DNA of 42,231 bases from an uncultured Negativicutes bacterium (GTDB lineage: Bacteria > Bacillota > Negativicutes > Acidaminococcales > Acidaminococcaceae): contig CAMTOO010000008.1 in NCBI GenBank assembly GCA_947074185.1, forward strand, positions 1 through 42,231. Reading direction: 5' to 3'. Below, piece after piece: positions 1 to 42,231 of this stretch (its first letter is position 1; each line of letters starts with the position of its first letter). Below the pieces are notes generated by a model. That model ran no database searches, had not been told where the DNA came from, and worked only from the letters and a program-made list of their open reading frames with translations. Made by a program: the position numbers and the translations under genes.

Positions 1-144
1 AAAAAAAGTTTTACTTAAAAAAAATACTTCAATATTATATACTATCAAAATTTTTCAGCAAAGAATATAAGTGTGTGTTTGTGGAATATTTACAAAAAAA
101 AACAACTAATTTTTTTTGTTTTTTTTATAAAATAATATAAAGAC

Positions 145-173
145 TTGTCAGAACCTGATTTATATATTATCAT
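145..173 (+). promoter_or_regulatory. putative sigma-A promoter of putP
   Basis: TTGTCA at 145-150 and TATCAT at 168-173 are separated by 17 bp, giving a plausible housekeeping promoter about 80 nt upstream of the putP start. The rest of 1-262 is very AT-rich non-coding sequence. An A/T-only hairpin (around 95-127) lies upstream but has no GC stem, so I do not call it a terminator. Confidence 0.4.
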
Positions 174-262
174 TAGTGCATAAACTTTTTGCAAAGAAGA
201 GATAGTTTTTAAGCTTTTGCTTCTTTAAAAAAGGTTAGATTTTTTTCTAGGGGGGAATTTTT

Positions 263-1756
263 ATGACTCAAGATTGGGGTATGGTAACAGTCCTTGGACT
301 TTACTTTCTTGCAATGTTTGGTATGGGTATATTCCATTTCAATAGCAAAGATGATTTAGAAGGTTATTTATTAGGTGGACGTAAAGTTGGTCCATGGGTA
401 TCAGCACTAAGTGCTGAAGCAAGTGATATGAGCGGTTGGATGCTTATGGGTCTTCCAGGTTACGCTTATGTTTGCGGAATAAGTGCATTATGGATTGCAA
501 TCGGACTTGCTATAGGCACAGTTTTAAACTGGGTTTTTGTAGCTCGTCGCTTGAGAATCTATACAGTTATAGCAAACAACTCCTTAACCTTGCCTGATTT
601 TTTTGAAAATCGTTATAGAGATAAATCAAAAATATTACGCGTAGTTTCTGCAATATTTATTTTCATTTTCTTTTTAATCTATACAGCTTCTGGTTTCGTT
701 GCTGGTGGCCGTTTATTTAACACAGTTTTTGGTGTTGATTATCTATATTCACTTTTAATAACTGCCGGAATCGTAGTATTCTACAGTTTTGCAGGTGGTT
801 ACACAGCTGTTTGTCGTACAGACTTTTTCCAAGGTTGTTTGATGTTCTTCACAATCATCTTAGTACCTGTAACTGGTATTATAGCTTCTGGTGGACCAAC
901 AGCATCTTATGATAAATTGCATGCTTTAAATGAAAACTTCTTTAGTTTTTTTACAGATGCAACTGGTGAAACATTAACATTTACAGCAATAATTTCCTTG
1001 CTAGCTTGGGGACTTGGTTATTTCGGCCAACCTCATATTCTAGTTAGATTTATGGGTATTAGATCTGCAAAAGACATTCCTCAAGCAATTAATATTGCTA
1101 CTGTATGGGTTATTTTCTCCCTCTTCTTCTCTGTAATGTCTGGTTTAGTAGGACGTTTAGTATTAGGAGACTCTCTAAAGGGCGTTAATTCTGAAACAGT
1201 ATTTATGGCATTAAGTGGGCAGTACTTTAATTCAATCGTTGCTGGTGTAATTATCGCAGCAATTCTAGGTGCAATAATGAGTACTTCTTCAAGTCAACTT
1301 CTTGTTACCGCTTCGGCTATCACAACAGATTTTTATCATGCGATTTTACGTAAAGAAGCTTCTCCTCAAGAACTCGTAAATGTAAGTCGTATTTCTGTAT
1401 TCATTGTAGCAGCTTGTTCTTTTACAATAGCACTAAATCCAAACAACTATATTTTAGATTTAGTAGCATATGCATGGGCAGGTTTTGGTGCTTCTTTCGG
1501 GCCATTGCTATTATTCTCACTTTATTGGAAACGCACAACGTTAAGTGGCGCTGTATCTGGTGTTGTTACAGGTGGTATTACTGTACTTCTTTGGAAACAA
1601 TTCTTAGGTAGCACTGGAATTTATGAAATCGTACCTGGTTTCATTATCTCTTCCATAGCAATCTATGTTGTAAGTAAAATGGATAAAGTACCATCCATCG
1701 AAATTACTTCTCTCTTTGATGTTGCAGAAGAAAAACTATCACATAACGAAGATTAA
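263..1756 (+). CDS. putP: sodium/proline symporter PutP
   Basis: A 497-aa member of the sodium:solute symporter (SSS) family that imports proline with Na+ across the inner membrane. About 13 hydrophobic segments cover the whole length. The N-terminal GYLLGGR and SAEASDMSGWMLMGLPG segments and the central GQPHILVRFM segment are characteristic of PutP rather than PanF or other SSS members. Length matches the family (about 490-500 aa). The start is fixed by the GGGGGG-rich ribosome site 8 nt upstream. It is monocistronic: a promoter candidate lies upstream and a strong hairpin terminator directly follows. Proline specificity is inferred from family resemblance. Confidence 0.92.
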   Translation: MTQDWGMVTVLGLYFLAMFGMGIFHFNSKDDLEGYLLGGRKVGPWVSALSAEASDMSGWMLMGLPGYAYVCGISALWIAIGLAIGTVLNWVFVARRLRIYTVIANNSLTLPDFFENRYRDKSKILRVVSAIFIFIFFLIYTASGFVAGGRLFNTVFGVDYLYSLLITAGIVVFYSFAGGYTAVCRTDFFQGCLMFFTIILVPVTGIIASGGPTASYDKLHALNENFFSFFTDATGETLTFTAIISLLAWGLGYFGQPHILVRFMGIRSAKDIPQAINIATVWVIFSLFFSVMSGLVGRLVLGDSLKGVNSETVFMALSGQYFNSIVAGVIIAAILGAIMSTSSSQLLVTASAITTDFYHAILRKEASPQELVNVSRISVFIVAACSFTIALNPNNYILDLVAYAWAGFGASFGPLLLFSLYWKRTTLSGAVSGVVTGGITVLLWKQFLGSTGIYEIVPGFIISSIAIYVVSKMDKVPSIEITSLFDVAEEKLSHNED

Positions 1757-1765
1757 TAAAAAGAA

Positions 1766-1800
1766 AAACCCTGTAGATTAAATCTACAGGGTTTATTTTT
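1766..1800. terminator. bidirectional rho-independent terminator
   Basis: A perfect 14-bp inverted repeat (arms 1766-1779 and 1781-1794) is followed by a T-run on the plus strand and preceded by an A-run. It can end putP on the plus strand and the convergent four-gene operon on the minus strand. Confidence 0.9.
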
Positions 1801-2241
1801 TTACCGCATATTTTCAATAAAATCCTCGAAATTTGTAATGAGCACAGGATGACCTTTTACTTTAAGATCTCTTAATACAGTTCCATAAGACTCATACCAA
1901 GTATCAGCCAATTCCATATCTAAACCTTCAAGTTTATATTGGTCTATCATTTTTACAATAAAACGATTAATTTCACCTGTATCTTTATTTACATTAAGAG
2001 GAATGATTCTTTCTTCTTGTTCAAAATCATTAACTTTCACATCCCAACCGCCTGGAACAGGTGGCAAACGCTTTGCTATAACATAATAAGTTGGAGAAAA
2101 GCCTACGTAGCCACCCATCTTGTTATATAACTTAGCTTTTTCTAAAGGATAACCATTTGCGTTACCCCATTTTACTATTTCCTCATTTACATCTTCATTA
2201 TGAATAATGCTAGGAAATGTTGTTTCTTTTAAAACAGCCAT
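1801..2241 (-). CDS. conserved hypothetical protein, 146 aa
   Basis: I do not recognise this family. The product is soluble, with no signal peptide or membrane segment, and is rich in charged and aromatic residues. It contains a GGYVGFSPTYYVIAKRLPP stretch. AGGAGG lies 8 nt before the ATG. It is the last gene of a tight minus-strand operon (M20 amidohydrolase, two membrane proteins, this gene), 19 bp behind the 148-aa membrane protein, so it may serve the same substrate pathway. That link rests on context alone. Confidence 0.75.
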   Translation of the reverse strand: MAVLKETTFPSIIHNEDVNEEIVKWGNANGYPLEKAKLYNKMGGYVGFSPTYYVIAKRLPPVPGGWDVKVNDFEQEERIIPLNVNKDTGEINRFIVKMIDQYKLEGLDMELADTWYESYGTVLRDLKVKGHPVLITNFEDFIENMR

Positions 2242-2260
2242 TACAAATTCCTCCTAAATC

Positions 2261-2707
2261 TTAAATTTGACCTATTGCTTTTAAGATTGCTTGAGCAATT
2301 ACAGCAGAACCTAAATATGTTCCTGCAAAAACAACGCAAGCTACTACAACAATACGCCAACCTTCTGTAACGAAAATATCTAAATCTTTACCAATAGCAA
2401 TACCTGCGTAAGCTAAAATTGGTGTACATAATTGCAAGAAACCTACTTTTTTAACTGCTTCATTAATAAATTCTGCAGTAGGAACTCCAGGGAAAGTCAA
2501 AATACAACCAAGAGTTACAACATAAGCAACTGCAGGAATTTTTCCTGGTAAAACTTTTCCTAAGCCAATACCTGCAATAGCGATTGCTACAAGAACAATC
2601 ATGCCTGGAATAGCATCTACAAAAGCATGTTTTGTACCTACAACATTAGAAATTAAGGACATAAACCCAACTATAGATAAAGCAATAATAGTATCTTTCA
2701 TATTCAT
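2261..2707 (-). CDS. small integral membrane protein, probable partner of the DUF3100-like protein
   Basis: A 148-aa protein with four or five hydrophobic helices (about residues 7-22, 30-47, 58-74, 90-105, 118-140) and short loops. GGAGG sits 8 nt before the ATG. It starts 3 nt after the 271-aa membrane protein ends. The small plus large membrane-protein pair resembles two-subunit carboxylate transporters such as MadLM in layout only, not in sequence. I infer that the two form one transporter. Substrate unknown; the adjacent M20 hydrolase suggests an acylated amino acid, amide or peptide. Confidence 0.75.
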   Translation of the reverse strand: MNMKDTIIALSIVGFMSLISNVVGTKHAFVDAIPGMIVLVAIAIAGIGLGKVLPGKIPAVAYVVTLGCILTFPGVPTAEFINEAVKKVGFLQLCTPILAYAGIAIGKDLDIFVTEGWRIVVVACVVFAGTYLGSAVIAQAILKAIGQI

Positions 2708-2710
2708 GGT

Positions 2711-3526
2711 CTATTCCTCCTTTTCCTTAGCTTTTTCTACAACAGACGGTGGCAATTCACCATATTTCAACTTATAAGTTTTAGTATATAACCATTCAGA
2801 AAGTGGTAATGCTAACCAAATACTCATATACAAACCATCTAAACCAGACAACATGTTACTAGCTGCACCAAATGCTGCTAATTGATCTGCCATATTAGGA
2901 TAAAGAGCAGAAAGCGACCCAACTGCTGCAGTCATCATACTCGCAGAACCAACACCTGCTGCCATTGCTAAAGCATATGGATGTAGTGGTAAGTAAGTAG
3001 CAAAAATACTTGCCATTAAACCAAAGAAAATTGTACCAATTACAGTACCACAGATGTAAACTCCCATAACCCCGCGACCTTCAGCACTATCTAGACCAAA
3101 GCGTTCGCCAATAAATGCTACATTAGGTTCACGTGCTACAGAATGAGCCGCACCAATAGCTTCACGTTTTAAGCCAATATACACTGCTAGAGGTATACCG
3201 ATAAGCACAGTACCTAAGTTACCTAATTCTTGTAAAATAAGTGCAGGTGATGCCGCTAAAATTTTAGGTAAAGTTGGTCCTATAATAGTTCCGTATTTTG
3301 CCATAAGTAGCATAAGCGTAACTCCCAATAATGAGCTAGCTACTTTCATTTCCTTTTCTCCAGAGATTTTTACACTCTTCAAACACGTAAGTGTACCCAT
3401 AATTAATGCGTACATCATTGGCAAAAGAACTACTTTACCTATGCCTAGATTAATAGTAAAATTACCGATTTTTTCAGCAATAACTACTAATACTAGAACT
3501 ACTAAATGCAATTTCCAATTTAACAC
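2711..3526 (-). CDS. probable DUF3100-family membrane protein
   Basis: A 271-aa polytopic membrane protein with about eight hydrophobic segments and a polar central loop containing SVAREPNVAFIGERFGLDS, followed by a glycine/alanine-rich GVGSASMMTAAVGSLSAL segment. I recall these features from DUF3100 proteins; the family assignment is from memory and moderately sure. The start codon is GTG, with GGAGG 7 nt upstream. It lies 22 bp downstream of the M20 amidohydrolase, which suggests an importer whose substrate is cleaved by that enzyme. This resembles the AbgT-AbgAB arrangement in logic but uses an unrelated permease. Confidence 0.65.
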   Translation of the reverse strand: MLNWKLHLVVLVLVVIAEKIGNFTINLGIGKVVLLPMMYALIMGTLTCLKSVKISGEKEMKVASSLLGVTLMLLMAKYGTIIGPTLPKILAASPALILQELGNLGTVLIGIPLAVYIGLKREAIGAAHSVAREPNVAFIGERFGLDSAEGRGVMGVYICGTVIGTIFFGLMASIFATYLPLHPYALAMAAGVGSASMMTAAVGSLSALYPNMADQLAAFGAASNMLSGLDGLYMSIWLALPLSEWLYTKTYKLKYGELPPSVVEKAKEKEE

Positions 3527-3548
3527 AGTAATTCCTCCCTCTCCTCAG

Positions 3549-4859
3549 CTACTTACTAAAGTAGCTATTTAATTTATTAACATACTCTTCTCGAGTCATC
3601 AAAGGTTTATCCTTAGCTAAAATTTCTTTTGCAACCTTCGCATCATCGAAAAGCAAATCAACTATTAACATGGCAAAGCCTTTTGCTGGTAAAATAACAG
3701 CATCATTAAAATCAGTATATTTAAAACCTGCTGTATGAAGCGAGCCATCTGCGCCGCCAACAAAAGGATGTATTACAGGCATAATATGTGATAAATCTCC
3801 CATATCTGTTGAGGCTGAAAAGTGTCCTACATTCAAAACTTCTACCGTTGGATCGTATTCTTTAATATTTTCAACGAATAAATCATTCATTGTTTTATTG
3901 CAAGATAAAGGCAATTGCCCAGGCATTGTATCAATTACTACTTTAGCTCCGATAGCATCTCCACCTGCGCGTAAAGCTGCATCAACTTTATGATGTGTAT
4001 TTTCAATAGCAATCATAGTTTTTGCACGTACATAAGTTTCCATGCGAACATCATCTGGAACGCTATTTACTAAGTCTCCACCTTTAGTAATAATTGGATG
4101 GACTCTAATAACATCTTCTTCTTTAAAAGTTTCTCTTAAAGAATTTATACTCATCAAACCAATCATTGCGGCATTAAGAGCATTTATTCCTTCATGAGGA
4201 GCTGCTGCCGCATGAGCAGTTTTACCAATATATTGAATGGTTTTACCAATAAAACCATTACTAGATGTACCAATTGCAATTGCTTTTTGTGGCATATTGC
4301 CATTGGAGTGCATTTGCATAGCCATATCTATATCATCGAATTCACCTTTATAAATAAGCTCGCCTTTACCACTCAAGAAATGTGTTTTACCTTCTTCAAT
4401 GAGACGAGAACGATAGGCAATCTCTACATATTCTTCTGCAGGAACACCAAAGAAAACCACGTCCCCAGCAAGTTCTTTTAAAACATCTGTTTTTAAAAAA
4501 CCAGCACATACTGCAAGCATTGTAGCTACTTGTAAGTTATGTCCACAGGAATGTGTTGCTCCCGTCATAGGATCTGCTTTCGGGCTGCTTGGACAAGCTA
4601 TACCATCTAGTTCACCTAACACTGCAACTGTAGGACCAGCCTTACCGCTTTTAGCTCTGCCTTTAACACCTGTTAATGCAAGGCCTTCTTGTGGTTCTAA
4701 GCCTAACTTCTTCATATATGTCGCAACTTTTGCCGCTGTCTTAACTTCTTTAAAGCCTAATTCTGGCTCTTTTTCAATATCTAAGGCTATTTGCTCTATT
4801 TCACTACTACTAGTTTCTATTGCATCGCAAATTATTTTTTTCAGTTGTTCTTTATTCAT
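3549..4859 (-). CDS. M20-family metallo-amidohydrolase (AbgB / ACY1L2-like)
   Basis: A 436-aa cytoplasmic zinc amidohydrolase of peptidase family M20. Members cleave amide bonds of N-acyl or p-aminobenzoyl amino acids and related peptides. Visible active-site elements are ELDG (Asp about 85), CGHN (Cys105, His107), AEE (Glu142-143) and a C-terminal SLHTAGF histidine. I chose the ATG at 4859 because AAGGAG lies 8 nt upstream and the family begins there; the open frame continues to 5033 without a ribosome site. It leads the four-gene operon behind a good promoter and is divergent from cysE. No secretion signal, so the substrate must be imported. The exact substrate cannot be read from sequence. 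Confidence 0.85.
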   Translation of the reverse strand: MNKEQLKKIICDAIETSSSEIEQIALDIEKEPELGFKEVKTAAKVATYMKKLGLEPQEGLALTGVKGRAKSGKAGPTVAVLGELDGIACPSSPKADPMTGATHSCGHNLQVATMLAVCAGFLKTDVLKELAGDVVFFGVPAEEYVEIAYRSRLIEEGKTHFLSGKGELIYKGEFDDIDMAMQMHSNGNMPQKAIAIGTSSNGFIGKTIQYIGKTAHAAAAPHEGINALNAAMIGLMSINSLRETFKEEDVIRVHPIITKGGDLVNSVPDDVRMETYVRAKTMIAIENTHHKVDAALRAGGDAIGAKVVIDTMPGQLPLSCNKTMNDLFVENIKEYDPTVEVLNVGHFSASTDMGDLSHIMPVIHPFVGGADGSLHTAGFKYTDFNDAVILPAKGFAMLIVDLLFDDAKVAKEILAKDKPLMTREEYVNKLNSYFSK

Positions 4860-4905
4860 AAAAAACTCCTTTTTATAAACTTTTTCAAGAATTCCACTAT
4901 CATTT

Positions 4906-4934
4906 ATTTTATCATATTTATAGCATTTGCTCAA
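4906..4934 (-). promoter_or_regulatory. promoter of the M20/DUF3100 operon
   Basis: On the minus strand, TTGAGC (4929-4934) and TAAAAT (4906-4911) are separated by 17 bp. Transcription would begin about 40 nt before the M20 start. It is back to back with the cysE promoter. Confidence 0.6.
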
Positions 4935-4947
4935 TATAATTATTGCA

Positions 4948-4976
4948 TTTACACCGGCCTTTCTTTGTGATAAAAT
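4948..4976 (+). promoter_or_regulatory. promoter of cysE-gltA
   Basis: TTTACA (4948-4953) and TAAAAT (4971-4976) are separated by 17 bp, with an extended TG at 4968-4969. This is a strong sigma-A-type promoter about 30 nt before the cysE ribosome site. The leader is too short for an S-box or T-box, so regulation by a leader RNA is unlikely. Confidence 0.65.
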
Positions 4977-5007
4977 TATTTGGTAAAGACAATGAAAGGG
5001 GCCTATG

Positions 5008-5700
5008 ATGTTTAATAGAATTAAAGCCGACATTAACGTGGTTTTTCAGCGTGATCCTGCTGCGAAATCTAAGCTAGAGGTATTCTTATGTTACCCTGGT
5101 TTACATGCAATCTGGCTCCACAGAATTTCTCACTATTTTTATAAAAATGACTTTGTTATTATACCTCGTCTAATTAATACTTTTTCTAGATTCTTAACTG
5201 GTTGTGATATCCATCCTGGTGCGCAACTAGGTGAAGGGCTTTTTATAGACCATGGTATGGGCTTAGTTATAGGAGAAACAACCGAAATCGGTTCTAATGT
5301 AACTTTATACCAAGGAGTTACTTTAGGCGGTACAGGGAAGGAAACTGGTAAAAGGCATCCTACTATTGGCAACAATGTTGTTATTTCTAGTGGTGCAAAA
5401 GTATTAGGTTCTTTCAAGGTTGGTGATAATAGTAAAATCGGTTCAGGTTCTGTAGTTTTAAATGAAGTCCCTGAAAACTCCGTAGTTGTTGGTGTTCCAG
5501 GTCGTGTTGTAACCAAAGATGGTGTTAAAATATCATCTTCTACTATTATCGATCCGAATTCCCTTATTGACTTAAATCACGATAAATTACCTGATCCTGT
5601 TGCTGATTATGAAGAAGCATTAAATAAACGTTTAGAAGAGTTAACTACTCGTCTAAGCCAATTAGAAACTATAGCTAAAAAGGAGACTAATAATGAGTAG
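5008..5700 (+). CDS. cysE: serine O-acetyltransferase
   Basis: Makes O-acetylserine from serine and acetyl-CoA, the carbon acceptor for cysteine synthesis in the cytoplasm. The N-terminal helical domain (about 1-65) is followed by left-handed beta-helix hexapeptide repeats (about 68-170) including DIHPGAQLGEG, IDHG and GVTLGGTGK, which are typical CysE active-site segments. The C-terminal tail (about 185-230) is acidic and helical. Two ATGs occur in tandem (5005, 5008). AAAGGGG at 4995-5001 is correctly spaced only for 5008, giving 230 aa. The 3' end overlaps gltA by 8 nt, so the two are translationally coupled. Confidence 0.9.
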   Translation: MFNRIKADINVVFQRDPAAKSKLEVFLCYPGLHAIWLHRISHYFYKNDFVIIPRLINTFSRFLTGCDIHPGAQLGEGLFIDHGMGLVIGETTEIGSNVTLYQGVTLGGTGKETGKRHPTIGNNVVISSGAKVLGSFKVGDNSKIGSGSVVLNEVPENSVVVGVPGRVVTKDGVKISSSTIIDPNSLIDLNHDKLPDPVADYEEALNKRLEELTTRLSQLETIAKKETNNE

Positions 5701-7066
5701 AGTTCTAACTACAACTGAAGCAATTAATGAAGCACGTAGATGTCTTAATTGTGCAAAACCTACTTGTCGTAACGGTTGTCCAATAGAAAATGATATTCCT
5801 CAATTTATTCGTGCACTAAGCGAAGGAAATGTTGGTAATGCCTATGAAATAATTTCTGAACATAGCAATCTCCCAGCAATTTGCGGTCGCGTTTGTCCTC
5901 ACGAAAGACAATGTGAATCACATTGCGTCTTAACAAAGAATAAACATGGTATTGAAATTGGTAGTTTAGAAATGTTTGTCGCTGATTTTGCACACGAAAA
6001 CAGTTTGAAACCAATTCCACCTTCTACAGGAAAACGTGGTAAAGTTGCTGTTATAGGTAGCGGACCTGCTGGTTTGACTGTTGCTGGTGACCTTGCAAAA
6101 ATGAATTTTGCAGTTACTATTTTTGAAGGCCAATCTGAGCCTGGCGGCGTTTTATTATTTGGTATTCCAGAATTCCGTTTAAGTAAAGATGTTGTAAGAC
6201 GCGAAATCACTGAATTAACAGATTTAGGTGTAGAAATAAAAACTAATATGTTAATTGGACCAGACTTTACAGTAGACCAGCTCTTTGATCAAGGCTATGA
6301 CGCAATTTTTATGGGAACAGGTACTTCTCTTCCTCGCACCTTAGACATCCCTGGCAAAGAATTAACTGGTATTTTAACAGCTACCTACTTCTTACGTATG
6401 GTAGTCTTAGCAGATAGCGGAAAATTAGACAATAGTGAAACTTTGCTTCATACTGGTGATAATGTAATCGTTGTAGGAGCAGGAAATGTTGCAATGGACG
6501 CTGCAAGAACTGCGGTAAGACGCGGAGCTAAAAATGTAACTGTTGTTTATCATAAAACAGAAGCAGAAATCTCTTGCTTTCCTTCTGAATATGAAGAAGC
6601 TATTAAAGAAGGAATCAACTTCAACTTCTTAAAAAAACCTCTTGCATATCTTAACAAGAAACAAATCCGCGCTTTAAAAAATATTCGTCAACAACCAAGC
6701 GAACAAGATGATACTGTTTTAGCTGGATTGCTTGTACAAAATATTACTAAAACAGCTGATGGCGAATTTGTTGCAGATGGCGGTCAAGAATACTTGCCTT
6801 GCGATTGCGTTATCTTAGCAATCGGACAGCGCCCAGCTGCAAGAATAGTTTCTACCACCAAAGGCATTGAAGTAGACGATAAAGGTTTTGTCATCACTAA
6901 AGAACGTCCTTATGGCATGACAACTCGTGCAGGCGTATTTAGTAGTGGTGACGTAGTACACGGTCCTGCTACAGTGGTGCTTGCAATGAAAGAATCTAAA
7001 AAAGTTGCTGCTGGTATTGCACAATACATTGATGCTAAAAAATTACTAGAAGATTGCGAACAATAA
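5693..7066 (+). CDS. gltA: NADPH-dependent glutamate synthase small-subunit-like oxidoreductase (GltD/GltA type)
   Basis: A 457-aa FAD and iron-sulfur oxidoreductase. The N-terminus carries a Cys cluster (C17, C20, C25, C29, then CGRVCPHERQC further on) for two 4Fe-4S centres. IGSGPAGL (about 120) binds FAD and VGAGNVAMDAA (about 265) binds NAD(P)H. This is the architecture of the glutamate synthase beta subunit, the archaeal-type single-subunit GltA and NfnB. No large glutamate synthase subunit is adjacent, so its electron acceptor is unclear. GGAG precedes the ATG, which overlaps the cysE stop. It ends at a strong terminator. Confidence 0.82.
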   Translation: MSRVLTTTEAINEARRCLNCAKPTCRNGCPIENDIPQFIRALSEGNVGNAYEIISEHSNLPAICGRVCPHERQCESHCVLTKNKHGIEIGSLEMFVADFAHENSLKPIPPSTGKRGKVAVIGSGPAGLTVAGDLAKMNFAVTIFEGQSEPGGVLLFGIPEFRLSKDVVRREITELTDLGVEIKTNMLIGPDFTVDQLFDQGYDAIFMGTGTSLPRTLDIPGKELTGILTATYFLRMVVLADSGKLDNSETLLHTGDNVIVVGAGNVAMDAARTAVRRGAKNVTVVYHKTEAEISCFPSEYEEAIKEGINFNFLKKPLAYLNKKQIRALKNIRQQPSEQDDTVLAGLLVQNITKTADGEFVADGGQEYLPCDCVILAIGQRPAARIVSTTKGIEVDDKGFVITKERPYGMTTRAGVFSSGDVVHGPATVVLAMKESKKVAAGIAQYIDAKKLLEDCEQ

Positions 7067-7078
7067 CTCAATAAAAAC

Positions 7079-7116
7079 AAAGGCTATAACAAGATTAACT
7101 TGTTATAGCCTTTTTC
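7079..7116. terminator. rho-independent terminator after gltA
   Basis: A perfect 15-bp stem (7079-7093 with 7099-7113, loop of 5) runs into a T-run. The A-rich left flank gives a usable U-rich tract on the minus strand too, so it can also stop the convergent CHAD gene. Confidence 0.9.
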
Positions 7117-7179
7117 TTTTAACCAATTAGTAACGGAAGCCACTATAAACGGGTGCTATTATCACTTCACCTTTTTTAT

Positions 7180-8463
7180 TTATTTTTGATTACTGCGCCA
7201 CTCTTGTAGTGCAGTTAAAAAATTATTCCAAAGTTCAGGAATTTCTGCTAAAGCTTCCTCAGCTTTTGCCCGTTCCCACCCTAAAAATAGTGATGTTTCA
7301 TAAACTAATTCTACATTACCTTTATTATGCTTAATAATTAAATTTGCCATCAGCGCATTTACATAATCATCATGCAAGAAACCTAACATATCTTGAAGTT
7401 TCTTCAAACGGCGAATAAGACTGCTATTTACAGCAATGATTGTAATATCTTGCAATACATATCTAAAACGCTTTACTTTAATGCGTATTTTATGCAAATC
7501 TTCCATGTTAGTGAAGTCTGGATATTGTCTTTCTAATCCTTCTAATTTATCTATCCATTCACCAAGCCTTTGATTAATGAATTTCTTTGCTTTTATATCG
7601 CCTGTTTCATCTTCAAATGCTATTTGTAGCCATAGATAGAACCTTGCTAATAATAATGTGTGTTTGTTTAACTTTTGACTAGCTGCAAACTTTTCGTTTT
7701 CACCTTGTCGCATTTTTGTTAGAACTTTTAAAAGTTCTCCTTGTAGTCCTGTATTTCTATCTGATGCTATAACTTGCTTTTGAATTCTTTCACAAGTCAT
7801 TATTGCTACGTCTAGTTCACGCATAGTGGATAAGGATTCTGCCATATTGCGGAAAGATCTTTGCCATTGATAAGCTTGTTTTCCTAATAAATCTCTTTTA
7901 AAAAAGATAAAGCAAGATCTTAGACGACGAAGTTTAACACGCAATTGACGTATTAATAGTTTATCTTGGCAAGCTTCATCTTGTATAAGGCTATGCCATA
8001 ACAAATTAATTCCATAGATTTGATTTGGAAAGAAAGTTTCTACTACATCTCGTACAGTTGCTTTATTTCCTAACTCGACTTTTACAAAGCCTTGCATACG
8101 TTTACAACGCATTTTTATATTAGGTTCACCTAAAACGAAATTATATTTACTTGCTAAAAGCTTTCTAATATTTGTTACTACTTCTGAAATACCCTCAATC
8201 TCATAAGCAAAAACTACATCTTGAATAGGATGTATTTTTGAATCAATAATAATAAGCCCCTCTATAACATGAATCTCGCAAGTTAGAACCTTATTAGCTT
8301 TTTCCAGCTTAATCTTACGATATCTAACCATCGTGTCATCGTTATATCGGCGCTCAACAACAACTCCTGAATCAATGGTGCAACCTAAAATCTTGCCAAT
8401 TTCTTCAGGAAACTCTATAAATTTATCTAAATCTACTGCTTGCAAACAAAGTTTGTATTTCAT
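7180..8463 (-). CDS. CHAD domain protein
   Basis: A 427-aa cytoplasmic protein. Residues about 155-420 form a CHAD (conserved histidine alpha-helical) domain with its two paired basic helices, RQLRVKLRRLRSC and LHKIRIKVKRFRY. CHAD domains bind inorganic polyphosphate. In the first helix the usual histidine is absent; the second keeps it. The first about 150 residues are in the position of a CYTH domain but lack a clear N-terminal ExExK motif, so this is a divergent CYTH-like or unrelated region. GAGGG precedes the ATG. A terminator hairpin for the upstream gene sits just before this ribosome site. Polyphosphate kinase and phosphatases lie 6-11 kb away. Confidence 0.82.
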   Translation of the reverse strand: MKYKLCLQAVDLDKFIEFPEEIGKILGCTIDSGVVVERRYNDDTMVRYRKIKLEKANKVLTCEIHVIEGLIIIDSKIHPIQDVVFAYEIEGISEVVTNIRKLLASKYNFVLGEPNIKMRCKRMQGFVKVELGNKATVRDVVETFFPNQIYGINLLWHSLIQDEACQDKLLIRQLRVKLRRLRSCFIFFKRDLLGKQAYQWQRSFRNMAESLSTMRELDVAIMTCERIQKQVIASDRNTGLQGELLKVLTKMRQGENEKFAASQKLNKHTLLLARFYLWLQIAFEDETGDIKAKKFINQRLGEWIDKLEGLERQYPDFTNMEDLHKIRIKVKRFRYVLQDITIIAVNSSLIRRLKKLQDMLGFLHDDYVNALMANLIIKHNKGNVELVYETSLFLGWERAKAEEALAEIPELWNNFLTALQEWRSNQK

Positions 8464-8475
8464 TTTTATACCCTC

Positions 8476-8513
8476 AAAAAAAAATAATGTTCATTATCCC
8501 TATGAACATTATT
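8476..8513 (-). terminator. rho-independent terminator after the hydroxyacid dehydrogenase operon
   Basis: On the minus strand an 11-bp perfect stem (8503-8513 with 8483-8493, loop of 9) is followed by a T-run (8476-8484). It lies 38 nt after the dehydrogenase stop and its T-run ends about 4 nt before the CHAD ribosome site, so CHAD expression may depend on read-through or on a promoter I cannot see. Confidence 0.8.
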
Positions 8514-8551
8514 ATATATCTAAAAGATTATAACTTCAAGTTATTCAATTT

Positions 8552-9514
8552 TCATTTTACCTCTGCTGGCATCTCTTTTCCGTCTAATGCTGCCACAATG
8601 TTTTCTGCAGTTAAAAGAGCCATTGCATCTCTTGTTTCAACAGTAGAAGATGCTATGTGCGGAGTTATTGTTATATTATCTAAAGTTAATAATTTATGAT
8701 CCCCTGGAATCGGTTCTGGCTCTACTACATCAATTGCAGCAGCTGCTATAACTCCACTTTTAAGAGCATTGTATAGACTTTCTGTATTAACAACTTTACC
8801 ACGAGAGATATTGACAAAACGTGCTGTAGACTTCATTTTAGCAAATTCTGCATCTCCAAAAAGATTCTCTGTAGATTTGTTTAAAGTTACTGCAACTACA
8901 ATAAAATCTGATTCTTTAAGTAATTCATCCAAAGTAACATATTTAGTATTAAGGGTTTCATCATCTTGACGACGATTACGGTTATGGTAAATTACTTTCA
9001 TTCCACTAGCTTGAGCTCTTTTTGCAATTCCAGTACCAATATCACCCATACCAACAATTCCTAAAGTTTTACCATAAAGATCCACACCAAAACCTAAAGC
9101 TTTTCGTTCTCCCCACAAGCCTGTTTTAACATGCTTGTCGCCACGAGCAATACTTCTTGCTGTATCTAAAATTAGGCCGTATGCTAAATCAGCTACTGCA
9201 TTAACTAATACTCCTGGTGTATTGCCAACCTTTATTCCACGCTTATGGCAAGCTTCCACATCAATATTATCATACCCAACAGATGCTTGAGCAATTACTT
9301 TTAGCTTAGGCGCTTTATCTAAAAAAGCGTCATTCACTTTTACATTTCCAATAGAATAAAGAGCGTCTGCAATTGCAAGCCACTCCTCAAACTGTTCTTG
9401 TGGAATTTTTCCACCTTGTTGATATGCATATAAGTTGGTTGTATTAACAAGTCTATCATACGCTACTTGGCGAATCTTACCTGTTGCAACAACATTCATA
9501 TCTTTTAAAGCCAT
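8552..9514 (-). CDS. D-2-hydroxyacid dehydrogenase (NAD-dependent)
   Basis: A 320-aa cytoplasmic oxidoreductase of the D-isomer-specific 2-hydroxyacid dehydrogenase family, interconverting 2-oxoacids such as glyoxylate or hydroxypyruvate with D-2-hydroxyacids. The nucleotide site GMGDIGTG lies near residue 151. Catalytic elements visible are NISRGKVV (Arg), VEPEP (Glu) and ITPHIASST (His). Length fits glyoxylate/hydroxypyruvate reductases. AGGAGA precedes the ATG. It is the third gene of an operon, 9 nt behind the glyoxalase-like gene, and is followed by a terminator. Exact substrate not determinable. Confidence 0.88.
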   Translation of the reverse strand: MALKDMNVVATGKIRQVAYDRLVNTTNLYAYQQGGKIPQEQFEEWLAIADALYSIGNVKVNDAFLDKAPKLKVIAQASVGYDNIDVEACHKRGIKVGNTPGVLVNAVADLAYGLILDTARSIARGDKHVKTGLWGERKALGFGVDLYGKTLGIVGMGDIGTGIAKRAQASGMKVIYHNRNRRQDDETLNTKYVTLDELLKESDFIVVAVTLNKSTENLFGDAEFAKMKSTARFVNISRGKVVNTESLYNALKSGVIAAAAIDVVEPEPIPGDHKLLTLDNITITPHIASSTVETRDAMALLTAENIVAALDGKEMPAEVK

Positions 9515-9523
9515 TACAGTCTC

Positions 9524-9898
9524 CTATGCCATTCTAGTAGGCACAACCTCTAACCAATAATTATCTGGATCATTAATAAAATAAATACCCATATCTTTAT
9601 TTTCATAACAGATGCAACCCATAGCTTTATGCTTTTCATAAGCAGCATCAAAATCATCAGTTCTAAAAGCTAAATGAAATTCATTTTCACCTAAATTATA
9701 AGGTTCTGTTCTATCGCGAAGCCAAGTTAATTCAAGTTCATGATTGCTTTCGCCATCACCTAAATATACTAAGATGAAACTTCCATCACTTGCTTCTTTA
9801 CGTCTAACTTCTTTTAACCCTAAAGCTTCTTCATAAAACTTCAAGCTTTTTTCAAGATCTAAAACATTAAAGTTGTTATGTACCATTTTAAAATTCAT
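9524..9898 (-). CDS. gloA: VOC-family lactoylglutathione lyase-like protein (glyoxalase I)
   Basis: A 124-aa protein with the vicinal-oxygen-chelate fold. Putative metal ligands are H7, E56, H75 and E117, in the positions seen in glyoxalase I. It would isomerise a methylglyoxal-thiol adduct in the cytoplasm. Low-GC anaerobes often lack glutathione, so the thiol cofactor could be another one. GGAGG lies before the ATG. It sits between the DUF456 gene (15 bp upstream) and the 2-hydroxyacid dehydrogenase (9 bp downstream), which suggests 2-oxoaldehyde/2-hydroxyacid handling. Confidence 0.82.
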   Translation of the reverse strand: MNFKMVHNNFNVLDLEKSLKFYEEALGLKEVRRKEASDGSFILVYLGDGESNHELELTWLRDRTEPYNLGENEFHLAFRTDDFDAAYEKHKAMGCICYENKDMGIYFINDPDNYWLEVVPTRMA

Positions 9899-9913
9899 AA
9901 AAACCTCCGCTAT

Positions 9914-10441
9914 TTAAACATAAAATATTTGTCTAATTAAAAGTACAGACATAGCAAATGTTGCCACTAACTTTCCAAACAAAGCAAATATTTGCATCTT
10001 TGCTGCTTGCCAAGCTAAATCAAAAGCATTCGCTTTATCTTTGCTACTTGAATAGTCCCATATAAACGCAAAAACAAATGCTCCAATCATACCACCAATT
10101 ATGCTACCTAAAATTGGAAATACCATTGTGCCTGCTAATGTTCCTAAAAAGGTACCTATAGATATAAAGAATACACCCTTCCAAGATATTTTTTCTTTTT
10201 TAATCCCCAAAAACGCTACTGCTATCTCCCAGATTTCTCCAAGTGCATAGACTAAAATCATCGCAGAGAGCAATCTTAAATCGAAATATTTTCCTGTTTC
10301 AAAAAAAGCAAAGCCCATCGATGTGCCTATTAATATAGTGTTTCCTGGTAAATCAAATATGGTAAACACAACAGCAATCAAGATAATTGCTATTGTTATA
10401 ATATATTCTATTAGATTATCTGCTAATATGAATTCTCCCAT
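9914..10441 (-). CDS. DUF456 family membrane protein
   Basis: A 175-aa integral membrane protein with four or five helices and a glycine-rich core (GTFLGTLAGTMVFPILGSII) typical of DUF456. Function of the family is unknown. GGAGGGC precedes the ATG. It is the first gene of the operon with the glyoxalase-like protein and the dehydrogenase, and is divergent from mscS. Confidence 0.8.
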   Translation of the reverse strand: MGEFILADNLIEYIITIAIILIAVVFTIFDLPGNTILIGTSMGFAFFETGKYFDLRLLSAMILVYALGEIWEIAVAFLGIKKEKISWKGVFFISIGTFLGTLAGTMVFPILGSIIGGMIGAFVFAFIWDYSSSKDKANAFDLAWQAAKMQIFALFGKLVATFAMSVLLIRQIFYV

Positions 10442-10465
10442 GTGCCCTCCATCTTATACATAAAG

Positions 10466-10474
10466 ATTATAACA
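10466..10474 (-). promoter_or_regulatory. extended -10 promoter of the DUF456-gloA-dehydrogenase operon
   Basis: On the minus strand TGTTATAAT forms an extended -10 element (TG plus TATAAT, TATAAT at 10466-10471), about 25 nt before the DUF456 start codon. No good -35 is seen at 17 bp, as is common for extended -10 promoters. Confidence 0.5.
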
Positions 10475-10547
10475 TACTACAGACATGTTATTTATTGACA
10501 TTTTCGTGAACTCCTTGTTTTTTTTCAAGTTTTTATTGCTTCAACGA

Positions 10548-10575
10548 TGATTTTTTTTTATTTTTATAGTATAAT
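10548..10575 (+). promoter_or_regulatory. putative mscS promoter
   Basis: TATAAT at 10570-10575 is a perfect -10. A weak -35 (TGATTT, 10548-10553) lies 16 bp upstream within a T-rich tract. It precedes the mscS ribosome site AAAGGA by about 25 nt. Confidence 0.45.
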
Positions 10576-10614
10576 TTTTATGTAGAACTATATACGGAAT
10601 TAGAAAGGACACTT

Positions 10615-11757
10615 ATGGAAGCATTTACATTCGATAATATTTTAACTGTATTAGCAACTTGGAAGCACTCTCTAATTGTTTTCGTTGTTGTTATGCTAAT
10701 TAGATATTTTTTCAAAATAATCATAACAAAAATTGTATCTTGGATTGATAAGAAAGGTATTAGCGAGAATGCTGAAGGAATCTTATTTGCTTTTCATAAT
10801 CCACTACGACTTTTCCTTTTAATTTTAGCATTTTACTGTGCGATACTATATTCACCTTTGAATATTGATGCCAGCAATCCGTATTTTGACAAAATTATGC
10901 GAACAACTTTAATTGTTTGTATGATTTGGGGATTATATAATTTATCAAGTGCCACACACGGCCTCTTTGTAAATATTTTAAAACGTTCTAATTTAAAGAT
11001 AGATTCATCCTTAGCAAATATTTTCTCTACTATTGCCCACATTCTTATTGTAATTCTAGGATTTATGATGATTGCTAAAGAATGGAATTATGATATTTCC
11101 GCTTTTATAGCATCACTTGGTATCGGTTCTTTAGCTGTAGCACTTGCTGCTAAAGATTCCTTAGCTAATGTTTTTGGTGGTATGATTATACTTATCGATA
11201 AGCCTTTTATTGTCGGTGACTGGATTTCTGCAAACGGTGTTGAAGGTACTGTAGAAAAAATCAGTTTTAGAAGTACTGGAATTAGAACATTCTTTAGAGA
11301 ATTAGTTTATGTTCCTAATTCCCTCTTAACAAATACACCAATTACAAATTTTACAAAGCGTGAAACTAGACGTATTGAGTACAAATTCGGCCTATCAGAA
11401 AGGACAACAACAAGACAAAAGGAAAAAGATATGAAAGATATTAAACAATATTTATAGAGTGCAAAAGAAATAGTTAATGATAATATTAGCGTTTCCTTCT
11501 ATGACTTAGCTGATTCAGCAGTAATGAGTCGTATTGTTTGTTATGTTGCAACAGACAACATGGAAAAATATCTAAACGTAAGAGAAAAATTCAACTTTGA
11601 ACTTCTAAAAGTAGTAGAAGCAAATGGTGTAAGTTGTGCATTCCCAAGCAGAAGTTTATATATTGAAACGCCAATAAAACTTGAGGACGATTCAGCTATA
11701 TTACCTAAAGCTACTGAAGAACCTAAACCTGTTTCACAAGATCCAAAACCACTTTAA
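10615..11757 (+). pseudogene. MscS-family mechanosensitive channel gene interrupted by an in-frame TAG
   Basis: The first 280 codons encode an MscS-like channel: three hydrophobic segments, then the pore helix and beta-domain entry (ASLGIGSLAVALAAKDSLAN, FGGMIILIDKPF, VGDWI). A TAG at 11455-11457 stops translation after KDIKQYL. The same frame then stays open to 11757 for 99 more codons (SAKEIVNDNISVSFYDLADSA onward) that look like the ordinary MscS C-terminal domain. Codon 281 was probably GAG (Glu) or similar. An internal ATG at 11524 is in the same frame but has no ribosome site. Either the gene is recently inactivated, the truncated channel is made, or the base is a sequencing error. Start by AAAGGA 6 nt before the ATG. 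Confidence 0.8.
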
Positions 11758-11762
11758 TACAA

Positions 11763-11797
11763 AAAGCCAAAACCTTGATGGTTTTGGCTTTATTTTT
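11763..11797. terminator. bidirectional rho-independent terminator
   Basis: A 12-bp perfect stem (11763-11774 with 11780-11791, loop of 5) is followed by a T-run. It closes mscS on the plus strand and the convergent lipoprotein gene on the minus strand. Confidence 0.88.
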
Positions 11798-12349
11798 TTA
11801 TTTCTTTGTTTCATCAATAAAAACTATCGTATTTTCAGGATTCAATTGTTTTACTGCAGCTGTCAAACGTTCTCTTTCCTTAGCTTTCACCTCTTCAAAA
11901 ATCTTATCACTACAATGATTATAGCTTTCGTTAACATTATTAGTCAGTTTCTTTTCTTTGCTTAAGTATACATATCTAACTTTCAGCAACATAGCATCAA
12001 CTACCAACTGATCATCTTCTAAAGTAGCTGGGATAGCATTTTGATTTTCTCTTTTATTGCTTTCGGTAAAAGTATAAGTATACTGTCTTTTATCTTCTTG
12101 TTTTTCTCCAGAGAAAAGTTTAGGTCGTTTAAACTCTACACTATAACTGTAATTACGATGCTGTAGCAAATAATTCTTTCCATCTTTTCTTATTTCTAGA
12201 ACAGTAATAGGATACCCGTAAAATTCTCCCATCTTAAAAAAAGAGTCTGTTTTTACATTCACCCATGATCCAACAAATTTGTCACTGCCACACCCTAATA
12301 ACCCGGTGATGGAGACAATGAACATCAATACAATTAACAATTTTTTCAT
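11798..12349 (-). CDS. hypothetical lipoprotein, 183 aa
   Basis: A type II signal peptide with a lipobox ending in LLGC (lipidated Cys20) is clear. The mature part is polar, rich in Lys/Tyr/Glu and has no family I recognise; the GSWVNVKTDSF start resembles small lipocalin-like stress lipoproteins only vaguely. GAGGTA precedes the ATG. It is divergent from the XRE regulator, with two dyads between them, so it could be a target of that regulator (inference). Confidence 0.75.
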   Translation of the reverse strand: MKKLLIVLMFIVSITGLLGCGSDKFVGSWVNVKTDSFFKMGEFYGYPITVLEIRKDGKNYLLQHRNYSYSVEFKRPKLFSGEKQEDKRQYTYTFTESNKRENQNAIPATLEDDQLVVDAMLLKVRYVYLSKEKKLTNNVNESYNHCSDKIFEEVKAKERERLTAAVKQLNPENTIVFIDETKK

Positions 12350-12376
12350 TCATAATACCTCATTTCAATTAAATTA

Positions 12377-12416
12377 TTATAAACAAAATGAATTTATATT
12401 TTCATTCTGTTTATAA
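12377..12416. promoter_or_regulatory. 40-bp imperfect dyad with back-to-back -10 boxes
   Basis: Arms 12377-12392 and 12401-12416 match in 15 of 16 positions around an 8-bp spacer. Each outer arm contains a TATAAT: plus strand 12412-12417, minus strand 12376-12381. A related CATTTTGTTTGT half-site follows at about 12422. The layout suggests an operator that controls both the lipoprotein gene and the XRE gene. Confidence 0.5.
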
Positions 12417-12455
12417 TAGCACATTTTGTTTGTAATTTCAACTTGTTATATTTAT

Positions 12456-12479
12456 TTTTCAATTTGAAAATGTTATACT
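12456..12479 (+). promoter_or_regulatory. perfect palindrome next to the XRE promoter -10
   Basis: TTTTCAATTTGAAAA (12456-12470) is a perfect 15-bp palindrome immediately upstream of TATACT (12474-12479), so it lies in the promoter spacer just before the XRE gene. This is the usual position of an autoregulatory operator. Confidence 0.5.
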
Positions 12480-12503
12480 TTAAGAAAAAAGGTGGGATCG
12501 ATA

Positions 12504-13337
12504 ATGAATTTTGCAAGAAACTTAAAAAAAGCTAGGGAACATAAAAACATTTCTCGTAATGATATAGCTTCTCAACTTGGCATAACATTAGCCGCATACA
12601 TAAATTATGACAACGGAAAAAGAAACCCTAACTTCAATACTTTAATAAAGATTTCTACTCTATTGGAAACGAGCTGCGACGAGCTTTTAGCTGGCACTAC
12701 AGATAGAGAAACTCTATTACGAGCAAGTGAATTTTCAGCTGGATATGGACTCCCTGAAGCTGCGCCCGACCTATTAGATCCTTTTAGAGCAATAGCACCT
12801 TTTGAAAAACGTCAACGAGTAGAACAAACAGTAAATAGTTACACTTTTGATGAACTGCTTGAACACGCTTCGCTAGAATTATTCTATCTCGATTATAGGC
12901 TAATCGATAATCCATTTGATATTTTTGGTTATGATAGTTTTAATTTTTATTTCGCAAATGACGACGACTACTTTATAGCTTTTCAAAAAAGTACGTTAAT
13001 CGGAATAACTCGTAATGAACTTTATCAAGAATACTACCAAGAAGATTTTCATCCTGTTTTTCTTGATTATGTCAATGAGTTTAAAAGTTGCGATGCTAAC
13101 TTTATAGAATGGGAAAATGGACTTCTTGAAATAAAAGCCAAAACGGAACTTATCTTCCCTGATATCTACGAAAAAAACAGAGTAAATGCAGAAGCATATT
13201 TAGATAAACTAAATAAAACTAAACTCTTCTTAACTAATGAAGAAAGATTCCGTTATAATCAAATTATGTATGATTTACGACCTTTGCGTGCGGATTTAAA
13301 AAAGCGCTATGCTACTGGAAAGAGATTTTCGAAATAG
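12504..13337 (+). CDS. XRE-family HTH regulator with a large unknown C-terminal domain
   Basis: A 277-aa protein. Residues about 3-62 form a Cro/C1-type helix-turn-helix (NISRNDIASQLGITLAAYIN, then DNGKRNPNFNTLIKISTLL). The remaining about 210 residues are rich in Tyr, Phe, Asp and Glu and match no domain I know; a sensor or protein-interaction role is possible. The ATG at 12504 is preceded by AAGGTGGG at 7 nt. The frame opens earlier at a GTG (12492) that lies inside this ribosome site and is not a start. Divergent from the lipoprotein gene; dyad operators lie between. Confidence 0.8.
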   Translation: MNFARNLKKAREHKNISRNDIASQLGITLAAYINYDNGKRNPNFNTLIKISTLLETSCDELLAGTTDRETLLRASEFSAGYGLPEAAPDLLDPFRAIAPFEKRQRVEQTVNSYTFDELLEHASLELFYLDYRLIDNPFDIFGYDSFNFYFANDDDYFIAFQKSTLIGITRNELYQEYYQEDFHPVFLDYVNEFKSCDANFIEWENGLLEIKAKTELIFPDIYEKNRVNAEAYLDKLNKTKLFLTNEERFRYNQIMYDLRPLRADLKKRYATGKRFSK

Positions 13338-13364
13338 TTAATACCAAAATGTCAGAAAATAATA

Positions 13365-13408
13365 ATAAGCAGAAAACCTTTCAAATAGGTTTTCTGCTTA
13401 TGTTTTTT
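13365..13408 (+). terminator. rho-independent terminator after the XRE gene
   Basis: A 15-bp perfect stem (13365-13379 with 13387-13401) with a 7-nt loop is followed by GTTTTTT. It lies 3 bp from the 3' end of the convergent tRNA gene. Confidence 0.88.
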
Positions 13409-13410
13409 GT

Positions 13411-13487
13411 TGGTGTTCCCGAATGGATTTGAACCATCGACCTACCGCTTAGGAGGCGGTTGCTCTATCCAGCTGAGCTACGGAAAC
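13411..13487 (-). tRNA. tRNA-Arg (anticodon CCT)
   Basis: On the minus strand the 77-nt sequence folds as a cloverleaf. The acceptor GTTTCCG pairs with CGGGAAC, the D-arm is GCTCAGCTGGATAGAGC, the anticodon loop is CTCCTAA (anticodon CCT) and the T-arm contains GGTTCAAATCC. The discriminator A and the 3' CCA are encoded. It reads AGG codons. It lies 21 nt downstream of the 101-aa gene and may be co-transcribed with it. Confidence 0.95.
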
Positions 13488-13508
13488 CTGCAGTTTTTTT
13501 GATTTATT

Positions 13509-13814
13509 CTATAAGTTTTCTGCCATTCCTGGTGGCATACTCCACTCCACTTTAACATCTGTATTAACCCATAATTTAGTTAGTGCTAAATTGAAATTCT
13601 TCTCAGATTCTAATGGATTAATTGTGATTGCAACAAAGTCTTGTAAGTTATCTCCTTTAGGAATTTCTAAAGTTAATTCTTTATTAAAAAATGCATTTAC
13701 TTTTTCTTTAACTTCAGGTCTTTCTAAAACAATATTTACTGTTTTTTGTTTGTCATTATATTCTGCATATCCATAACGACCCCAATCATTTAAAGTTACT
13801 GTACTTTTAGTCAT
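13509..13814 (-). CDS. conserved hypothetical protein, 101 aa
   Basis: I do not recognise this family. It is a small soluble acidic/basic mixed protein starting TKSTVTLNDWGRYGYAEYND, with predicted beta-strand content and no signal or membrane segment. A strong AAGGAG ribosome site lies 7 nt before the ATG. It is isolated between the ppk1 terminator hairpin upstream and tRNA-Arg downstream, so the genomic context gives no functional clue. Confidence 0.7.
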   Translation of the reverse strand: MTKSTVTLNDWGRYGYAEYNDKQKTVNIVLERPEVKEKVNAFFNKELTLEIPKGDNLQDFVAITINPLESEKNFNLALTKLWVNTDVKVEWSMPPGMAENL

Positions 13815-13839
13815 AAAATGCTCCTTGGTATTTTTTATA

Positions 13840-13875
13840 AATAAGCCGATAACATAACAATGTTATCGGCTTATT
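13840..13875 (-). terminator. stem-loop downstream of ppk1, probable terminator
   Basis: A 16-bp perfect stem (13840-13855 with 13860-13875, loop of 4) lies 32 nt after the ppk1 stop on the minus strand. The following tract is only moderately U-rich (TTATTTAT), so termination may be partial and let transcription reach the 101-aa gene. Confidence 0.65.
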
Positions 13876-13906
13876 CTATCATAATTTGATTTTTTTCGCA
13901 AAACCA

Positions 13907-16009
13907 TCACATCTTTTTAGATGGTTTTAATCTTGCTTCCATTGGTATTTTTTGTGAAGATGCTGCTAATTGAGCCATTTCATAAAGTTTCAATTGTGTA
14001 CTTAATGGTTCTTCTTTATTTGTAACTCTGCGATACGTACCGTTAGATTGCATCATATGAGCACCTATATTATCTTCTAAATATAAATTTAGTATGTTTC
14101 TTAAGCGTTCAAGGTGTTTTGGTGATTCAACAGGGAAAAACAATTCCACACGATCATTTAAATTACGTGGCATCCAGTCTGCGCTAGATAAGAATACCTG
14201 TTCTTCGCCACCATTATTAAACCAAAAGATTCTACTATGTTCTAATTGTCTACCTACAATACTACGAACCGTGATATTTTCACTAACATCTTCCATACCA
14301 GCACGTAACCCACAAATACCTCTTACGATAAGTTCAATCTTAACCCCTGCCATAGAGGCTTCATAAAGTTTTTCGATAACAGGTTGGTCAATCAAGGAAT
14401 TCATTTTCGCTATTATATGACCTTCACCACCATTTTTAACGTGGGAAATCTCCGTATCTATTAATTCATAAATCTTATTTCTTAAGCCTAAAGGAGCCAT
14501 AACTAACTTGTTCCAAACAGGTGGTTCTGAATAACCTGATAACAAATTAAAGAAGGCAGAAGCATCGCTACCATAACTATCATTCGCGGTTAAAAGACCA
14601 ATATCTGTATATAATTTGGCAGTATTATCATTATAATTACCTGTACCAAGATGGACATAACGTTTAATGCCATCTGCTTCTTGGCGCACTATAAGGATTA
14701 TCTTTGCATGGGTTTTAAGCCCTACTAAGCCATATATAACATGACAACCTGCTTTTTCTAGTCGTTGTGCCCAAATTATATTGTTTTCTTCATCAAAACG
14801 TGCTTTTAACTCTACTAAAACTGTTACTTGTTTACCATTTTCTGCAGCTTTTGCAAGTGCTGCGACAATTGGAGAGTTACCACTTACCCTATACAAAGTT
14901 TGTTTAATCGCCAAAACTTTAGGGTCAGAAGCTGCATCGTTAACAAGTTTAACAATAGGATCAAAGCTTTCAAATGGGTGATGTAATAATATATCACCAG
15001 CTTTTATATCATCAAAAATATTGATTTCTGCATCTATTTCTTTCGGCGCTTGTGGTACAAATGGTTCATAGAGCCACGGCCACATGCCTTTTAAGGATAT
15101 GAAATTAAAGAAACAAGTCGGATCTAAAGGCCCATTAATTTCATAAATTTCTTCATCATTTAAATCAAGATTATTTTTAAGAAACTTCTTAATAGCTTTA
15201 TTATTAGTTTTAAAAATCTCAAGCCTAACAGCAGCACCACGTTTACGTTTACGCAATGATTTTTGAATTTCGTAAAGCAAATCATCTATATCGTCTTCTT
15301 CAACGTCTAAATCACTATCACGCGTTACCCTAAATGGTACGATTGCTTTTATTTCACAGCCTTTGAATAAATCTTTACAATGTCTTTCGATTATTTCTTC
15401 TAAAAATACAAATACTCGTTTTTGTCCTACCCCTACTTCTATCAAGCGTGGTAATACAGACGGTACCTGTAATACACTCATGCTATTTTCTTTTTCATGA
15501 TTGATAAGTTCAATAGCTAAATTTAAAGTCTTATTAGCAAGAAACGGAAAAGGTCGTGAAGCATCTACTGCCATAGGCGTTAAGACTGGATATATAAACT
15601 CGCTATAGTAATCTTCTAACCAAGCTAATTCTTTATCATTACATTCATCAAATGTTTTTACAATCGGACCATTTACTGCTTTTAATTCTTCTAAAATATC
15701 ATGTAAATATTTATATTGTAATTTAACTTGATCATGGGCAGATTCAGCAATTTCGTGCAACTGCTCTTCTGCAGTATAACCAGCTGCATCTTTCTTATTT
15801 ATACCACTTTCAAATTGTCCCCAAAGCCCAGCTACACGTACCATGAAAAACTCATCTAAATTAGATGCTGTGATAGCAATGAATTTAAGGCGCTCTAATA
15901 AAGGCGTAGTATCTACACTAGCTTCTTTCAAGACTCTTAAATTAAATTTAAGCCAACTTAGCTCTCTGTTAAAAAAATACTCAGGCTTTTTTAAATTAAT
16001 TTTCTTCAT
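13907..16009 (-). CDS. ppk1: polyphosphate kinase 1
   Basis: Polymerises the gamma-phosphate of ATP into inorganic polyphosphate. The 700-aa length matches PPK1. The N-terminal FFNRELSWLKFN segment, the central HHPFESFDPI, and the catalytic-histidine segment GLKTHAKIILIV with HLGTGNYN following are diagnostic. A second conserved histidine is in EHSRIFWF. It begins 1 nt after the Ppx-like gene ends, with GTGGGG as ribosome site inside that gene, so the two are coupled. A hairpin follows. Synthesis and hydrolysis functions are encoded side by side. Confidence 0.95.
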   Translation of the reverse strand: MKKINLKKPEYFFNRELSWLKFNLRVLKEASVDTTPLLERLKFIAITASNLDEFFMVRVAGLWGQFESGINKKDAAGYTAEEQLHEIAESAHDQVKLQYKYLHDILEELKAVNGPIVKTFDECNDKELAWLEDYYSEFIYPVLTPMAVDASRPFPFLANKTLNLAIELINHEKENSMSVLQVPSVLPRLIEVGVGQKRVFVFLEEIIERHCKDLFKGCEIKAIVPFRVTRDSDLDVEEDDIDDLLYEIQKSLRKRKRGAAVRLEIFKTNNKAIKKFLKNNLDLNDEEIYEINGPLDPTCFFNFISLKGMWPWLYEPFVPQAPKEIDAEINIFDDIKAGDILLHHPFESFDPIVKLVNDAASDPKVLAIKQTLYRVSGNSPIVAALAKAAENGKQVTVLVELKARFDEENNIIWAQRLEKAGCHVIYGLVGLKTHAKIILIVRQEADGIKRYVHLGTGNYNDNTAKLYTDIGLLTANDSYGSDASAFFNLLSGYSEPPVWNKLVMAPLGLRNKIYELIDTEISHVKNGGEGHIIAKMNSLIDQPVIEKLYEASMAGVKIELIVRGICGLRAGMEDVSENITVRSIVGRQLEHSRIFWFNNGGEEQVFLSSADWMPRNLNDRVELFFPVESPKHLERLRNILNLYLEDNIGAHMMQSNGTYRRVTNKEEPLSTQLKLYEMAQLAASSQKIPMEARLKPSKKM

Positions 16010-16010
16010 A

Positions 16011-17561
16011 TTACCCCACTCGTTCTATGCGAACCTTTATCCCATAAACTTCTTCTAGCATGGTTACCTTATTAGCAAAAGTCCATTCTTCCAAAGTAAG
16101 ATCTACTTTTGTAGCTACTTCAATAATTAATTCATCATTTTTTAAATTCACTTTACATGATTTAATTTTCTGCATATAGCTACGATCTAAAGCATCTGCT
16201 GCTCTAACAATTGCAGCAAGTTTTGCAATTGGCGCAATCCATTCTTTACTTGGTAAAGGAAGTTTATTCTTTACATCTTCTTCAAAAATATTATTTGCAT
16301 GATAATACGCAGCTAGTGCAATAGCAGTTCGATCTTCTTCACTAAAGCCTAATAAATCCGTTGCCATAATAAGTTGATAACTATACAAGGAATGACTACG
16401 CATAGATACGTATTTGCCAATATCATGTAATAATGCCGCTGCTCTTAATATTAATCTACCGTGAGCATCCATGCCATTTTTCTTGCCTAGTTTGTCATAA
16501 ATAAGTACTGATAATCTTTCAACTTGTTTTGCATGAGCCTCATCATAACCATATCTTTTGCCAACATGATGTACTAAGCTAATTAGTTCTTTATCTAAGG
16601 CTTCTATTACTTCAGGATTTTTTTGTTCTGCAATATGAAGCATTGTCATACCATCAATAAATCTATCATTGGTAATTATTATTTCTTTAGCTGGCGTTAA
16701 ATCAAGCAATTGTTCATATAATAGTAAAGTTGGTAAAACTACCTCAATAGCACTTTCTGGCAATTTAAACACTTGAACAATTTGATTCAAGTTTAGTCCA
16801 TGGACTTTTTTAAAAAGGGCTTGGAATTTACTTGGTGCTATTTTAGTAACATTATCATGTTCCTTATATCCTAACATCTTTAAAACTAATTCTATCTCTG
16901 TTCCTGTCAGCACAAGACCATCAACAGTTTTATCTGCTAAAGCCTTTTGCACTGGTCCAATTGTGCTTGCCAAAAATTGGCTTAACGCTTTATTGAAGTG
17001 AGTACTATTACGTTGATGTCTGTTAAAACTTTCTTTTATTCTGATAATACCAACATGAAAACTTTCTTGATATTTAATCTTTTCATCGTGGAGATAAGTG
17101 ATTCCTAAGCCCCCAGAAGATATATCCATAAAAAGTGTTCCCTTGTTATTATTTATAGCTTTATTTTCCTCTAATGTATGTTTTATAGAAACATATTTAG
17201 TATAAATTTCTTGTGGCATATCAACAATTTCAACATCTAAATCAGTTTTAATTTTTATTTGATCTAATAAAAATACTTGATTTTTTGCTTCACGTACAGC
17301 GGTAGTCGCTTGTACTATATATTCATCAACAGCATATGTATCCATTAACTCTTTGTAACCAGCCAAAACATCACATATTTCATTGATAAACGCATACGGA
17401 ATAGACTTGTTTTTAAATGTTTCTTCACCTAGTTTGATAGGATAATTACATTTTTCAACAACTTTATATTTAGATAAATTTTTGTATTCAACTATTTGCA
17501 TACTAATAGCTTCTGAACCTAAATGTACCAAAGCTAATTTTGTTATAAGTTTACGCTTCAA
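16011..17561 (-). CDS. Ppx/GppA-like protein with HD domain, divergent phosphatase motifs
   Basis: A 516-aa protein with a Ppx/GppA (ASKHA-fold) region (about 1-310) and a C-terminal HD hydrolase domain (about 330-510; LLHDIGKYVSMRSH intact). The usual DIGSNS motif is replaced by HLGSEAIS and the second phosphate motif, normally DxGGGSTE, reads DISSGGLG. The polyphosphatase/ppGppase site is therefore probably altered or lost while HD chemistry may remain. The SD AGAGGTGAT fits a TTG start at 17561; the upstream GTG (17570) lies inside that SD. Coupled to ppk1 and divergent from a canonical Ppx, it may regulate rather than degrade polyphosphate (inference). Confidence 0.8.
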   Translation of the reverse strand: MKRKLITKLALVHLGSEAISMQIVEYKNLSKYKVVEKCNYPIKLGEETFKNKSIPYAFINEICDVLAGYKELMDTYAVDEYIVQATTAVREAKNQVFLLDQIKIKTDLDVEIVDMPQEIYTKYVSIKHTLEENKAINNNKGTLFMDISSGGLGITYLHDEKIKYQESFHVGIIRIKESFNRHQRNSTHFNKALSQFLASTIGPVQKALADKTVDGLVLTGTEIELVLKMLGYKEHDNVTKIAPSKFQALFKKVHGLNLNQIVQVFKLPESAIEVVLPTLLLYEQLLDLTPAKEIIITNDRFIDGMTMLHIAEQKNPEVIEALDKELISLVHHVGKRYGYDEAHAKQVERLSVLIYDKLGKKNGMDAHGRLILRAAALLHDIGKYVSMRSHSLYSYQLIMATDLLGFSEEDRTAIALAAYYHANNIFEEDVKNKLPLPSKEWIAPIAKLAAIVRAADALDRSYMQKIKSCKVNLKNDELIIEVATKVDLTLEEWTFANKVTMLEEVYGIKVRIERVG

Positions 17562-17606
17562 GCTAATCACCTCTTCTAAATTCTATTCGACATTTTTCAC
17601 TTTTTC

Positions 17607-17644
17607 CCTTGTAAAAGTTGTAATTTTACCGTAATTTTACAAGG
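17607..17644. promoter_or_regulatory. operator-like repeat between the two ppx genes
   Basis: A 10-bp inverted repeat (CCTTGTAAAA 17607-17616, TTTTACAAGG 17635-17644) encloses two tandem 11-bp copies of GTAATTTTAC plus one base (17620-17630, 17631-17641). An 11-bp direct period is the spacing used by PhoB/PhoP-type response regulators, but the hexamers are only partly like known Pho boxes. Confidence 0.5.
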
Positions 17645-17669
17645 TTTAACATAAAAAAACATTTTTTCA

Positions 17670-17699
17670 TTGCATTTATATACATATTTATTTTACAAT
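17670..17699 (+). promoter_or_regulatory. putative promoter of the canonical ppx gene
   Basis: TTGCAT (17670-17675) and TACAAT (17694-17699) are separated by 18 bp, about 30 nt before the ppx start codons. The repeat region lies directly upstream, as expected for an activator site. Confidence 0.5.
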
Positions 17700-17730
17700 A
17701 TTAGGTAGATACTCATTAAACTGAAAGTAG

Positions 17731-19254
17731 ATGATGAATATGCAACGAATAGCAATCATTGATATTGGTTCTAACTCTGCACGTCTAGTAATCACTCATA
17801 TATTTAAAAACGGTTCACATAACATGGTTTACAATCAAAAAGAATCTTTACGTCTTAGTAAGAAGATTGATAGCAAAGGCAATCTATCTCCTGAGGCGTT
17901 TACTTCTACGTTGGAAACCATGCGATCCTTTGCGCACATGTGCAAGCTCTACAATACTGATAAGATTATTGCTGTGGCTACAGCTGCTGTTCGCTCTGCT
18001 AAAAACGGCCCTGAGCTTACTAAAGTAGTAGAAAAAGAAACTGGCATTACCCTTCACATTATCGAGGGAACTTCAGAAGCATACATCAGCTATTTGGGTG
18101 TAATAAACACCTTAGATGTTAAGGAAGGTATTATCTTCGACCTTGGTGGTGGTAGTACAGAGTTGATTCTATTTAAAGATAGAAAAATCGTTGAATCTGT
18201 TTCTCTTTCTTTTGGTGTAGTAAACATGACAGAGATGTTCAATACTCACAACTCTATGACATATAATGTCCATGGCGACTTTAACTTTTTCGTAAATAGT
18301 CAGCTTTCTAAATACCCTTGGTTAAAAAACCCTGACTTGCCTCTAATCGGCGTTGGTGGTACCATCCGTACAATTGGAAAAATAATTCAAAAATCAAAAA
18401 AATACTATACATCAAAAATACATAACTACAGTTTCACAGCTCAAACTTTTAAAACCTATTTTAAAAAATTACGTACCACTAACTTAGAACAACGACGTAA
18501 AATCCAAGGTTTAAGCACTGAACGTTCTGATATCATCTTAGCAGGTTCAGCAATCATAAATTGTATCATCGAAAACATGGGAACTAAAAAAGTTATTGTT
18601 TCTGGTTGCGGACTTAGAGAAGGTCTATTCTTGGATTATTACTCTAAATCTCACAATGTACCTCTTGTAGCTGAAAACATCTTAGAACGTAGTACAAACA
18701 ATATTTTAAAACTATATTCCCAAGATATTTCACACAGCGAACATGTTGCAGAGCTAGCTCTTGCTATGTTTGATCAATGGAAACCGCTCCATAAGTTAGA
18801 TAAGTCTTATCGCAGACTTTTAAAAACTGCTGCTTTATTACATGATATAGGAATTACAATCAATTACTATAGCCATGCCAGACACTCTGGGTACATGGTA
18901 TTAAATGCTAAACTTTTTGGATTAACTCATCAAGAGCAATTTGTAACAGCCGCTGTTGCGGCTTGGCATAATGGTGTTTCTAAAAACTATTTTAAGAACT
19001 CACCATATAAAGAATTATTAAATCCGAAAACAATGGATATTATTAACAAACTTTCTCTACTCCTAGCATTAGCTGAGAGTTTAGACTACTCTGAAACTAG
19101 TCAAATAAAAAATATCGATGTTTCCATTAAAAAGAAAGATGCCATTTTAAAACTGCATTCAAATGATTTACCTAGTATAGAAATACATCAACTAGAATCT
19201 CATAAAGCATGGTTTGCTAAAGCCTTTAACGCAGAACTGAAAATAGACCTATAA
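17731..19254 (+). CDS. ppx: exopolyphosphatase / guanosine pentaphosphatase with HD domain
   Basis: A 507-aa Ppx/GppA phosphatase that shortens polyphosphate from its ends and/or converts pppGpp to ppGpp. The phosphate-binding motifs are intact: DIGSNSARL near residue 11, FDLGGGSTEL near 138, GVGGTIRTIG near 208. A C-terminal HD domain (about 325-505; LLHDIGITINYYSHARHSG) follows. Three in-frame ATGs (17731, 17734, 17740) are possible; only a weak GAAAG site is present, best spaced for 17734. It opposes the minus-strand ppk1 operon across a shared regulatory region and ends at a strong terminator. Confidence 0.88.
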   Translation: MMNMQRIAIIDIGSNSARLVITHIFKNGSHNMVYNQKESLRLSKKIDSKGNLSPEAFTSTLETMRSFAHMCKLYNTDKIIAVATAAVRSAKNGPELTKVVEKETGITLHIIEGTSEAYISYLGVINTLDVKEGIIFDLGGGSTELILFKDRKIVESVSLSFGVVNMTEMFNTHNSMTYNVHGDFNFFVNSQLSKYPWLKNPDLPLIGVGGTIRTIGKIIQKSKKYYTSKIHNYSFTAQTFKTYFKKLRTTNLEQRRKIQGLSTERSDIILAGSAIINCIIENMGTKKVIVSGCGLREGLFLDYYSKSHNVPLVAENILERSTNNILKLYSQDISHSEHVAELALAMFDQWKPLHKLDKSYRRLLKTAALLHDIGITINYYSHARHSGYMVLNAKLFGLTHQEQFVTAAVAAWHNGVSKNYFKNSPYKELLNPKTMDIINKLSLLLALAESLDYSETSQIKNIDVSIKKKDAILKLHSNDLPSIEIHQLESHKAWFAKAFNAELKIDL

Positions 19255-19291
19255 AAAAAGCTGTTTAGATTTTAATCTAAACAGCTTTTTT
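19255..19291. terminator. bidirectional rho-independent terminator
   Basis: A 17-bp perfect inverted repeat (19255-19271 with 19274-19290) flanked by A- and T-runs ends ppx on the plus strand and the S41 protease operon on the minus strand. Confidence 0.9.
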
Positions 19292-19292
19292 A

Positions 19293-20444
19293 TTATTTTG
19301 CTAATACTTCTTTTAAATATTTTTCAGCAGCTTCTAGTTGGGTATCTGCTTTACTATCTTCTGGTAATTCCACAATTTCATCAGGAGTTACACCAATTTT
19401 ATTAATTGATTCACCTGATGGAGTGTAGTATTTCGCCGTAGTAAGTTTAAGCCCTGTATTTTTAGTCATTTGATAAACTGTTTGCACTAGACCTTTACCA
19501 AAAGTTTGCACACCGAATATTTTACCAGCTTTAGTGTCTTTTATAGCTCCAGAAAGAATTTCTGATGCACTTGCACTACCATGATCTACTAAGACTGCTA
19601 GAGGATATTTAACAGCCTCTAAAGTAGAAGATTCAACATGTTTGCTTCCATCTTTATCTATCACAGAAACTATTGGTCCTTTAGGTACTAACAAGTTAGC
19701 TACCTTCACAGATTCACGCAATAAACCTCCTGGGTTTTGTCTTAAATCTACGATTGTAGCTTCCATACCTTCGGAAACAAGTTCACCATAAGCTTTTCGG
19801 AAGTCTGCACCTGTATTATCATTAAATACAGATATTCTAATATAACCAATCTTCGTATCTGGCAACATTTTACTTGTTACAGATTCTATTTTTATATCAT
19901 CACGAACAACTTCTACTGTACGTTCTACACCATTTTTATCTGCTAAAACAATTGCTAAGGACGTCCCTTTTTCACCACGTATTTCGGATACGACAGTTTC
20001 AAGATTCATGTTAGCTGTTTCTTTATCGCCAACTTTTATGATCTTTTCACCAGCCTTAATACCAGCTTTATCTCCAGGAGATCCTTCTAATGGTGCTACC
20101 ACTACTATAGAACCGTCTTTTTCACCAACAACTACTCCAATACCACCAAAAGTTCCTTCTGTAGTAGTAGACAAAGCCTTGAAGCCCTTTTCATCTAGAT
20201 ATACAGAGTATGGATCATTTAATGATTTAACCATGCCATCAATGGCGCTATCAAAAAGTTGAGCATTATCATATTCTCCATCATAACGACTTTGAATAAG
20301 ACTTAGTGTTTGCAAAAACTTATATGTTCCTATAGCATCACCTGTTACTTGGTTTATCTGAAACATCACAAACCCAGCTGCAAAGACAACCGCACAAATA
20401 CATGCCATTATAAGCGTAAAAAAGCTAAATCTTTTAGTAAACAT
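19293..20444 (-). CDS. ctpA: C-terminal processing peptidase (S41 family, PDZ)
   Basis: A 383-aa membrane-anchored serine protease. An N-terminal hydrophobic anchor (about 8-28) places the body outside the inner membrane. A PDZ domain (about 95-175; GGIGVVV, GSPGDKAGIKAGEKI) precedes the S41 domain with the Ser segment GSASASEIL and the Lys segment FGKGLVQT. Such proteases trim or activate envelope proteins, including peptidoglycan hydrolase systems. GAGAGG precedes the ATG. It follows the M23 hydrolase by 14 nt and is the last gene of the ftsE-ftsX-M23 cluster, so a role in cell-wall turnover is likely. Confidence 0.9.
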   Translation of the reverse strand: MFTKRFSFFTLIMACICAVVFAAGFVMFQINQVTGDAIGTYKFLQTLSLIQSRYDGEYDNAQLFDSAIDGMVKSLNDPYSVYLDEKGFKALSTTTEGTFGGIGVVVGEKDGSIVVVAPLEGSPGDKAGIKAGEKIIKVGDKETANMNLETVVSEIRGEKGTSLAIVLADKNGVERTVEVVRDDIKIESVTSKMLPDTKIGYIRISVFNDNTGADFRKAYGELVSEGMEATIVDLRQNPGGLLRESVKVANLLVPKGPIVSVIDKDGSKHVESSTLEAVKYPLAVLVDHGSASASEILSGAIKDTKAGKIFGVQTFGKGLVQTVYQMTKNTGLKLTTAKYYTPSGESINKIGVTPDEIVELPEDSKADTQLEAAEKYLKEVLAK

Positions 20445-20458
20445 TCTTTCCTCTCAAT

Positions 20459-21592
20459 CTATGGTAAATAATTCAAAGGATCAGTAACTTCACCATTTAA
20501 ACGTGCTTCGAAATGGCAATGTGGTCCAGTACTATAACCAGTGCTACCTGCGTATGCAACTAACTGACCTTGTTGCACTGCTTGACCTTCTCTAACAGCT
20601 AAAGATGAATTATGAGCATAGAGTGTTACTAAGCCACCTCCATGATTTACCATAACAGTATAACCATAACCGCCCATCCAGCCTGAATATGTTACAACGC
20701 CATTATCTGCAGCTACAATAGGAGTTCCTGTTGGAACAGCTATATCCATACCTGAATGATATCTAGTTGTACCGAAAATAGGATGTGTTCTCCAACCAGC
20801 ATAGGAAGTAATAGTTCCTTGACATGGCCAAACAAATCGGCCTGTTCCGCTTTGTACTGGCATATTTCCTGTACGTTCCATACTTCTAATCATGCTTGCA
20901 AGATTTTCAGAAATTGCTGCCAAACGATCATATTCATCATCGTTTGCTCGTCTTTCTTCTTCAGCTTTATACAAAAGACGAGCACGTTCTTCACGAACTT
21001 TTTCTGCAACTTCAGTTTTATCTGCAATCATTTTTTCAGTTTGGCGAATCTCTGCCATTTGGCGATCTAATTGATCTTGGCGAGTTTGAATTTCATCTGC
21101 TTCTCTTCTAACAGTTTCTACTAACTCTAAATCTAAACTAATGATTTTTTGCAATAAAAACATACGTGAAGAAAAGTCTGAGAAATCTTTAGCACCCAAA
21201 AGAACATCTATATAATTTATTTGTCCATTAATATAGATTTGGCGCAATCTTTCTCTATAGATTTTCAAACGCCCTTCCATTTTTTCTTTTTTATCATTAA
21301 GGATTTCTGTGTTTTCATCAATGTCTTTTTGTAAAGCTTCTGCACGTGGTTTTAATTCTTCCATGTCTGCATTAAGCTGTGACAATTGACCAACAATCTC
21401 ATCCATTTGATTACTTGCTTCATCTGCTACGGCTCTAGCTTTTCGTCGTTCTGCTTCAGCTGCTTGCATTTTTTGCTTAACATCATCATACTCACTCTTT
21501 TTGTCGTCAAGATTGTTTGCAAAAGCTGTTATCATTTGCGCGAAGGCTAGAATCAATACCAAAAGAAGAGCAATTATTTTCTTTTTGGTCAT
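20459..21592 (-). CDS. murein hydrolase / activator with coiled coil and M23 (LytM) domain
   Basis: A 377-aa exported protein, EnvC/PcsB-like in layout. A signal peptide (residues 1-25, ending ITAFA) is followed by a long coiled coil (about 28-235) and an M23 domain (about 260-377). The zinc site looks intact: HSGMDIA (His and Asp) and the HCH pair in GPHCHFEAR, so it may be catalytic, unlike E. coli EnvC. I chose the ATG at 21592: GGAGG lies 5 nt upstream, while the ATG at 21604 overlaps that site. It is directly downstream of ftsX, whose extracellular loop typically binds such coiled coils. Confidence 0.88.
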   Translation of the reverse strand: MTKKKIIALLLVLILAFAQMITAFANNLDDKKSEYDDVKQKMQAAEAERRKARAVADEASNQMDEIVGQLSQLNADMEELKPRAEALQKDIDENTEILNDKKEKMEGRLKIYRERLRQIYINGQINYIDVLLGAKDFSDFSSRMFLLQKIISLDLELVETVRREADEIQTRQDQLDRQMAEIRQTEKMIADKTEVAEKVREERARLLYKAEEERRANDDEYDRLAAISENLASMIRSMERTGNMPVQSGTGRFVWPCQGTITSYAGWRTHPIFGTTRYHSGMDIAVPTGTPIVAADNGVVTYSGWMGGYGYTVMVNHGGGLVTLYAHNSSLAVREGQAVQQGQLVAYAGSTGYSTGPHCHFEARLNGEVTDPLNYLP

Positions 21593-21603
21593 TTTTGCCT
21601 CCA

Positions 21604-22491
21604 TTAAACGCGTAAGAACTTATGTAACGAAATAGAACTACCGATAGCTCCCATGCCAGTACCAACCACTAAAATAAAGAAATCAACATACCAAAGAGTT
21701 GGACTACTTGGTAATAATGGGAAGAATACTAAACTAGAATAAATTTTATTTAAGAGCATACCATAAGTTGTATTCACTAAGAAATTAGCTAAAATAGCCC
21801 CTAAAAATCCTAACGTCATACCTTCTAATAAAAACGGCCATCTAATAAACCAGTCAGTTGCACCAACATACTTCATTATTATTACTTCTTTACGTCTTGC
21901 AAATACTGTAAGGCGGATTGTATTGGAAATAATGAAAAGTGTTGCAAAAGCTAAAAATATGACTAATAGAATACCACCAAAACGCAAAATTTTGGTTAGT
22001 GCAAAAAGATTTTCAACAACTTCTTGCCCAAATCTCGCCGTTTCAACATATTCCATCTCATGAATTTGAGGTTCAATTTCCTTTATACGACTCGGAACAT
22101 CTACTTGTACTTCAAAGGAATTTGGGAAAGGATTATCTGTACCAAGTGCACTTAATAAGTTTTCTTGTTCACCTAATCTTTCTTTAAAGCGCATAAGCGC
22201 TTCTTCTTTACTTACTTCTTTAACTTCTTCTACGCCTTCTATGGCTTTTAGTTTTTCTAAAGTTTCCTCTAAAACTGCAGGACTTGCTTCATCTTGCATA
22301 TATACAGTTATTTGAACTTGTGATTCTAAATATTTTGCTAAATTATTTGTGTTTAAAAAAATCAATAAAAACATACCTAGTACAACTAAAGAAACAGTTA
22401 CTGTAGAGATAGCTGCAAAACTCATAAAGCCATTGCGTTTTATTGATTTATAGGTTTCTCTTATAAAATATTCTTTTGTACTAAGACTCAT
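21604..22491 (-). CDS. ftsX: cell division ABC-like permease FtsX
   Basis: A 295-aa four-helix membrane protein. The first helix (about 24-44), a large extracellular loop (about 45-165) and a C-terminal three-helix bundle (about 170-290) match FtsX. With FtsE it transmits ATP hydrolysis to a periplasmic peptidoglycan hydrolase. The open frame extends to 22545, but the conserved N-terminus begins SLSTKEYFIRETYKSIKRNG with the ATG at 22491, which overlaps the ftsE 3' end by 11 nt. The M23 gene follows immediately. Confidence 0.92.
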   Translation of the reverse strand: MSLSTKEYFIRETYKSIKRNGFMSFAAISTVTVSLVVLGMFLLIFLNTNNLAKYLESQVQITVYMQDEASPAVLEETLEKLKAIEGVEEVKEVSKEEALMRFKERLGEQENLLSALGTDNPFPNSFEVQVDVPSRIKEIEPQIHEMEYVETARFGQEVVENLFALTKILRFGGILLVIFLAFATLFIISNTIRLTVFARRKEVIIMKYVGATDWFIRWPFLLEGMTLGFLGAILANFLVNTTYGMLLNKIYSSLVFFPLLPSSPTLWYVDFFILVVGTGMGAIGSSISLHKFLRV

Positions 22492-23167
22492 AACCGTATA
22501 CCCCGTTGCGTTCATCACGAACAATGATACCATTTTCAATGGCAATTACACGTTTACCCATAGAATCTACTATATCTTTATCATGTGTAGCCATTACTAT
22601 TGTAGTACCACTTTCATTAATTTCAGAAAAAATACTCATGATTTCTTTACTAGTTTCAGGATCAAGATTTCCTGTAGGCTCATCTGCAATTACAAGAAAA
22701 GGATCATTTACAATCGCTCGAGCAATCGCAATACGTTGTTGCTCACCACCAGAAAGTTCTGTTGGATATGAATTAGCACGTTTTCTTAAACCTACTAAAT
22801 CAAGTACATTCATAACATTTCTTTTTATTTTGCGATAAGGTGTTTCGATAACTTGCATAGCAAAAGCTACGTTATCGTAAACTGTGCGATCAGTCAAAAG
22901 ACGATAATCTTGGAATATTACGCCTAATTGTCTTCTCATATAAGGAATTTCTTTTTCCTTTAGGTTTTGAATATCTACCCCATTAACTAAAATGGTACCA
23001 CTTGAAGGTAACACTTCACGAAATAACATCTTAATAAAAGTGGATTTACCTGCACCACTTGGCCCTACAACAAAAACAAACTCGCCTGGTTGAATATGAA
23101 CATTTACGTCTTGTAACGCTATGTTTCCACCTGGATATGTTTTATTTACGTCAGTCATTAATAACAA
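22481..23167 (-). CDS. ftsE: cell division ATP-binding protein FtsE
   Basis: A 228-aa ABC ATPase. Walker A GPSGAGKST (35-43), Q-loop FQDYRLL, signature LSGGEQQR and Walker B VIADEPTGN are all present. It energises FtsX. The start is a TTG at 23167, with AAGGAGG 8 nt upstream; an ATG three codons later is too far from that site, and the TTG start restores the family N-terminus (M-x-x-M-x-x-V-x-K-x-Y). It lies 90 nt downstream of csaB. Confidence 0.94.
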   Translation of the reverse strand: MLLMTDVNKTYPGGNIALQDVNVHIQPGEFVFVVGPSGAGKSTFIKMLFREVLPSSGTILVNGVDIQNLKEKEIPYMRRQLGVIFQDYRLLTDRTVYDNVAFAMQVIETPYRKIKRNVMNVLDLVGLRKRANSYPTELSGGEQQRIAIARAIVNDPFLVIADEPTGNLDPETSKEIMSIFSEINESGTTIVMATHDKDIVDSMGKRVIAIENGIIVRDERNGVYGYES

Positions 23168-23257
23168 ATCGATGTCCTCCTTAATTCTCGCTTATGATTC
23201 TTAAATATTTTTAATCATCAAAGTTAACTTTTACTTACTGCTACCATAAAACTGTAA

Positions 23258-24349
23258 TTACTTTGTAGCTACTAGTTTAAATGCTTGCTCAAAATTAACT
23301 TTAGATAAACTTTGCAATTTATCAATTTTTTCGTTTTGCAAAGTTAAATCTTTATCCAAAACAGTCATCGTCTCTTGGACAATATCTGTCGTTGCAATCT
23401 CCTCTATATTACCTATAACTGTACCTTCAATCATTTTAGCAAATCCTTCTATTTTAGGATCATAAGAAATTGCTAAAAATGGTATTTTCATTATTGCGGC
23501 AAAAATTACTGCATGTAACCTCATGCCAATAAGCAATTGAAAATTACCAATAATACTTAAAAATTCCTCGGTAGTATACCTTCCCCTTAGGACTACTGAT
23601 TTTGTATTGTTTCCTGCAAGATATTTTTGCATCCAATTGCAGACTTCAGTGTCTAGTCCATGCTGCAATGGTAACAATACGATTTGTGCTTCAATCTTTT
23701 CATTTAATTCTTTTAATGCTCTAGCCAATTCTTTCAGGCCTTGTTCATTATTTTTCCACGGGCGAACTGAAACACCAATAATAGGTTTATCCATTGAAAT
23801 GTCTTCATTTTCTAAAATATGCATCCCTTCAAATCTCTTAACTGGATGCAATGCTAATACAGCATCTGCTGTTTTAGTGACTTTAGAACTTGTTACACCT
23901 AAGCGTGCTAATTCCTCGTAAGAATCATCATCCCTAACTGTAATAACATCTGCTAAGTTACAGACAATTTTTGTTAACATACGTAAAAAGCCATTGCGAA
24001 TAGGACCAATCCCTTGTGCAAAGAGCATTACTTTACGCGCAAATAGTTTTGCGAAAAGTAAAATTGTAAGATAATACATCAAACTTTTTTTACTAGTCAC
24101 ATCTTGTAATAAACTACCACCTCCACTAAGAACCATATCGGCTCCCATAAACGCTTTCATTATTTTAAGAGCATTAAATCGGTGTATTGACTCTACATTA
24201 TGTTTTTTAGCTGTTTCTAAAGGACTTCCAGATATTACAACTATTTCCACAGGACTAGCTTCACGCAAATTTTCAATAATTGCGGTAAGCATTGCTTCAT
24301 CACCTGCATTATTAAATCCATAATATCCAGAAATAACTATTTTACTCAT
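23258..24349 (-). CDS. csaB: polysaccharide pyruvyl transferase CsaB
   Basis: A 363-aa glycan pyruvyltransferase-family enzyme. The N-terminus ISGYYGFNNAGDEAMLTAI and the later GGGSLLQD and GMRLHAVIFA segments are typical. CsaB adds pyruvyl ketals to cell-wall polysaccharide, which SLH-domain surface proteins recognise. It overlaps the DUF5693 gene by 8 nt; AAGGAG precedes the ATG. The pair with DUF5693 recurs in Firmicutes. In a Negativicute the wall glycan substrate and the protein it anchors (SLH-porin OmpM is one idea) are open. Confidence 0.88.
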   Translation of the reverse strand: MSKIVISGYYGFNNAGDEAMLTAIIENLREASPVEIVVISGSPLETAKKHNVESIHRFNALKIMKAFMGADMVLSGGGSLLQDVTSKKSLMYYLTILLFAKLFARKVMLFAQGIGPIRNGFLRMLTKIVCNLADVITVRDDDSYEELARLGVTSSKVTKTADAVLALHPVKRFEGMHILENEDISMDKPIIGVSVRPWKNNEQGLKELARALKELNEKIEAQIVLLPLQHGLDTEVCNWMQKYLAGNNTKSVVLRGRYTTEEFLSIIGNFQLLIGMRLHAVIFAAIMKIPFLAISYDPKIEGFAKMIEGTVIGNIEEIATTDIVQETMTVLDKDLTLQNEKIDKLQSLSKVNFEQAFKLVATK

Positions 24350-26456
24350 TAATCAAATATCTCCTTTTCCATTCCTTTGCATAAGGAAGTAAGAAAACAA
24401 CTACCAAGAACGCTATAGTGCCAATAATAGCACCTAAGAAATACCCATCTATGCCTCTAATGTAAGACATGATTGCTGGCGTTCTCATATGAGTGAAAGT
24501 TTGTACTAAAGATGCTACACCTATCGTGCCTCCTATTGTAAGAAGCATTTGCCATAGTTTTGGTGCACCTTTATAAAAAGCTAACACAGCCATGAAAAAC
24601 GCTGGGTGTCCAATCAAAAATTCTTTTTCTCTAGGCCGAGCATACATCACTTGTTCTAGAAAAAGTCTTAATTTGATTTCTAATGCTGGAACAGCCATAC
24701 CTGCAGTATGACCAGAACGCCCAACAAAAACATATGCAACAAACAGTAACGCTCCTAGCCCAAGTAAATGAGCATAAGATAATTTAATGTCTGTAACTTT
24801 CATAATTTGTTGTGGTATAGAAAGTTTACTACTACCTTCTCCAAACACATCAAAGGTTTTTAAATATAGTAAACTTACTAAAACAACTGGTGTAATAAAG
24901 GTTAACTTAACACCTCTATAAATATCGATTTCTAAGAAGAATCTACTGTCACCCAATATTGCTGCAATAAAGGTTGCTCCAATAAATGCTAATGTAACAG
25001 CCAAAGCTAATTGCCAAATAGCTTTAAATAATATACTCATATTGCCTAATACTGCATCTTTATTAGCTTTCCATAATTCCATGATTACTCCCATGGATAA
25101 TACTGGGAAAAATACAGCTGAACAGAAAGCTAAAATTTGTCTTGTCATTAACCCTCTAGATAATACTATGGTTAAACTTGCCACAAGCCCCAAAACAAAT
25201 GTCATTAGAATTTGTTTTTTAATAGATATATCAAAAATCATACCAAAATACATCATAGCTGCTGCCATGATAGCAAATGCTAGTGGGATAAACATGTATC
25301 TGTCAGGGAAATATGGTTTAAATGGAAGTTTACCTTCAGTACCTAACTGTTCAAAAACACCAGCTGCTGCCAAAGTATAGCCTCTAGCTTTAACATTAGT
25401 TGCAATTTTATTTACATAATCTAAGTTAAGCTCCACAATATCGTTTCCTTCTTGTGGTTGCATAAAAGGTCTGATGTAGTTCACGCGAATGTTGCGTTCT
25501 TCATCAGCTAATGCCCATCTTCTCAAGCCTTCAGGCATTGGAATTTTGCGATTTTCTAAACGATCAATAGTATAAACGCGTACAGCGTTATAATTCACTT
25601 GTTCTGCTAAATTCACTAATCCGTTAAATGGAGTGAATTGCAATTGCGTGAAATGTTCTGGCAACCCTAAACGCACACGGTAATCAGAGAGTTTTCTGCC
25701 CATGTAATAAACGTTATCAGGATATCCCATTACATCTTTTCCTGTAGGAAGATATTCAGTAACAGTTGCACCTGATTGTGCTATTCTATTAAACATAGTA
25801 TCAATGCCTGCTCTACTGCTAGGCGCAAAGTTTTGTGTACGCACAATTGCTAAAAATCCTGCGTCTTTTATTTCTTTTAATTCTTTTGTAGAAAGTCCCA
25901 AAGGTGCTTGTAAAAGACCTGGTTTTTGCTCTAATGCATCTTCGTCAGAAGTTGCTGTGTATTTACCTTTAACTTCTACGATAACGGTATCACCAGCAAT
26001 AACACTAACACGTTCTCTGCCATAACGATTATATAAATCAGTAATCATTTCTTGAAAAGTTTCTGATTCTTCATTAGCTGCAATATATACTGCTTGAGGA
26101 ATAATTTTTCCGCTAACAAGCAATGGTTTAAATATACCACTACTTTCACTAAATTGTTTTTGATTCAAGAGATCCATGCCAGATACTGCAACGATATCTT
26201 GTCTTTCGTTTAATCTTTCTAAGGTAGTATCATATACAACCAAAGTCGTCAAACCCGCTGCTTTAAATGCTTTTAACAAATCTTTTGTTGAATAGCCTTC
26301 CCAATAAGCCATGCGTCTAACTGACTCATAGTCCATTGCTAATTCAACAGTATTATTATGCTTTTCCACTTGGTAACGTTCATATGTTAACCAAGATGCA
26401 AAGCATAGTCCTATTACAATTATTGTTAATAATATAGGGTTAAAACGACTTTTCAT
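24342..26456 (-). CDS. DUF5693 family multi-spanning membrane protein
   Basis: A 704-aa protein with an N-terminal anchor (about 6-22), an extracytoplasmic alpha/beta region (about 30-370) and about ten C-terminal membrane helices. Function is not established. Coupling to csaB by an 8-nt overlap suggests a role in making or exporting the pyruvylated glycan, possibly as a ligase or transporter. I chose the ATG at 26456 because GGAG lies 6 nt upstream, while the ATG at 26468 overlaps that site. The prfB stop is 13 nt upstream. Confidence 0.82.
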   Translation of the reverse strand: MKSRFNPILLTIIVIGLCFASWLTYERYQVEKHNNTVELAMDYESVRRMAYWEGYSTKDLLKAFKAAGLTTLVVYDTTLERLNERQDIVAVSGMDLLNQKQFSESSGIFKPLLVSGKIIPQAVYIAANEESETFQEMITDLYNRYGRERVSVIAGDTVIVEVKGKYTATSDEDALEQKPGLLQAPLGLSTKELKEIKDAGFLAIVRTQNFAPSSRAGIDTMFNRIAQSGATVTEYLPTGKDVMGYPDNVYYMGRKLSDYRVRLGLPEHFTQLQFTPFNGLVNLAEQVNYNAVRVYTIDRLENRKIPMPEGLRRWALADEERNIRVNYIRPFMQPQEGNDIVELNLDYVNKIATNVKARGYTLAAAGVFEQLGTEGKLPFKPYFPDRYMFIPLAFAIMAAAMMYFGMIFDISIKKQILMTFVLGLVASLTIVLSRGLMTRQILAFCSAVFFPVLSMGVIMELWKANKDAVLGNMSILFKAIWQLALAVTLAFIGATFIAAILGDSRFFLEIDIYRGVKLTFITPVVLVSLLYLKTFDVFGEGSSKLSIPQQIMKVTDIKLSYAHLLGLGALLFVAYVFVGRSGHTAGMAVPALEIKLRLFLEQVMYARPREKEFLIGHPAFFMAVLAFYKGAPKLWQMLLTIGGTIGVASLVQTFTHMRTPAIMSYIRGIDGYFLGAIIGTIAFLVVVFLLPYAKEWKRRYLINE

Positions 26457-26471
26457 GATTTTCTCCATTAA

Positions 26472-27579
26472 TTAAACTTTCTTTTGTTGACTTCTTAAAT
26501 AAGCTTCTATAAATCCCTCTATTTCGCCATCCATAACCGCTTGCACATTACCAGATTCAAAATTAGTACGATGATCTTTTACTAAGGTGTAAGGTTGGAA
26601 TACATAAGAACGAATTTGACTACCCCATTCAATTGCTTGATAGTCTCCCGCTAAATCATTGATTTTAGCATCCTGTTTGCGTTTTTCGTACTCATATAAC
26701 TTGGCACGTAAAAGTTGCATACAGCGCTCTCTATTTTGTATTTGACTACGTTGAGTTTGACATTGAACTATAATTCCTGTAGGTTCATGTGTCATTCTTA
26801 CGGCTGAAGATGTTTTATTAACATGTTGTCCACCAGCGCCACTAGCGCGATAAGTATCAACACGTACATCATCCATATTTACTTCAACTTTTACAGTATC
26901 ATCAATTTCAGGCATTACATCTACTGCGGCAAATGAAGTATGTCTTCGTGCATTAGAATCAAAAGGCGAAATACGCACTAAGCGATGAACTCCTTTTTCA
27001 GAACGCATAAAGCCATACGCATTCAAACCATTAATTTGGATAGTAGCACTTTTTACACCTGCTTCATCTCCAGGGAGATAATCTAACATTTCTACTGTAA
27101 AATTTTCTTTTTCAGCAAAACGCGTAAACATACGTAAAAGCATTTCTGTCCAATCTTGTGCTTCTGTACCACCAGCACCTGCGTGCAAGGTTAATATAGC
27201 ATTGTTTTTGTCATATTCACCAGATAGAAGCATCCCTAATTCTAAGTGTTCAACATCTGCTTCTACTGTTTTTAAAGTATCTTCCATTTCCTTTTCTAAG
27301 CTCTCATCATACTCTTCAGTAATCATTTCATAAATTACTTCCATGTCATCTAAGCGACTAGCTAAGGAATTGTAAGTATCTACTTCTTTTTTTAAACCAT
27401 CCACAGCTTGAGTTATTTCCTGCGCTTTACTAGGATTATCCCAAAAGCTTGGTTCACCCATTCTATGTTCTAATTCGGCAATGCGGTCCTCTTTTTGAGC
27501 GATGTCAAAGAGATCCCCTCATTTCCTTTAATTTTGCTTTAAGACTTACGATTTTAGGTCTGTATTCTTCAATAAGCAC
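26472..27579 (-). CDS. prfB: peptide chain release factor 2 (programmed +1 frameshift)
   Basis: RF2 terminates translation at TGA and TAA. The gene is split in two frames. A 24-codon first frame starts at GTG (27579) and ends at TGA (27505-27507). A +1 shift on CTT enters the long frame, giving about 368 aa in total, like E. coli RF2. In the long frame, the stop-recognition tripeptide SPF (RISPFDSNARRH) and the catalytic GGQ (GAGGQHVNKT) are present. Read only from the ATG at 27461 the protein would lack its N-terminus. It lies between secA and the DUF5693-csaB pair. Confidence 0.95.
27504..27519 (-). promoter_or_regulatory. prfB +1 programmed frameshift site
   Basis: On the minus strand the sequence is AGGGGATCTCTTTGAC. 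The internal Shine-Dalgarno AGGGGA, three bases, the slippery CTT and the in-frame TGA followed by C match the E. coli site in order and spacing. Low RF2 favours the +1 shift, so RF2 controls its own synthesis. Confidence 0.95.
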
Positions 27580-27604
27580 AATCTCACATCCCTTTTTATT
27601 AGCT

Positions 27605-27641
27605 AAAACAGATGGCCTCTTTTTAAGAAGTCATCTGTTTT
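27605..27641 (-). terminator. long hairpin between secA and prfB, possible attenuator
   Basis: Arms beginning at 27605 and ending at 27641 form a stem of about 17 pairs with one A-C mismatch and a G-T wobble. The plus-strand side has a T-run, but on the minus strand only TTTT follows. Full termination of secA is therefore doubtful; attenuation or mRNA processing between secA and prfB is possible. Confidence 0.5.
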
Positions 27642-27646
27642 TTGTT

Positions 27647-30160
27647 TTATTTACCGCAACAGTTTTTATATTTTTTACCGCTACCGCATGGACAAGCTTC
27701 ATTTCTACCAGTTTCGTCTTCTTTAACGATTGGTTGATTTTCATATTCTTCTCCACTAGGATTATTGGTAGATGCGTTTTCTAATGGATTTTCTAACTTA
27801 GGTTGAGATACAACGTTTACACGATAAATATATCTAACAACATCATCTTGAATAGCATCTATCATACCTTGGAAAATATCATATGCTTCAAACTTGTATT
27901 CTACCAATGGATCTTTTTGGCCATAAGCACGTAAGCCTACACCTTCACGCAAAGAATCCATTGCATCTAGATGTTCCATCCAATGATTATCTACCACTTT
28001 AAGCATTACAAGGTTTTCAAGTTCACGCATCAATTCGCTACCCATAGCTTCTTCACGTTCTTTGTAGTGATTATCAGCAACTTCATGTAAATACTCGTCT
28101 AATTCTTCACGACTTAAGTTTTGTAAATGGTCAATTGTTAATACGCCTTCTGGAGCATAGAACTCTTCTGCATATTCAATTAAAGATTTTAATTCCCAAT
28201 CTTCCGAATATACTTCTGGCGGTGCATACATTGCCATAGTACGATCAACTACGTCATGTACCATTTCAAGAATGGTTTCACGCAAATCAGCTTGTTCAAG
28301 AATCTTACGACGTTGAGAATAAATTACCTCACGTTGTTGATTCATAACATCATCATACTCAAGAACCATTTTACGAATACTAAAGTTACGTGCTTCTACT
28401 TTCTTTTGAGCAGATTCGATAGAACGTGTAACTAAAGCATGTTCAATTGGATCATCTTCATCCATACCTAGTTTATCCATAATTCCAGAAATATTATCTG
28501 AACCAAATAAACGCATTAATTCATCTTCTAACGACAAGAAGAATCTTGAAGAACCTAGGTCACCTTGACGAGCACAACGTCCACGTAATTGATTATCGAT
28601 ACGTCTACTTTCATGACGTTCTGTGCCGATAATATGTAAACCACCAAGTTCTGGAACGCCTTCGCCTAAAACGATATCCGTACCACGACCTGCCATATTT
28701 GTTGCGATAGTAACAGCACCATATTGGCCAGCACCAGAAATGATTTCTGCTTCTTTTTCATGATATTTAGCATTCAAAACATTATGAGGAATACCTCTAC
28801 GTTTTAAGATAGTGCTTAATTCTTCAGATTGAGCGATTGAAGTTGTGCCCACAAGTACTGGGCGACCAGATTTATGGCACTCTTCTATTTCATTTGTTAC
28901 CGCTTTGTATTTCGCAACTTTAGTTTTATAAATTACATCAGGATAATCTATACGCACCATTGGTTTATGTGTTGGAACAACAATTACATCAAGGCGATAG
29001 ATTTTTTGGAATTCTTCTTCTTCAGTCTTAGCAGTACCAGTCATACCTGCTAATTTTTTATACATACGGAAGTAGTTTTGGAATGTAATCGTTGCAAGAG
29101 TTTGACTTTCTCTTTCCACTTTTACATTTTCTTTAGCTTCAATTGCTTGATGCAAGCCTTCAGAGAAACGGCGTCCAAACATCAAACGTCCAGTAAATTC
29201 ATCTACAATAGTAACTTGACCATCTTTTACTACATAGTCGCGATCACGATGCATTAAAGCTTTTGCTTTTAACGCACACATCAATTGATGCGAGAAGTCT
29301 ACACCATGTTCTGTGTCATACATATTATCAATGCCAAGCATTTTTTCTACTTTTGCTACACCTTCTTCAGTAGGAGCTACACTACGTTGTTTTTCATCAA
29401 CAGTATAATCTTCCTCTTCTTTTAGTTTTGCAGCTATTTGAGCAAGAATCTTATAAAGTTCTGTGGATTTTTCACCAGGACCAGAAATAATTAAAGGAGT
29501 TCTTGCTTCATCGACTAGAATACTATCAACTTCATCGACAATACAGTAGTTTAAAGGACGTTGAACCATTTGATCTACGTCAACAACCATGTTGTCACGC
29601 AAGAAGTCAAACCCAAATTCATTATTAGTACCATAAGTAATATCTGCAGCATAAGCTGTTTTTCTTGCAGGATAATCCATTTCATGTTCAATAAGACCTA
29701 CAGAAAGGCCTAAGAATTTATAGATTCGTCCCATATCTTCACTATCACGCTTAGCAAGATAGTCATTTACAGTTACTACGTGAACACCAGCACCAGTCAA
29801 AGCATTCAAATAAACAGGTAGAGTTGCAACTAAAGTTTTACCTTCACCTGTACGCATTTCTGCAATTTTGCCGCGATGTAATACCACACCACCAACTAAT
29901 TGCACGTCAAAATGGCGCATTCCTGTTACGCGTTTAGACGCTTCTCTTACAACAGCAAATGCTTCCGGTAGAATATCATCTAAAGTTTCGCCTTTAGAAA
30001 GACGCACCTTGAATTCTCCTGTTTTAGTTGCTAAATTAGCAGAGCTAAGACCTTCTAATTCTTTTTCATAACTATTGATTTTATCAACAATTCCAGTAAT
30101 ACTTTTTAGTTCTTTAGCATTAGGATCGCCAAAAACTTTTTTTATTATTGTATCGAGCAA
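27647..30160 (-). CDS. secA: preprotein translocase ATPase SecA
   Basis: The 837-aa motor that drives unfolded proteins through SecYEG. Walker A ([11 protein letters not shown], about 100), the DEAD-like [18 protein letters not shown] segment, the GRGTDI motif and the DNQLRGR helicase motif are present. The C-terminus carries the zinc SEC-C motif [13 protein letters not shown] for SecB or lipid/ribosome contact. The start is TTG at 30160, with AAGGAG 9 nt upstream; no ATG would preserve the family N-terminus ([10 protein letters not shown]). Confidence 0.97.
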
Positions 30161-30179
30161 AATTTACCACTCCTTAAAT

Positions 30180-30209
30180 TTATAAAACGTAATTACAAAA
30201 AATATGCAA
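30180..30209 (-). promoter_or_regulatory. putative secA promoter
   Basis: On the minus strand TTGCAT (30204-30209) is followed after 18 bp by TTATAA (30180-30185), close to the secA ribosome site. The very short leader this implies makes the call tentative. Confidence 0.4.
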
Positions 30210-30260
30210 CTCGCTTTTCATCAATATATTTAACCTTATAATTCTACCAAAAAAGAGATA

Positions 30261-30307
30261 AAAAGTCAAAAAACACAAGCTACTTTTTGCTGTGTTTTTT
30301 GACTTTT
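30261..30307 (-). terminator. terminator after hpf
   Basis: A 17-bp perfect outer stem (30261-30277 with 30291-30307) continues as a three-pair inner stem with one bulged A. On the minus strand it is followed by a U-rich tract (TTATCTCTTTTTT). It separates hpf from secA. Confidence 0.75.
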
Positions 30308-30327
30308 ATTAATGTTAAATTTTTAAG

Positions 30328-30852
30328 TTATTTAAGCTCTGGAATTAACAAGCCATAATTACCATCTTTACGACGATATACTACATTTGCACTACCAGCA
30401 TCTGGATCATAGAAAATAAAGAAATCATGATTCAATAGGTTCATTTGCAAAATAGCTTCTTCAGCGTTCATTGGATTCATGCTGAAAGTTTTGCTTTTAA
30501 TAATTGCAAATTCGTTATCTTCTTCTACTGCCGGTGCATCAGGAACATCTTGGAAATTGCTGTATTTACGTTTCATTAATCTAGTTTTGTATTTTCTAAT
30601 TTGACGTTCGATTTTATCAACAACTTGATCTATAGAACCGTACATATCTTTGCTTTTTTCTTGCGCTCTTAGCAGGATACCACTTGCGGGAACTGTAATC
30701 TCAGCGATGTGCTCTCCATTTTCTACTTTAAGAACAGCAACTATATCGTCAACAGCCTTAAATTGTTTTGTGATTTTAGTCACTTTCTTTTCTACATACT
30801 CTCTCATTGCAGGTGTAACTTCGATGTTTCTACCTTTTACTAATACGTTCAT
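30328..30852 (-). CDS. hpf: ribosome hibernation promoting factor, long form
   Basis: A 174-aa ribosome-associated protein. The N-terminal S30AE domain (about 1-98) binds the decoding region; the C-terminal domain (about 118-174; KTFSMNPMNAEEAILQMNL, HDFFIFYDPD) dimerises to form 100S ribosomes. This is the long type found in Firmicutes. GGAGG lies 9 nt before the ATG. The leader contains two small hairpins (30895-30909 and 30873-30888). The upstream region holds a TATAAT and a sigma-H-like sequence, fitting stationary-phase control. Confidence 0.94.
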   Translation of the reverse strand: MNVLVKGRNIEVTPAMREYVEKKVTKITKQFKAVDDIVAVLKVENGEHIAEITVPASGILLRAQEKSKDMYGSIDQVVDKIERQIRKYKTRLMKRKYSNFQDVPDAPAVEEDNEFAIIKSKTFSMNPMNAEEAILQMNLLNHDFFIFYDPDAGSANVVYRRKDGNYGLLIPELK

Positions 30853-30912
30853 AATAAATTTCCTCCTTGATTCCCAAGGCGATTTGGGTTTTTACAAGTT
30901 TAAAACTTGCTT

Positions 30913-30947
30913 ATTATATCTTTCTACAATCAGGGCGGTTTTCCTGC
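30913..30947 (-). promoter_or_regulatory. hpf promoter region: TATAAT plus sigma-H-like elements
   Basis: On the minus strand TATAAT (30913-30918) lacks a good -35 at 17 bp. GCAGGAAAA (30939-30947) and GTAGAAA (30921-30927) are 11 bp apart, close to the Bacillus sigma-H pattern RnAGGAwWW-N11/12-RnnGAAT. In B. subtilis the hpf homologue yvyD is known to be under sigma-H and sigma-B. Here the assignment is tentative. Confidence 0.35.
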
Positions 30948-31014
30948 ATTTTTTTATTTCTGCAAAAATTCCAATCAATCGCTAATCAAAATTGATAACT
31001 TTGAAACACATTGA

Positions 31015-31746
31015 CTATAAAATCTTAGACAAGAAATTCTTGGTGCGTTCTTCTTTTGGATTGTTAAAGACTTCTTCTGGAGAACCTTCTTCTACGATGT
31101 AACCTCCATCAATAAAAAGAACTCTATCCCCTACTTCACGGGCAAATCCCATTTCGTGGGTTACTACTACCATTGTCATGCCTTCGTTAGCCAAACTTTT
31201 CATGACATCTAGAACTTCAATTACCATTTCTGGATCTAGAGCAGAAGTAGGCTCATCAAAAAGTAATGCTTTTGGCTTCATGCATAACGCACGAGCTATA
31301 GCAACACGTTGTTGTTGCCCACCAGAAAGTTGATCAGGATAACTTCTTATCTTATCAGACAAACCTACTTTTTCTAAGTAAAGCTCTGCCAAAGCCTCTG
31401 CTTCACTTTTGCTCATATTGCGCACTTTCATAGGTGCTAACGTTAGATTTTCTAAAACATTCATGTGCGGGAATAAGTTAAATCTTTGAAATACCATTCC
31501 TGCTTCCTTGCGCACAGCATTAATATTAGATTCTCCACTAAGTTTAATGCCATCAAAAATTATCTCCCCACCAGTTGGTTCTTCTAAATAATTTATACAA
31601 CGAAGCAATGTACTTTTACCACTACCAGAAGGTCCAATAATTACCACTACTTCTCGTTCTTTAACAGACATATCAATACCTTTTAGTACCTCTAGATTCC
31701 CAAAAGATTTTTTTAAGTCTTTAATTTCTATAAGATTTTCACTCAT
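31015..31746 (-). CDS. glnQ: polar amino acid ABC transporter ATP-binding protein
   Basis: A 243-aa ATPase of the GlnQ/HisP type. Walker [10 protein letters not shown] (about 37-45), Q-loop [10 protein letters not shown], signature LSGGQQQR and Walker [13 protein letters not shown] are all present. It powers amino acid import with the permease gene, which it overlaps by 4 nt (ATGA). No convincing terminator follows before the hpf promoter region. Substrate cannot be resolved among glutamine, arginine, cystine and similar. Confidence 0.92.
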
Positions 31747-32399
31747 TTTGTTTCGAACCTCCTTTCAAGAAGCCCTACTAAACGAGCTACTGTAAAGGTC
31801 ATTATTAAATAAATAATAGCTACTGCCATCCAGATTTCAAAAGAGGCATAAGTTCTTGCAATAATAAGTTGTCCACGTCTAGTTAATTCTTCAAAACCAA
31901 TTACTGATACTAAAGAAGAATCTTTGAGCATGGCAATAAACTCATTGCCCAAAGGAGGAATAATACGTTTAAACGCTTGAGGTAAAATAATAAAACGCAT
32001 AGTTTGCCACCAAGTCATGCCTAAACTTCTACCAGCTTCCATTTGACCTTTGTCTATTGATTGAATACCACCTCTAAATATTTCAGCAATATAAGCACCA
32101 CTATTTATAGAGCAAGCTGCAATAGCAGCAAAGAAAGGATCAACCCTTTGCCCAATAAGAGATGGTAACGCAAAATATACTAAAAATATTTGTACTAAAA
32201 GTGGGGTTCCTCTAATAAAATCAACATAGCAATTTCCTAGAAAACGTAAAAAAGACCATTTTCCAAGACGTGCTAAAGATACCACAATACCTATAGCTAA
32301 ACCAAAACCAACACTAAGCGCTGTAACTTCAACTGTTATTGCAGCACCAGCGAGCAAGAGAGGTATAGCATTTTGTAAGAGTTCGAAATTTATATCCAT
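31743..32399 (-). CDS. glnP: polar amino acid ABC transporter permease
   Basis: A 218-aa inner-membrane permease of the HisM/GlnP family with about five helices. The EAA loop is [20 protein letters not shown] (about residue 120-140). The ribosome site AAGGG is weak and about 10 nt away. An 80-nt gap with a hairpin separates it from the binding-protein gene upstream; it overlaps the ATPase gene downstream. Confidence 0.92.
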
Positions 32400-32431
32400 T
32401 CTATTTAACCCTTCATACTGTCTTAAATAAA

Positions 32432-32464
32432 ATGCGTAGCGCTAAGGGTTTAGCAACTACGCAT
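32432..32464 (-). promoter_or_regulatory. intercistronic stem-loop between binding protein and permease
   Basis: A two-part stem (ATGCGTAG 32432-32439 with CTACGCAT 32457-32464; GCTAA 32441-32445 with TTAGC 32450-32454) lies in the 80-nt gap. Only a moderate U-rich tail (TTTTATTT) follows on the minus strand. Such structures commonly leave the binding-protein mRNA more abundant than the permease mRNA. Confidence 0.6.
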
Positions 32465-32479
32465 CTTAGTCACAGACTA

Positions 32480-33265
32480 TTATTTTTTAGCTGTTTCACC
32501 AAACCATTGTTGGTAAATTTTGTCATAAACGCCATTTTTCTTAAGGTCATTTAATGCTTTGTTCACTTGATCCATTAGTTGAGTATTACCTTTTTTAGTA
32601 ATCATACCATAGGATTCAGCTTCCATCACGTCACCAACAGTTTTTGCAGTTTCGCTACCGCCTTGAGCTAAGTAGTAACCTGCTACTGGACTATCAACAA
32701 TAACTGCATCAGCACCTTTATTTTTTAATTCCATAAATAATTCGGAACCAGTATTGAAGTTAGTAACTTTTGCACCTTTAACAGTTTCAGCTTTTGCTGC
32801 ACCTGTAGTACCAATTTGTACTGCGATTCTTTTATTTTCTAAATCAGCAATACTTTTAATTGAATCATCAGTTTTGTTAACAACGATGATTAAACCTGAT
32901 GTATAGTATGGTTCAGAGAATTCTACTACTTTTTGACGATCTGGTGTAATAGTCATAGCAGAAATTGCAAGATCAATATTGCCTGCATTTACTGCTGGAA
33001 TAAGTCCATCAAATCCTAAATTTTGGATTTCTACTTTCATGTTTAATTGTTGACCAATTGCACGAATTAAATCCATATCAAAGCCCGTGAACTCACTTGA
33101 ACCTTCTTTTTGAAATTCAAATGGAGCAAATGTAGGTTCAGTACCAACACGTAAAACTTTTGGAGCATCTGTTTTTGGAGTTTCAGCTTTCTTTTCTCCG
33201 CCACCGCAACCAACAAGTGCTAACATCATAGCTAAACTGCACAACAACACTAAAAACTTTTTCAT
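32480..33265 (-). CDS. glnH: polar amino acid ABC transporter substrate-binding lipoprotein
   Basis: A 261-aa lipoprotein with lipobox ALVGC (Cys20) and a mature type II periplasmic binding fold (about 38-258). Segments LRVGTEPTFAPFEF, GFDMDLIRAIG and NAGNIDLAISAMTITPDR are typical of the SBP_bac_3 family (glutamine, histidine, arginine, cystine). AGGAGG lies 7 nt before the ATG. It leads the transporter operon. Upstream are a possible close promoter (33291-33320) and the structured RNA, whose transcript runs in the same direction. Confidence 0.93.
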   Translation of the reverse strand: MKKFLVLLCSLAMMLALVGCGGGEKKAETPKTDAPKVLRVGTEPTFAPFEFQKEGSSEFTGFDMDLIRAIGQQLNMKVEIQNLGFDGLIPAVNAGNIDLAISAMTITPDRQKVVEFSEPYYTSGLIIVVNKTDDSIKSIADLENKRIAVQIGTTGAAKAETVKGAKVTNFNTGSELFMELKNKGADAVIVDSPVAGYYLAQGGSETAKTVGDVMEAESYGMITKKGNTQLMDQVNKALNDLKKNGVYDKIYQQWFGETAKK

Positions 33266-33290
33266 AAAATAGCCTCCTAAGATTTATAAA

Positions 33291-33320
33291 ATTTTATTAA
33301 TTATTGAAATTAACTTTCAA
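33291..33320 (-). promoter_or_regulatory. possible separate glnH promoter
   Basis: On the minus strand TTGAAA (33315-33320) and TAAAAT (33291-33296) are 18 bp apart, just before the glnH ribosome site. If real, glnH does not need the upstream structured RNA's promoter and that RNA could be an independent transcript. Confidence 0.4.
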
Positions 33321-33334
33321 ATATTTAACAAATG

Positions 33335-33536
33335 ACAACCCAGCTGACCTGGTTTTCGCCCCCACACTCGCCTGCTGGAGATTTCGCTCATAAGCCTAAG
33401 CTCCCCACTACTAACCCTCTCGCATTTTGCGGCAGGACTTACTTCTAAGCTGCACCGTGCTCACAGTAATTATACTGCTTACGTGGATCGTTTCGCCTGC
33501 AACTGGCATCGACTTTCAACCACAGACCTGAGTTGT
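33335..33536 (-). ncRNA. highly structured ~202-nt RNA, class not recognised
   Basis: This GC-richer block lies in a 382-bp gene-free gap (33266-33647). Its ends pair: ACAACTCAG (5', 33528-33536) with CTGGGTTGT (3', 33335-33343). The predicted +1 of a strong promoter falls on the first base of that stem. Inside are several local stems: TGGTT/AACCA, CAGTA-TAAT-TACTG with a CACGT/ACGGTG extension, GCAGCTTA-GAAG-TAAG-tc-CTGC, CGCA-AAA-TGCG and GGAG/CTCC, plus purine-rich joints such as GGCGAA, GGGGGCGAAAACC. I find no lysine, cobalamin, SAM, TPP, FMN, glycine, T-box, tmRNA, SRP or RNase P core. No reading frame fits. It could be the glnH leader, a raiA-motif-like RNA (hpf lies three genes downstream) or a 6S-like RNA; all are hypotheses. 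Confidence 0.75.
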
Positions 33537-33542
33537 AATACT

Positions 33543-33571
33543 ATTATACTTTTTCTAATAATTCAATGCAA
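33543..33571 (-). promoter_or_regulatory. strong promoter of the structured RNA
   Basis: On the minus strand TTGCAT (33566-33571), 17 bp, TATAAT (33543-33548). The predicted start is at about 33536, exactly the base of the closing stem of the RNA. Confidence 0.75.
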
Positions 33572-33584
33572 GAAATTTTTATTC

Positions 33585-33614
33585 TTGACGAGATACACCT
33601 TTAAATATTATACT
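33585..33614 (+). promoter_or_regulatory. promoter of the HD-GYP gene
   Basis: TTGACG (33585-33590) and TATACT (33609-33614) are 18 bp apart, about 33 nt before the HD-GYP start. It is divergent from, and nearly adjacent to, the RNA promoter. Confidence 0.6.
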
Positions 33615-33647
33615 TATTTTACTACATATTTGAACGGATGGTTTTTT

Positions 33648-34328
33648 ATGATTTCTATTCCACAGTACTTAGACTTTACGTCTAACAAGAAGACTAAGGA
33701 AATCAGTTTATTTTTCTTAGACCTCTTAGAACGGAAAAACAAAAGATTGTTCTTGCATTCCCAACAGGTTGCAAACTATGCATCTAGCATTGCTGCTAAA
33801 TTAGGCTTGTCGCCTACGGAAATTGGCACAATAAAGAATGCTGCCTTATTACATGACATAGGCCACCTTAGTGTGCCAAATGTTATTTTAGCCAAGAATC
33901 CTTATTTAACAACTAAGGAAATGGCTGTCTATAAGAGGCATTGCATTGCTGGTTATAGCATGCTAGAAAACATGGCTGATTTTAATAATGTTATTGATAT
34001 TATTAAAAGTCATCACGAAAAGTGGGATGGTAGTGGTTATCCTGATAGGTTAAAAGGAGTTAATATTCCTCTAGGTGCTAGAATAATAGCCGTAGCCAAT
34101 CATTATGATCGCAACATTAATCCATGCACACAACAATGGCAAAAAACACACCAAGAAGCCATTAAAGAGTTGTTAGATGGTGCTGGTACTGATTTTGATC
34201 CACAAGTGGTAAAAGCATTTATCGAAGCTATTGTGCCTGGTAAGGTTTCACTTAAAGCAAAAGATGCTCCAAAAGCTACAAAAAAACGCTCTGCAAAATC
34301 TGCAGCGCCTAAAAAAGAAAAAAAATAA
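33648..34328 (+). CDS. HD-GYP domain phosphohydrolase with lysine-rich C-terminal tail
   Basis: A 226-aa cytoplasmic protein. The HD-GYP domain (about 30-195) has HD at 69-70, HH-E at 122-124 and the GYP motif at 130-132 (DGSGYPDRLKG), so it is a candidate c-di-GMP (or related dinucleotide) phosphodiesterase. There is no sensor domain. Residues 199-226 form a tail with 12 Lys/Arg among 28 residues plus Ala and Pro, resembling histone-H1-like nucleic-acid-binding tails. The ATG at 33648 has GGATGG 6 nt upstream; the open frame extends upstream through the antisense of the structured RNA and is not real there. Confidence 0.85.
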   Translation: MISIPQYLDFTSNKKTKEISLFFLDLLERKNKRLFLHSQQVANYASSIAAKLGLSPTEIGTIKNAALLHDIGHLSVPNVILAKNPYLTTKEMAVYKRHCIAGYSMLENMADFNNVIDIIKSHHEKWDGSGYPDRLKGVNIPLGARIIAVANHYDRNINPCTQQWQKTHQEAIKELLDGAGTDFDPQVVKAFIEAIVPGKVSLKAKDAPKATKKRSAKSAAPKKEKK

Positions 34329-34350
34329 ACTTTATGTTTAATTAAAATAT

Positions 34351-34389
34351 AAGCCATTGATACAATCATCAATGGCTTCTCTTATTTTT
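34351..34389 (+). terminator. terminator after the HD-GYP gene
   Basis: An 11-bp perfect stem (34351-34361 with 34368-34378, loop of 6) is followed by the U-rich CTCTTATTTTTATTTT. Confidence 0.7.
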
Positions 34390-34406
34390 ATTTTATCGCC
34401 ATATAT

Positions 34407-34434
34407 TTGACACTTATTTTTTTTATAGTAAAAT
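34407..34434 (+). promoter_or_regulatory. promoter of lemA-TPM operon
   Basis: Consensus TTGACA (34407-34412) and TAAAAT (34429-34434) are 16 bp apart, about 45 nt before the lemA ribosome site. Confidence 0.7.
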
Positions 34435-34484
34435 TAATCTATAAATGCATCACTTTAACAAAATTAAAATTTCGGAGGAATATT

Positions 34485-35039
34485 ATGAACAAAACAGTAT
34501 TAGGTATTGTTGCAGTTGTTTTAATAGCTGTAATGATGATTTTTAGCGGATACAACAGTCTTGTATCAATGAATGAAAATGTTAATGGAAAATGGTCTCA
34601 AGTTGAGAATCAATTACAACGTAGAAATGATTTAATTCCAAATCTAGTTTCTACCGTAAAAGGTTATGCTGCTCATGAATCAGAAGTATTTCAAGCAGTA
34701 TCTGATGCACGCGCAAAACTTGGCGGTGCAAAAACTGTTTCTGATGTAAATGCAGCAAATAGTGAAGTTACTTCTGCTCTTTCTAGACTTCTTATGGTTG
34801 CAGAAAACTATCCTGATTTGAAAGCAAATACTAACTTCTTGCAATTACAAGATGAATTAGCAGGCACTGAAAACAGAATTGCCGTGGCACGTAAAGACTA
34901 CAATGATAGCGTGCAAGGTTTTAATGCAAAAATCAAATCTCTCCCAACATCTCTTTATGCAGGGATGCTCGGCTTTAATGCAAGAGATTATTTCAAAGTA
35001 GAAGAAAGTGCAAAAGCTGTTCCAAAAGTTCAGTTCTAA
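34485..35039 (+). CDS. lemA: LemA family protein
   Basis: A 184-aa protein with one N-terminal membrane helix (about 5-23) followed by the LemA four-helix bundle; NGKWSQVENQLQRRNDLIPNL is the family hallmark. The N-terminus outside and helical body arrangement is known for LemA; molecular function is unclear. The ATG at 34485 is chosen for the GGAGGAA site 6 nt upstream. It is 8 nt upstream of the TPM-domain gene; the two are commonly paired in bacteria. Confidence 0.92.
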   Translation: MNKTVLGIVAVVLIAVMMIFSGYNSLVSMNENVNGKWSQVENQLQRRNDLIPNLVSTVKGYAAHESEVFQAVSDARAKLGGAKTVSDVNAANSEVTSALSRLLMVAENYPDLKANTNFLQLQDELAGTENRIAVARKDYNDSVQGFNAKIKSLPTSLYAGMLGFNARDYFKVEESAKAVPKVQF

Positions 35040-35047
35040 TTTAGTAT

Positions 35048-35821
35048 ATGATTAAAAATTGGTTAGTACTATTACTTTTAATATTTCAAACATTTAGTTT
35101 AGGAATAGGCGAAGCAGCTCCAAATATACCTGCTAAACCAACTTCCTCTATCTATGTTCAAGATTACGCCAATGTTTTATCACCTAACGCAAAGCAAGCA
35201 ATTCAAGCGCTTGGTCAAAATTTAGATCAAAAAACTACTGCGCAACTAGCTGTAGTTACTATTGACTCCCTTGATGGCGCTGCTTTAGAAGATTACTCTC
35301 TTGAGCTATTTCGTTCTTGGGGCATTGGTGATAAAACCAAAAATAATGGCGTACTTATTCTTGTTGCAGTAAAAGACCGTAAGTCACGTATCGAGGTTGG
35401 ATATGGCTTAGAAGGTGCATTGCCAGATGGATTAACTGGACGTATTCAAGATCAATACATGCTCCCCTATTTCCGCAATGGTCAATATGAACGTGGAATT
35501 CTAAATGCTTATGGAGTAATTGCAAATCTTGTAGCAAAAGAATACAATGTCACTCTAGCAAGTGGTGGCAAACAACAAGTTGCACAAGCTATTGACGAAG
35601 AACCACAAAATCCTTTGGTGACATTATTAGTTGCCTTAGGTATTTTCATTCTTATTATAATAGACAATAAGTTCTTAGGTGGCACTTTAACTAGAACATT
35701 GATGTATATCCTAATCCTCTTTGGTCGAGGTGGTGGTCGCGGAGGCGGAGGTTTCGGTGGTGGCGGCGGTGGTTTCGGCGGCGGAAGCGGCGGAGGCGGC
35801 GGTTCTTCTCGAGGCTGGTAA
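35048..35821 (+). CDS. TPM domain protein (YgcG-like) with Gly-rich tail
   Basis: A 257-aa membrane protein. A signal peptide (about 1-24, ending GEAA) precedes the TPM domain (about 34-160; VQDYANVLSP, RIEVGYGLEGALPDG), a membrane helix (about 192-212) and a tail of Gly/Phe/Ser repeats (about 222-257). TPM proteins occur with LemA; Gly-rich tails are usual. No Shine-Dalgarno is seen 5' of the ATG, so translation is probably coupled to lemA, which ends 8 nt before. A terminator follows. Confidence 0.88.
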   Translation: MIKNWLVLLLLIFQTFSLGIGEAAPNIPAKPTSSIYVQDYANVLSPNAKQAIQALGQNLDQKTTAQLAVVTIDSLDGAALEDYSLELFRSWGIGDKTKNNGVLILVAVKDRKSRIEVGYGLEGALPDGLTGRIQDQYMLPYFRNGQYERGILNAYGVIANLVAKEYNVTLASGGKQQVAQAIDEEPQNPLVTLLVALGIFILIIIDNKFLGGTLTRTLMYILILFGRGGGRGGGGFGGGGGGFGGGSGGGGGSSRGW

Positions 35822-35830
35822 AATAAAAAT

Positions 35831-35864
35831 AAAAGGTTTATCACATTTGTGATAAACCTTTTTT
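35831..35864. terminator. bidirectional rho-independent terminator
   Basis: A 15-bp perfect inverted repeat (35831-35845 with 35848-35862) with flanking A/T runs separates the convergent TPM and racemase genes. Confidence 0.88.
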
Positions 35865-35872
35865 ATTTACTA

Positions 35873-36571
35873 CTATTCATAAAGTTCTTTTATTACTGCA
35901 TCGACAAGAGCTCCTATACTTGAGACAGACTTTTCTTGTGGTAAGCCAGATGCATCATAACCTAATGGCAATTCAGTACAAGCAGTCATAATCGGAAGAT
36001 CTCTTTCTGCCCATAATTCCAAGCATAATTTTTTAGTAAGTTCACCAGCTTCAGAAAGTTTATTTGCTTTCACTAAATTAATTGCTTCTTGTGCCATATC
36101 ACATTGACTTTTATTGGGAATATATAGTGTATAATCATGTTTTTCGGCATACTTTTGGTATAGACCACATTCCCTTGTACCGTGGGTTGAGCACATCCAA
36201 GCTCCATTCGGATTAATTTTCTTAGCAGCTAAAACTGTTGCTTCAATTATATGGATAAGTGGCACTCTTAAATCAGCTTTGAAATCATCTATAAAATAGT
36301 GTGCTGTATTACATGGAGCAGCTAAAACATCAGCTCCCATGTCACAAAGCTTGTCTAAATCAGCTTTAATTTGACTTGCTGGACTTTCTCCTACTCCAAG
36401 AATAGCACTACTTCTATCTGGAGTTTCTGCATTGCCGATCATATAAATAATAGGATGATCTTGATCTCTTTCCGCTGGGCATCTCGCAGCTAAAACCCTT
36501 AGGAATTCTGCTGCTGCTGCTGGCCCCATTCCACCTAAAACACCTAGTTTCTTGCCATTTTTCTTTAACAT
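35873..36571 (-). CDS. aspartate/glutamate racemase family protein
   Basis: A 232-aa PLP-independent amino acid racemase. The two catalytic cysteines are present: Cys87 in AAPCNTAH and Cys198 in MTACTELPL. The N-terminal GVLGGMGPAA is typical of RacX/YgeA-type enzymes. It probably makes a D-amino acid, such as D-aspartate, for peptidoglycan or release. The AAGGAG site is 8 nt before the ATG. Monocistronic, between its own promoter and a terminator. Substrate range cannot be read. Confidence 0.88.
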   Translation of the reverse strand: MLKKNGKKLGVLGGMGPAAAAEFLRVLAARCPAERDQDHPIIYMIGNAETPDRSSAILGVGESPASQIKADLDKLCDMGADVLAAPCNTAHYFIDDFKADLRVPLIHIIEATVLAAKKINPNGAWMCSTHGTRECGLYQKYAEKHDYTLYIPNKSQCDMAQEAINLVKANKLSEAGELTKKLCLELWAERDLPIMTACTELPLGYDASGLPQEKSVSSIGALVDAVIKELYE

Positions 36572-36610
36572 ATTTCCATCTCCTTAATTTACGCAATACT
36601 TTCAAATACT

Positions 36611-36619
36611 ATTGTAGCA
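36611..36619 (-). promoter_or_regulatory. racemase promoter (extended -10)
   Basis: On the minus strand TGCTACAAT (TACAAT at 36611-36616) is an extended -10; a weak TTTAAA-like -35 lies about 17 bp upstream. It precedes the racemase ribosome site by about 30 nt. Confidence 0.45.
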
Positions 36620-36626
36620 TATTTTT

Positions 36627-36655
36627 TTGATATTTAAAGACATATTTGCTATAAT
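36627..36655 (+). promoter_or_regulatory. promoter of the YbaK-type gene
   Basis: TTGATA (36627-36632), 17 bp, TATAAT (36650-36655): a near-consensus sigma-A promoter about 30 nt before the ribosome site. Confidence 0.75.
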
Positions 36656-36693
36656 CTAATTATTCTTTTAATAAAATATACGGGGTGGATAAT

Positions 36694-37161
36694 ATGTCTT
36701 TAGAAAAAGCCAAAAAACATTTTGAACAATATAATCTTAGTGATAAAGTTTTGGAATTCGAAACTTCTAGTGCTACTGTAGAACTAGCTGCAATCGCGGC
36801 TGGTTGCGAACCTGCACGAATCGCTAAAACTCTTTCTTTTAAAGTAAATGACCAGGCAATACTTATAGTTACTGCTGGTGATACTAAAATCGACAACGCA
36901 AAATATAAAGGCTATTTTGGTACAAAAGCCAAAATGCTAGATGCTAGCGAAGTAGAGCCTATGATTGGCCATGCTATTGGTGGTGTGTGCCCGTTCGGGA
37001 TTAATACTGGTGTAGATGTATTTCTCGATGTATCTTTAAAACGCTTTACTACTATATTCCCTGCTTGTGGTTCTCACAATAGTGCAATTGAACTAACTCC
37101 TGATGAACTTGCTCAGTATTCTCCTTATAAAGAGTGGATTGATGTTTGCAAGGGTTGGTAA
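36694..37161 (+). CDS. YbaK/ProX-type aminoacyl-tRNA deacylase
   Basis: A 155-aa cytoplasmic protein of the YbaK/EbsC/ProX editing-domain family, which hydrolyses mischarged tRNA (for example Ala- or Cys-tRNA-Pro). Conserved segments are AKTLSFKV, VTAGDTKID and GGVCPFGI. It is a free-standing editing domain, not fused to ProRS. The ATG at 36694 has GGGGTGG 6 nt upstream; an earlier in-frame GTG lies inside that site. Monocistronic. Confidence 0.88.
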   Translation: MSLEKAKKHFEQYNLSDKVLEFETSSATVELAAIAAGCEPARIAKTLSFKVNDQAILIVTAGDTKIDNAKYKGYFGTKAKMLDASEVEPMIGHAIGGVCPFGINTGVDVFLDVSLKRFTTIFPACGSHNSAIELTPDELAQYSPYKEWIDVCKGW

Positions 37162-37174
37162 TAACAAAAACAAT

Positions 37175-37207
37175 AAAACGGCGTAGCCTTAGGCTATGCC
37201 GTTTTTT
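37175..37207. terminator. bidirectional rho-independent terminator
   Basis: A 15-bp stem with one G-T wobble (37175-37189 with 37191-37205) between A- and T-runs; it ends the YbaK-type gene and abuts the cbiO stop on the minus strand. Confidence 0.88.
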
Positions 37208-37931
37208 ATTTGTAATTTAAATATTTTGCTATAGACTCTACATCTGCAGCTTCCATTAATTCATCATCTTGCAATATTGCTTCACTTTTACCATCTGCAA
37301 AGATTTCGCCCTGCTTAAGCAATACTGTCCGTGAGCATAGCTCCGCTGCAAAACTTAAATCGTGAGTAGCAATAATCATAGTATGTGGTAAATCTTTTAG
37401 AATGCGAATCAATTTTCTGCGAGCTTTAGGATCTAAAAAAGCTGTTGGCTCATCTAAAACCATAATTTCTGGTTTCATAGAAAGCACTGTAGCCATAGCT
37501 GCCATGCGTTTTTCACCACCAGAAAGTCTCAACGCTGTTTTATCCTTAAGATGCTCTATTTCTAGTAAACGGAGTCTATCTTCAACACGATGTTTAATAG
37601 TCTCTTCATCAACACCAAGGTTACGTGGTCCAAAAGCTATATCATCATAAATGGTAGGCATAAACAATTGATCATCAGGATTTTGAAAAACAACACCAAT
37701 TTTAGTGCGAATTTCATCTAGTTTCTCTTTTTTTAGTTCAATACCAGCAATCAAGCATGTTCCTACACCATCTACTATACCAACTAATGATGTTATCAAA
37801 GAACTTTTCCCTGCACCATTTGCACCAACTAAGGCAACTTTTTCCCCAGCTTCTATTTGCAAATTCATATTAGTAATTGCCTTTGTACCATCAGTATGAA
37901 TTACAGACCAATTTTTAATATCAATTATCAA
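37206..37931 (-). CDS. cbiO: energy-coupling factor ATPase CbiO (cobalt/nickel import)
   Basis: A 241-aa ABC ATPase of the ECF type. Walker A GANGAGKSS (about 36-44), Q-loop FQNPDDQLFMPT, signature RLSGGEKRMA and Walker B IMVLDEPTAFLD are present. It starts at TTG (37931), sharing the TTGA overlap with the cbiQ TGA stop, so it is translationally coupled. It energises CbiMQ for Co2+ or Ni2+ uptake. A terminator lies at its end. Confidence 0.92.
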   Translation of the reverse strand: MIIDIKNWSVIHTDGTKAITNMNLQIEAGEKVALVGANGAGKSSLITSLVGIVDGVGTCLIAGIELKKEKLDEIRTKIGVVFQNPDDQLFMPTIYDDIAFGPRNLGVDEETIKHRVEDRLRLLEIEHLKDKTALRLSGGEKRMAAMATVLSMKPEIMVLDEPTAFLDPKARRKLIRILKDLPHTMIIATHDLSFAAELCSRTVLLKQGEIFADGKSEAILQDDELMEAADVESIAKYLNYK

Positions 37932-38725
37932 AATAGACCTCCCAACAATACTGGCACATTAACAAATCGAAAAACAATAGCGGATGCTAGCCCGATCCCG
38001 AAAAACACCCAGTCTGATAGTTTTAATGGTATTTGCTTAGAAACACGATCTTGCAAAGAATAGCAACGACATTTCATGGCGTTGTATACTCTTTCCGCCC
38101 TATCCATGCTCCTTAAAAGCAACTGTCCAATAAAAAATCCTATTTCACTCAGTTTTGGCCATTTTCGACCATTACTTCTTAAACGATAAGCTGTAATCAT
38201 CGCTATCGCATCTTCTAAAAGAACGCCAATATATCTATATGTCATTTCTAGTAACGATACAAATATTTCAGGAACTCTAAGTTGCCTTAACTGTTTGCTT
38301 ATGCTAGCAATAGGAGTTACTGCAATTAATATCAGTACAACACTAACACAAAGAATTGTTTTTAAAAGGATTGATATTAACGATACCATTCCAGCTGTTA
38401 CTGTCATACCAAATAATTCAAAAACAACTTGTCTATCAAAGAACATATTACTGATGCCAATAAATAAACAAAATGGTAAGGCGATTAAAACACGTTTAAA
38501 TACCACATTATAAGGAATATCAGCTATTCCAAGCATTATTACTACATAAAGCAAATACGGCAATAATGCAGTAACTGTATAACGATCAAAGGAAACAATG
38601 CATATTAAATATGCTACTGTGACCAATATTTTTACTAAAGGATGTAATCTATGCACAGCACTTGAACCCGCAGAAAACTGTTCTAAAGTATATAGATTAT
38701 CCAGTTTGCTCCGTACATCAGCCAT
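37928..38725 (-). CDS. cbiQ: energy-coupling factor transmembrane protein CbiQ
   Basis: A 265-aa T-component with about five helices. The coupling-helix segments RLRSNGRKWP and RSMDRAERVYNAMKCR (with the conserved Ala/Arg-type motif) contact the ATPase. I chose the ATG at 38725 for its GAGGG site; the frame opens at a TTG (38743) with no site. It is 24 nt downstream of cbiM and overlaps cbiO. Confidence 0.9.
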   Translation of the reverse strand: MADVRSKLDNLYTLEQFSAGSSAVHRLHPLVKILVTVAYLICIVSFDRYTVTALLPYLLYVVIMLGIADIPYNVVFKRVLIALPFCLFIGISNMFFDRQVVFELFGMTVTAGMVSLISILLKTILCVSVVLILIAVTPIASISKQLRQLRVPEIFVSLLEMTYRYIGVLLEDAIAMITAYRLRSNGRKWPKLSEIGFFIGQLLLRSMDRAERVYNAMKCRCYSLQDRVSKQIPLKLSDWVFFGIGLASAIVFRFVNVPVLLGGLF

Positions 38726-38749
38726 GCAAATACCCTCTTTCAATATAAA

Positions 38750-39754
38750 TTAAGCTGTAACTTTTTCTTTCTTTTTACATAAAGAAATTAGTAAACCTAT
38801 TGCTCCTGCTAGTGCAAAAGTCAAAATAGAACCAATAATACCTGCTACGCTAGTTCCCTTGCCATCACCATCGGCAAAATCATAGTCAGGCAAAAATGCT
38901 GTAACACCTTGAATGCTTTCAGATAATGCATGTAGAGTTCCATTACCTTCTAACTCAGTATCTCCTATAATATGTTCAATAGACCATTCTAATCCATCTG
39001 GATACTCAGAAGCCATGAGAGATAATCCTCCACCTACTACTAAAGTTAAAATTGCGAAAGCAACAACTAATTTTTTTAAAGAAATATTCATCCCTAAACT
39101 GCTGCCATTTAATACATTAGCAAAAATTTCTGGACGAACGCTATACACAAATGCAAACACACTAGCTGTTACAATTCCTTCCATCAAGCCAATTGCTAAA
39201 TGAATCGGTTGCATCAAAAGTGCAAAAGTAGCAAATGGCAATTCCGTTATTCCAGATGCTAAAGTTTGTAAAACAACGCCAAACGCACCAATTTGCAAGC
39301 CTATTACAACAGAAATAATCGAAATAATAGTTAATCTAGTACTAGTCATTGCCTTTTGCAAGAAAGGTTTAAATAAAAGTGGATAAATCACTAAACAAGG
39401 TATTACCCCCATATTAAAGATATTAGCTCCTAGCGCTAACACACCACCATCTGCAAAAAACAAACTTTGCACAATCAAGATCACGGCCATAGTTAAAAGA
39501 GCTGCCGGACCGCCTAAAATACCTGCCAATAAAATACCGCCACCTATATGTCCACTAGATCCTGTTCCAGGTATAGTGAAATTTATCATTTGAGCAGCAA
39601 AAACAAAAGCACCTACTACAGCCATTAACGGTAACTTTTTCTCACTTACATCTTCTTTTTTTAATTGAAGCACTGAGTAACCAATTGCACCAGCACTTGC
39701 TAAACACATTGCTCCGCCAACAGAAGTTGATAAGAGCGCATCTGCCATATGCAT
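38750..39754 (-). CDS. cbiM: cobalt/nickel ECF substrate-binding permease CbiM with C-terminal PDGLE domain
   Basis: A 334-aa S-component. The N-terminus MHMADALL keeps His2, the metal ligand after the free amino terminus in this family. About seven helices (1-225) form CbiM/NikM. Residues about 228-330 carry an extra two-helix domain with the ASEYPDGLEWSIEH signature, a CbiN/NikN-like PDGLE module fused in one chain. Whether cobalt or nickel is carried cannot be decided; no cobalamin riboswitch precedes it. GGGAGG is 8 nt before the ATG. Confidence 0.9.
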   Translation of the reverse strand: MHMADALLSTSVGGAMCLASAGAIGYSVLQLKKEDVSEKKLPLMAVVGAFVFAAQMINFTIPGTGSSGHIGGGILLAGILGGPAALLTMAVILIVQSLFFADGGVLALGANIFNMGVIPCLVIYPLLFKPFLQKAMTSTRLTIISIISVVIGLQIGAFGVVLQTLASGITELPFATFALLMQPIHLAIGLMEGIVTASVFAFVYSVRPEIFANVLNGSSLGMNISLKKLVVAFAILTLVVGGGLSLMASEYPDGLEWSIEHIIGDTELEGNGTLHALSESIQGVTAFLPDYDFADGDGKGTSVAGIIGSILTFALAGAIGLLISLCKKKEKVTA

Positions 39755-39792
39755 TTATATGTCCTCCCTTGTTAATTATAATTTCTAAATTT

Positions 39793-39823
39793 ATTTTACA
39801 ACTTATAGTTAACTCTAAGTCAA
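39793..39823 (-). promoter_or_regulatory. MerR-type promoter/operator of cbiMQO
   Basis: On the minus strand TTGACT (39818-39823) and TAAAAT (39793-39798) are separated by 19 bp. A 20-bp dyad ACTTAGAGTTAACTATAAGT (39801-39820, one mismatched pair) fills the spacer. A long 19-bp spacer with a central dyad is the hallmark of promoters activated by MerR-family regulators. No MerR gene is in the window. Confidence 0.7.
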
Positions 39824-39834
39824 GGTCTTAATTT

Positions 39835-40920
39835 TTATTTATTTTTTTCTTTAAATTCAAGCATAAAATTTGCCAAGGCCTGACAGCCTTCAAATGGCAT
39901 TGCGTTGTAGATAGAGGCACGCATGCCGCCTACACTACGGTGTCCTTTTAAACCACTTAATCCAGCTTGTTCAGCTTCTTCTGCAAATTTCTTTTCTAAA
40001 TCTTCATTTACAAGACCAAAAGTAACATTCATTAAAGAACGTGAATCCACATCTGCATAACCTTTATAAAAATCAGGATTAGCATCAATTACATCATAAA
40101 TGAGTTTAGCTTTAGCACGGTTACGCTCTTCCATAGCTTTAAGGCCACCTTGAGCTTTAATCCATTTTACAACCTTACCAACAATGTATATTGCATATGC
40201 TGGTGGTGTATTATATAAGCTTTCGTTATCCATCATTGTTTCGTAATTAAGCATTTCAGGTAAATCTTTAGATCTGCCTTTAATAAAGTCTTTGCGAGCT
40301 ATAACAACAACTACCCCTGCTGGCCCAATGTTTTTTTGAGCGCCTGCGTAAATCAAAGTAAATTTGTTAGCATCAATTGGTCTACTTAAAATATCAGAAG
40401 ATAAATCTGCAATCAAAGGCACTTCACCTGTGTTTGGATATTCAAAGAACTCTGTGCCTTCAATAGTATTATTTCCTGTAATATGCAAATATGCACAATT
40501 TGCAGGTAGAGTAATTTCCTCTGGTTTTGGAACGCGATTATATTTAGCTTCTTTGGAACTAAATACAATTGCTGTTTCACCAACTTTTTTGGCTTCTTTC
40601 AAAGCTTTATCAGAAAAAGAACCCGTCACCGCATAAGCAGCTATTTTGCCAGGCTCTAAGAAGTTCATTGGAACAGCGCTAAATTGTAAACTAGCACCAC
40701 CACCCATAAAAAGCACACAATAATCCTCGCCCAAGCCTAATAGTTCTTTAATATCTGCTTGTGCTTCATTATTGATTTGTTCAAAAGGTTTACTACGATG
40801 GCTCATTTCCAAAATAGACATCCCAGTGGCTTGATATTCTAAAAGTTCTTTTTGCGCTTCTTCAAGAACCTCTACTGGTAATACAGCAGGTCCTGCACTA
40901 AAATTGAAAATTCTACTCAT
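39835..40920 (-). CDS. serC: phosphoserine aminotransferase
   Basis: A 361-aa PLP enzyme converting 3-phosphohydroxypyruvate and glutamate to phosphoserine in serine synthesis. The N-terminus RIFNFSAGPAVLP, the PLP lysine in AGAQKNIGPAG and the C-terminal GHRSVGGMRASIYNA match SerC. I chose the ATG at 40920 with GGAG 10 nt upstream; the frame opens at TTG 40935 inside that site. It overlaps the DUF1015 gene by 8 nt and is followed without a terminator by the cbiMQO promoter. Confidence 0.95.
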   Translation of the reverse strand: MSRIFNFSAGPAVLPVEVLEEAQKELLEYQATGMSILEMSHRSKPFEQINNEAQADIKELLGLGEDYCVLFMGGGASLQFSAVPMNFLEPGKIAAYAVTGSFSDKALKEAKKVGETAIVFSSKEAKYNRVPKPEEITLPANCAYLHITGNNTIEGTEFFEYPNTGEVPLIADLSSDILSRPIDANKFTLIYAGAQKNIGPAGVVVVIARKDFIKGRSKDLPEMLNYETMMDNESLYNTPPAYAIYIVGKVVKWIKAQGGLKAMEERNRAKAKLIYDVIDANPDFYKGYADVDSRSLMNVTFGLVNEDLEKKFAEEAEQAGLSGLKGHRSVGGMRASIYNAMPFEGCQALANFMLEFKEKNK

Positions 40921-42088
40921 TATCTTGTTCTCCAATTAAATGTACTACCATCGCATCTCTTAATTTAGGTTCAAACCAAGTAGATTTTGGTGGCATAACT
41001 TTATCTTCATCAGCTACACGCATTAATTCATCCATAGATGTTGGATACATAGCAAAAGCAACTACATACTCGCCACTATTAACGCGTTCTTCCAATTCTT
41101 TTAATCCTCTAATACCACCAACAAAATTGATTCTGTTGTCAGTACGTGGATCTTCAATACCTAAAATAGGATTCAAAAGATTGTTTTGCAAAATAGAAAC
41201 ATCAAGCGATTCTATAACATCTTCTTTATTATATGAATCTTCCTTCGCTTTTAAGCGTAGCCATTTATTGTCCATGTACATAGAAAAAGCATGTTGTTCA
41301 CTAGGCTTTGGACTTCGTTCAATTTCTTCAACAGTAAATTTCTCTTTAACTTTTTCCAAAAATCCTTCTTTTGAAAGTCCATTTAAATCTTTTACTAAAC
41401 GATTATAATCCATAATATTCATCATATTATCAGGGAATATAACTGCTAAAAATTCTTCGTATTCCTCGTCACCTTTACCATCTGCTTGCACTTTCATTAT
41501 ATCAGCTACACGTGCTGCAGCGGCGCTACGATGGTGACCATCTGCGATATAAAGATTTGGTACGTCCTCAAATAAACGTGTTAATTCTGCCATTTCTAAA
41601 AGTTGATCAACTACATACAAAGTATGTTGCACACCATCTTCAGCAATGAAGTCATATACAGGTTCTTTTTCAGACATTAACTTCAAAATAAAAGCGTCTA
41701 TTTCACCACGATTTTTATAAGTCAAAAATACTGCACCTGTTTGAGCTTTTGTTTCTGTAATATGATCTACACGGTCTTGCTCTTTATCTACACGAGTAAG
41801 TTCGTGCTTCTTGATAATATTTTTTCTATATTCATCTACTGACGCACCAACTACAAGTCCTATTTGGATATGTTGATCCATACGTTGACGATAAATATAA
41901 TAGCAAGGGCTAGTATCTTGCACCATTTGCCCTTCATTAATATATCTTTCTAAATTTGTTTTTGCCATTTTATAAACGGCAGGGCTATGTGAATCCACAC
42001 AATCTGGCATAGTTGCCTCTGATTTAGTAACACGTAAAAAGCTAAGTGGGTGTTTACCTAAAATAGCGCGTGCTTCTTTTGTATCCAT
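40913..42088 (-). CDS. DUF1015 family protein, 5' end disrupted
   Basis: The readable part is 391 aa of a DUF1015 protein (family length about 410-420), with the YIADGHHRSAAAARVAD motif resembling the ParB/Srx-type DGHHR active-site segment. DUF1015 genes often accompany serine biosynthesis genes; here it overlaps serC by 8 nt (ATGAGTAG). ParB-fold serine kinases (SerK, SbnI) suggest an ATP- or ADP-linked role, but that is inference. The ATG at 42088 has no ribosome site, and homologous N-terminal sequence lies upstream beyond an in-frame TGA (see next entry). Confidence 0.8.
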   Translation of the reverse strand: MDTKEARAILGKHPLSFLRVTKSEATMPDCVDSHSPAVYKMAKTNLERYINEGQMVQDTSPCYYIYRQRMDQHIQIGLVVGASVDEYRKNIIKKHELTRVDKEQDRVDHITETKAQTGAVFLTYKNRGEIDAFILKLMSEKEPVYDFIAEDGVQHTLYVVDQLLEMAELTRLFEDVPNLYIADGHHRSAAAARVADIMKVQADGKGDEEYEEFLAVIFPDNMMNIMDYNRLVKDLNGLSKEGFLEKVKEKFTVEEIERSPKPSEQHAFSMYMDNKWLRLKAKEDSYNKEDVIESLDVSILQNNLLNPILGIEDPRTDNRINFVGGIRGLKELEERVNSGEYVVAFAMYPTSMDELMRVADEDKVMPPKSTWFEPKLRDAMVVHLIGEQDNE

Positions 42089-42160
42089 TACATCATATGG
42101 TAATGCAGCAATTTTAGATGTTCATTCTGGACTTGGACGCCACCCCCAAAAATGTCTTAT
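42089..42160 (-). other. N-terminal coding remnant of the DUF1015 gene with in-frame TGA
   Basis: Reading upstream in the same frame gives SKIAALPYDV directly before codon 1, then a TGA (42122-42124), then IRHFWGWRPSPE. This matches the usual DUF1015 N-terminus (IRPF...RP.PE...KIAALPYDV). The codon where translation would start, 6 nt after AAGGG, is ATA (42158-42160) instead of ATG. The window's last ~70 bases are AT-rich with a TATTAT-like element and no other gene. Confidence 0.65.
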
Positions 42161-42231
42161 TTTTACCCTTATAATACCTACTACTTCAATCTATTTCATA
42201 TCTCTTTTAAATTTTGTTTTTATATTATTTT

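Follow-up and report, generated by a model that had tools for sequence, protein, structure and literature searches.

The gap at positions 33,266 to 33,647 of the window, by which we mean the whole analysed stretch of 42,231 nucleotides from an uncultured Negativicutes bacterium, very probably carries a canonical gene for the raiA (ModT) noncoding RNA, a discrete RNA that acts in trans rather than a switch for the neighbouring transporter genes. raiA/ModT is a large, abundant bacterial noncoding RNA, present in thousands of species. The family has already been curated, structurally solved and genetically studied, and the copy in the window is an ordinary, already known member of it.

The gap extends exactly from the start codon of a substrate-binding-protein gene (33265, minus strand) to the start of a divergent HD-domain gene (33648, plus strand). 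Inside it, the structured RNA occupies 202 nt of the minus strand. The GC content of this part is 0.52, against 0.345 for the whole window and 0.16-0.22 for the remaining gap, and none of the 202-nt stretches sampled across the window matches it. The elements of the RNA and its promoter are as follows.

33335..33536, minus strand: raiA (ModT) RNA, RF03072, 202 nt, full length (cmscan 200.4 bits); the sole genomic copy
33528..33536, minus strand: P1a helix, 5′ strand ACAACUCAG, 9 bp with 33335-33343; two-sided changes at 9/9 pairs
33335..33343, minus strand: P1a helix, 3′ strand CUGGGUUGU; supported by sequence and covariation
33498..33504, minus strand: P3 loop AGUUGCA, first half of pk-1; RNA positions 33-39, pairing with 83-89
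33448..33454, minus strand: pk-Loop UGCAGCU, second half of pk-1; RNA positions 83-89
33543..33548, minus strand: -10 box TATAAT of the raiA promoter; TATAAT in 44/54 loci
33566..33571, minus strand: -35 box TTGCAT, with a 17-nt spacer; TTGC recurs at the same place in relatives

The assignment comes from the Rfam cmscan search, where 33335-33536 on the minus strand scored 200.4 bits (E = 1.1e-51) against RF03072, whose curated gathering threshold is 101.3 bits. The match spans model positions 1-209, so it is full length and not truncated. A single tRNA was the only other Rfam match in the window, and one copy of raiA RNA was found in the window's own genome of 1.57 Mb. The score is among the best of the copies compared, so this copy is not divergent.

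The promoter on the minus strand, TTGCAT-17-TATAAT, ends 6 nt ahead of where the 9-bp closing stem begins. Its -10 box is a perfect consensus, while the -35 box matches TTGACA at only 3/6 positions; TTGC is nevertheless found at -35 upstream of raiA in most of the 54 loci. Judged from these sequences, the RNA appears to have its own conserved promoter of the sigma-A (housekeeping) type, as in clostridial ModT. Re-reading of the gap thus confirmed the anatomy given in the preliminary description, with its GC-richer island, its promoter and its closing stem. The suggestion made there that the RNA might be a raiA-motif RNA was right, with strand, length, start and promoter all correct, and the proposed Rfam scan with the raiA and 6S models returned a clear raiA match and no 6S. 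The label "unrecognised", with its implication that the RNA fits no known class, has to be given up in view of the full-length match to RF03072.

Does the RNA of the window also fold as a raiA RNA? Its single-sequence minimum free energy is not significant (z = -1.47; 18/200 shuffles were as stable), and folding energy was not used as evidence; the structure rests on the Rfam match and on covariation. For the latter, 52 full-length raiA copies were aligned and pairs were counted in the architecture known from the literature, with the P3 hairpin and pk-1 included. The pairing of 28-30 with 171-173 drawn by Rfam was excluded from the pair test as weak, and the P3 hairpin GCC/GGC was preferred to it because P3 is backed by the sequence as well as by the cryo-EM description.

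Over the 49 pairs, 98.2% of cells in the alignment can pair, and two-sided changes occur at 23 pairs. The covariation in relatives that the preliminary description had proposed to look for was therefore found: there are 278 two-sided cells compared with 77 in shuffles, and 0/500 shuffles reach any of the observed values, a comparison that is inflated by the kinship of the aligned sequences. A control in which the 3′ partners were slid by one column, however, retains the kinship, and pairing falls in it to 36-43%; the architecture also agrees with an independently solved structure. In pk-1, 98.6% of cells are paired and two-sided changes occur at 2/7 pairs; of 50 distinct sequences, 17 have C-G in place of U-A and 7 have G-C in place of A-U. 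The pseudoknot of the window RNA matches the 7-bp pk-1 between the P3 loop and the pk-Loop of the cryo-EM structure, in which the raiA fold was solved (PMC11751092); the RNA is described as a monomer (PMC12286853). Many single-stranded bases are invariant in the alignment. In one other raiA copy (L045:8825-9109, minus strand, genome G016) the enlarged P7 region holds a near-repeat of GCAGCTTAGAAGTAAGTCCTGCCGCAG, which comprises the pk-Loop and the 5′ strand of P6.

It is useful to set the RNA in the context of its neighbours, which are listed here from the divergent gene to the end of the co-directional series.

33648..34328, plus strand: divergent HD-GYP-like protein (PF13487, E 1.2e-38)
33291..33320, minus strand: TTGAAA-18-TAAAAT, a candidate for a promoter of the transporter operon's own, 3′ of the RNA and ahead of the gene; weak in the window
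32480..33265, minus strand: amino-acid ABC substrate-binding protein, GlnH/ArgT-like, SBP_bac_3 (Pfam PF00497, E 8.6e-46; best NCBIfam GlnH, below cut-off)
31743..32399, minus strand: amino-acid ABC permease, GlnP-like (domain and NCBIfam profile matches)
31015..31746, minus strand: amino-acid ABC ATPase, GlnQ-like (domain and NCBIfam profile matches)
30328..30852, minus strand: hpf, RaiA/HPF family, long form (PF02482, PF16321, TIGR00741), 2.5 kb downstream of the RNA

The transporter is of the amino-acid type and GlnHPQ-like but stays under the NCBIfam cut-offs. Downstream of the RNA, its genes for the substrate-binding protein, permease and ATPase are followed by hpf and secA. A transporter gene lies 3′ of raiA RNA in 27/32 usable loci of the family and in 16/19 loci of the order and class, and hpf usually comes after it wherever the contig reaches among the 53 loci read from relatives; in these counts, made by hand, genes were labelled by their best BLAST hit. 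The preliminary description had considered a divergent or relocated relative of raiA. The high score rules out divergence, and the recurrence of the position before transporter and hpf shows that the RNA has not been relocated. Location of raiA motifs upstream of periplasmic-binding-protein genes has already been described (PMC11477304). Elsewhere among the relatives, raiA RNA is directly followed by hpf, by a zinc-ribbon gene or by some other gene. The small zinc-ribbon gene (MAFxDKTLxCKDCG...) lies about 30-40 nt after raiA RNA and before the transporter in many class members (L067, L070, L076), and the members with this gene behind raiA RNA are mostly Spo0A carriers.

Compared with RF03072 in general, the window RNA agrees in length, full sequence core, helices, the 7-bp pk-1, sigma-A-type promoter and single copy. 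The locus likewise has an hpf/raiA gene downstream and a transporter (periplasmic-binding-protein) gene directly downstream, as noted in PMC11477304. It differs in the divergent HD-GYP-like gene upstream, whereas most members have comFC beside the RNA. The P7 of the window RNA is of the short kind, a variation normal for this RNA family. C. difficile ModT belongs to the same RNA family and also has a sigma-A-type promoter. However, it forms two isoforms, whose end sites have been mapped, and has a PTS operon downstream, while the window RNA has no clear terminator and is followed by an amino-acid ABC operon, and Spo0A matches are absent from its family.

The divergent gene deserves separate consideration. 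In 35/35 loci of the same family, those of genomes free of GGDEF domains included, the gene lying divergently next to raiA RNA is HD-GYP-like, and in C. difficile the best-mapped consequence of losing raiA is a change in c-di-GMP. Both facts favour the idea that the RNA and the HD-domain protein work as a single unit in this family, which would be an addition to the raiA identity and not an alternative to it. We nevertheless regard such a unit as rather unlikely. Simple shared ancestry explains the gene order, outside the family the HD gene is not the neighbour of raiA, and the HD-GYP lysine and one aspartate position are variable within the family, also in GGDEF-free genomes. The lysine is replaced in most members (HDIGH/Q/L/S/M/T), and the later aspartate is an asparagine in many; we take the lysine and this aspartate to be the usual residues of HD-GYP proteins. 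Among the matches listed for the HD protein, which are general HD-GYP proteins, the best one (Veillonellaceae contig L084) has no raiA RNA nearby.

On its other side the RNA lies 69 nt upstream of the co-directional substrate-binding-protein gene, whose ribosome site falls outside the RNA. In the window, the terminator scan found no intrinsic terminator after the RNA and ahead of the transporter gene, and transcription may therefore run on into the operon. The same scan gave a site 3′ of raiA RNA in 15/53 loci, and the window was not among them. After the closing stem there is a T-rich stretch, with a mean of 7.0 T in the first 12 nt for family members, where the composition of the remaining gap would predict 4.1; in the window it is weaker, with 6 T. 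In 20/25 family loci, versus 8 expected from shuffles, a second promoter-like site was detected behind the RNA and before the transporter gene, and RNA and operon therefore look like separate units in most of the family. The second promoter of the window is weak, with 10/12 matches and TAAAAT as -10, and the scanned region has 17 such sites versus 13 expected by chance.

These features of the boundary bear directly on the riboswitch proposed in the preliminary description, here understood as an element that happens to have the raiA fold and controls the glnH-like transporter operon behind it in cis, either as an amino-acid riboswitch or as an attenuator. Such an element would fit the co-directional position close before the substrate-binding-protein gene with no terminator between them in the window, the frequency of a transporter after raiA RNA in the family, order and class, and the type label "Cis-reg; riboswitch" that Rfam gives to RF03072. 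However, raiA orthologues complement in trans (PMC11706538), and this, together with the separate promoter-like site behind the RNA in most family loci, makes the riboswitch improbable. The variety of next genes in other relatives also counts against it, and in the window the terminator scan gave no recognisable expression platform. The Rfam label itself conflicts with the published trans complementation. A 6S-like RNA or an entirely new RNA class, to which size (about 200 nt) and an own promoter would equally apply, is almost certainly the wrong explanation, for raiA alone reaches the threshold at this place and sequence and pseudoknot match raiA throughout. The 6S RNA as such is refuted for the window, where no 6S family reaches the Rfam gathering threshold anywhere.

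The best reading of the locus is consequently a trans-acting, housekeeping-like raiA RNA and not an amino-acid riboswitch. What can such an RNA do in this family? In C. difficile and C. acetobutylicum the orthologous RNA is abundant and trans-acting, and it influences sporulation and the entry into stationary phase; the C. difficile RNA is very stable, is transcribed from a sigma-A promoter and also affects c-di-GMP and the toxin level (PMC11706538). The earlier remark that raiA RNAs have no known function thus holds for the molecular function, but deletion phenotypes have been published. By homology, we infer that the RNA of the window does the same kind of job as its clostridial orthologues. 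It would be made during growth as a discrete, abundant, stable and compact RNA and, acting in trans, would influence how the cells leave exponential growth, probably in a ribonucleoprotein or as a ribozyme-like device and not as a switch for transporter genes.

The distribution of the RNA sets a constraint on this role. We detected raiA RNA in 57/59 genomes of the family, once in each, and in 54/61 genomes of a sample from the whole class. The two family genomes that lack it are a 63%-complete assembly and an assembly broken into about 330 contigs. Spo0A gave no match in any of 37 sampled genomes of the same family. The GGDEF domain is absent from 22/38 near-complete family genomes, and raiA RNA is present in 21 of those 22 (e.g., G001, G035 and G062), the exception being G025; the window's own genome has five GGDEF matches. 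The lack of Spo0A and the retention of raiA without GGDEF domains mean that the effects on sporulation and c-di-GMP seen in clostridia cannot be the core job of the RNA in this family, where it must do its work with no sporulation and often with no c-di-GMP from GGDEF enzymes. The presence of raiA in non-sporulating bacteria has already been noted by Lence et al. As far as can be told, the raiA literature consulted makes no statement on its retention without any GGDEF enzyme.

The distribution indicates that the published raiA phenotypes (sporulation, aggregation, toxin level and c-di-GMP) are downstream effects in clostridia. We suggest, as a tentative possibility, that the core role of raiA depends neither on sporulation nor on c-di-GMP made by GGDEF enzymes, and that in this family the RNA persists without either, always beside a divergent HD-GYP-like protein with an altered active site, a possible family-specific partner. 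For an abundant and deeply conserved bacterial RNA without known molecular function, the data from this family matter a little as a constraint, and, if the suggestion is true, its small non-sporulating genomes would be a clean place to find the real function of raiA RNA.
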